Shown here: piece after piece, positions 1-31,373 of the stretch
How the letters are laid out: every line of letters begins with the position of its first letter
Numbering within the stretch: position 1 is the first letter of the stretch
Origin: a virus
Virus record (IMG/VR): IMGVR_UViG_3300042455_002073
Location: 1 to 31,373 of that record
Reading direction: 5' to 3' (one strand)
DNA: 31,373 nucleotides
Notes under the pieces: generated by a model
What the model was told of the DNA's origin: nothing
The model's input: only the letters and a program-made list of their open reading frames with translations
Database searches by the model: none
Program-made: the position numbers and the translations under genes

Positions 1-78
1 ATCCAAAGTTAAAATGAATGTACTTTCTTCATATTCCGTGAAGTTAAACTCAAAGTTTTTTATTGTTCTCGAATTCAT
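1..78 (-). CDS. Partial unknown protein, 5' end only
   Basis: An ATG at 76-78 on the minus strand opens a frame that stays open to the left edge, giving 26 residues that begin MNSRTIKNFEF and are rich in Glu, Thr and Phe. It lies just downstream of tRNA-Gly(TCC) in the same direction, so it may be co-transcribed with the tRNA array. No -7 box of the TAnnTTTG type is seen in front of it. Too short to assign; the rest lies outside the window. Confidence 0.5.
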   Translation of the reverse strand, partial: MNSRTIKNFEFNFTEYEESTFILTLD

Positions 79-124
79 AAAACAAATCTAAAAATAATTT
101 TTGTAATAATCAATTTTTTTTTGA

Positions 125-195
125 GCACCAAGAGAATTACGATATCTCGACCTGCGGTTTGGAAAACCGCCGCTCTACCTCTGAGCTATTGGTGC
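125..195 (-). tRNA. tRNA-Gly(TCC)
   Basis: Acceptor stem GCACCAA/TTGGTGC, D-arm GCTC/GAGC, anticodon loop TTTCCAA. The T-loop reads ATCGTAA instead of TTCRANT, and pair 53-61 is T-T. No encoded CCA. The stop codon of the neighbouring endonuclease gene lies inside this tRNA. Confidence 0.85.
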
Positions 196-993
196 ATTTA
201 TTTTAGATATAATATTCAAAATTTCTTTTTCATATTGTTTTTTCAATAAAGGTTTAACATCAAATCTAATAATGTTGTGATATTTTTTTATAATATTTTC
301 TCTAGTAATTTCCTTATTACTATTTTTATCATGCCATTGTTCACCGTCTATTTCAACCACTAAATTTATTGATGGGAAATAAAAATCAACATAATATTTC
401 TCAACAGGATATTGAGTAAAAAAATCATAATCTTTAATTAAATTATTACTTGTTAAAAATTCCCTAAAAAATCTTTCAGGATATGTTTCATTTATCTTAG
501 AACATCTCCTATTTGGATGACTTTCAGGATTATTTTTATACCTCTCAATTATCTTACTTCTTATTTTTTCTTTTACTATTTCTGAATTATAAGAACATTT
601 TTTTGAACAATATATATGATGACTTTTTTTAACTTTTTTCCCACAATTTAAACATTCTTTTCTTTCTTTTAAAACACAATTTTTCAAATTTGAGTTTTTA
701 ATTTTTTTCTTAGTTTCTTCAGACAAAATTCTTTTTCTGTTATTGAAAGACACTCCGCAGCTTCTACCACAAAATTTCCTATCATCTGAAACATGACTTT
801 CAAAAATTTGATGACAATTTAAACATTCTTTTTTTATTTTAGTTTCTTCTTTAGATTTTTTAAAACCTAATCTTAAACATCTACTTGTTACTGAACGATA
901 AGTGGTATTCAGTATTTCACTAATTTCTTTGTAATTTTTTTTGTTATTCAATAGTTCTAATAACAAATTATCTTTTTCATTGTTCCATTTCAT
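175..993 (-). CDS. Free-standing Vsr/DUF559-like homing endonuclease with two zinc fingers
   Basis: 272 aa. Residues about 1-45 look like a helix-turn-helix of the kind found at the start of phage homing endonucleases. Two Cys4 zinc-finger-like clusters follow (C57, C60, C75, C79 and C114, C117, C129, C133). The C-terminal part (about 170-250) has the Vsr/DUF559 nuclease pattern: E173, D203 in YVDFYF, then VVEIDGEQWH with E214, D216 and H221. That is a PD-(D/E)xK-like fold used by Vsr-type homing enzymes. The gene sits between two tRNA-Gly genes and its last seven codons overlap tRNA-Gly(TCC), so the present C-terminus (NAPIAQR) is tRNA sequence read as protein. Expected role: cutting tRNA-cluster DNA of related phages lacking the gene, promoting its own spread. 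An intron location is not supported because both flanking tRNAs are intact. Confidence 0.85.
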   Translation of the reverse strand: MKWNNEKDNLLLELLNNKKNYKEISEILNTTYRSVTSRCLRLGFKKSKEETKIKKECLNCHQIFESHVSDDRKFCGRSCGVSFNNRKRILSEETKKKIKNSNLKNCVLKERKECLNCGKKVKKSHHIYCSKKCSYNSEIVKEKIRSKIIERYKNNPESHPNRRCSKINETYPERFFREFLTSNNLIKDYDFFTQYPVEKYYVDFYFPSINLVVEIDGEQWHDKNSNKEITRENIIKKYHNIIRFDVKPLLKKQYEKEILNIISKINAPIAQR

Positions 994-1058
994 ATATTAT
1001 AAATATATGTAAAAAGAGTAAAAGTTAATAATCGAACTATGTTTTTACTTAAAATTGA

Positions 1059-1130
1059 GCGGATGGCCGAGTATGATTCGGCAACCCCTACCTTGGCAAG
1101 GTAGTGCTCTACCAATTGAGCTACATCCGC
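1059..1130 (-). tRNA. tRNA-Gly(GCC)
   Basis: Acceptor GCGGATG/CATCCGC, D-arm GCTC/GAGC, anticodon stem CTACC/GGTAG with loop TTGCCAA. The T-stem GCCGA/TCGGC is perfect but the loop is ATCATAC, with A54 and T58 swapped relative to normal tRNAs, as in tRNA-Gly(TCC). No encoded CCA. Confidence 0.88.
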
Positions 1131-1136
1131 AAAAAC

Positions 1137-1216
1137 AAGATGGGTCGTGGACTTGTATACCACTTTTGTCCCCCTTTAATTAAATCACTAACCCTGGGTG
1201 TAGGAAAACTCATCTT
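1137..1216 (-). ncRNA. Structured tRNA-like element of unknown identity
   Basis: This 80-nt spacer between tRNA-Gly(GCC) and tRNA-Ala is closed by AAGATG/CATCTT and has a GTGG/CCAC hairpin (1147-1163) where a T-arm would lie, plus a weak inner stem near 1188-1203. No convincing anticodon arm is visible. It could be a decayed tRNA or a stable RNA like the unassigned species of the T4 tRNA cluster. Confidence 0.3.
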
Positions 1217-1219
1217 TAG

Positions 1220-1293
1220 TGGAGAGTTAGGGAATTGAACCCTACTCACGATGATTGCAAATCATTGTCGCCAGCCTTGGTACATGACCCCCC
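1220..1293 (-). tRNA. tRNA-Ala(TGC)
   Basis: Acceptor GGGGGGT/ACTCTCC includes G3:U70, the alanine identity pair, plus a second G-U pair. Anticodon loop TTTGCAA, T-loop TTCAATT. The D-arm is weak and one anticodon-stem pair is mismatched. An offset reading would give GCA (Cys), but G3:U70 and the separate tRNA-Cys argue for Ala. Confidence 0.72.
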
Positions 1294-1304
1294 ATTTATT
1301 TGTG

Positions 1305-1376
1305 TTGCGGTAAGTGGGTTCGAACCACTGACCTTGAGATTATGAGACTCACGAGCTACCACCGCTCTATCCCACA
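1305..1376 (-). tRNA. tRNA-Met(CAT) or tRNA-Ile2(CAT)
   Basis: Acceptor TGTGGGA/TACCGCA with one mismatch, anticodon loop CTCATAA, T-arm AGTGG/CCACT with loop TTCGAAC. T1-A72 is paired, so it does not look like an initiator. A second CAT tRNA lies at 4956; one may carry lysidine and read AUA. Confidence 0.8.
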
Positions 1377-1381
1377 ATTTG

Positions 1382-1454
1382 CGGCTCCAACGGGATTCGA
1401 ACCCGTACCACGCACCGTGACAGGGTGGTATTGTGACCATTCAACCATAGAGCC
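1382..1454 (-). tRNA. tRNA-Asp(GTC)
   Basis: Acceptor GGCTCTA/TGGAGCC with discriminator G73, as expected for Asp. Anticodon loop CTGTCAC, T-loop TTCGAAT. First gene of array 1, about 14 nt downstream of a -7 box. Confidence 0.88.
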
Positions 1455-1467
1455 GTCTTTAATAATA

Positions 1468-1499
1468 CAAATATACAACCAATATGTCAAAGAACCAAA
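1468..1499 (-). promoter_or_regulatory. Bacteroidota-type promoter of tRNA array 1
   Basis: On the minus strand TTTG, 20 nt, then TATATTTG, a full match to the Bacteroidota TTTG-N19/20-TAnnTTTG consensus. Transcription would start about 10 nt before tRNA-Asp. The spacer contains the GTTCTTTGACATATTGG motif shared with array 3. Confidence 0.7.
1477..1495 (-). promoter_or_regulatory. boxA-like element, copy 1
   Basis: A 19-bp stretch identical to 5119-5137, in both cases just upstream of the first tRNA of an array. On the minus strand it contains GTTCTTTGACA, resembling the rrn antitermination boxA (GCTCTTTAACA). Here it overlaps a promoter spacer, so it is transcribed only by readthrough from upstream. 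Confidence 0.4.
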
Positions 1500-1510
1500 T
1501 TTTTTAAAAC

Positions 1511-1546
1511 AAAAAACCCATCTTTTTTTAGGAGATGGGTTTTTAC
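1511..1546 (-). terminator. Intrinsic terminator in the array 1 leader
   Basis: Inverted repeat AAAACCCATCT/AGATGGGTTTT followed by T residues on either strand. It separates the leader RNA from the boxA-like element and tRNA-Asp. Confidence 0.7.
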
Positions 1547-1676
1547 ATTTTATATGTTAATGTCTACTTTACATAATACCATTTCCTACCGAGTAGCTTA
1601 AATCCGCTTCAGTCCCGCCTAAAAGTGTTATTATGTTTAAAGTTTTCACCTGTTTTAACTATTTTAGAATAAATAT
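1545..1676 (-). ncRNA. Leader RNA candidate upstream of tRNA array 1
   Basis: Positions 1455-1790 hold no gene. Minus-strand transcription would give an RNA with outer stem ACATAATA/TATTATGT (1571-1578 with 1629-1636), an inner CTAC/GTAG hairpin (1586-1596), a conserved TATATGTTA stretch and then the terminator. The leader of array 3 has the same order of elements. A weak -7 box (AAACTTTG, 1679-1686) lies upstream. Family unknown. Confidence 0.4.
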
Positions 1677-1740
1677 ATCAAAGTTTTGAAAAGTTTCAAG
1701 TCCCTCAGATAATTTTTTTATTTTATACCTCTGTCGCAAA

Positions 1741-1779
1741 GGGGAAACGGGTCACCAACACCTATATACCCGTCCCCCC
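1741..1779 (-). terminator. GC-rich hairpin downstream of the 1790-2176 gene
   Basis: Inverted repeat GGGG..ACGGGT/ACCCGT..CCCC starting about 10 nt after the stop codon of the unknown gene. Stable in an AT-rich background but without a strong T-run, so it may end or protect the mRNA. Confidence 0.5.
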
Positions 1780-1789
1780 AAATACAACT

Positions 1790-2176
1790 TTAATTCATTA
1801 CATACGCATTACATGCCCAAGTCTTAGCATTTACCGCTTTATATTGGTCTTGATTGTAAAGATTGGTATTTAAAAATGCACTATTGATATCACCAACCTT
1901 TACGTTTTTCAATATCTCCTCATCAATCAATATGATGTTTTTACCCTTCATGGCGAAAACCGTTAACCAGTTATTTGACCCCTCAGGTTTGAACTCAATG
2001 GTTTGAAGTGCTCCTTTTTTGAATCCGTTGAATACAGACATTACGTCTTTCCAATATTCATTTTCTACTGTTGTGTGAAAACCCGCTTTCACTTTTACAA
2101 TCGCTCTGAAATTACCAGAACGACCATTGATGAAATTTGCAGTGTGTAATCCCGAGATGTTGATGATGTTTGACAT
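1790..2176 (-). CDS. Unknown protein, 128 aa
   Basis: Starts MSNIINISGLHTANFING and ends ACNAYVMN. No signal peptide, membrane segment or recognised motif. The mix of short hydrophobic stretches, Gly and Asn suggests a small beta-rich soluble protein. It has its own host-type promoter overlapping the end of the upstream gene, with a 5' leader of about 20 nt, and a stable hairpin after the stop codon, so it is probably a one-gene transcript. Coding support: full ORF, ATG start, promoter at the right distance, no better competing frame. Function not assigned. Confidence 0.75.
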   Translation of the reverse strand: MSNIINISGLHTANFINGRSGNFRAIVKVKAGFHTTVENEYWKDVMSVFNGFKKGALQTIEFKPEGSNNWLTVFAMKGKNIILIDEEILKNVKVGDINSAFLNTNLYNQDQYKAVNAKTWACNAYVMN

Positions 2177-2197
2177 AGTTCGTTTGTTTTAGTAGGA

Positions 2198-2227
2198 CAA
2201 ATATACTACTTTTTTTTGGATTTCAAA
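2198..2227 (-). promoter_or_regulatory. Promoter for the 1790-2176 gene
   Basis: Minus strand TTTG-N18-TATATTTG, ending 21 nt before the ATG at 2176. It overlaps the last codons of the upstream metallopeptidase-like gene. Confidence 0.65.
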
Positions 2228-2610
2228 AACTTTTTCCAAATTATTTTTTTGTGTTCACTCGCAACCCGTCTAGCCTCAATCTCAAAAGGATGATTATTAT
2301 ACCCATACTCCTCAAGTAATGACATGTATTTAGTTCTACAAGGTTGTAAAGAATGAGTGTATTCGTGAACAAATGTTTCAATAAATTTACATATGTCCTT
2401 GGTGTTTTTATAATAAACCCTTATTTCATTTATACATGGTCTGTATTCACCAAAATTTATAGTATTCTCCTCATCTGTTATTACGATGCTAAGTCCTCTC
2501 TTTTTTCTTGAGTTATAACCAAAAACATCCATACAGTATTGCAAAGCAAACTTAATGATTTGGAGTCTTTGTCTTCTTGTTAACTTATTGACAGATGAAT
2601 TTATCCTCAT
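2206..2610 (-). CDS. HExxH gluzincin-like metallopeptidase, small
   Basis: 134 aa. It carries HEYTH (H82, E83, H86) and, about 25 residues later, FEIEARR with E112 as the likely third zinc ligand, the usual gluzincin layout. The N-terminus is basic and there is no signal peptide, so it would act in the cytoplasm or virion. The family is close in style to small phage and Bacteroidota SprT/DUF-type zincins but is not named here. The promoter -7 box TATCTTTG ends 4 nt before the ATG, so the mRNA is probably leaderless. It is one of four HExxH proteins in the window, with little similarity between them outside the motif. Confidence 0.75.
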   Translation of the reverse strand: MRINSSVNKLTRRQRLQIIKFALQYCMDVFGYNSRKKRGLSIVITDEENTINFGEYRPCINEIRVYYKNTKDICKFIETFVHEYTHSLQPCRTKYMSLLEEYGYNNHPFEIEARRVASEHKKIIWKKFLKSKKK

Positions 2611-2614
2611 GATG

Positions 2615-2646
2615 CAAAGATATATTCTTTTTTTGAATCTGCCAAA
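2615..2646 (-). promoter_or_regulatory. Promoter, leaderless type, for the 2206-2610 gene
   Basis: Minus strand TTTG-N20-TATCTTTG, then 4 nt, then ATG at 2610. Transcription would begin at or next to the start codon. Confidence 0.75.
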
Positions 2647-2662
2647 TTATTGGTGAGAAAAA

Positions 2663-2731
2663 TTTACAAGTCTTAGGAGTCCTATTATTCTCTTCTTTAT
2701 CCTTCGAGATGGGGAGGGATGGACTTGTAAA
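2663..2731 (-). ncRNA. Structured element closed by a perfect 10-bp stem
   Basis: TTTACAAGTC (2663-2672) pairs with GACTTGTAAA (2722-2731); inside are ATCC/GGAT and AGG/CCT hairpins. It lies directly after tRNA-Asn in array 2. Not a standard tRNA; it could be a processing structure, a terminator or a small stable RNA. Confidence 0.35.
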
Positions 2732-2736
2732 ATTAG

Positions 2737-2821
2737 CTGACAGGATGGGACTCGAACCCATGATGGAGTTTTAACTCGTTTGGTTAACAGCCAAATGCTC
2801 TCGCCGCTGAGCGACCTGCCA
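2737..2821 (-). tRNA. tRNA-Asn(GTT) with a long variable arm
   Basis: Acceptor TGGCAGG/CCTGTCA with G73, D-arm GCTC/GAGC, anticodon stem TTTGG/CCAAA with loop CTGTTAA, T-arm ATGGG/CCCAT. Between the anticodon and T stems are 17 nt forming a GAGT/ACTC hairpin, a class II variable arm not expected for Asn. Confidence 0.85.
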
Positions 2822-2828
2822 ATTTTAG

Positions 2829-2901
2829 CATAGGTGACAGGATTCGAACCTGTGACATTTCTTTTGGAGAGAAATATGATAAACCACTTCACCACACCTA
2901 C
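2829..2901 (-). tRNA. tRNA-Trp(CCA)
   Basis: Acceptor GTAGGTG/CACCTAT, discriminator G73, anticodon stem TTTCT/AGAAA with loop CTCCAAA, T-arm ACAGG/CCTGT with loop TTCGAAT. Starts 3 nt after the stop codon of the 2904-3125 gene, so probably processed from a shared transcript. Confidence 0.88.
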
Positions 2902-2903
2902 AT

Positions 2904-3125
2904 TTACTTCCATTGAGTTTTACGATTATACTTCCAAGTTCTAAACATCCTAACCTGATACTTGAATAACCTCTTATTTGGGTTTTTAAACCCTTTTCTA
3001 TATTTAGGATACTCAACAATACCATCATCCCAATACATAGGATATTCGTAGTTTAAAAGTACTATAAAATACTCTCTGCTGTTTGTTGCTTTGTTCAGTT
3101 TTGCTCTGTTTCTGTGTTTTGACAT
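2904..3125 (-). CDS. Unknown small basic protein, 73 aa
   Basis: Starts MSKHRNRAKLNK and ends TWKYNRKTQWK; rich in Arg, Lys, Tyr and Trp, with a very basic C-terminus that could bind nucleic acid. No known motif. It lies between the 3156-3842 metallopeptidase-like gene and tRNA-Trp with short spacings, so protein genes and tRNAs appear to share one transcript starting from the promoter at 3862-3893. Two other frames over this segment are antisense or tRNA shadows. The regular amino-acid content and fit to the operon support it as real. Confidence 0.65.
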   Translation of the reverse strand: MSKHRNRAKLNKATNSREYFIVLLNYEYPMYWDDGIVEYPKYRKGFKNPNKRLFKYQVRMFRTWKYNRKTQWK

Positions 3126-3155
3126 ATCTATTGGTTTTAAACCTAATAGAAGTCC

Positions 3156-3842
3156 TTACTTTTTTTCATAATTTTTAAATTTTAAAAAGTTCTTTTTAAA
3201 TGTTTTCTTCAAGATTATTGATGATTCTTTCCATGTTGAATGAGGTACCGTTGATAAATAAGCTTGAATCTCATCATCAATTATACTTTTAATATCAACA
3301 TATCCCATTTTAACCAATTCTTTATTTAAATAGTTATAAGTTTTTGTGGGAATTGTTTTAATAATCTCATTCACTTCCAACTTATATTCAGGATTTGTAT
3401 AATATAATCCGTGAGCAATTTCGTGGTCCATAACATCGGAACTTAATTTATCAGCACCAATTAAATAGAACTTTTCATTTTTAGAATGTTTATCACAACA
3501 AGAAATAATATCTGCCATAACATCATCATATAAATTATTAGTTTTAAAAAAAACTTTCTGACCTTTTTTTAGAACATCGGATGGAATATTATAACCCGCC
3601 CAATCTGCAGGATATGTGAACATTCCTGATTTATTTTTCTTAACATATGTCCTCATAAGTTCTTCCAAAGTAAATTCTTTATTTCTAATCTCAGGAAATG
3701 GTGACTCATAAAATTCTTGATATCTGCAGAACAACATACCTCTATCATAATCGTTTTTAACAATAACGGCATATATGTGGGGCATAATTTTATTAATTGA
3801 ACCTGACACCACTTTTGACTTAAAAGATTTTAATTTTTTCAT
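3156..3842 (-). CDS. HExxH metallopeptidase-like protein, 228 aa
   Basis: HEIAH at residues 140-144 (MDHEIAHGLYYTNPEYK) and DDEIQAYL with E191 about 47 residues later give the two His and third Glu ligand of a gluzincin. The N-terminal 130 residues match nothing I recognise. No signal peptide or membrane segment. Proteins of this layout occur in large phages as unnamed metallopeptidases, but substrate and role are unknown. It has a clean host-type promoter and a leader of about 20 nt, and heads the transcript that continues into the small basic protein, tRNA-Trp and tRNA-Asn. Confidence 0.75.
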   Translation of the reverse strand: MKKLKSFKSKVVSGSINKIMPHIYAVIVKNDYDRGMLFCRYQEFYESPFPEIRNKEFTLEELMRTYVKKNKSGMFTYPADWAGYNIPSDVLKKGQKVFFKTNNLYDDVMADIISCCDKHSKNEKFYLIGADKLSSDVMDHEIAHGLYYTNPEYKLEVNEIIKTIPTKTYNYLNKELVKMGYVDIKSIIDDEIQAYLSTVPHSTWKESSIILKKTFKKNFLKFKNYEKK

Positions 3843-3861
3843 AATTTATTTATTTCTGAAA

Positions 3862-3893
3862 CAAAGATATCTTTTTTTTCTTGATTTACCAAA
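3862..3893 (-). promoter_or_regulatory. Promoter for the 3156-3842 gene and tRNA array 2
   Basis: Minus strand TTTG-N20-TATCTTTG, 19 nt before the ATG at 3842. Full match to the Bacteroidota consensus. Confidence 0.75.
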
Positions 3894-3904
3894 CATTTTT
3901 TTTG

Positions 3905-3978
3905 AGTCCAAAGTTGGGTTCGAACCAACGAATACTTGTTTTGCAGACAAGCCCCTTAAACCACTTGGGTATTTGGAC
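3905..3978 (-). tRNA. tRNA-Cys(GCA)
   Basis: Acceptor GTCCAAA/TTTGGAC, discriminator U73 as expected for Cys, anticodon stem CTTGT/ACAAG with loop CTGCAAA, T-arm GTTGG/CCAAC. Confidence 0.92.
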
Positions 3979-3985
3979 ATTTTAG

Positions 3986-4071
3986 TGACGCAAGTGGGAC
4001 TCGAACCCACAACGGCATTACGCTCCCTTCGCATTAAAAGTGCGAAGCTCTACCAATTGAGCTATTGCGTC
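3986..4071 (-). tRNA. tRNA-Lys(TTT) with an enlarged variable region
   Basis: Acceptor GACGCAA/TTGCGTC, D-arm GCTC/GAGC, anticodon stem TCGCA/TGCGA with loop CTTTTAA, T-arm GTGGG/CCCAC with loop TTCGAGT. The variable region is 18 nt, far longer than normal for Lys, and forms only a weak stem. Confidence 0.87.
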
Positions 4072-4077
4072 ATTTTG

Positions 4078-4152
4078 TCGTCTCGGATGGACTTGAACCA
4101 TCGACTTTCATCGTATCAGGATGACACTCTAATCCAACTGAGTTACGAGACG
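4078..4152 (-). tRNA. tRNA-Ile(GAT)
   Basis: Acceptor CGTCTCG/CGAGACG, A73, anticodon stem TCATC/GATGA with loop CTGATAC, T-arm GATGG/CCATC with loop TTCAAGT. Confidence 0.92.
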
Positions 4153-4157
4153 AATTG

Positions 4158-4233
4158 TAGAGTAGACAGGACTTGAACCTGCAATAATGTCCTTGTCCCA
4201 AACAAGGCGACTTACCAATTAGTCTACTACTCT
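4158..4233 (-). tRNA. tRNA-Pro(TGG)
   Basis: Acceptor AGAGTAG/CTACTCT, A73, anticodon stem CCTTG/CAAGG with loop TTTGGGA, T-arm loop TTCAAGT. Confidence 0.92.
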
Positions 4234-4245
4234 ATATATTTTTTG

Positions 4246-4333
4246 CTGAGAGAAGTGGAATCGAACCACGCCCAACTTAATGGGTTATTGTTTAGCAAAC
4301 AATCGGGGACACCATTTCCCTCCTTTACTCTCA
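4246..4333 (-). tRNA. tRNA-Ser(GCT)
   Basis: Class II tRNA: anticodon stem ATTGT/ACAAT with loop TTGCTAA, long variable arm CCCA/TGGG, T-arm GTGG/CCAC with loop TTCGATT, G73. The 5' end is uncertain by one base because the acceptor stem has a mismatch. Confidence 0.85.
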
Positions 4334-4339
4334 ATTTAT

Positions 4340-4355
4340 CCCGACCTAGCTCGGG
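4340..4355 (-). repeat. Hairpin in the tRNA spacer
   Basis: CCCGA/TCGGG stem with a 6-nt loop in the 41-nt gap between tRNA-Ser(GCT) and tRNA-Arg(ACG). Possibly a processing signal. Confidence 0.4.
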
Positions 4356-4374
4356 AACACACATCGGATGTTTG

Positions 4375-4447
4375 TAGTCTCCTTGGGATTTGAACCCAAA
4401 CTTTATCATCCGTAGTGATAGGTGCTTATCCATTACACCAAGAGACC
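4375..4447 (-). tRNA. tRNA-Arg(ACG)
   Basis: Acceptor GGTCTCT/GGAGACT, A73, anticodon stem TATCA/TGATA with loop CTACGGA, T-arm TTGGG/CCCAA. A34 would need conversion to inosine by host TadA to read all CGN codons it covers. Confidence 0.88.
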
Positions 4448-4452
4448 ATTCG

Positions 4453-4535
4453 CGGAAGCGAAGGGAATTGAACCCCCAAAGCTGTTACACCCGACTGTTT
4501 TCAAGACAGTTTCCTCGTCCATTCGGACCACTTCC
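4453..4535 (-). tRNA. tRNA-Ser(TGA)
   Basis: Class II tRNA: acceptor GGAAGTG/CGCTTCC, G73, anticodon stem ACTGT/ACAGT with loop CTTGAAA, long variable arm, T-loop TTCAATT. Confidence 0.9.
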
Positions 4536-4542
4536 ATTGTTG

Positions 4543-4624
4543 TCGGAGTAGGAGGACTCGAACCTCCGAACTCTAATGAGGGCTGATTTACAGTCAGCTG
4601 CAATTGCCACTATGCGATACTCCG
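4543..4624 (-). tRNA. tRNA-Tyr(GTA)
   Basis: Acceptor CGGAGTA/TACTCCG, A73, anticodon stem GCTGA/TCAGC with loop CTGTAAA, class II variable arm as normal for Tyr, T-arm GGAGG/CCTCC. Confidence 0.92.
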
Positions 4625-4631
4625 ATTTTGG

Positions 4632-4707
4632 GGTGTTGTACGAGATTCGAACTCGTGACCTGATGAACCACAATCATCCGCTCTAAACCAACTGAGCTAA
4701 CAACACC
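4632..4707 (-). tRNA. tRNA-His(GTG)
   Basis: Acceptor GTGTTGT/ACAACAC with the extra G-1 opposite C73 that marks tRNA-His, anticodon stem GATGA/TCATC with loop TTGTGGT, T-arm ACGAG/CTCGT. Confidence 0.92.
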
Positions 4708-4712
4708 ATATA

Positions 4713-4766
4713 AACCCCCCATTTACCAGATTATCGGACTGGTTGCCATATTGGGAGTGGGGGATT
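4713..4766 (-). ncRNA. Structured spacer RNA candidate between tRNA-His and tRNA-Phe
   Basis: Outer 9-bp stem AATCCCCCA/TGGGGGGTT (one G-U) encloses an ACCAG/CTGGT hairpin with a 9-nt loop. A CCTG/CAGG hairpin follows at 4768-4781. Not a tRNA; unknown. Confidence 0.35.
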
Positions 4767-4787
4767 TCCTGTTTATTCAGGACTCCG

Positions 4788-4862
4788 TGGTGAGGGTGAG
4801 AATCGAACTCACATCACTCGCTCTTCAGACGAGCGCGAACTGACCAACTGCGCTACCTCACC
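4788..4862 (-). tRNA. tRNA-Phe(GAA)
   Basis: Acceptor GGTGAGG/CCTCACC, A73, T-arm GTGAG/CTCAC. Anticodon stem CTCGT/GCGAG with loop CTGAAGA gives GAA. Shifting the stem by two would give CTG (Gln), but that reading breaks the D-stem. Confidence 0.82.
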
Positions 4863-4872
4863 AATTATAATG

Positions 4873-4946
4873 TAGTCCCCCCATGAATCGAACACGGGAC
4901 TTATTGTTTGTAAAACAATCACTCTAAACCACTGAGCTAGGGGACC
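4873..4946 (-). tRNA. tRNA-Val(TAC)
   Basis: Acceptor GGTCCCC/GGGGACT, A73, anticodon stem ATTGT/ACAAT with loop TTTACAA, T-loop TTCGATT. Confidence 0.92.
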
Positions 4947-4955
4947 GAATTTATG

Positions 4956-5027
4956 TAGTGATGGGAGGAATTGAACCTCCGACCTCTTGGATATGAATCA
5001 AGGGTTCTTCCACTGAACTACATCACT
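4956..5027 (-). tRNA. tRNA with CAT anticodon (Met, or Ile2 if lysidinylated)
   Basis: Acceptor AGTGATG/CATCACT, A73, D-arm GTTC/GAAC, anticodon loop TTCATAT, T-arm GGAGG/CCTCC. A1-T72 is paired, so an initiator is unlikely. Confidence 0.85.
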
Positions 5028-5032
5028 ATCTG

Positions 5033-5103
5033 TTGTCGGTGATGGGTTCGAACCACCATCATTTCTTCCAAAGAGAAATATCCTGCCATTAGACGAACCG
5101 ACA
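5033..5103 (-). tRNA. tRNA-Gln(TTG)
   Basis: Acceptor TGTCGGT/ACCGACA with weak T1-A72 typical of Gln, anticodon stem TTTCT/AGAAA with loop CTTTGGA, T-loop TTCGAAC. First tRNA of array 3. Confidence 0.9.
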
Positions 5104-5118
5104 ATTTATAAATTTTCA

Positions 5119-5137
5119 AACCAATATGTCAAAGAAC
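5119..5137 (-). promoter_or_regulatory. boxA-like element, copy 2
   Basis: Identical over 19 bp to 1477-1495. On the minus strand it contains AGTTCTTTGACATATTGG, 3' of a terminator and about 15 nt before tRNA-Gln. Here no -7 box follows, so the motif would be in the transcript, consistent with an antitermination signal. Confidence 0.45.
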
Positions 5138-5143
5138 TAAAAC

Positions 5144-5180
5144 AAAAAACCCCGAACTTTTTACGGTTCGGGGTTTTTTT
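5144..5180 (-). terminator. Intrinsic terminator in the array 3 leader
   Basis: CCCCGAAC/GTTCGGGG stem flanked by A and T runs, so it can act on either strand. It lies between the leader RNA and the boxA-like element. Confidence 0.8.
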
Positions 5181-5327
5181 TTACAATTATATGTTATTAT
5201 CTAAATCTCACGATTTTACCGAACCAATAAATAACATACGGGGATACCAACAGTTACTAAACTGCGATTTCACGACTTGGATATTATGTTTATTAATTCG
5301 TTTCATTTTATTATATTTTAATAAGTA
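5180..5327 (-). ncRNA. Leader RNA candidate upstream of tRNA array 3
   Basis: The 5104-5379 interval has no gene but a strong promoter, then an RNA of about 150 nt with outer stem AACATA/TATGTT (5233-5238 with 5285-5290), a CAGTT/AACTG hairpin (5251-5264), an AAATC/GATTT hairpin with a GTGA loop (5203-5216), a TATATGTTA stretch and a terminator. Same element order as 1545-1676. Could be a small RNA or an attenuator. Confidence 0.5.
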
Positions 5328-5330
5328 TTA

Positions 5331-5362
5331 CAAAGTTAGTAAAAGTTTCTGTATTTGTCAAA
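5331..5362 (-). promoter_or_regulatory. Promoter of the array 3 leader
   Basis: Minus strand TTTG-N20-TAACTTTG, full consensus match, about 150 nt upstream of the terminator and 230 nt upstream of tRNA-Gln. Confidence 0.75.
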
Positions 5363-5379
5363 TGTTTTTAAAAAAAATA

Positions 5380-5646
5380 TTAATACTTGTTTATTATTTT
5401 TTTAATTGTTTCTTCTTCTTCAACTGTCAATCTCAATCTTAGTGATAACAATTTATCACAAAGGATATCCCACTCTAAATCCAAAACATTTTTTTCTATG
5501 TTTATATCATGAGGTAATGAACTTTTATTTAAATGACCTTCATCAACTAATATCTCAATTAGTTCTTTGATTTCACGTTTTGAACATGAAGAAACAAAAT
5601 CGTCAACTTCAACGTCAATTTCAGCATCTTGATTAAATGTTGGCAT
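5380..5646 (-). CDS. Unknown acidic protein, 88 aa
   Basis: Starts MPTFNQDAEIDVEVDDF; about one residue in four is Asp or Glu. It is predicted mainly helical in the middle (KREIKELIEILVDEG) and ends in a short charged helix. No named domain. It follows the 5651-5908 gene by 4 nt and so belongs to the operon led by the archaemetzincin gene. The promoter of the tRNA leader begins just after its end. A soluble regulator or adaptor is possible, but nothing in the sequence shows it. Confidence 0.7.
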   Translation of the reverse strand: MPTFNQDAEIDVEVDDFVSSCSKREIKELIEILVDEGHLNKSSLPHDINIEKNVLDLEWDILCDKLLSLRLRLTVEEEETIKKIINKY

Positions 5647-5650
5647 AGTT

Positions 5651-5908
5651 TTATAATTTTTGAATTTTAATCATATAATCACTCACTTCAGGTTCTGTTA
5701 GATAACCTATAACATCATTAGTTATTGGTGTATCATAATTTAAACCTTCCTTATCTAACACCGCAATCTCATAAAGACCTATTGACCCACCATATGTATG
5801 GTCTCCTTGGACAACAGAGATTCCGTATCCATTTTCAAACATTATAATCGCTTGAATTGAACGACCAAATCCGGCACTTTTGAAAGTTAAATCGTCAAAT
5901 GTTTTCAT
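5651..5908 (-). CDS. Unknown protein, 85 aa
   Basis: Starts MKTFDDLTFKSAGFGRSIQAIIMFENGYGISVV. Alternating hydrophobic residues and glycines suggest a small beta-sheet domain; there is no signal peptide or zinc motif. I recognise it only as the kind of small conserved unknown common in large phages. Its ATG overlaps the end of the archaemetzincin gene by 14 nt in another frame, which points to translational coupling. Downstream is the acidic 88-aa protein. Confidence 0.72.
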   Translation of the reverse strand: MKTFDDLTFKSAGFGRSIQAIIMFENGYGISVVQGDHTYGGSIGLYEIAVLDKEGLNYDTPITNDVIGYLTEPEVSDYMIKIQKL

Positions 5909-6539
5909 TTAATGTTATTTTGGATGAACAATCGTCACAAAAATTAGACCCATAACTAACATCATATCCATTTCCAAAGGTTGACATAACACAGTGAGAA
6001 TCTGAACAATGAGATAGCCCTAATGTGTGTCCGTATTCATGAATTAAAGTTTCTTTAAATGGCGATATTGTACTCACTAATATCGTGTTTCCACCACAAA
6101 TTCCCATAACACTAGTAATACCATCATCATCCGTCATTTCTCTATCAGTTATGATAATTCTCTTCCGAGATGTACCATAATTTAGTTTTTCAACACTATA
6201 ATACGGATTAATTTTATCATAGTTCGCATAAAATAAATCTTCAGTATAATCAATACCATCAACTATTTTTGTCGTAACACCAAATTTTTCAGATATTACA
6301 TGAGATGCTTTTTCTAATGTTGAATTTTTGATAACACCCAAACTCAATATATATACGGTATCATCAACGGGTTTAGTTGTTTCCCACGTTTCTTTTTTCA
6401 AGAGACCACTCATGTCTCCATCATTTTTAATACCATATTCTGTAATACCTACGATTACCAAGAATATTAAACCGTAATTTACGATTCTTTTTGCTAGTGT
6501 GTCTTTTTCTCCGAAGAGGAATACTTTTAAATTTTTCAT
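5895..6539 (-). CDS. Membrane-anchored archaemetzincin-type metallopeptidase
   Basis: 214 aa. Residues 167-204 match the archaemetzincin signature: HExxHxxGxxH (H167, E168, H171, G174, H177), then C178, C183, M185 (Met-turn) and C201-x2-C204, which would hold the structural second zinc. Archaemetzincins are normally soluble and of unclear substrate. Here an N-terminal segment (about 20-36, LIFLVIVGI) looks like a signal anchor after a basic start, so the catalytic part may face the periplasm. Middle residues 60-165 fit the rest of the family domain. A weak -7 box (TAATTTTG) precedes it. It heads a three-gene operon with two small unknowns. Annotation as a metallopeptidase is solid; the target, perhaps an envelope protein, is a guess. 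Confidence 0.85.
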   Translation of the reverse strand: MKNLKVFLFGEKDTLAKRIVNYGLIFLVIVGITEYGIKNDGDMSGLLKKETWETTKPVDDTVYILSLGVIKNSTLEKASHVISEKFGVTTKIVDGIDYTEDLFYANYDKINPYYSVEKLNYGTSRKRIIITDREMTDDDGITSVMGICGGNTILVSTISPFKETLIHEYGHTLGLSHCSDSHCVMSTFGNGYDVSYGSNFCDDCSSKITLNENI

Positions 6540-6575
6540 GAAGCTAAGTTAATAATAATTTTTGAAATTACAAAA

Positions 6576-6779
6576 TTATTCTTCATTTAAATCTTCTTTC
6601 ATCCAATCTTCTAAAATTTTGGGATTGTTTTTCCACTCCTTCCAATCATCAAAATTCTGTAATCTTTCCAATGATTTCTCGGTTATTAATAAAAAACTTT
6701 CGGGGGCGACCTTATCAAACTTGTGATAATGTGAGTTTTTTATCTTTTTTTTGATAATATCACAAAGTAATTCTTTCAT
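6576..6779 (-). CDS. Unknown small protein, 67 aa
   Basis: The ATG at 6779 (MKELLCDIIKKKIKN) is preferred over an in-frame TTG at 6791. The protein is rich in Lys, Glu and Trp (DDWKEWKNNPKILEDWM) and predicted helical. No known motif or membrane segment. It starts about 20 nt after tRNA-Arg(TCT) on the same strand, so the two are probably co-transcribed, and it precedes the archaemetzincin gene. A possible -7 box of that gene lies over its stop codon. Confidence 0.65.
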   Translation of the reverse strand: MKELLCDIIKKKIKNSHYHKFDKVAPESFLLITEKSLERLQNFDDWKEWKNNPKILEDWMKEDLNEE

Positions 6780-6799
6780 AAGAATGTACAATATTTTAG

Positions 6800-6872
6800 T
6801 AGTCCTATCAAGATTCGAACTTGAATTTTAGCTTTAGAAGAGCCGCGTGTTAATCCATTACACTATAAGACC
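6800..6872 (-). tRNA. tRNA-Arg(TCT), solitary
   Basis: Acceptor GGTCTTA/TAGGACT with two G-U pairs, A73, D-arm GTGT/ACAC, anticodon loop CTTCTAA, T-arm TCAAG/CTTGA with loop TTCGAAT. Lies alone between two small protein genes. Reads AGA, a codon expected to be frequent in this AT-rich genome. Confidence 0.9.
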
Positions 6873-6893
6873 TTATTTATTTTAGTTGTATTA

Positions 6894-7076
6894 TTATTTG
6901 GGCGTTTTCTTAACTTCGTATCTATGACCACTATCAGAGTTTTTTTCAAACAAAACTTTATATTTTTCAGCCTCATCAAAAGTTTCAAACATCCAAACTT
7001 CTTCGTGTGAATCAATTAATACCACAGGTATTTCAACCCCATTCGTGTTTTTAATGTGTTTTATAATTATGTACAT
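6894..7076 (-). CDS. Unknown small protein, 60 aa
   Basis: Starts MYIIIKHIKNTNGVEIPVVLIDSHEEVWMFETFDEAEKYK and ends with a basic tail. The pattern of two or three beta strands, then FxTFDEAEKYK (a helix starting with an acidic cap), recurs in small phage and bacterial proteins of unknown role. No catalytic motif. It sits between the glycosyltransferase operon and tRNA-Arg with short gaps on one strand. Real by composition and layout; function unassigned. Confidence 0.7.
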   Translation of the reverse strand: MYIIIKHIKNTNGVEIPVVLIDSHEEVWMFETFDEAEKYKVLFEKNSDSGHRYEVKKTPK

Positions 7077-7114
7077 ATCGTAATTTTATAGAAATATAGT
7101 AAAAAAAATTGAAA

Positions 7115-8932
7115 TTACAAATAGTATGACCCTCCTTTTTTATTTCTTGGGTTGGGTGATGTATTATCAGTCCTTCTTTTTGGTTTTTGATTACTCAAAC
7201 GTAAAGAAATATCGGCTAATGACCCCTTTTTAACTTCAAACATATCATTTCTATTCACAGGTATATTTTCACGTATTGGTCTTTTACTCGTGTTAGGATT
7301 ATAAACTTCTTTTTTATTTATTACGTGATTTAGAAAATCATAATTAATATTAGTAGTATGTTTTTTAACCCTTTCTGTTAGTAATTTTACAATTTCTTTA
7401 TTTTGTTCAATTTTTATTCTAACTTGTTCATTAAATTCATCATTAGTTTTTTGAACATAAACTTCGTAGTATGAACCTGTAGTTAGTACTGGTAGTGGGC
7501 CGAAATGTTTTCTATTTCTACTGATTGAATTGTAACTTGACCTTTTTGATGAACCAATTCCAGTATCTTTTCTTTGTGTTAGACTATTTTTATGAACTCT
7601 TCTGAAAAATACCACGTCAGATGTTAAGGCTATTTTACGATTGTTTTTATATAATCTACTCATAAAATCAGTATCGGCTTCACATACCCACCCCTCAAAA
7701 CCATTCATTGATAAAAAAACATCCTTTTTAATTGAGAAAACACCATCACCAAAATTACTAGTTTTTTTAGTATTTTTTCCCTCTATTTCATATTCATTTT
7801 TAAAGTTAAAATACATTAGTCTAACAACATCAAAATCTTTTTGTTTTGATATTATTTCTTCTATCATATTTTCACACATAATATCATCAGAATCAAAAAA
7901 TAAAATGATATTTGAATTTGCTATTTTGGATAATGTATTTTTGATTATATAAGGACCAGCATGATTTTTAAAATAAAAAACACTAAATCTATTGTCAAAT
8001 ATTTTATATTTTAAATGGGTTAATGTTTCTTCACATGCGTCAATTCCTATTAATACCTCACAATTTATATTTCCGATTGATTTTGTGATTGACTCTAAAC
8101 ATTTATCAATATATTGAACATTTTTGTATGTTGGTATAATAATGCTAAACTCTTTGTCGGTTTCCTCTTTGATTAAACTAAATGAATCAATCAAATATTT
8201 TTCATAAAACAAATCATCAACTAAGATTGAGTTTGAGATTACTAATTCTTTTAAAGGTTGTTTTAAATTTCTTTCTATTTTATATTTTTTTTCATTATGA
8301 TATTTTTTTCGTAATAATGATTTCATTCCTGTTGAAGGTAACAAAGTTAAATTTGTATCATGTCTTCTATATAAAATATTGATTTCTTTTGATAATGATA
8401 TTTTGTAATTATTTGATTGGATTCTCCAAAAAAACTCACCATCTGATGCACATAACCAAGGTTCAAATCCATTCATTTCTAAAAAAACACTTTTTTTGAT
8501 TCCAAAAGCACCATAAGAATACGAAAAAGGTTTATTTAAAACCTCTTTTTTTGGTATATCTAATTTATTATTAAATGTAATATATCCAAAACGAAAATAA
8601 TCATTACCACTTTGTAATGAACTAATCGTAGATTTAACAGTATCGGTTATCATTACATCATCGGAATCAAAAAATATTAAATTATCATATTTTGACAATT
8701 TAACCAATGAATTCCTTATGATGTAAGTTCCAACTTTATTTTTAAAAAAATATATTTTAATATTTTTATTTAAATTAGGGTACAGTGAAATTAAATTGTC
8801 CATAGTTTTACGACAATTATCAACACCTATCAAAATTTCATAATCATGATTTTCACACGATTCAATAAAAGAATCAATCGCTTCCTTTATATATTTTGTA
8901 TTGTTATAGGCGGTTGTTATTATAGATATCAT
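7115..8932 (-). CDS. Tandem-domain GT2 glycosyltransferase
   Basis: 605 aa with two GT-A domains that look like an internal duplication. Domain 1 (about 1-205) begins ISIITTAYNNTKYI and has the sugar-nucleotide/metal motif FFDSDD (DSDD at 89-92). Domain 2 (about 260-460) begins FSIIIPTYKNVQYI and has FFDSDD again (347-350). Matching later motifs (SDGEFFWR in domain 1, EADTDFMSR in domain 2) suggest both may be active. Residues 480-605 are a non-GT, basic, low-complexity tail that could bind the acceptor. No membrane segment. It is the last gene of a four-gene operon, 2 nt after its upstream neighbour. Family GT2 is clear; the sugar and acceptor are unknown. Confidence 0.88.
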   Translation of the reverse strand: MISIITTAYNNTKYIKEAIDSFIESCENHDYEILIGVDNCRKTMDNLISLYPNLNKNIKIYFFKNKVGTYIIRNSLVKLSKYDNLIFFDSDDVMITDTVKSTISSLQSGNDYFRFGYITFNNKLDIPKKEVLNKPFSYSYGAFGIKKSVFLEMNGFEPWLCASDGEFFWRIQSNNYKISLSKEINILYRRHDTNLTLLPSTGMKSLLRKKYHNEKKYKIERNLKQPLKELVISNSILVDDLFYEKYLIDSFSLIKEETDKEFSIIIPTYKNVQYIDKCLESITKSIGNINCEVLIGIDACEETLTHLKYKIFDNRFSVFYFKNHAGPYIIKNTLSKIANSNIILFFDSDDIMCENMIEEIISKQKDFDVVRLMYFNFKNEYEIEGKNTKKTSNFGDGVFSIKKDVFLSMNGFEGWVCEADTDFMSRLYKNNRKIALTSDVVFFRRVHKNSLTQRKDTGIGSSKRSSYNSISRNRKHFGPLPVLTTGSYYEVYVQKTNDEFNEQVRIKIEQNKEIVKLLTERVKKHTTNINYDFLNHVINKKEVYNPNTSKRPIRENIPVNRNDMFEVKKGSLADISLRLSNQKPKRRTDNTSPNPRNKKGGSYYL

Positions 8933-8934
8933 AT

Positions 8935-9576
8935 CTAAAAATTTTTTATATTAGTTAAATGTCCCCATTTTTTTTTTAATCTTTTTTTATATTCAATATA
9001 GTTTCCCCATTGATATTTAACAGTTCTACATGTGTAACTATGATGTTGTATATTATTTAAAAGTATTCGCCCTTCAGAATCTAAATGACTTTTTCCCCAA
9101 TTTAGAGGTAAAGAATAAGTTCCTTTATTCATTTTTTCCTTTATACCTATACAATAATCTTCAACACAAAAATGAAAATCGTCAAAAATAATTTCATCAA
9201 ATTTAAAATCATTATCTTTATTAATCACAAAAAAACAAGGGTCACAAAATTTCAATTCATATTTTGTAGATGCTAATGACCCAATATTTTTATTAAATTC
9301 ATCTTTTCCTACAATACATAACACCCCAAAATTTGGAGTCTCACTAATACATTTTTCTATTTGTTCTAATAAATTATGTGAGAATGTTATATCCTCATGT
9401 GAAAAAATAATATATTTATTAGGTGATTCTTTTTGTACTAAATTAAAAAACTTAGACGGTTTTATATTTGGTTTTGATATTATATCAACGTTATCAATAA
9501 TATTATCTAAACAAGGTTTTAAATATTTTTCAAAAACATCTTTTTTATATTCTATATATGAAAATGTGAATCTCAT
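8935..9576 (-). CDS. GT-A glycosyltransferase, StrF-like
   Basis: 213 aa. Contains YIIFSHEDITF at about 54-64, which resembles the (F)xHxD motif of the StrF/GT2_5-like glycosyltransferases, and later FHFCVEDYCIG, an acidic pair fitting the acceptor-site ED motif. A conserved-looking C-terminus follows (HHSYTCRTVKYQWG). No signal peptide or membrane helix. Spacing to its neighbours is 1-2 nt, so it is translated as part of the glycosyltransferase operon. Call rests on motif resemblance and context; the exact family is uncertain. Confidence 0.6.
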   Translation of the reverse strand: MRFTFSYIEYKKDVFEKYLKPCLDNIIDNVDIISKPNIKPSKFFNLVQKESPNKYIIFSHEDITFSHNLLEQIEKCISETPNFGVLCIVGKDEFNKNIGSLASTKYELKFCDPCFFVINKDNDFKFDEIIFDDFHFCVEDYCIGIKEKMNKGTYSLPLNWGKSHLDSEGRILLNNIQHHSYTCRTVKYQWGNYIEYKKRLKKKWGHLTNIKNF

Positions 9577-9577
9577 T

Positions 9578-10195
9578 TTAATTTAATGGTTTATCATTTG
9601 GGGTTAATTTAGATATCGTGTTATTCCCATGAATACCTAGTTTTACATACCCTCTAGGTATATAGATAATATTTTTTGTAATCCCCTTTAAATGGTCGTG
9701 AACACAATCCATGATACCACTATTCACTTTTTTTTGAATTAATGTACTAAACATTGAGCAAACTTTAGAATAATCTCTTCCATGAGTATATTCCTTACCT
9801 GTGTCTATAACCAATTTAGTGGGGTGAAAATTTAAAATAAAATCATCATATTTGTTCTTATTCTCATCATAAAGATTATGTATGTATTCAATATAGTTTG
9901 GTACCATTATATCGTCACAATCATGTCTTGTTTGTATTGTAATATTATTTTTAACAACAAAATCTTTATAATCTTTTTTTGTGTCTGAAAATGGTATTAA
10001 ATCAATTTCAATGTCTTTATTAATTTCATTTCTAATTAAATCGTAATGTCTTGGATTAACAATCAAAGCAATTGAAAAGTTTTTATCCGTTTGAGAATTA
10101 ATTGATGGGATGTAAGTTTTCTTCATTACTTTAAAGTAATTTTCAAATTGTTCATCTTTACCGAATTTACATCTAGTAACTATTATGTGTTTCAT
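9578..10195 (-). CDS. Putative rhamnosyltransferase-like glycosyltransferase
   Basis: 205 aa. TRHDCDDIMVPNYIEYI (about residues 93-109) corresponds to the TRLDxDD-x-xxPxYI motif of the putative rhamnosyltransferase family (Pfam Rhamno_transf), where the DD pair is the metal/nucleotide-sugar site. The N-terminus (IIVTRCKFG) and the block with NPRHYDLI also fit. Soluble, no signal peptide. It is the second gene of the operon; the RgpF-like gene ends 1 nt before it starts. The company of an RgpF-like gene supports a role in rhamnose-containing or related glycans. Confidence 0.7.
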   Translation of the reverse strand: MKHIIVTRCKFGKDEQFENYFKVMKKTYIPSINSQTDKNFSIALIVNPRHYDLIRNEINKDIEIDLIPFSDTKKDYKDFVVKNNITIQTRHDCDDIMVPNYIEYIHNLYDENKNKYDDFILNFHPTKLVIDTGKEYTHGRDYSKVCSMFSTLIQKKVNSGIMDCVHDHLKGITKNIIYIPRGYVKLGIHGNNTISKLTPNDKPLN

Positions 10196-10196
10196 T

Positions 10197-10931
10197 TTAA
10201 TCTACTGTTATTACATTTTTATTTTCTTTGGCCACAATATACCCTAGAATTCTTTCTACGGCGTGCATTGTGGATGGCTCTATAATATATCCGGGTTGGG
10301 TGTTATTCATTATTTGATTTATAACGTTTTCTGTAAAATATTTTTTTATTATACCATATCTCACCCAAAAAATAGTACCCCCTATAAAATTTTTGTCAAG
10401 ATATGTGGAGTCCAATCCGAATAAAGGTAATAATTTAACGATATTATTTTTATTAACGGAAGAATTATTATATAATTTATACCCAACCATTCCACAATTA
10501 TTATCTATTTTAAATTTATTTAAAATTCTATTAACTTTATCCTCATCCATTAAAACTCCCTTCATTAATCCATGAAACCACTGTCTACCGTGACTAATAG
10601 ATACATCAATACCACTACGTTTTACTCTTAAGGAGGGACTATTGGGTAAACCGATTCCTTTTTTTGTATGAATTTTTAGAACTAAATCAGTATCATTATC
10701 GATTACTTTTAAACAATTTAAAAAACCACCAATATCCACTCCTTTGTTTTCAACAAATAATATTACCGCATCACTTTTATATTTTTTTATTTTTTCTATA
10801 ATATCATTTGTGTAATATCCATTTACTAATGTTATGTATAATTTATACGGATGTTTCAAATTATTTAAATAATTAACAATATCGTTAAACATATCAGGAT
10901 AGAATAAATGAACACAAACCGCAATCTTCAT
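10197..10931 (-). CDS. RgpF-like polysaccharide (rhamnan) biosynthesis protein
   Basis: 244 aa. Typical RgpF-family features in order: VHLFYPDMFNDIVNYL at the start, a YKLYITLVNG strand, VENKGVDIGGFL (the N-x-G-x-D-I-G-G-F block), LVLKIHTKK, FIGGTIFWVR, and ERILGYIV near the end. In bacteria RgpF works in assembling rhamnose-glucose or similar polysaccharides. First gene of the glycosyltransferase operon, with a TAATTTTG -7 box 24 nt before the ATG but no clear -33. In a phage the operon could decorate virion proteins or alter host surface glycans; no transporter or sugar-nucleotide synthesis gene is nearby. Confidence 0.8.
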   Translation of the reverse strand: MKIAVCVHLFYPDMFNDIVNYLNNLKHPYKLYITLVNGYYTNDIIEKIKKYKSDAVILFVENKGVDIGGFLNCLKVIDNDTDLVLKIHTKKGIGLPNSPSLRVKRSGIDVSISHGRQWFHGLMKGVLMDEDKVNRILNKFKIDNNCGMVGYKLYNNSSVNKNNIVKLLPLFGLDSTYLDKNFIGGTIFWVRYGIIKKYFTENVINQIMNNTQPGYIIEPSTMHAVERILGYIVAKENKNVITVD

Positions 10932-10994
10932 ATTGTGACTTTATTTGTTTTTTTACAAAATTATAACTATATTTACTTATAAATACAGTTCGAT

Positions 10995-11489
10995 ATGGAA
11001 AAAGTGTTGGTTCTTAATGCGGATTATACTCCTTTGAATGTTACTACAGTATTCAAAGGGTTTAATTTAGTTACCAGAGGTAAAGCCGAGGTTTTGAAAT
11101 CTTCGGATAATCCATTTTCAGCGGGACATAGAACATTCATTAGACCCTTAATAATTCGTTTACTAAACTATGTCAAATATCGAGTTAGTAATTTAAAAAT
11201 AAACAGACATCGTTTATTTAAACGTGATGGATATCAATGCACTTACTGTGGAAGTAAGAAAAATTTAACCATTGACCACATTTTACCCAAATCAAGGGGT
11301 GGTAGAAATACATGGCAAAACTTAATTACTTGTTGTTCAGGTTGTAATAGAATTAAAGGTGATAAAACACCTGAAGAAGCTAAAATGACAATGATTTTTA
11401 GACCTTATGAACCTTCTATATTTTCAGAAGTTATTAACCCTTCCGTTGAAAATCTTTGGAAAGATTTTAAGAAAACATATTTTGGATAA
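10995..11489 (+). CDS. HNH endonuclease, HNH_5-like
   Basis: 164 aa. Residues about 78-125 hold the HNH domain: YQCTYCG with a CxxC, LTIDHILPKSRGG with the catalytic His, WQNLITCC with the Asn, and CSGCNRIKGD with a second CxxC. The N-terminal part (VLVLNADYTPLNV..) is typical of the HNH_5 group widespread in Bacteroidota and their phages. It could act in DNA packaging, mobility or defence; context does not decide. It is divergent from the glycosyltransferase operon and convergent with the virion block. A TATAAATA octamer lies 9 nt before the ATG, and a strong terminator follows. Confidence 0.88.
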   Translation: MEKVLVLNADYTPLNVTTVFKGFNLVTRGKAEVLKSSDNPFSAGHRTFIRPLIIRLLNYVKYRVSNLKINRHRLFKRDGYQCTYCGSKKNLTIDHILPKSRGGRNTWQNLITCCSGCNRIKGDKTPEEAKMTMIFRPYEPSIFSEVINPSVENLWKDFKKTYFG

Positions 11490-11497
11490 AAAAACAG

Positions 11498-11519
11498 AAA
11501 GGTGTCTCACGACACCTTT
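11498..11519. terminator. Bidirectional terminator after the HNH gene
   Basis: AAAGGTGTC/GACACCTTT stem with a TCAC loop, preceded by an A-run. It serves the HNH gene and could also stop the convergent virion operon. A second hairpin, AAATGGA/TCCATTT, lies at 11568-11587 just after the minus-strand stop codon. Confidence 0.75.
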
Positions 11520-11594
11520 ACTGCTAGATTTTGGAATATCCCCCTTTCTTTTTAATGGTTTATCCCGAAATGGATGTTACTCCATTTGGTATCT

Positions 11595-13262
11595 TTAGCT
11601 TAATGCTTTTTGTTTCATATCTGTTGCTGCTAATTCCATTTTTTGTTTAACACCACCTAATAAAGGACAAATTACTGAACCTATAGCATTTTCTATTTTT
11701 TGTCCTAATTCAGAATCTTCTAACACTTCGACTAAACTGTTTCTTAATAAATCATAAAATTTACCTTCCATACCAGCGGAGTTTTTCATTTTATCTATTG
11801 CCTGTTCTGCAATAGATTTAGATAAAACACTTGTTAAAAAGTTACATTCTGTTAATTTTGGTATATCACCAATTTCGACATCACCCAAAGCTTTAACGAT
11901 TGTTCCACCAATCCAACCATTAGTATCAACACCTAATGTGTCTAATATAAATTTTCCGATACTTTCTTTAAATGTTTGCATAATAGCATCGCCACCATGA
12001 CCAAATAAACCTTTAATCATATCCCAAAACTGTTCATTAATAATTTCTTGACTGAAACCTTGTTTGTTCAAATAAATCATTTCAAACATTAATTCTTTTG
12101 AAAACTTTTTTTGACCCTTTTTTGTTTTAACATTAACATTCTCAGTAATAAGAGCAAATCTGTTTTTAACAATTTTAATTTCAGTTAAGATTGTTTTATT
12201 TTTTTGTTCTTTAACTTCTAATAAACTTTCTTTAACAATGTTTTTAAGTTTAAATAAACTTTCAGTTTGTGTAGTACCTGAAGTTTGTGTAGTACTCGTA
12301 TCATCAGTTAAACCTTTTACAGGTTTAGCCAAACCAAGAGCACTTGATGAGTCATTTTTAATTTTTTCCAATTTACCGTTTGTAATATTAAAATCATTGA
12401 AGTTCTTAACTTTAACATCACAACTATTAATCGCCAATTTCCAATTTTTTAGAGTTGCTTTGTCTACTGGTATTTTTTCATTATTTTTACTTTTTTTCCA
12501 AAGAGTGAAATAAGTATTAATACCTTTTTTACATGATTTTCTATCACCAAAATTTTTACTTAAAGCAAATGCAGTCATTTCTTGAAATAAGGTATTAGTA
12601 TCGGCCGATTCGATAGGTTGTACTAACAAATAAGGAGTCCCTGAAAATTCAAGAGGATATTCATCTCTTAAATCTAAAGTTTCATATTTATCTATCTCAG
12701 CGGGATTTATTTTGCCTCCTAAATCTTTCCAACCTCTATCCACATAAGTCGCGATTATTTTTTCTTGTTGTGGACTATTTGTTTGTCTTAAACCACCTTT
12801 TTCGTATATGATGTAATCAAATTTAAATTGTTCAGGAAATCTATTTTTTAAATTTATTTTTTTCCATTCACCCGTTTTTAATTGGTCTGCAGTAGGTGTC
12901 TCTTTTTGGTACGTACCAGGATATTTTGCAATTAAATCATCAACAGACTTCATTTGGTCTGCAGAAATTTGTGGTAGTACTACATCTTTATTTAATGTTG
13001 AACACGCCCATTTAAGATTTGATTTAACTAATTTTTTGTCCCTAACAACGTCATATGTATAATCATCTTTAATAAATAAAAAATCACCAATGATATAATT
13101 TCCTTTCGGGCTATTTGTTTTGGCAATTCTTCTCATAACTTGTTTACCACCAACAGCAGGACCTGATTTGGCACCTATCAAAAATGGGCATTTATATACA
13201 TCTCGTCCTTGTATTAAATCAATTTTATTTTGACTAACTTGTTCTTTTAAAATAGTTTTCAT
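11595..13262 (-). CDS. Large virion-associated protein with terminal and internal [I/L]xE leader motifs
   Basis: 555 aa, not recognised as a known family. The N-terminus TILKEQ holds an [I/L]-x-E site (5-7) before Gln. Residues about 20-310 form a soluble domain. A Thr/Ser/Gln-rich linker (about 321-334) leads into NIVKESLLEVKEQ, which resembles the N-terminal leaders of neighbouring proteins, and a cluster of further sites (LTE 359-361, ITE 372-374, INE 408-410 before Gln). The C-terminal part is helical with glycine-rich stretches (IKGLFGHGGDAI, WIGGTIVKALG). This reads like two leader-bearing proteins fused into one. It follows the 13268-14383 gene by 5 nt and ends the operon. Confidence 0.8.
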   Translation of the reverse strand: MKTILKEQVSQNKIDLIQGRDVYKCPFLIGAKSGPAVGGKQVMRRIAKTNSPKGNYIIGDFLFIKDDYTYDVVRDKKLVKSNLKWACSTLNKDVVLPQISADQMKSVDDLIAKYPGTYQKETPTADQLKTGEWKKINLKNRFPEQFKFDYIIYEKGGLRQTNSPQQEKIIATYVDRGWKDLGGKINPAEIDKYETLDLRDEYPLEFSGTPYLLVQPIESADTNTLFQEMTAFALSKNFGDRKSCKKGINTYFTLWKKSKNNEKIPVDKATLKNWKLAINSCDVKVKNFNDFNITNGKLEKIKNDSSSALGLAKPVKGLTDDTSTTQTSGTTQTESLFKLKNIVKESLLEVKEQKNKTILTEIKIVKNRFALITENVNVKTKKGQKKFSKELMFEMIYLNKQGFSQEIINEQFWDMIKGLFGHGGDAIMQTFKESIGKFILDTLGVDTNGWIGGTIVKALGDVEIGDIPKLTECNFLTSVLSKSIAEQAIDKMKNSAGMEGKFYDLLRNSLVEVLEDSELGQKIENAIGSVICPLLGGVKQKMELAATDMKQKALS

Positions 13263-13267
13263 AGTAA

Positions 13268-14383
13268 TTATCCTTCGGTTGTATCTGTTTCTTGTTTATT
13301 TATTGAAGCGTCTCCTGTTTCGGGTTCATTTGGTTCCCAATTATCATATGGATTTACTTCAGTTTGTTGAGTACTTGTTTGAGTACCACTACATTTTGCA
13401 ACAATTTTATCATACATTTCTTTAGTTAATGGTAATGAATAACCATTAGCTTTTAATGCGTTTTCAGTTGCTGGACCTAATAAACTGTCATCTTTCGTTC
13501 CAAGACATTGTTGTACTTTTCTAATGACCTCACTTTTGCAATATAATCCATAAGGGAAATTATTACATACTTTATACTTTGAAGTACCATTTCCACCCTT
13601 TTTTAAAGGTTCACATTTATTTGTCTTAGGGTTTATTATTTGACCTTCAGGACATTTATTTTCTTCTTTTACTTTAAGTAAACTATCTTCAACACAATTT
13701 CTTAAAGGTCTATATATTTTTTTCCACTCATCAGGACTATCAATATCACTATCCAAATCTTCATATAAATCACCGTAAGATGTTTTATACTTATCATTTA
13801 AAGCACATATATCGGCCGCAGTACCTTCACTTACAGAATTAAAAGCAGAATATAAACTTTCTTCATCAGTTCCTGCGGGTATAAAACCTCCAGTTGAATA
13901 ATTTATCGCATCATTTATTTTATCGGATAAATCTCTAATTTGAGTGTCTGATAATTTACGTTCCAATTTTTTTATATTTGGATTTGTACTACACATTTGT
14001 AAAAGTTCTTTAACCGAATTTGCAGAACCCGTATCTTTTCTAATAATCCAATATGCTAAAGGTAATACCGCCAATCCTACTGCACCACCCAAAACAGCTG
14101 CACCACCTGCTAGACCAATACCTAAAGTAGAACCAATTGCCGCCGCTGTAGGTCCAAACGTAGAACCAACCGCAACCGCCACTGGTACACTTTGAGAACC
14201 CAATGCAACGGCACCAGCACCTAACGCAGCACCACCACCAACTCCAACCGCAGCGGCTGTTCCATAATCATCTTCCAAAATTTGTTCTTTATTCTCACTT
14301 AATGTTTTTGAAGAATCGTATTTCATCATAAGAAGAACTCTTTTAAGTTGTTCTTCCGCTTCTTGTATTTTTTTGTCTTTCAT
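13268..14383 (-). CDS. Virion-type membrane-active protein with a peptidoglycan-binding domain
   Basis: 371 aa. Order: a helical leader ending TLSE|N (28-31); a long Gly/Ala-rich hydrophobic region (about 42-114) able to form two or three membrane helices, ending AYWIIRK; a soluble middle part with AGTDEESLYSAF, resembling an annexin-like repeat; a Cys-rich stretch (CPEGQIINPKTNKCEP); and a PG_binding_1-like domain (about 280-335; VIRKVQQCLGT, LGPATENALKANG). The tail is Thr/Glu-rich. A protein that combines a membrane-inserting segment with wall binding fits an ejected internal or tail protein acting during DNA entry, though this is inference. A TATTTAT element lies 17 nt before the ATG; it heads the operon with the 555-aa protein. 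Confidence 0.8.
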   Translation of the reverse strand: MKDKKIQEAEEQLKRVLLMMKYDSSKTLSENKEQILEDDYGTAAAVGVGGGAALGAGAVALGSQSVPVAVAVGSTFGPTAAAIGSTLGIGLAGGAAVLGGAVGLAVLPLAYWIIRKDTGSANSVKELLQMCSTNPNIKKLERKLSDTQIRDLSDKINDAINYSTGGFIPAGTDEESLYSAFNSVSEGTAADICALNDKYKTSYGDLYEDLDSDIDSPDEWKKIYRPLRNCVEDSLLKVKEENKCPEGQIINPKTNKCEPLKKGGNGTSKYKVCNNFPYGLYCKSEVIRKVQQCLGTKDDSLLGPATENALKANGYSLPLTKEMYDKIVAKCSGTQTSTQQTEVNPYDNWEPNEPETGDASINKQETDTTEG

Positions 14384-14400
14384 AAGTTATTTTATTTTAT

Positions 14401-14407
14401 ATAAATA
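14401..14407 (-). promoter_or_regulatory. TATTTAT late-type element
   Basis: Minus strand AATATTTATA, 17 nt before the ATG at 14383. Confidence 0.5.
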
Positions 14408-14414
14408 TTTGAGT

Positions 14415-14666
14415 TTATAATAAAGTATTTGCTTTTCCTCGATTAACTTTTACGCTATCTGACCATTTTGTATTACCAATTTGATTTGCCGGTCCTCTTG
14501 TTAAACCTGTTTCCCATTTAGTAACTGAAGGATATTTTGGTTTTGTACCACCTCCTCCACCTGATGGAGTTCCACCTGCAGAATCTTGTTCACCAATTTC
14601 CCCATCATTAGTTGATGTGGTAAATTTTGACATTAGATTAATAATATAGTCTAAATCATTTCTCAT
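14415..14666 (-). CDS. Small virion-type protein with leader ending IGE|Q
   Basis: 83 aa. The N-terminus has a short helix (LDYIINLMSKF) followed by GEIGEQD, giving an [I/L]-x-E site at 24-26 before Gln, like the leaders of its neighbours. A Gly-rich linker (31-40) follows, then a compact C-terminus with WETGLTRGPANQIGNTKWSD and a final RGKANTLL. I recognise this only as a phage protein type. The linker layout suggests a small decoration or adaptor peptide released from its leader. It is the last gene of the operon starting at 15436. Confidence 0.7.
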   Translation of the reverse strand: MRNDLDYIINLMSKFTTSTNDGEIGEQDSAGGTPSGGGGGTKPKYPSVTKWETGLTRGPANQIGNTKWSDSVKVNRGKANTLL

Positions 14667-14667
14667 T

Positions 14668-14982
14668 TTAATATATTGTTACTGATGGTAGTCTTTCAGG
14701 ATATATTGCGTAATATTCATTTAAAAACGAAATAACTTCCTCCACCTCAATTTCTTCATCTTCATCCTCATCAATATCGAAAACATCCTCATCAAGGTTT
14801 AAATCTTCGTATAAATCCTCAACATTTGTTTTTGTAAATAAAAAACCAAAGTTTTCGGCTTCATTCAAATCTACTTGGTCAACTCTTAACTCGTCATCGT
14901 TATCATTATTTGTTTTAAATGTAACTTCTAAAGTATGAAGAGTTTCATTTATATAATAATTAACAATTTCTCTAACTTCCAT
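14668..14982 (-). CDS. Unknown acidic protein, 104 aa
   Basis: Starts MEVREIVNYYINETLHTLEVTFKT and contains a run of Asp/Glu at about 60-83 (for example DIDEDEDEEIEVEEV). Strongly acidic, no membrane segment, no leader motif. The high acidity recalls scaffold or internal core proteins, but this is only a resemblance. It lies between two leader-type genes with 1-nt spacings and is surely translated with them. Confidence 0.7.
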   Translation of the reverse strand: MEVREIVNYYINETLHTLEVTFKTNNDNDDELRVDQVDLNEAENFGFLFTKTNVEDLYEDLNLDEDVFDIDEDEDEEIEVEEVISFLNEYYAIYPERLPSVTIY

Positions 14983-14983
14983 T

Positions 14984-15436
14984 TTAATAATTTTTAAATC
15001 TTCTGAACATATCCAAAGTCTTATTTACCTGTTCTTTTAAAGGTTCCTTAACTTCTTCTTCCACTTCATCAAATGTAATAACATCAATATCTGAAAAGTC
15101 AATATCTTCATCATCAAAAGTACCATGTTCCAAATCATCATCACCATCCCCAATCATATCCAATTGTTCATCGGTTTCACCCTCATCAAAAGATACTTCA
15201 GGTTCGAACTTAGTGCCGGAAAAAACGTCTTCATTGATACCCATGTAGGTGTGGTGTTTAACTTCACCTTTATTGTTTACAGTCAAACCTTTTTTATCAT
15301 TTGCAAAGTCTTGAACGTAAAGTGGTTGAACTTCAGGTTTAATGTATTGTGTAACATAACCATCGTATGGTTTTTTGTGTTGGTCGAGAATGTTTTCTTT
15401 CTCTTCTTTTGTGATTCCGAAAAAATATGAGTTCAT
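14984..15436 (-). CDS. Acidic virion-type protein with variant N-terminal leader
   Basis: 150 aa. The start FGITKEEKENILDQHKKPYDGY resembles the helical leaders of nearby proteins but ends ILDQ rather than [I/L]xEQ, and the YDGY stretch looks conserved in this type of phage protein. The middle (about 75-125) is very acidic (DGDDDLEHGTFDDEDIDF), the end basic (NKTLDMFRRFKNY). No enzyme motif. Likely a head or tail accessory protein by context. A TATTTAT element lies 13 nt before the ATG; first gene of a three-gene operon. Confidence 0.72.
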   Translation of the reverse strand: MNSYFFGITKEEKENILDQHKKPYDGYVTQYIKPEVQPLYVQDFANDKKGLTVNNKGEVKHHTYMGINEDVFSGTKFEPEVSFDEGETDEQLDMIGDGDDDLEHGTFDDEDIDFSDIDVITFDEVEEEVKEPLKEQVNKTLDMFRRFKNY

Positions 15437-15449
15437 AATTGTTTTTTCA

Positions 15450-15456
15450 ATAAATA
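15450..15456 (-). promoter_or_regulatory. TATTTAT late-type element
   Basis: Minus strand ATATATTTATTG, 13 nt before the ATG at 15436. Confidence 0.5.
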
Positions 15457-15494
15457 TATTGATTCAATAGAATGTTTTAATTATAATTGTTATT

Positions 15495-15785
15495 ATGGAA
15501 TTAAATATAGACGAATACGCAGAAGGTGCAATCCTACTTGATGGTTTGGAAGATGCAATAATAGGTATTGTTGAAGAATTTGGTAACGGACCTAGAATTT
15601 TGTACAGTAAACCTAAAATAATACAAATCTTACGTGAAAAAGATTTGATGACTGAGGAGGAGGCTGAAGAATATTATGATTATAATATCTTGGGGTTATA
15701 TGCTGGTGAACAAAATGCAGTTTTCTTAGATAGAGAAGTTACCCCAAAAAATGTTGATGGTGAGTGGAAATATATGTTAGTATAA
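15495..15785 (+). CDS. Conserved small phage protein of unknown function, 96 aa
   Basis: Features: LLDGLEDAIIGIVEEFG near the start, RILYSKPKIIQILREKDLMTEEEAEEYYDYNILGLYAGEQNAVFL in the middle, giving the DGxxDAxxG...xxYxxxKxIxxLxxxxxMTxEEAxExxxxNxxGxYxGE pattern that I know from small proteins of T4-like and other large phages. Function not established there. Single-gene unit on the plus strand; its last 9 nt overlap the convergent 15777-16388 gene. No clear promoter of either class was seen in front. Confidence 0.8.
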   Translation: MELNIDEYAEGAILLDGLEDAIIGIVEEFGNGPRILYSKPKIIQILREKDLMTEEEAEEYYDYNILGLYAGEQNAVFLDREVTPKNVDGEWKYMLV

Positions 15786-16388
15786 AAACATATAGTTCTC
15801 AACTATTTTTGTTGCAAATCTTGGTAAAAACCTCTTAACATTTTCAACACTAACTTCTTTTCCGGTTTTTTCCAAAAAACTTACAGTACCTTGAATCATT
15901 AAGTCTCTAGACTTATCCGCATTTTCTAACATTTCGTCATATTGTTCACCTTCTAAATCTTTATATGACATTTCTTCTTCTATTTTTTGTCTTCCAACAT
16001 ATAAATAAGGTGATGCACCAAACATATTTATAATTCCTGAGTTTCTAACCATAATTAGATATTTTTGAAAGAATTTCATTTTAAAATGAACAAAAACATC
16101 AATATTCGCTAACATTTTTTTATTAAAATCACTCTCATCATTTTCAATGATGTCTTTTTTCTTAATTTTGTTTAATATTCTTTTTTCAAAATTTTCAACA
16201 GTATCCCATTTATCACAACAGTTTAATAACGACAATTTTGAACCATTATCCCATTCAATATTATATTGGTCATCACCAAAAACATTTGATTTATAAATTA
16301 CCGTTCCTTTTTCACCCATAAGAACAGAACTTTCATTTTCCATATAAAGTAAAACTACTCTATCACCAATTTTTAACTCAGGATTCAT
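15777..16388 (-). CDS. Unknown protein with an SH3-like N-terminal part
   Basis: 203 aa from the ATG at 16388 (MNPELKIGDRVVLLYMENE). An upstream in-frame ATG at 16430 would abut the divergent gene and skip over the TATTTAT element at 16402-16408, so the shorter start is preferred. Residues 3-55 (KIGDRVVLL..GEKGTVIYKS..YNIEWDNGSKLSLL) have the pattern of a small SH3/KOW-like beta barrel. The rest is helical without a known motif. Probably late-expressed; role unknown. Confidence 0.72.
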   Translation of the reverse strand: MNPELKIGDRVVLLYMENESSVLMGEKGTVIYKSNVFGDDQYNIEWDNGSKLSLLNCCDKWDTVENFEKRILNKIKKKDIIENDESDFNKKMLANIDVFVHFKMKFFQKYLIMVRNSGIINMFGASPYLYVGRQKIEEEMSYKDLEGEQYDEMLENADKSRDLMIQGTVSFLEKTGKEVSVENVKRFLPRFATKIVENYMFLY

Positions 16389-16401
16389 TTTGTATTTTAC
16401 A

Positions 16402-16408
16402 ATAAATA
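16402..16408 (-). promoter_or_regulatory. TATTTAT late-type element
   Basis: Minus strand ATATATTTATTG, 13 nt before the ATG at 16388, the same context and spacing as at 15450. Confidence 0.5.
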
Positions 16409-16417
16409 TATTCGAAG

Positions 16418-16424
16418 TATTTAT
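16418..16424 (+). promoter_or_regulatory. TATTTAT late-type element
   Basis: Plus strand GTATTTATTATC, 6 nt before the ATG at 16431, divergent from the element at 16402. Confidence 0.4.
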
Positions 16425-16430
16425 TATCAT

Positions 16431-17072
16431 ATGAGTATATCAATTATTATCACAGAGTCACAAAAAAGAACAATTTTGAGTGAATCATTTAAGAATGATT
16501 TTGAAACACAAATTAAAAAAAATAATGATTTCATAAAAAAAATTGTTAAAGATTCTTCTGAACAAACGGGGTTGAACTTAGAGTTTATGTTAACTTGGGG
16601 TGCAGTAATTGGAGGATTTATGAGACCAATTAATGATTTTGTCCAAGGAATATATCCTGAAATGTCAGATATTGAATTGAGTTTGGTATTAACAGGTATA
16701 ATAGCAATTCATTTCATTGATAATAAAAAAACTGTTGGGAGTATTTTAGAAACCATTAAAGAAAAAGGATTATATAATATTTTCAAAAAGATTCTATCAA
16801 AAAGTAATGAATTAAAAAGAGTTTTTATCGGTTTTATCCAAAGTTTGGGAATTACCTTTCATAAAGTAACAAATATTTTAAGTTACGCATTCATTATTCC
16901 TATTTTACCAATGTTATATGAAATCGCAACGGACGGAGAACTGAATAATAAAGACATTCAAGAGATTGTTAAAAGATTAGGGACTTTCACAGTTTTAACG
17001 GTATCTGGGATTATTGTTAAAGAATTAATAACCAAATTGTTAAAAAGATTCAACAAAACAGTATCTGATTAA
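16431..17072 (+). CDS. Virion-type membrane protein with leader ending LSE|S
   Basis: 213 aa. The leader IIITESQKRTILSES carries two [I/L]-x-E sites (7-9 and 16-18, each before Ser). Hydrophobic segments lie at about 54-66, 84-98, 148-168 and 187-200, so the mature protein may cross a membrane several times. No enzyme motif. A membrane protein with a head-type leader would fit one carried in the capsid and inserted into the host membrane at infection; this is inference. Convergent with the HExxH gene at 17075 with 2 nt between stop codons. Confidence 0.72.
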   Translation: MSISIIITESQKRTILSESFKNDFETQIKKNNDFIKKIVKDSSEQTGLNLEFMLTWGAVIGGFMRPINDFVQGIYPEMSDIELSLVLTGIIAIHFIDNKKTVGSILETIKEKGLYNIFKKILSKSNELKRVFIGFIQSLGITFHKVTNILSYAFIIPILPMLYEIATDGELNNKDIQEIVKRLGTFTVLTVSGIIVKELITKLLKRFNKTVSD

Positions 17073-17074
17073 AT

Positions 17075-18040
17075 TCATTTACTACTATTATAAGTACTTA
17101 TAATTGTTTTTATTACCGTGTTTTTATCTTTTTCATTTAATGTATGTATATCACTATGGGTATCAAACCAATTCAGCACAACCTCTTCAAAAGGTTTTTT
17201 TCTAAGTTTCGATAGTCGTTTAAACCCTTTAATTTGGGCAGAAATTTCATGAGATTGTGTGTAGTATTTTAATGGGTCTTTAATTTCCTCAATATCATCA
17301 TCAATTTCATATTCACCACGATGTGATTGTAAAATATGTTCGATTTCATGTGCAACAATTTCATTCAATTCCCCAACCAAATCATATAATTGTTTTTCTA
17401 TTAAATTAGGATTGTATTCAACACCAATCTCAATTATATCCACACTACTTACAGAATACGCTTCAGTATTAAAATTTTTTATATCATTGTTTTGAACTAA
17501 GTAAAGTTCTACTCTGAAATCAACAGGTGAATTTGTAAAACTATATTCATCACCATCAATTGGTAAATTAAACTCACCCTCTTCATTGTCTTTTATTATT
17601 TTTATAATGTCTTTAACAACAGTTCTGATTGCAATTCTACTCATTTTTGACTCTGTTAATTGTTTATTATCTGAAACATCAAGTACTAATTCATCTATAG
17701 TAATCCTAACATCAGTATCAAAAAATTTAAATGTATCATAAAGATATGACCCTAAGTGTTGTTTAAAATACCAAAGTTCTTTTTCACCAAAATTTTCTAA
17801 ATTAGGTATTAAACCCAGAATTAACCTAGATATATCATTATTTACCTCTACAATAGTTATTTTCAACGACAAATAATCATACCATTCACCAACACTAATC
17901 ATTTTTTTTGACTTCAGAACCTCGACTTTGAAATCTATGTCAGCATTCATTTCTACCCCATGTATTATAGGACCATTATATTTCAATACTCTATCTTTAA
18001 AGTATTTGTTTACAATTTTTAATAAATTTTCTTTCACCAC
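17075..18040 (-). CDS. HExxH metallopeptidase-like protein, 321 aa
   Basis: HEIEH at 231-235 (EIVAHEIEHILQSH), then YYTQSHEISAQIKGF with E265 as third zinc ligand, giving a gluzincin core typical of unnamed phage peptidases. The first 125 residues are a separate beta-rich domain. Between them DNKQLTESKMSRIAIRTVVKDI resembles the [I/L]xE leaders (LTE 128-130 before Ser), suggesting a processing site or a fusion. Start is GTG at 18040 (GTG-GTG-AAA); no nearby in-frame ATG exists. A TATTTAT element lies 4 nt upstream. Substrate unknown; maturation of virion proteins or degradation of cell wall proteins are both possible. Confidence 0.75.
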   Translation of the reverse strand: MVKENLLKIVNKYFKDRVLKYNGPIIHGVEMNADIDFKVEVLKSKKMISVGEWYDYLSLKITIVEVNNDISRLILGLIPNLENFGEKELWYFKQHLGSYLYDTFKFFDTDVRITIDELVLDVSDNKQLTESKMSRIAIRTVVKDIIKIIKDNEEGEFNLPIDGDEYSFTNSPVDFRVELYLVQNNDIKNFNTEAYSVSSVDIIEIGVEYNPNLIEKQLYDLVGELNEIVAHEIEHILQSHRGEYEIDDDIEEIKDPLKYYTQSHEISAQIKGFKRLSKLRKKPFEEVVLNWFDTHSDIHTLNEKDKNTVIKTIISTYNSSK

Positions 18041-18044
18041 ATTG

Positions 18045-18051
18045 ATAAATA
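18045..18051 (-). promoter_or_regulatory. TATTTAT late-type element
   Basis: Minus strand GTATTTATCAATG, 4 nt before the GTG start at 18040. Spacing is shorter than usual. Confidence 0.35.
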
Positions 18052-18052
18052 C

Positions 18053-18084
18053 TTTGATTTTTTGTAATTAAATTATTATATTTG
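18053..18084 (+). promoter_or_regulatory. Bacteroidota-type promoter, near-leaderless
   Basis: TTTG-N20-TATATTTG, then 5 nt, then ATG at 18090. Drives the thioesterase and IMPDH/GMPR-like genes. Confidence 0.75.
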
Positions 18085-18089
18085 AATTT

Positions 18090-18539
18090 ATGGAATTACT
18101 AAGTACGTTTATTTGTAAAAACAGTGAACTTGGAGTTCACGGCAACATGTTTGGCGGAGCAATGTTAGCGCTAATTGATGAAACCGCAGCTGCATACGCT
18201 TCTCAAGTTTGTGATACTCCCAAAGTGGTCACAATAAAAATTGAAGAGTTAATATTCAAAAGTCCTGTAAAGTTGGGAAACTTGTTAAAAGTATATGGTA
18301 AAGTTTTGAAATTTGGAAGAACTTCTTTAACTTTATACATTGAAGTTAGAAAACATAATGTACACACAGGATTACAAGATGTTGTTACTCACACAAACAT
18401 AACTTTTGTTAAAATTGATGATGATGGAAATTCAATACCTATTTCTGATAGAGTAAAAGTTCGTTACCACGAACGTGTAAAGATATATGGTAAAGGATTA
18501 TTAACACCTGAAGAATTAGAAAAAGAAAGGAAAAAATAA
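18090..18539 (+). CDS. Hotdog-fold acyl-CoA thioesterase (YciA-like)
   Basis: 149 aa, usual length for the family. The N-terminal block HGNMFGGAMLALIDETAAAYA is the hotdog active-site helix of acyl-CoA hydrolases (NxxGxxFGGxMLxLID, catalytic Asp in LIDE). VVTIKIEELIFKSPVKLGNLLKVYGKV supplies the following strands. The C-terminus is charged. Hydrolyses acyl-CoA to free acid and CoA; cytoplasmic. An unusual cargo for a phage, perhaps changing lipid or CoA pools. Host-type near-leaderless promoter, and the IMPDH/GMPR-like gene starts 3 nt after its stop codon, so the two form a metabolic operon. Confidence 0.88.
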   Translation: MELLSTFICKNSELGVHGNMFGGAMLALIDETAAAYASQVCDTPKVVTIKIEELIFKSPVKLGNLLKVYGKVLKFGRTSLTLYIEVRKHNVHTGLQDVVTHTNITFVKIDDDGNSIPISDRVKVRYHERVKIYGKGLLTPEELEKERKK

Positions 18540-18542
18540 GAT

Positions 18543-19574
18543 ATGAACAGAAAATTTGATTTCAAAGACATCACACTTGTTCCGGAAGTGTTAAGTTCTA
18601 TTTATAGTAGAACAAGTTGTTCGATTTTGAACGACAAAGGAACTTTACCTATTATGGTATCACCAATGGATACTGTTGTTAGTGAAGAAAATTATGAATT
18701 ATTTATAAATCAAGGATTTGATGTTTGTTTACCAAGATGTGAATATTCAGATTCAAAAAATATTTTCATTTCAATATCGTTAGATGAATTTGAGGAATAC
18801 ATCACTTATTTTGATGATTTTGAAGTAGATAAATCACCTAAAAGAATATTGGTAGATATTGCGAATGGTCATATGAAGAAACTTTATGATTTGTCCAAAA
18901 CTTTTTTGTCCAAAACTAAAGGTACTAATTATGAATTAATGGTTGGTAATATTGCAAATCCTAAAACATATCAAAAATTCGCAGAAATAGGTGTTCATTA
19001 TATAAGAGTGGGTATTGGCGGAGGTAGTGGTTGCTTAACATCGGCAAATACAGGTATTCACTATCCTATGGCATCACTAATTAATGAATGTTTTGTCATT
19101 AAAAAACAAAATGGATATCAAACTAAAATAGTTGCTGACGGAGGTTTCAGAAACTATGACGATATTATTAAAGCATTAGCGTTAGGTGCTGATTATGTAA
19201 TGTTGGGTGGAGTATTAAATAAAACATTAGAATCATCTTCAGAAACTGAATTGTTTAAATTATTTCCAATTTCAGAAAACACATCTATTTATTTGTGGAA
19301 CGAGTTCCCATTTTTGAGAAAGCACTTTTACAAGAAATTCAGGGGTATGAGTACCAAAGAAGTACAGAAAAAATGGGGAAAAAGTAAATTAACAACATCT
19401 GAAGGAATTACAAAGTATAATAAAGTTGAATATACATTATCTTCTTGGACTGAAAATTTAAAAGATTATTTACGTTCAGCGATGTCATACACAAATTCAA
19501 CAACTTTAGAAGAATTTAAAGAATCTGAACATGTTTTTATTAGTCAAAACGCACTTAATAGATTTCATAAGTAA
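18543..19574 (+). CDS. IMP dehydrogenase / GMP reductase family enzyme
   Basis: 343 aa, the length of a GMP reductase; there are no CBS domains. TIM-barrel landmarks: FDFKDITLVPE at the start, SPMDTVVSE (40-48), catalytic loop VGIGGGSGCLTSANTGIHYP with C164, VADGGFRNYDDIIKALALGADYVMLGG (197-223), and FRGMSTKEVQKKWG as the flap-like region. The loop normally reads GIGPGSxCTT; here it is GGSGCLTS, so specificity is uncertain. Reaction: NADPH-dependent GMP to IMP, or IMP to XMP. Likely adjusts purine nucleotide pools during phage DNA replication. Second gene of the operon with the thioesterase. Confidence 0.85.
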   Translation: MNRKFDFKDITLVPEVLSSIYSRTSCSILNDKGTLPIMVSPMDTVVSEENYELFINQGFDVCLPRCEYSDSKNIFISISLDEFEEYITYFDDFEVDKSPKRILVDIANGHMKKLYDLSKTFLSKTKGTNYELMVGNIANPKTYQKFAEIGVHYIRVGIGGGSGCLTSANTGIHYPMASLINECFVIKKQNGYQTKIVADGGFRNYDDIIKALALGADYVMLGGVLNKTLESSSETELFKLFPISENTSIYLWNEFPFLRKHFYKKFRGMSTKEVQKKWGKSKLTTSEGITKYNKVEYTLSSWTENLKDYLRSAMSYTNSTTLEEFKESEHVFISQNALNRFHK

Positions 19575-19630
19575 ATTATATACGAAACTATTTTTATTTT
19601 GTGTAAAATATGAGTGGATTTTCAGAACAA

Positions 19631-20197
19631 TTACCTAAAAGTAATTTCAACTTTTAAATCTCCATTACCCTTAATTACTCGGTGGTAAACACCTTTAGGT
19701 ATAAAATATTCTTTACCTTCAGTTAGTGATTTTGGCATCTGATTGTCCATTTGAATTTTCCAATTGTTACTTTGGATTACTTTTACACTTCTATCTTCAT
19801 TATCGAAATGCCATTTTAATTCATCAGACTTAGTATTTTCAGAAAAAACTCTCGTTCTGGCGTTTCCATTAACTTTTTCTTTGAAGGGTAGTTTTTCTTC
19901 ATCTAATTTAAACAAAGGTCTTTTGTTGTAAGATATTAAATAATCACTATAATTTTCACCAAATAAAGATAATCCAACTTCAATCTCATCTTGTATCATA
20001 TACTCAAGATATCTTTCATCTTTGGTTCTTTGATTTGGGATTTTTCTTGTTGTTGGTGTTGTATCTATAAAAATTTGTCCAATTGTTTCTGAAGGTGATT
20101 TAAACCCATATACAGATATATCGGTCAATCCAAATTCTTTCAATCTTGGTAAAGAATATTCTTTCAAATATTTGTCTAAACGTTGTTTTAGTTTCAT
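19631..20197 (-). CDS. Cupin-like protein, phage type
   Basis: 188 aa. The C-terminal half (about 120-188) has LKWHFDNEDRSVKVI, a Trp-rich strand, then EYFIPKGVYHRVIKGNGDLKVEI. This matches the small cupin-like proteins I know from T4-like phages (WHxDxEDR...IPKGxxHRxIKGxGDLxVxI), in which the His/Asp/His residues could bind a metal. The N-terminal half is not recognised. Soluble. Last gene of the operon that begins with the leader-type 20434-21060 gene; its start overlaps the stop codon of the preceding gene by 4 nt. Role in the virion or as an enzyme is unknown. Confidence 0.7.
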   Translation of the reverse strand: MKLKQRLDKYLKEYSLPRLKEFGLTDISVYGFKSPSETIGQIFIDTTPTTRKIPNQRTKDERYLEYMIQDEIEVGLSLFGENYSDYLISYNKRPLFKLDEEKLPFKEKVNGNARTRVFSENTKSDELKWHFDNEDRSVKVIQSNNWKIQMDNQMPKSLTEGKEYFIPKGVYHRVIKGNGDLKVEITFR

Positions 20198-20430
20198 AAA
20201 TTATGATGGAATATATTAATTTTATCTCTTTCCATATTAAAAAAATTTGTAAGTCCTGTTATGATATCATGTTCAATTTCTTCCTCTTGTTCATATTCCG
20301 TACCATCAACATAAACAATAATTTCACATAAACCATTTCGAGTATCATAAATAACATCAAATGAATCTATCTCAGGGTGATATGGTTTAACCATTTCACC
20401 CAATAATTTTAATATTGCTCTTTCTTCCAT
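20194..20430 (-). CDS. Unknown acidic protein, 78 aa
   Basis: Starts MEERAILKLLGEMVKPYHPEIDSF. Alternating strands and helices (FDVIYDTRNGLCEIIVYVDG, then EEEIEHDIITGLTNFF) suggest a small alpha/beta fold. No known motif, signal or membrane segment. It lies 3 nt after the leader-type gene and overlaps the cupin-like gene by 4 nt (ATGA), so the three are translated together. Real by position and composition; function unassigned. Confidence 0.72.
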   Translation of the reverse strand: MEERAILKLLGEMVKPYHPEIDSFDVIYDTRNGLCEIIVYVDGTEYEQEEEIEHDIITGLTNFFNMERDKINIFHHNL

Positions 20431-20433
20431 AAT

Positions 20434-21060
20434 TTACCAACTTCTTGAACTTTTTAAACCTAATTTTTTTGCATATCTACCAACAGAACAACTCCAATAA
20501 CCAGCAGTAGTTCTATCTTTCTTTTGGTCACATTTATGACGAGCTCTAAATGATTTTGCAGCTTTTGGATTTCTATTTCTAACTTTTAAATTTGGGTCAC
20601 CAAATGTTACTTTTTTAATAGTACCTTTAGGTGTTTTCACATAAACGGCAAACTTTTTAGGACCACCAGGTGTTCTGAATGGACTATTTAATTTAACATT
20701 TTTACCACGGTGTTTTGCTTCAGTCAAAACATCTTCTAAATCATTCTCATAAATTGGAGCATCCAACCAAACAATATCACCATTATTTAATTTAACTCTT
20801 TTTCCTAAATCACTTTCAACAATCCAAGTATCGTCATCATTAAGTCTTATTAAATTACGGTTATATAGGTCTCTAACTTCGTTTATTAATTTAAAATATC
20901 CGTCAGAGTATATTCTAAAAACATTTTCAGATAAACTTATATTATTATCTAAATGATATTCTAATTCTTCTGAAATTTCAACATTTTCAGTCAGTTTCAT
21001 TGGGGGATTAACCAATTCTAATAAACTTTCTCTTATTATATTTTTTATTTTTTTGTTCAT
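20434..21060 (-). CDS. Virion-type protein with leader and conserved basic phage C-terminal domain
   Basis: 208 aa. The N-terminal leader NKKIKNIIRESLLEL has LLE at 13-15; LTE (23-25) and LSE (43-45), both before Asn, follow. The C-terminal domain (about 120-205), rich in Lys, Arg and Gly (SPFRTPGGPKKFAVY, VTFGDPNLKVR, KSFRARHKCDQKKDR, AGYWSCSVGRYAKKLG), is a pattern I associate with T4-like and marine phages, where it sits at the end of virion proteins; the two Cys and one His may bind zinc. A TATTTAT element lies 15 nt before the ATG. First gene of a three-gene operon; divergent from the P-loop kinase gene. Confidence 0.78.
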   Translation of the reverse strand: MNKKIKNIIRESLLELVNPPMKLTENVEISEELEYHLDNNISLSENVFRIYSDGYFKLINEVRDLYNRNLIRLNDDDTWIVESDLGKRVKLNNGDIVWLDAPIYENDLEDVLTEAKHRGKNVKLNSPFRTPGGPKKFAVYVKTPKGTIKKVTFGDPNLKVRNRNPKAAKSFRARHKCDQKKDRTTAGYWSCSVGRYAKKLGLKSSRSW

Positions 21061-21075
21061 AATTTCGTTTTTTAA

Positions 21076-21082
21076 ATAAATA
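21076..21082 (-). promoter_or_regulatory. TATTTAT late-type element
   Basis: Minus strand AATATTTATTT, 15 nt before the ATG at 21060. It lies 5 nt from the divergent host-type -7 box at 21087. Confidence 0.5.
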
Positions 21083-21086
21083 TTCG

Positions 21087-21094
21087 TATCTTTG
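21087..21094 (+). promoter_or_regulatory. -7 box TATCTTTG, leaderless type
   Basis: TATCTTTG, 4 nt, ATG at 21099. The -33 region shows only TTTC at the expected distance. Confidence 0.6.
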
Positions 21095-21098
21095 TGTT

Positions 21099-21500
21099 AT
21101 GAACAAAGAACTTTATTTATTAAGAGGATTACCAGGTTCTGGTAAAAGTACATTAGCAAAATCATTAGTCGGTGACAAAGATTATTGTCATAAGGAAGCT
21201 GATATGTATTTCATTGATAGAGAAGGTAATTACAAATTTAATTCGTCTCAGATAAAGGATGCACATAAATGGTGTCAAGAAGAAATTGAATTTGTGATGA
21301 AATATGAACACCCTCGGGTTGTGGTTTCAAACACTTTTACTCAAGAATGGGAAATACTACCATATTATGAATTAGCCGCAAAGTATGGATACAAAGTTTA
21401 TTCTCTAATTGTTGAAAACCGACATGGGGGTGTTAACGAACATGGTGTTCCTGAAGATAAATTAACTCAAATGAAAAACAGATTTGAAATTCGATTATGA
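21099..21500 (+). CDS. P-loop polynucleotide kinase-like protein
   Basis: 133 aa. Walker A GLPGSGKST at 10-18; EADMYFIDREGNYKF at about 33-47 in the place of the substrate-binding Asp region; VVVSNTFTQEWEI at about 74-86; and a C-terminal HGVPEDKLTQMKNRFE lid segment. This fits the N4BP2-like/AAA_33 kinase group, related to the kinase domain of T4 polynucleotide kinase, expected to phosphorylate 5'-OH nucleic acid or a small substrate using ATP. There is no fused phosphatase; a HAD protein of RNA-repair type lies at 24445. Overlaps the downstream membrane gene by 4 nt (ATGA). Confidence 0.82.
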   Translation: MNKELYLLRGLPGSGKSTLAKSLVGDKDYCHKEADMYFIDREGNYKFNSSQIKDAHKWCQEEIEFVMKYEHPRVVVSNTFTQEWEILPYYELAAKYGYKVYSLIVENRHGGVNEHGVPEDKLTQMKNRFEIRL

Positions 21501-21685
21501 AAACAATATTATCATTATTATTAATCCTTGGTAGGATTATTGTTACTATTAAAGTAATAATTTTCTTATTTGATTCTAGAAATGGTTTCAGTTCAAATTT
21601 AATTGATGTTGCTGTTTGGTGGATTTTGTTTCTTGTTTTTGATATTTGGTTACAGATTATACTACCATCTCAAAAAGAAGAGTAA
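21497..21685 (+). CDS. Small membrane protein, 62 aa
   Basis: Two hydrophobic segments, about 2-24 (TILSLLLILGRIIVTIKVII) and 35-56 (LIDVAVWWILFLVFDIWLQII), with a short charged loop and C-terminus QKEE. No known family. The ATG overlaps the stop codon of the kinase gene (ATGA), so it is translationally coupled to it. Ends 2 nt before the convergent membrane gene. Possible membrane partner of the kinase, or a lysis or exclusion peptide; nothing decides. Confidence 0.7.
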   Translation: MKTILSLLLILGRIIVTIKVIIFLFDSRNGFSSNLIDVAVWWILFLVFDIWLQIILPSQKEE

Positions 21686-21687
21686 AT

Positions 21688-21909
21688 CTAATTATCAGAA
21701 GTTTTTTGTGATAAAAAAGATAACCCAAAGAAAAGAACCGAAACAAAGTACAAAATTAAGTTTGCTTTCCACAAATTTCCTGTTAAACATACAAGTTGAT
21801 ATTGCACGATATCGAATCCAAATGGATTGAAAAACATTGCAAGCATCAAAAACTTCACGGATAAGTTTTTTGTAAAAAAATCTACTATTTTTTGTTTTAC
21901 TATCACCAT
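21688..21909 (-). CDS. Small membrane protein, 73 aa
   Basis: Starts MVIVKQKIVDFFTKNL. Two hydrophobic stretches (VKFLMLAMFFNPFGFDIV and NLILYFVSVLFFGLSFL) separated by a polar loop suggest a hairpin in the membrane. The FFNPFGFD stretch looks like a conserved core of a small phage membrane protein type, but I cannot name it. An overlapping frame shifted by 7 nt (21695-21916) lacks membrane character and is rejected. Convergent with the 62-aa membrane protein. No promoter of either class seen clearly. Confidence 0.6.
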   Translation of the reverse strand: MVIVKQKIVDFFTKNLSVKFLMLAMFFNPFGFDIVQYQLVCLTGNLWKANLILYFVSVLFFGLSFLSQKTSDN

Positions 21910-21990
21910 CGTCCATATATTTCTGTTAAAAAGTTTATTTACATCTCTTAAATTGAGGGTAATTTTATTATAAATACACCTGTAAGTGAA

Positions 21991-22015
21991 TATTTATTGG
22001 TAAATGGATATTTAT
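21991..22015 (+). promoter_or_regulatory. Two TATTTAT elements before the 22034 gene
   Basis: TATTTAT at 21991-21997 (GAATATTTATTGG) and 22009-22015 (GGATATTTATAATT); the second is 18 nt before the ATG. Confidence 0.5.
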
Positions 22016-22033
22016 AATTAAAAACATTTTATT

Positions 22034-22537
22034 ATGCCTAAATATATTATAAACGAGAAAAAACTTCGTCAATCTATACGAGAATACATTTTGGAACAAA
22101 GTAATGTTGAACCAAAAGAAGAGAAACAGAGATGTGTTGCTGGAAATATAATTTCTTTAGACGAGATAGTTGGTCCTTCTAAAGAATTTCAAAACTACAC
22201 AAGTAATTTAACTAAAAGAGATGGTGGTATAAACGGAATTGTTGACACATTGGATATGTTAAAAACAATTAGATTACATCCTGATATTAAAGACGGTGGT
22301 GAACATTTATCTTACGGTTTAATGAATCATTTAAACAAATTCAGAAATAAAAATTACTTTGATGAGACTAATAGTGGTTGTTTAAAGGCTATGGATAAAG
22401 TAATCGAATTGTATAAAGAGAATGAACATGGTGAAGAATTAGTTAGGGATATTGAAAAAGTATTAAAACACAATGACCCGTCACCAAGAGCAAAAGAGTA
22501 CTTAAAAAGATGTTTAATTTTAATAAAAGAAAAATAA
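22034..22537 (+). CDS. Virion-type protein with leader ending ILE|Q
   Basis: 167 aa. The leader YIINEKKLRQSIREYILEQ carries the [I/L]-x-E site at 19-21 followed by Gln; its end is nearly the same as that of the 23764 protein (KKVILEQ). After it lies a charged stretch, then an all-helical domain (LDMLKTIRLHPDIKDGGEH, MNHLNKFRNKNYF, VLKHNDPSPRAKEYLKRCL) with no known motif. Probably a late internal or structural protein. The next gene starts 2 nt after its stop codon. Confidence 0.72.
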   Translation: MPKYIINEKKLRQSIREYILEQSNVEPKEEKQRCVAGNIISLDEIVGPSKEFQNYTSNLTKRDGGINGIVDTLDMLKTIRLHPDIKDGGEHLSYGLMNHLNKFRNKNYFDETNSGCLKAMDKVIELYKENEHGEELVRDIEKVLKHNDPSPRAKEYLKRCLILIKEK

Positions 22538-22581
22538 TTATGGAAAAAAGATTATCTGAAGAACTAAATCAAATTTTATAT
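22530..22581 (+). repeat. 52-bp direct repeat, copy 1
   Basis: Perfect match to 23599-23650. It runs from 10 nt upstream of the ATG at 22540 through codon 14 (MEKRLSEELNQILY). Confidence 0.95.
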
Positions 22582-23076
22582 TTGACAAATTATAAAAAAG
22601 GTGTTGTTATAAGTGAACAAGCCTTACCTCAAAAATACTTCTCATTAATTGGGAACAAGTTAACTATTCAGAATTCAAAACTTTATTTATATGATAAAGA
22701 TGGTGAAATGACCCCATTAAATGGTGTTGTATCAGAATTCAAAGTAAACCCAAAAACAAATGAGATTGTTGACGGTGATTTTATTAAAAATCAAGGAATT
22801 GTTTCTGAAAACTTCAATAATATTGTTCGTTCAAGTCTATCCCCGATACAAATTAACGCAAAATTCAAATTTGTTGGTATAGACCCTAAAGACAATAATG
22901 TTAGGGTATTTACTGGTGATATTGCTGAAATGGATATTACTGTATTAGAAAATGATAAGTCATTTAAAAAATCAACAGACGGTCTTATATCTCCAAACAC
23001 ATTTGTGAAAAAAGGTAAAAATGGTTTATTTATTAGACTTTACCCTGGTGGAAAACCTTTACCACTTAGTGCATAA
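22540..23076 (+). CDS. Virion-type protein with leader ending ISE|Q
   Basis: 178 aa from the ATG at 22540; an in-frame ATG at 22510 lies inside the upstream gene and is less likely. The leader (EELNQILYLTNYKKGVVISEQ) has the [I/L]-x-E site at 24-26 before Gln and aligns with the leader of the 13268 protein (EQLKRVLLMMKYDSSKTLSEN). The mature part is beta-rich (KYFSLIGNKLTIQNSKLYLYDKDGE, FKFVGIDPKDNNVRVFTGDI) and ends GLFIRLYPGGKPLPLSA. No known domain. The first 14 codons are duplicated at 23609. Confidence 0.75.
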   Translation: MEKRLSEELNQILYLTNYKKGVVISEQALPQKYFSLIGNKLTIQNSKLYLYDKDGEMTPLNGVVSEFKVNPKTNEIVDGDFIKNQGIVSENFNNIVRSSLSPIQINAKFKFVGIDPKDNNVRVFTGDIAEMDITVLENDKSFKKSTDGLISPNTFVKKGKNGLFIRLYPGGKPLPLSA

Positions 23077-23077
23077 A

Positions 23078-23464
23078 TTAAAAAACAAATATACCGATTA
23101 CTTTTTCATCATAAAAAGAATCAAATGAAAAAATCGTAAAATATTTATTGTTTTTAGGATTTTTTCTATGAATTTCCTTTGTTTTATAAGTTGATACTTT
23201 TGTTCTCTTATCCAAAGTGAGAGAGTAAGAAGTGTAATCACAAGTATCTAATAACCCTAGAGACGCCGCTTTATCCATAGATATCAATTCATATTCTTTA
23301 ATATCGATATGGAAAACATCGATGAGTTTTGATATCAGTACTGAGTCTTTTTCAATAAGAGATTTACCATCATAAAAATACCCACCAACAGGTAATGATT
23401 CATTTTGTCCGAATAGTAGTTTTGAAAAAACAATCAAAACTAACAATATAAGTATTCTTTTCAT
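23078..23464 (-). CDS. Secreted protein of unknown function, 128 aa
   Basis: A basic start (MKR), a hydrophobic core (ILILLVLIVFSKLL) and FGQ followed by Asn form a Sec signal peptide of flavobacterial style, with likely cleavage after Gly or Gln at about 19-20. No lipobox Cys. The mature protein of about 108 residues is mixed alpha/beta with YxSYSLTLDKRTKVSTYKT and no known motif. It is convergent with the virion-type gene at 22540 (1 nt between stop codons) and has its own host-type promoter. It may be a host-derived gene acting in the periplasm or outside, possibly in exclusion. Confidence 0.75.
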   Translation of the reverse strand: MKRILILLVLIVFSKLLFGQNESLPVGGYFYDGKSLIEKDSVLISKLIDVFHIDIKEYELISMDKAASLGLLDTCDYTSYSLTLDKRTKVSTYKTKEIHRKNPKNNKYFTIFSFDSFYDEKVIGIFVF

Positions 23465-23485
23465 AATTCTGTTTATTTAGTAATA

Positions 23486-23516
23486 CAAAGATACTCTTTT
23501 TTTCCAAACTAACAAA
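23486..23516 (-). promoter_or_regulatory. Promoter of the secreted protein gene
   Basis: Minus strand TTTG-N19-TATCTTTG; the -7 box ends 21 nt before the ATG at 23464. Confidence 0.65.
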
Positions 23517-23544
23517 ATTTTTTTCAAAAAAAAATGTACAAATA

Positions 23545-23551
23545 TATTTAT
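23545..23551 (+). promoter_or_regulatory. TATTTAT late-type element
   Basis: ATATATTTATAG, 18 nt before the ATG at 23570, the same spacing as in front of the 22034 gene. Confidence 0.45.
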
Positions 23552-23569
23552 AGAAAAAAGTGTTAAAAA

Positions 23570-23680
23570 ATGGCAAAATCTAAATCAACAAGTAATGAAA
23601 AAATAATTATGGAAAAAAGATTATCTGAAGAACTAAATCAAATTTTATATAACTCCACCGAAAAACCCACAAATCTTTAG
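23570..23680 (+). pseudogene. Truncated leader-type gene, 36 codons
   Basis: ATG at 23570 opens MAKSKSTSNEKII, then the duplicated leader start MEKRLSEELNQILY (identical in DNA to codons 1-14 of the 22540 gene), then NSTEKPTNL and a stop codon inside the loop of a palindrome. It keeps a TATTTAT element upstream but lacks the rest of the leader and any mature domain. It looks like a gene whose body was replaced when the palindrome arrived, or a failed cassette duplication. It may still be transcribed into the 23764 gene. Confidence 0.6.
23599..23650 (+). repeat. 52-bp direct repeat, copy 2
   Basis: Perfect copy of 22530-22581. Identity ends abruptly at the first base of the palindrome at 23651. 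Confidence 0.95.
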
Positions 23681-23707
23681 TTTGTGGGATGAAAGGTGGT
23701 TTTAGTT
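23651..23707 (+). mobile_element. IS200/IS605-end-like palindrome
   Basis: Nested stems: AACT+CCACC (23651-23659) with GGTGG..AGTT (23695-23707), enclosing CCCACAAA/TTTGTGGG (23666-23688) with loop TCTTTAG. Subterminal imperfect hairpins with a CTTTAG-type loop recall IS200/IS605 ends. No transposase gene is present, so it would be a solo end or a small non-autonomous element. A plain terminator is less likely: no T-run follows. Confidence 0.4.
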
Positions 23708-23763
23708 ATATGACTCCTTTCTTTTTCAAACAATTGTATAATTATAGTAATAAAATAACAAAG

Positions 23764-24393
23764 ATGAAATTCACGTCAATATTAAAAAAAGTCATTTTAG
23801 AACAATCAAGATTTGAATTGGTTTACAATCGTTTTTTGACAAAAGAATATGGTAGTGTTGAACCTATTGAGTCCGATGATAAAATTTCATTTATGAAAAA
23901 TGGTGATGAAGTTTTCACTTATTATAAAAAATTAAAAAGACCTACACTGAGTCACCATGTTAGTGGGTTTTTACGTAATATTTTTGGGTTTAATTTTGAT
24001 GACACTGAAGATATCTTTGATAAGTGGTTTTCAAAACATTTCAACTTGGAAGTTGATTTTAATAGAAAAGATTATATAAGGAATTATATTAAAAATCAAA
24101 AATTAAAAATTAAAACTTATAATCAATTTTTTGGTCTTAAAAAACCGAAAAATTGGGGTAAAGGTGATGATATAACTGTTGACACTATTAAAGACCAAAT
24201 TGTTGGTGATTTAACCGATGGGTATGATTTATCAGGTATCAATAAAGAGGTTGTGAAACATGGTGTTGATAGATTTGCTCAAAAGTGGTATAATGATGTT
24301 AGAGATTTAGATTATGATTCCGCAATTTATAAAACAAATTATATTAGTGAGACTGATGATTGGGATGAATTTTTGGGTGAAATAGGGATTTAA
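23764..24393 (+). CDS. Virion-type protein with leader ending ILE|Q
   Basis: 209 aa from the ATG at 23764. A longer frame opening at 23689 would add 25 residues derived from the palindrome region and is not favoured. The leader KFTSILKKVILEQ has its [I/L]-x-E site at 11-13 before Gln. The body is charged and aromatic (HHVSGFLRNIFGFNFDDTEDIFDKWF, KTYNQFFGLKKPKNWGKGDD) and ends acidic. No known family. No TATTTAT in front; it may be read from the element at 23545. A terminator follows. Confidence 0.72.
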   Translation: MKFTSILKKVILEQSRFELVYNRFLTKEYGSVEPIESDDKISFMKNGDEVFTYYKKLKRPTLSHHVSGFLRNIFGFNFDDTEDIFDKWFSKHFNLEVDFNRKDYIRNYIKNQKLKIKTYNQFFGLKKPKNWGKGDDITVDTIKDQIVGDLTDGYDLSGINKEVVKHGVDRFAQKWYNDVRDLDYDSAIYKTNYISETDDWDEFLGEIGI

Positions 24394-24432
24394 CAGTACA
24401 ACCGATGTAATTGATACAACAAGTGAATAAAC

Positions 24433-24471
24433 TCCTCCAACTCCTTAAAGTAGAAATTGGAGGATTTTTTC
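24433..24471 (+). terminator. Intrinsic terminator after the 23764 gene
   Basis: TCCTCCAA/TTGGAGGA stem followed by six T residues. It overlaps the stop codon of the convergent HAD gene. Confidence 0.75.
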
Positions 24472-25032
24472 TTTAATTCCTGATTGTTTAATACCTTCGT
24501 TACCATTTGGTGTTAGAACAAAATTATCCAATCCCCATTCGTGTTCAAATTCCATACCATTAACTTTACCTGTTTTACCCATATTAAGGTCATCAATTGC
24601 AACCCAATGAGTAATTTCAGGATGATTTTGTAGGTACTGTTTGATTTCAATAGACCTAGTTTGTTCTAAATCCCATTGACGAGACCACGGAAATGTATCT
24701 TTATCGTAATTGGTACATTCACCTAGATTTGGTGTAAAATCAATAGGTTTATTAATAATACCTTGAGACTCGTAATATTCTCCCATCTCATGAACATTAG
24801 CCCAACGTTTCCAGTCTGATGATACAACAATTTCAGCACCCGTTTCTTCTAAAATTTCATTTAAAACTTTGATTGCCTTTTTGTTGAAATTATCAAAACG
24901 GTATTCGATAGGAATCTCTAAGTTAGTCGTAGATAATTTACGACCACCCCACTTCTTCTGTTTATTAAAACGACCACCCCATTCTGAGGATAGACAGATA
25001 ACACCATCATGGTCTAAAAAAATTATTTTCAT
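24445..25032 (-). CDS. HAD-superfamily phosphatase, RNA-repair type
   Basis: 195 aa from the ATG at 25032, which overlaps the upstream stop codon as ATGA. HAD motif I FLDHDGVI (DxDG) near the N-terminus, motif II IVVSSDWKRW (Ser, then Trp/Lys), motif IV-like AIDDLNM (DD). This arrangement, with SSDWKRW, is that of the HAD domain found in Swiss-Army-Knife RNA repair proteins and stand-alone phage relatives. Predicted phosphatase, perhaps removing 3' or 2',3'-cyclic phosphates from nucleic acid ends; a lone P-loop kinase at 21099 could supply the matching 5' kinase activity. Cytoplasmic. Coupled to the papain-like gene upstream. Confidence 0.8.
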   Translation of the reverse strand: MKIIFLDHDGVICLSSEWGGRFNKQKKWGGRKLSTTNLEIPIEYRFDNFNKKAIKVLNEILEETGAEIVVSSDWKRWANVHEMGEYYESQGIINKPIDFTPNLGECTNYDKDTFPWSRQWDLEQTRSIEIKQYLQNHPEITHWVAIDDLNMGKTGKVNGMEFEHEWGLDNFVLTPNGNEGIKQSGIKEKILQFLL

Positions 25033-25508
25033 ACTATTTTCCATATACTTTGTAAAACTTTTCTTGTTTTTTTAGCGTCCTCAACATTACCAATAACCAC
25101 ACCATTTTTAATTGTAAAAACATGACCTCTTACTGAAACCAAAAATGTTCCAATCGGATTATCTTTGATGAATTTTCCAACAGTCAAAGCTCTTTTTATT
25201 TTTTTATTCTTAATCTTAACATCGTAGTATAGCGAATAAAACTTACCAACAAGATTGAATTTTTTACCGTTAATTACTTCATTTTTTTTAACCAAGATTT
25301 CCAATTTTACTACAAAATTATGAACACCATCTCTGTGTTTTCTTTTCAACACTTTCTCACAATATGTATGAGATTCATCATATGGTATATCAAATGATGA
25401 TGCAAATGCTCTTACCACACAATCATTTCGTTCTCCTTTAGCAATTACAGATTCTTGATATCCTTTAATTGCTTCGTTCGTTTTACAATAAGGTAGTTTC
25501 ATATCCAT
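25029..25508 (-). CDS. Papain-like cysteine protease candidate
   Basis: 159 aa from the ATG at 25508; a TTG 15 nt upstream lies inside the -7 box. ERNDCVVRAFASSFDIPYDESHTYCEK carries the likely catalytic Cys at the start of a helix (NDCxxRA), and GTFLVSVRGHVFTIKNGVVIGNVED supplies the His with a following acidic or Asn residue. This Cys...His layout is shared by small phage proteins related to papain/C39-type peptidases. The N-terminal segment before the Cys is short. Target unknown. Leaderless host-type promoter; overlaps the HAD gene by 4 nt. Confidence 0.65.
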   Translation of the reverse strand: MDMKLPYCKTNEAIKGYQESVIAKGERNDCVVRAFASSFDIPYDESHTYCEKVLKRKHRDGVHNFVVKLEILVKKNEVINGKKFNLVGKFYSLYYDVKIKNKKIKRALTVGKFIKDNPIGTFLVSVRGHVFTIKNGVVIGNVEDAKKTRKVLQSIWKIV

Positions 25509-25512
25509 GATA

Positions 25513-25520
25513 CAAAGATA
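25513..25520 (-). promoter_or_regulatory. -7 box TATCTTTG, leaderless type
   Basis: Minus strand TATCTTTG, 4 nt, ATG at 25508. No good -33 motif; an A/T-rich stretch and the dnaK terminator lie there. Confidence 0.55.
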
Positions 25521-25540
25521 CAAAAAAAATATGAAATAAA

Positions 25541-25571
25541 AAAACCCCCATTGTAAAAAAATGGGGGTTTA
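25541..25571 (-). terminator. Terminator after dnaK
   Basis: AAACCCCCAT/ATGGGGGTTT stem with an A-rich loop, starting 4 nt after the dnaK stop codon and followed by a T-run on the minus strand. Confidence 0.85.
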
Positions 25572-25574
25572 ACA

Positions 25575-27434
25575 TTAATTTTTATTAACTTCCTCAAATT
25601 CGACATCTGAACCATCAAAACCCGTATCTGTCGTTGTTTGATTATAAAGGTCTTGACTAATTTTTTGGAACTTCAAGTTAATTTCATCTAGTTTTGTTCG
25701 GATAGATTCAATATCCCTACCACTTATTGATTTTTTTAATTCTTCAATACCATTTACAACCTCACTTTTTTGTTCCTCGGACAATTTATCGTCCAAGTCT
25801 TTTAATGATTTTTCCATTTGAAATACTGTTGAATCGGCAGTATTGATTAACTCAGCTTCTTCTTTGAATTTCTTATCCGATTCTGCATTCAACTCAGCAT
25901 CTTTTTTCATTTTTTCAATATCTTCTTTTGAAAGTCCTGAAGATGACTCAATTCTAATTTCTTGTTTTTTATTAGTCCCTTTATCAAGTGCCGAAACTTG
26001 AATAATACCATTTGCATCAATATCAAATGTAACTTCAATTTGTGGAATACCTCTCATTGAAGGGGGAATACCATCTAAATGGAATCGACCAATTGTTTTA
26101 TTGTCTTTTGCCATACTTCTTTCTCCTTGGAGAACGTGAATTTCAACTGATGGTTGGTTATCTACTGCGGTAGAGAAAACTTGAGATTTTTTAGTTGGGA
26201 TTGTGGTATTTGATTCAATTAATTTTGTAAATACACCACCCATAGTTTCAATTCCTAATGATAAAGGAGTAACATCAAGTAACAATACATCTTTTACATC
26301 ACCACCCAATACACCACCTTGAATCGCGGCACCTAATGCCACAACCTCATCAGGATTTACACCTTTTGAAGGTTCTTTTCCGAAATATTTTTTAACCGCT
26401 TCCTGAATTGCGGGAATACGTGTTGAACCTCCAACCAAAATAATTTCATCAATTTGGTCAGGATTTAATTTTGCATTTCTTAATGCCGATTTACAAGGTT
26501 CAATTGTTCTTTCAACCAATTTTTCAATTAATTGTTCAAACTTAGCTTTAGTCAAATTTCTAACCAAATGTTTTGGTACACCATCCACCGGCATTAAATA
26601 AGGTAAATTAATCTCAGTTGATGGAGTTGATGACAATTCAATTTTAGCCTTCTCAGAGGATTCTTTTAATCGTTGTAGCGCCATTGAATCTTTTGACACA
26701 TCAACGCCATTTTCATCTTTAAATTCTTTCACCAACCAATCAATAATCACCTGGTCGAAGTCATCACCACCAAGATGTGTATCACCATCAGTTGATAATA
26801 CTTCAAATACACCATCACCCAATTCTAATACAGATACGTCATGTGTGCCACCACCACAGTCGAACACAACAACAATCATATCTTTATCTTTTTTATCTAA
26901 CCCATACGCTAATGCCGCAGCGGTTGGTTCATTAATAATTCGTCTAACATTTAGACCTGCAATTTCACCTGCTTCTTTTGTTGCCTGTCTTTGAGCATCA
27001 TTAAAATACGCAGGAACTGTAATAACCGCATCAGTCACAGTTTCACCTAAATAATCTTCAGCGGTTTGTTTCATTTTTTGTAGTACCGCAGCAGATATCT
27101 CCTGTGGTGTAAATGTTCTACCATCAATATCCACTCTTGGTGTGTCATTATCACCCTTAACTACTTTATAAGGAACTCTACCAACCTCATTGATTGATTC
27201 TGAATACTTAGACCCCATAAATCGTTTTATGGAATAAACCGTTTTTGTTGGATTCGTGACCGCTTGTCGTTTAGCAGAGTCACCTACTTTTCTTTCACCA
27301 TCTTTAATGAATCCTACGATAGATGGAGTTGTTCTTTTGCCTTCATTATTTGTAATTACAGTAGGTCCACTACTTTCCATAACTGCAACACATGAATTTG
27401 TGGTACCTAAATCCACGCCTATTATTTTTCCCAT
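25575..27434 (-). CDS. dnaK: DnaK, Hsp70 chaperone, full length
   Basis: 619 aa, close to the bacterial length. The N-terminal ATPase domain begins [17 protein letters not shown] and has [52 protein letters not shown] and [13 protein letters not shown]. The substrate-binding domain follows the [16 protein letters not shown] linker and includes [23 protein letters not shown]. It ends with an acidic tail [12 protein letters not shown] in place of the host-type EEVK end. One oddity: [14 protein letters not shown] has Cys and His where bacterial DnaK usually has Leu and Phe. No grpE or dnaJ is seen nearby, so it would use host co-chaperones. Convergent transcription units flank it; no CIRCE element upstream. 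DnaK is rare on phage genomes. Confidence 0.97.
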
Positions 27435-27564
27435 GTTTTTAATTTTTTTTGTTTAGTTTATTTTTTTTAAATTTAGTTAATTTATTTTATGGAATCAAGT
27501 CCGAAACAAATATTGTTAAAAACCATACCAAATTAATAATACAGACATTTTGTCATTAAATTTG

Positions 27565-27594
27565 AAAAAATGTCAGATTAATATGACATTTTTT
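27565..27594. promoter_or_regulatory. Inverted repeat between dnaK and the 27633 gene
   Basis: AAAAAATGTCA/TGACATTTTTT, 11-bp arms and an 8-nt spacer, in the 198-bp divergent intergenic region. A further TGTCA lies at 27551-27555. Could be an operator for either gene; a terminator role is possible but no gene ends here. Confidence 0.5.
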
Positions 27595-27597
27595 CAT

Positions 27598-27628
27598 TTT
27601 GATTTTTATTTTTTTATTTGTAACTTTG
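27598..27628 (+). promoter_or_regulatory. Bacteroidota-type promoter, leaderless type
   Basis: TTTG-N19-TAACTTTG, 4 nt, ATG at 27633. The -33 motif starts 4 nt after the inverted repeat. Confidence 0.75.
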
Positions 27629-27632
27629 TGAA

Positions 27633-27824
27633 ATGGATAATAAGAAAAAAAATACTAATATTGCACCCTTAACAAAGTGGGAGGTGATATACGAAGATGA
27701 AAATACCTTGGATATTTGGAGATATGATATCAAAGTAAGTCGTATTAATCCATATGAGGTTGAAATACTATATAAAAATGATAAGAATGACAGAGCAAAA
27801 ATTGCAAGAATGAACAAAAAGTGA
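27633..27824 (+). CDS. Unknown small basic protein, 63 aa
   Basis: Starts MDNKKKNTNIAPLTKWEVIYEDENTL. Three short beta strands (WEVIYED, IWRYDIKVSR, YEVEILYK) between Lys-rich ends, no cysteines, no membrane segment. No family recognised. Full host-type promoter with a leaderless start, and an inverted repeat just upstream that may control it, so probably an early gene. The ADP-ribosyltransferase candidate follows after 13 nt behind its own TATTTAT element. Confidence 0.7.
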   Translation: MDNKKKNTNIAPLTKWEVIYEDENTLDIWRYDIKVSRINPYEVEILYKNDKNDRAKIARMNKK

Positions 27825-27831
27825 TATTTAT
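27825..27831 (+). promoter_or_regulatory. TATTTAT late-type element
   Basis: GATATTTATCATA, 6 nt before the ATG at 27838 and 12 nt before the in-frame ATG at 27844. Overlaps the end of the 27633 gene. Confidence 0.45.
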
Positions 27832-27837
27832 CATAAT

Positions 27838-28263
27838 ATGAAAATGATTTCTGTTCTTGGTCAACGAATCGATAAACAATATTTGTTATCAAAACTATAT
27901 GAAATGGGTTTTGATGAAGAAAGTGCTGAAGATGAATTAGAGTACTTGATTGATTATTTATATGAACTACCTGACCTTATTGATTTATATAGAATAATCT
28001 CTGTCGATAATAAAAAAGATATTGATATAAAAAAACCGGGCTCACATTACTCAACATCAAAAAAAGATTTATTAAAATCTTACTCTTTTTGTACAGGTTG
28101 TGGTGATGAAATCTATCTACTAACAGTAGAATCACCAAAAGAATTGATTGATATATCACAAACTTTGGCAAATAGGATACTTTATCCAAATGAACAAGAG
28201 ATAACCTTAAAAAATAAAGGTAGTGGGGTTAACACGGTCTCAATTAAAAAAATCAAACGTTAG
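27838..28263 (+). CDS. ADP-ribosyltransferase candidate (R-S-E class)
   Basis: 141 aa (139 if it starts at the ATG at 27844). The R-S-E triad of arginine-type mono-ADP-ribosyltransferases can be placed: R52 in DLYRIISVD, S72-T73-S74 in GSHYSTSKKDLL, and an ExE turn E119-Q120-E121 in YPNEQEITL. The order and spacing of about 20 and 47 residues fit a minimal ART fold. The N-terminal 45 residues are helical. T4 carries three such enzymes (Alt, ModA, ModB) that modify host RNA polymerase and other proteins. Here the gene has a late-type element, so the enzyme may be packaged or act late. No leader of the [I/L]xE type is seen. Target unknown. Confidence 0.6.
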   Translation: MKMISVLGQRIDKQYLLSKLYEMGFDEESAEDELEYLIDYLYELPDLIDLYRIISVDNKKDIDIKKPGSHYSTSKKDLLKSYSFCTGCGDEIYLLTVESPKELIDISQTLANRILYPNEQEITLKNKGSGVNTVSIKKIKR

Positions 28264-28265
28264 AA

Positions 28266-28940
28266 TTAATTTTCTTTTGATGCGTATTTTACACCCATAA
28301 TAGTTCCGATAATACTAAATGCGTTGGTTAATAAAATACCAAGCATGTTTGACCATGTTGACCCAATAATCTGAGTGTCTTTGTTCATATATAAAGAAAT
28401 CATATACATGATTGTTGTAATCACCCCAACAGTTATAATAACACCTAAAGAAACTTTAACGATAACACTAATCAATTCTGTTTGACTTTTTTTCTGTAAC
28501 AAATCCAAATCATTCATCGCAACATGTTTTGCATTTTCAGCCTCAATACGTGCTTGTTCTGATTTAATCATTGATTCTCGTAACTCCTGACCAATTCTTT
28601 GGTTGTCTTCTTTCCAAGAGGTTAGTTCTCGGTTTTGTAATTCAATCTGAGATTTGGATTCCTCAACACTCGTTAAAGTGTTTTGTAATTCAGTCATTAT
28701 TCTTTGATTCTCTAAGTTTAATTCAGAAAGTTCTTTATTTTGGATTTGGACTTGTTTTGTTATTTCTAATCTTCTTCTTCTTATTTCTTTATCTTTTGAA
28801 ATACAGAAATCAAGATACTCTTTGAATTCAATATTATCATCAGCGTCAATTACTTTAGCAATATTACCCTCAAGGGCGATATTTTTTGACTTATTTAAAT
28901 CAATTAATTGTTGTTGACTATTTTTATCAAATACTATCAT
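28266..28940 (-). CDS. Coiled-coil membrane protein of the signalling operon
   Basis: 224 aa. Residues about 45-150 are highly charged with heptad repeats (RRRRLEITKQVQIQNKELSELNLENQ), predicted coiled coil. A hydrophobic segment at about 155-183 and another at 199-219 (GILLTNAFSIIGTIMGV) would anchor it with a short C-terminal tail (KYASKEN). No catalytic motif. Its ATG overlaps the stop codon of the receiver gene (ATGA), making it the third gene of the kinase-receiver operon. It may be an output or scaffold partner of the lone receiver. Other phage proteins with this layout are not known to me. Confidence 0.75.
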   Translation of the reverse strand: MIVFDKNSQQQLIDLNKSKNIALEGNIAKVIDADDNIEFKEYLDFCISKDKEIRRRRLEITKQVQIQNKELSELNLENQRIMTELQNTLTSVEESKSQIELQNRELTSWKEDNQRIGQELRESMIKSEQARIEAENAKHVAMNDLDLLQKKSQTELISVIVKVSLGVIITVGVITTIMYMISLYMNKDTQIIGSTWSNMLGILLTNAFSIIGTIMGVKYASKEN

Positions 28941-29371
28941 TTATATATTTTAAATGGTGCGGTTCTATTTTTGTAACTTTCGTAATCTTGTCTAAACTCA
29001 TCTAACCTTGGTTCAATGTCATCCGATTTTATAATCCAAAATTGAGCACCCGCCTGTAGAGCTTTTGCTTGTTCTTCAGGTTCATCTGAAGATGAAATAA
29101 TCCCAATAACTACATTGTTCCCGTATTCAAAATTTATTTTTCTTATTAACTCAATACCATCAAAGGAAGAACCAATAATATTTAAATCAACGAATACACA
29201 TTCAGGTCTATCACTATTATCCCCAGTTAACCATCGTTTAAATAGTTTCGCCGCTTCATCCGAACTGTTTAAAGATTTTAGTGAAAGACTAATATCCAAT
29301 AACGAACACGCATCTTCGAATACTAAATGGAATAAATCTTCATCATCCACTAATAAAATTGAATCAATCAT
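28937..29371 (-). CDS. Stand-alone response regulator receiver
   Basis: 144 aa, receiver domain only. Acidic pair D9-D10 in LLVDDEDLF, phosphoacceptor D62 in VFVDLNIIGSSFDGIEL, S94 in GIISSSDEPEE (Thr/Ser position) and K115 in WIIKSDD. All catalytic positions are present. There is no DNA-binding or enzymatic output domain, so it would act by protein contact, in the manner of CheY or Spo0F. Lies 12 nt after the kinase gene and overlaps the coiled-coil membrane gene by 4 nt. Confidence 0.88.
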   Translation of the reverse strand: MIDSILLVDDEDLFHLVFEDACSLLDISLSLKSLNSSDEAAKLFKRWLTGDNSDRPECVFVDLNIIGSSFDGIELIRKINFEYGNNVVIGIISSSDEPEEQAKALQAGAQFWIIKSDDIEPRLDEFRQDYESYKNRTAPFKIYK

Positions 29372-29383
29372 TTTTTTGTTTTT

Positions 29384-31009
29384 TTACTTTTTTATGTTTA
29401 TTTTAATTTTAGTTCCGACTTCATTTTTTTCACAGGTAATTTTAAACCCATGTTCTTCCAAAATTGCAACACAAATATTCAACCCCAATCCACTACCTGA
29501 TTCTTTTTGACCTTCTTTTCTTGTGTAAGGTTTTGATAAATGGTCAAAGTCTTCTTGAGTAATTCCTCTACCATTGTCTTGGATATATATGGATTCTTCA
29601 TCTGAATATATTTTAACAAATTTGGTTTCTGAGTCATTATATTTTAACCCATTTCTGATTAAATTGTCCACTGCGGTGCAGAATAGAGCTTCGTTAACAT
29701 CAATAGTTGGTAAATCTTCGATAATCACCTGACTAATATATGCAGTTGATGACAAGTAATCGTTTAAAATAGTTTTTAAATTACATTCTGTTTTATTTAA
29801 AACAACGTCTTTCTTAACTAAATTAGTAAACTCATACACTCCTTTATAAACTTTTTGAGAATGTTTTAAACCTTCTTTAATCATTTTAAGAGGTGATTCA
29901 ATCTTTAATGATTCGATATCTTCAGGTTTTAATCTACGTTCTAAAGAATTAAGTCCTCTTGGCATGTAAGTATTAATCCCTGAGTGCATATCGTGTCTTA
30001 ATATTTTGGCGGCATGTTCTAAATACGTATTTTTCTTTTCAATCTCTTTCTTTTGTTCATAAGAATTGGTGATGTCTGTTGCGATTTTCATAACACGATA
30101 AATCTTACCATCAGTACCAATAATAGGATTGTAAGTTGCCTGTAAATAAACTAACGACCCATCTTTTTTGACTCTAACAATTTCACCTGAAAACAATACG
30201 CCCTCATTTAATTTTTCCCAAAAAATACGATATTCATCGCTTTTTGAATACTCTTCATCTATAAAAATTCTATGATGTTTTCCAGATATCTTATCTTGTA
30301 AAGAATAACCCATAGTATTTAAAAACAATTCATTAGCGAAAATAATGTTTCCTTGTAAATCGAACTCAATAACCGCATTAGATTTATTTATGGCGTTCAT
30401 TCTATTACGAATCTCCGCTTCTTTTTTCTTTAATTCGGTAACGTCTTGTCTAATTGATGAAAACCCTACCAACTTATTATTTTTATCAAATTTTGCTTTA
30501 ATGTATGTATCAACATAATACAATTCACCTGATTTTGTTTTATTGGTAACAACATCATTCCATATTTCACCGTTCATTACCGTCTTATACATCTTACCCC
30601 AATAACCGTCAGGTTGTAATCCCGAATTAACGATAATATGGTCCTTACCTATTACTTCATCTAATGACCATCCAGAAACTTCCTCAAATTTTTTATTAAC
30701 ATACGTTATTTTACCGTTTTTATCTGCAACTGAAACAATTGCTGCAGTATCAATAAACTCCTCACTCTCTTTTATTGTTTTTAATAAATCACTTTTTAGT
30801 TCAGCGGTTTGTGATTTCATTAAAAAATAAAATATTGGTATAAATAAAACTATACAAAGGTATTCAACAATACGAGTTAATTGAGTTGGTTCAAACATTC
30901 CAATTAATATTGCGGTTTTAAGGATAAAAAAAACCGACATAATGATGATTGAAAAAAGTAAATAGTGTTTTGATTCTTTATTCATATTCATAAATACTTC
31001 TTTATTCAT
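29384..31009 (-). CDS. Membrane sensor histidine kinase with two PAS domains
   Basis: 541 aa from the ATG at 31009; ATGs at residues 7 and 9 are alternatives. Membrane helices at about 17-38 and 47-64 with almost no periplasmic loop, so sensing is probably cytoplasmic or intramembrane. PAS 1 about 80-195 (IVSVADKNGKITYVNKKFEEVSG), PAS 2 about 205-315 (EFDLQGNIIFANELFL). Dimerisation helix with phosphoacceptor H339 in ILRHDMHSG. Kinase domain with N box N449 (DNLIRNGLKYN), G1 DNGRG (478-482) and G2 GSGLGL (505-510). All motifs are intact, so it should be active. Followed by a lone receiver and a coiled-coil membrane protein. Histidine kinases are rare in phages. Confidence 0.92.
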   Translation of the reverse strand: MNKEVFMNMNKESKHYLLFSIIIMSVFFILKTAILIGMFEPTQLTRIVEYLCIVLFIPIFYFLMKSQTAELKSDLLKTIKESEEFIDTAAIVSVADKNGKITYVNKKFEEVSGWSLDEVIGKDHIIVNSGLQPDGYWGKMYKTVMNGEIWNDVVTNKTKSGELYYVDTYIKAKFDKNNKLVGFSSIRQDVTELKKKEAEIRNRMNAINKSNAVIEFDLQGNIIFANELFLNTMGYSLQDKISGKHHRIFIDEEYSKSDEYRIFWEKLNEGVLFSGEIVRVKKDGSLVYLQATYNPIIGTDGKIYRVMKIATDITNSYEQKKEIEKKNTYLEHAAKILRHDMHSGINTYMPRGLNSLERRLKPEDIESLKIESPLKMIKEGLKHSQKVYKGVYEFTNLVKKDVVLNKTECNLKTILNDYLSSTAYISQVIIEDLPTIDVNEALFCTAVDNLIRNGLKYNDSETKFVKIYSDEESIYIQDNGRGITQEDFDHLSKPYTRKEGQKESGSGLGLNICVAILEEHGFKITCEKNEVGTKIKINIKK

Positions 31010-31018
31010 TTAAGTTTA

Positions 31019-31025
31019 TATTTAT
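31019..31025 (+). promoter_or_regulatory. TATTTAT late-type element
   Basis: TTATATTTATAATG, 13 nt before the ATG at 31039, the commonest spacing for this class. Confidence 0.45.
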
Positions 31026-31038
31026 AATGAAAAACATT

Positions 31039-31373
31039 ATGATTAAATTAGGTTCAAACGGAGATGTTGTTAAACAAATCCAACAAAAATTAGGAATTTC
31101 TGCAGATGGTAACTTCGGTCCCGGTACTGAAAAATCCGTAAAAGAATGGCAAACAAAAAATGGATTAACTGCTGATGGTATTGTTGGTTCTTCAACTTTG
31201 GAAAAAATGGGAATCACTTCAGTTATTAAGGAGAATATAATTATTCCTTCAGGTGGTTCGTTAAATCTTGAGAAATTAAAGGGACATATCCCTGACTCAG
31301 TAATTGCACAAATCCCCGATACCTGTGCAAAATTTAACATCACAACACCACTTAGATTGGCACACTTTTTAGC
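31039..31373 (+). CDS. Endolysin: peptidoglycan-binding domain plus GH19-like start, partial
   Basis: Open to the right edge. From the ATG at 31039 (an in-frame ATG at 31027 adds four residues but lies 1 nt after the TATTTAT element). Residues about 1-55 are a PG_binding_1 domain (IKLGSNGDVVKQIQQKLGI, ADGNFGPGTEKSVKEWQ, LTADGIVGSSTLEKMG). After a short linker, LNLEKLKGHIPDSVIAQIPD..CAKFNITTPLRLAHFL looks like the beginning of a GH19-type lysozyme/chitinase domain, whose catalytic Glu would lie beyond the window. Role: degradation of peptidoglycan at lysis. The gene starts 29 nt from the divergent histidine kinase start. Confidence 0.85.
   Translation, partial: MIKLGSNGDVVKQIQQKLGISADGNFGPGTEKSVKEWQTKNGLTADGIVGSSTLEKMGITSVIKENIIIPSGGSLNLEKLKGHIPDSVIAQIPDTCAKFNITTPLRLAHFL

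Follow-up and report, generated by a model that had tools for sequence, protein, structure and literature searches.

The window, the whole 31,373-nucleotide stretch of the IMG/VR virus record IMGVR_UViG_3300042455_002073 that was analysed, belongs to a Bacteroidota phage and carries tRNA arrays 1 and 3 (ARAGORN), each directly downstream of a leader module on the minus strand. A sequence-only reading had described this module as repeated, with outer stems differing in sequence but not in place, an intrinsic terminator and an identical 19-mer, and all of these parts were found in both copies. The outer stems gave folding z values of −4.2 and −3.4, sequence and folding placed the terminators at 1511–1544 (terminator 1) and 5144–5179 (terminator 3, comprising segments 3 and 4), and the 19-mer GTTCTTTGACATATTGGTT, located by sequence match, occupies 1477–1495 before array 1 and 5119–5137 before array 3. 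These are its two exact matches in the window, compared with 0.04 matches expected at up to three mismatches. Each leader also carries a short ORF across the stem region, and both ORFs had been overlooked. Each copy begins with a predicted promoter and a short ORF, followed by a terminator, the 5′ arm of which can pair with the last part of that ORF, and then by the 19-mer, which resembles a boxA element. Within the window, no families other than those of tRNAs reached the gathering score of Rfam; the leader falls in no Rfam family and the T-box model was unmatched. A tRNA-Arg(tct) at 6799–6872 is solitary and has no leader.

For leader 3, a promoter of Bacteroidota type (TTTG-N20-TAACTTTG, 5331–5362, minus strand, as for all leader and array features below) is predicted from its match to the −33/−7 consensus of Bacteroidota promoters. 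Leader ORF 3 (5208–5306, ATG to TGA, MKRINKHNIQVVKSQFSNCWYPRMLFIGSVKS) is conserved at the peptide level, its family keeping the pattern KHMVxxKSQFxNCWYPR. Array 3 (2736–5103) consists of tRNAs for Gln, Met, Val, Phe, His, Tyr, Ser(tga), Arg(acg), Pro, Ile(gat), Lys and Cys, then an ORF, then Trp and Asn. Comparison of codons with tRNAs delimits a candidate sensing stretch at codons 2–23 (5238–5303), where array 3 supplies the tRNAs for 21 of 22 codons and all 13 of the 13 non-Met species are covered (P ~ 2e-5); the whole leader holds a codon for 14/14 tRNA species of the array (P 0.0004). Folding places segment 1 at 5281–5300, and its stem with the ORF end (1:2) is the outer stem noted earlier. 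Segment 2 (GGTTCGG, 5219–5225), the putative antiterminator strand within the last codons, pairs with the terminator sequence CCGAACC at −12.9 kcal/mol (P 0.007).

Leader 1 has a promoter-like element (TTG-N19-TATATTTA, 1670–1699), recognized from its sequence and common to related leaders, and an ORF at 1569–1649 (GTG to TAA, MKTLNIITLLGGTEADLSYSVGNGIM) that is homologous to MKNLNIILLGGTEADTRFRTEMV of the related leader L006. By folding, segment 1 (1626–1642) forms the 5′ side of stem 1:2, with the 3′ side at 1567–1581. Segment 2 (GGAAATGGT, 1578–1586) pairs weakly with the terminator here, the 2:3 helix of −7.4 kcal/mol being no better than in shuffled sequences; its counterpart in relatives (GGAGATGG) pairs strongly, and three related leaders (L002, L008 and L037) have no clear 2:3 helix. 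Array 1 (123–1454) encodes tRNAs for Asp, Met, Ala, Gly(gcc) and Gly(tcc) and continues past the window end; leader 1 contains codons for 5/5 of the array 1 tRNAs within the window. In the relative L518 the array continues with an unassigned tRNA (tt), Leu(taa), Met and Leu(tag).

Homologues, whose absence would have spoken against the sequence-only proposal, were found upstream of other tRNA arrays. Comparable leaders precede arrays in many viral contigs, giving 57 leader families from loci located through boxA patterns, a non-random sample that probably includes some chance ORFs among the 57. Families were clustered by alignment scores, since shared 3-mers had joined unlike leaders. A closed short ORF precedes 83 % of terminators lying before tRNAs compared with 12 % of other terminators, and the synonymous fraction over leader families was 0.49 against an expected 0.23. 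By all signs in these sequences the leader ORFs are translated. The distance from stop codon to terminator is 17–36 nt in 52 of 57 families. The 2:3 pairing, between the ORF end and the terminator's 5′ arm, had a mean z of −2.7 compared with −0.09 for the control, with z below −1.5 in 42/57 families; it is strong in leader 3 and weak in leader 1.

The codons of a leader read like a menu of what its own array encodes. Across the 57 families, the presence of a tRNA in the array predicts its codon in the leader with an odds ratio of 14 (p 1.3e-53); for families found after the hypothesis was formed the odds ratio was 12.7 (p 1e-43) and for small arrays alone it was 25. Leaders cover 453 of 483 array units compared with 332 ± 10 in permutations, leaving 30/483 without a matching leader codon, and permutation among families gave an own-array score of z 14.3. 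Coverage by the sensing stretch, combined by Fisher's method over 10 families, gave 5e-20. When leaders were swapped within a contig, the own leader covered nearly all exclusive tRNAs and the other leader far fewer; where tRNAs were uncovered, previously hidden second leaders turned up. The match extends beyond the amino acid to the isoacceptor, with odds ratios of 14 for Arg (CGN vs AGR) and 22 for Ile (ATY vs ATA). Tiny arrays have tailored leaders, KYYYGKKSYKK for a Lys/Tyr array and PQQHPQ for a Pro/His/Gln array. An independent case, reached through a terminator match, is the 735 kb phage LR756501, in which the leader KHSKHFSSSSKWF precedes Trp, His, Phe, Lys and Ser tRNAs.

The tRNA arrays of crAss001 and T5 had neither terminator nor boxA, and at the heads of cellular tRNA genes in two Bacteroidota genomes a closed ORF preceded the terminator in 1/23 cases and the boxA core was present in 0/23. 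A tblastn search of four leader peptides against INPHARED returned no significant match.

The 19-mer occurs in 62 IMG/VR stretches (64 sites), and at 57 of the 64 sites a tRNA on the same strand starts within 251 nt, mostly at 7–23 nt. Exact copies in cellular genomes numbered 124, with none before 16S or 23S genes in the stretches covered and none directly before a tRNA. The rrn comparison was therefore made on 16S leaders directly, using 10 distinct leaders from eight Bacteroidota genomes (consensus GTTCTTTGAAA, with GTTCTTTGAAATATTGGAT in one case). The best match to GTTCTTTGACA in each of these leaders had one to two mismatches of 11, which bears out the suggested likeness to boxA, with NusB-S10 as the putative binding partner. 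A promoter assignment for the 19-mer (TTGACA-N17-TATTAT) was rejected because in many relatives the tRNA begins 7–16 nt after it, leaving no room for a −10 box.

In these leaders, a short ORF lies between promoter and terminator, its codons match the array, the terminator follows just after the ORF and an alternative pairing is available. Since the codons match the array and the ORF end pairs with the terminator, the leader was interpreted as a leader-peptide attenuator. Each module very probably works as a ribosome-mediated transcription attenuator in which tRNAs, and not amino acids, are what is sensed. This reading builds on the ORFs and their coding constraint, the codon-to-array match, the pairing, the terminators and the rrn boxA match. 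The earlier proposal of a structured RNA leader holds for the structure and the terminator, but missed the ORF and hence what is mainly a leader-peptide attenuator. Its suggestion of control by premature termination is supported, the leader–array match being shown and the switching itself inferred. A separate small RNA is not needed, although a terminated leader would be a short RNA.

Assuming transcription–translation coupling in Bacteroidota, the ribosome would trail RNA polymerase along a leader ORF some 20–44 codons long, in which almost all tRNA species of the array behind it are represented by one codon or more. If all listed codons were read promptly, a ribosome at the stop codon would mask segment 2, terminator 3:4 would form and the array would stay off. 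If a listed tRNA were missing, uncharged or cut, the ribosome would stall upstream, leaving segment 2 available for pairing with the terminator's 5′ arm (2:3) and allowing the polymerase to read into the array; stalling at any single listed codon would suffice for antitermination. Without translation, stem 1:2 would sequester segment 2, making termination the default. The boxA-like element past the terminator may then load a Nus/S10 antitermination complex and thereby let polymerase reach the end of the array despite the lack of translation there.

A classical amino-acid attenuator of the trp or his type would share this architecture, sensing amino-acid shortage or charged tRNA in general with the phage tRNAs as mere output, and stalling would follow a lack of charged tRNA whatever its cause. 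Codon choice in known attenuators is likewise isoacceptor-dependent (PMC1183508). However, the leader codons match the very isoacceptors encoded downstream, for Arg and Ile alike, and a list of up to 20 species, each named once or a few times, makes a poor amino-acid sensor and a good sensor of any missing tRNA; we regard this explanation as unlikely. Less probable still is a non-coding leader, a structured small RNA whose 3′ end is set by the terminator, in which case the array would be expressed from a 19-mer promoter or through boxA antitermination alone. The small RNA was an idea of the sequence-only reading, the folds are stable, and the promoter motif fits 11 of 12 sigma-70 positions at copy 1. 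The short distance to the first tRNA in many relatives and the match to the rrn leader boxA nevertheless argue against the promoter, and a non-coding RNA, for which there is no Rfam family, leaves the coding signal and the codon menu unexplained; a purely non-coding leader was rejected on these two grounds.

Conservation of the peptides within families, with synonymous change in excess, would also be expected of small functional phage proteins that stand before arrays by coincidence. We consider this highly improbable, as composition follows the array across 57 unlike families, peptides such as KYYYGKKSYKK and PQQHPQ lack a protein-like composition and the last part of the ORF has its complement in the terminator. 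The codon match could itself be a by-product of array size, peptide length or shared descent, since chance alone gives an ORF of 30 codons a coverage of about 60 % for an array of 14 species. Such overlap of large arrays with 30-codon peptides was allowed for in the null models, and in-frame phage-gene windows, family permutation, same-contig swaps, stratified odds ratios and the tiny arrays leave a by-product next to no probability.

The proposed tRNA-sensing attenuator shares with the amino-acid operon attenuators (trpL, hisL, ilvL and thrL) a short ORF carrying regulatory codons, an intrinsic terminator, an antiterminator that excludes it and a stop codon near the terminator. It differs in that trpL-type attenuators have runs of one to three amino acids, whereas the phage leaders list as many as 20 tRNA species and match their isoacceptors, and in that the operon encodes tRNAs, is located in a phage and has a boxA after the terminator. 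As in rrn antitermination by boxA and NusB-S10 (PMC4807359), the boxA-like sequence lies within an untranslated stable-RNA transcript and matches Bacteroidota rrn leaders; in the phages it is placed after a regulated terminator and before phage tRNAs, and factor binding is putative. T-box riboswitches likewise sense tRNA and control terminator read-through, but they bind the uncharged tRNA through RNA–RNA pairing and need no translation, whereas the phage leaders have a coding signal and no T-box family match. We found no earlier description of leader peptides for tRNA arrays in a literature search that covered preprints and subscription journals thinly.

Phage tRNAs that rescue translation against tRNA-cutting defences have been described (PMC10264068, PMC11555353, PMC12409363). 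That work deals with the same gene products and offers a plausible purpose, but its subject is the function of the tRNAs; searching PMC10264068 for the relevant terms turned up no mention of leaders or of attenuation at tRNA arrays. We lean slightly towards the view that large Bacteroidota phages keep their arrays silent and that failed decoding of any of their own tRNAs would switch the array on, so that host tRNA-cutting immunity would itself induce the replacement tRNAs, in a closed-loop, isoacceptor-resolved sensor of translation capacity. The reason for phage tRNAs has been debated for decades, with codon compensation, replacement of degraded host tRNAs and evasion of tRNA-cutting immunity as candidates. 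That a leader names precisely those tRNAs that are under its control suggests that the arrays are induced by decoding failure and makes this question directly testable. The modules would extend attenuation from amino-acid operons to tRNA genes, supply multi-codon ribosome sensors as a ready-made natural library and make the content and boundaries of an array predictable from a 30-codon peptide.

Both copies of the minus-strand module that the sequence-only reading had described were located; each stands ahead of a tRNA array and comprises a stem, a hairpin, a TATATGTTA stretch and a terminator, followed by an identical 19 bp with a boxA-like core. The 19-mer matched exactly at 1477–1495 (array 1) and 5119–5137 (array 3), with a chance expectation of 0.04 in shuffled windows even with up to three mismatches. 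The terminators lie at 1511–1544 and 5144–5179, all on the minus strand, and the tRNAs begin 16–23 nt downstream of the 19-mers. The description as structured RNA held in that the folds of both leaders were more stable than those of shuffled controls (z −4.2 and −3.4), but it had missed a short ORF inside: ORF 3 (5306–5208, minus strand) encodes MKRINKHNIQVVKSQFSNCWYPRMLFIGSVKS and ORF 1 (1649–1569, minus strand, GTG start) encodes MKTLNIITLLGGTEADLSYSVGNGIM. The TATATGTTA stretch (minus strand AACATATAA; 1550–1560 and 5185–5193) falls within the linker that joins the ORF's stop codon to the terminator. A solitary tRNA-Arg(tct) (6799–6872) upstream of leader 3 has no leader or terminator of its own. 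Elsewhere in the window, HSP70/DnaK is encoded in full, in close proximity to a PAS histidine kinase and a response regulator (25575–31009), and a thioesterase (4HBT) gene adjoins an IMPDH/GMP reductase-like gene (18090–19574).

An exact 19-mer search of IMG/VR recovered homologous modules before other tRNA arrays. The 19-mer was present in 62 stretches, with a same-strand tRNA starting within 251 nt at 57 of 64 sites and often only 7–16 nt away. Nearly every such leader contained a short ORF, its end 20–32 nt ahead of the terminator. After the hypothesis was set, scanning three more times with boxA variants added new contigs, and a mechanical pipeline yielded 285 leaders at 325 terminator-plus-array heads, their 168 distinct peptides forming 57 families. 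A closed short ORF precedes 83 % of the tRNA-preceding terminators versus 12 % of the remaining terminators on those contigs. Single-base codon differences within families were 49 % synonymous (23 % expected) and concentrated at third positions.

The codons of these leaders were compared with the content of their arrays. Leader 3 covers all 14 tRNAs of array 3 (Gln, Met, Val, Phe, His, Tyr, Ser(tga), Arg(acg), Pro, Ile(gat), Lys, Cys, Trp and Asn), against a mean of 8.6 for random in-frame phage-gene windows of equal length (P=0.0004). Array 1 encodes Asp, Met, Ala and two Gly tRNAs within the window, and leader 1 contains an ATG as well as GGC GGG ACT GAA GCG GAT. Array 1 extends past the window end in L518, a near-identical relative, with an unassigned tRNA (no ARAGORN assignment; anticodon read as tt), Leu(taa), Met and Leu(tag); TTA and CTT are present in leader 1. 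In another near-identical relative, L046, TCG replaces the GCG (Ala) of leader 1 (1569–1649), a case in which a listed codon has been lost naturally although tRNA-Ala is retained in both arrays. With small arrays the correspondence is visible at a glance: Lys and Tyr follow MTTFRKYYYGKKSYKKYLIRIG..., Pro, His and Gln MKNLMNINPQQHPQTLEWGFYA, Ser, Arg and Trp MKTLPNINWSSSRWSSRKN..., and Leu and Arg MRTTLLHTLLLDRQGLLRRLMP. In LR756501, an unrelated 735 kb phage record, KHSKHFSSSSKWF lies ahead of Trp, His, Phe, Lys and Ser tRNAs.

Across the 57 families, coverage of array species was 453/483 versus 332±10 with leaders permuted among arrays (z 11.9), the codon-count score for the own array gave z 14.3 against permutations, and 24 of the 57 leaders ranked their own array first. 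In a test stratified by codon box, an array tRNA predicted its leader codon with an odds ratio of 14 (P=1.3e-53), which was 12.7 among families found post-hypothesis and 25 for arrays with at most eight species; the signal is weakened because some likely chance ORFs sit in the leader set. Many relatives carry two arrays per contig, each with its own leader, and array-exclusive tRNAs were practically all covered by their own leader and far fewer by the other. Where tRNAs at first appeared uncovered, the array proved to have a further leader and terminator between its two parts. Leaders might instead follow amino acids, and arrays holding just one of an amino acid's two codon boxes were used to separate these readings. 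Leader codons followed the box in the array for Arg (CGN/AGR; odds ratio 14, P=0.0002) and Ile (ATY/ATA; odds ratio 22, P=1e-5), with Ser and Leu in the same direction and not significant. The leaders most probably correspond to tRNAs, not amino acids.

In trp-type attenuators, ribosome position selects terminator or antiterminator (PMC1183508), and a like choice is proposed here. The last ORF codons are complementary to the terminator's 5′ arm (mean z −2.7, versus −0.09 for the ORF start; 57 families), and a double change in the Phe family preserves this pairing (TCTCGAGG with CCTCGAGA, TCCCGAGG with CCTCGGGA). In the leader 3 fold, segment 2 is held by the pairing of segment 1 (CGAAUUAAUAAA) to UUUAUUGGUUCG; once the terminator 3′ arm is left out, GGUUCGG pairs with CCGAACC. 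Leader 1 has a weak 2:3 pairing (GGAAATGGT), and its relatives have a perfect GGAGATGG. A ribosome at the leader stop codon would cover segment 2, allowing the terminator 17–36 nt beyond to form, whereas one stalled within the codon menu would leave segment 2 free to pair with segment 3, and the array would be transcribed. The net effect would be an OR gate across the array's own tRNAs.

The suggested likeness of the 19-mer core to rRNA boxA was upheld: GTTCTTTGAAA or near variants occur in ten distinct 16S leaders, taken from eight Bacteroidota genomes, mostly 115–270 nt upstream of 16S, the closest match being GTTCTTTGAAATATTGGAT. Through putative factor binding, the element would keep polymerase on the untranslated array. 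Extra boxA cores within long arrays (L011, L041, L048 and L061), with no leader or terminator found nearby, are what would be expected of an element that sustains polymerase in untranslated RNA. A −35 box was ruled out in relatives whose tRNA starts close by, as little as 7 nt downstream. A longer motif, GTTCTTTGACATATTGGTTTACACG, recurs upstream of protein genes in Bacteroidales and Chitinophaga genomes (L065–L184), often several times per genome; AAA-ATPase_like plus PDDEXK_9, AbiEi, HEPN, AIPR and ATPase_2 domains occurred among ten associated genes checked, and the motif could mark a promoter, or an element for antitermination, that defence or mobile genes share.

Neither terminator nor boxA lies ahead of the tRNAs in the crAss001 (Bacteroides) and T5 (E. 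coli) arrays, and the module was not found at the tRNA heads of two Bacteroidota genomes. A literature search that reached few subscription journals found no published description of leader peptides of tRNA arrays. Leader-peptide attenuation as such is already known; as far as can be told, the novelty lies in using it, with a codon menu, on tRNA genes. The most attractive trigger would be tRNA loss, because tRNA-cutting defences exist and phage tRNAs counteract them (PMC10264068, PMC11555353, PMC12409363), but the array could equally be induced by starvation or by tRNA demand alone.
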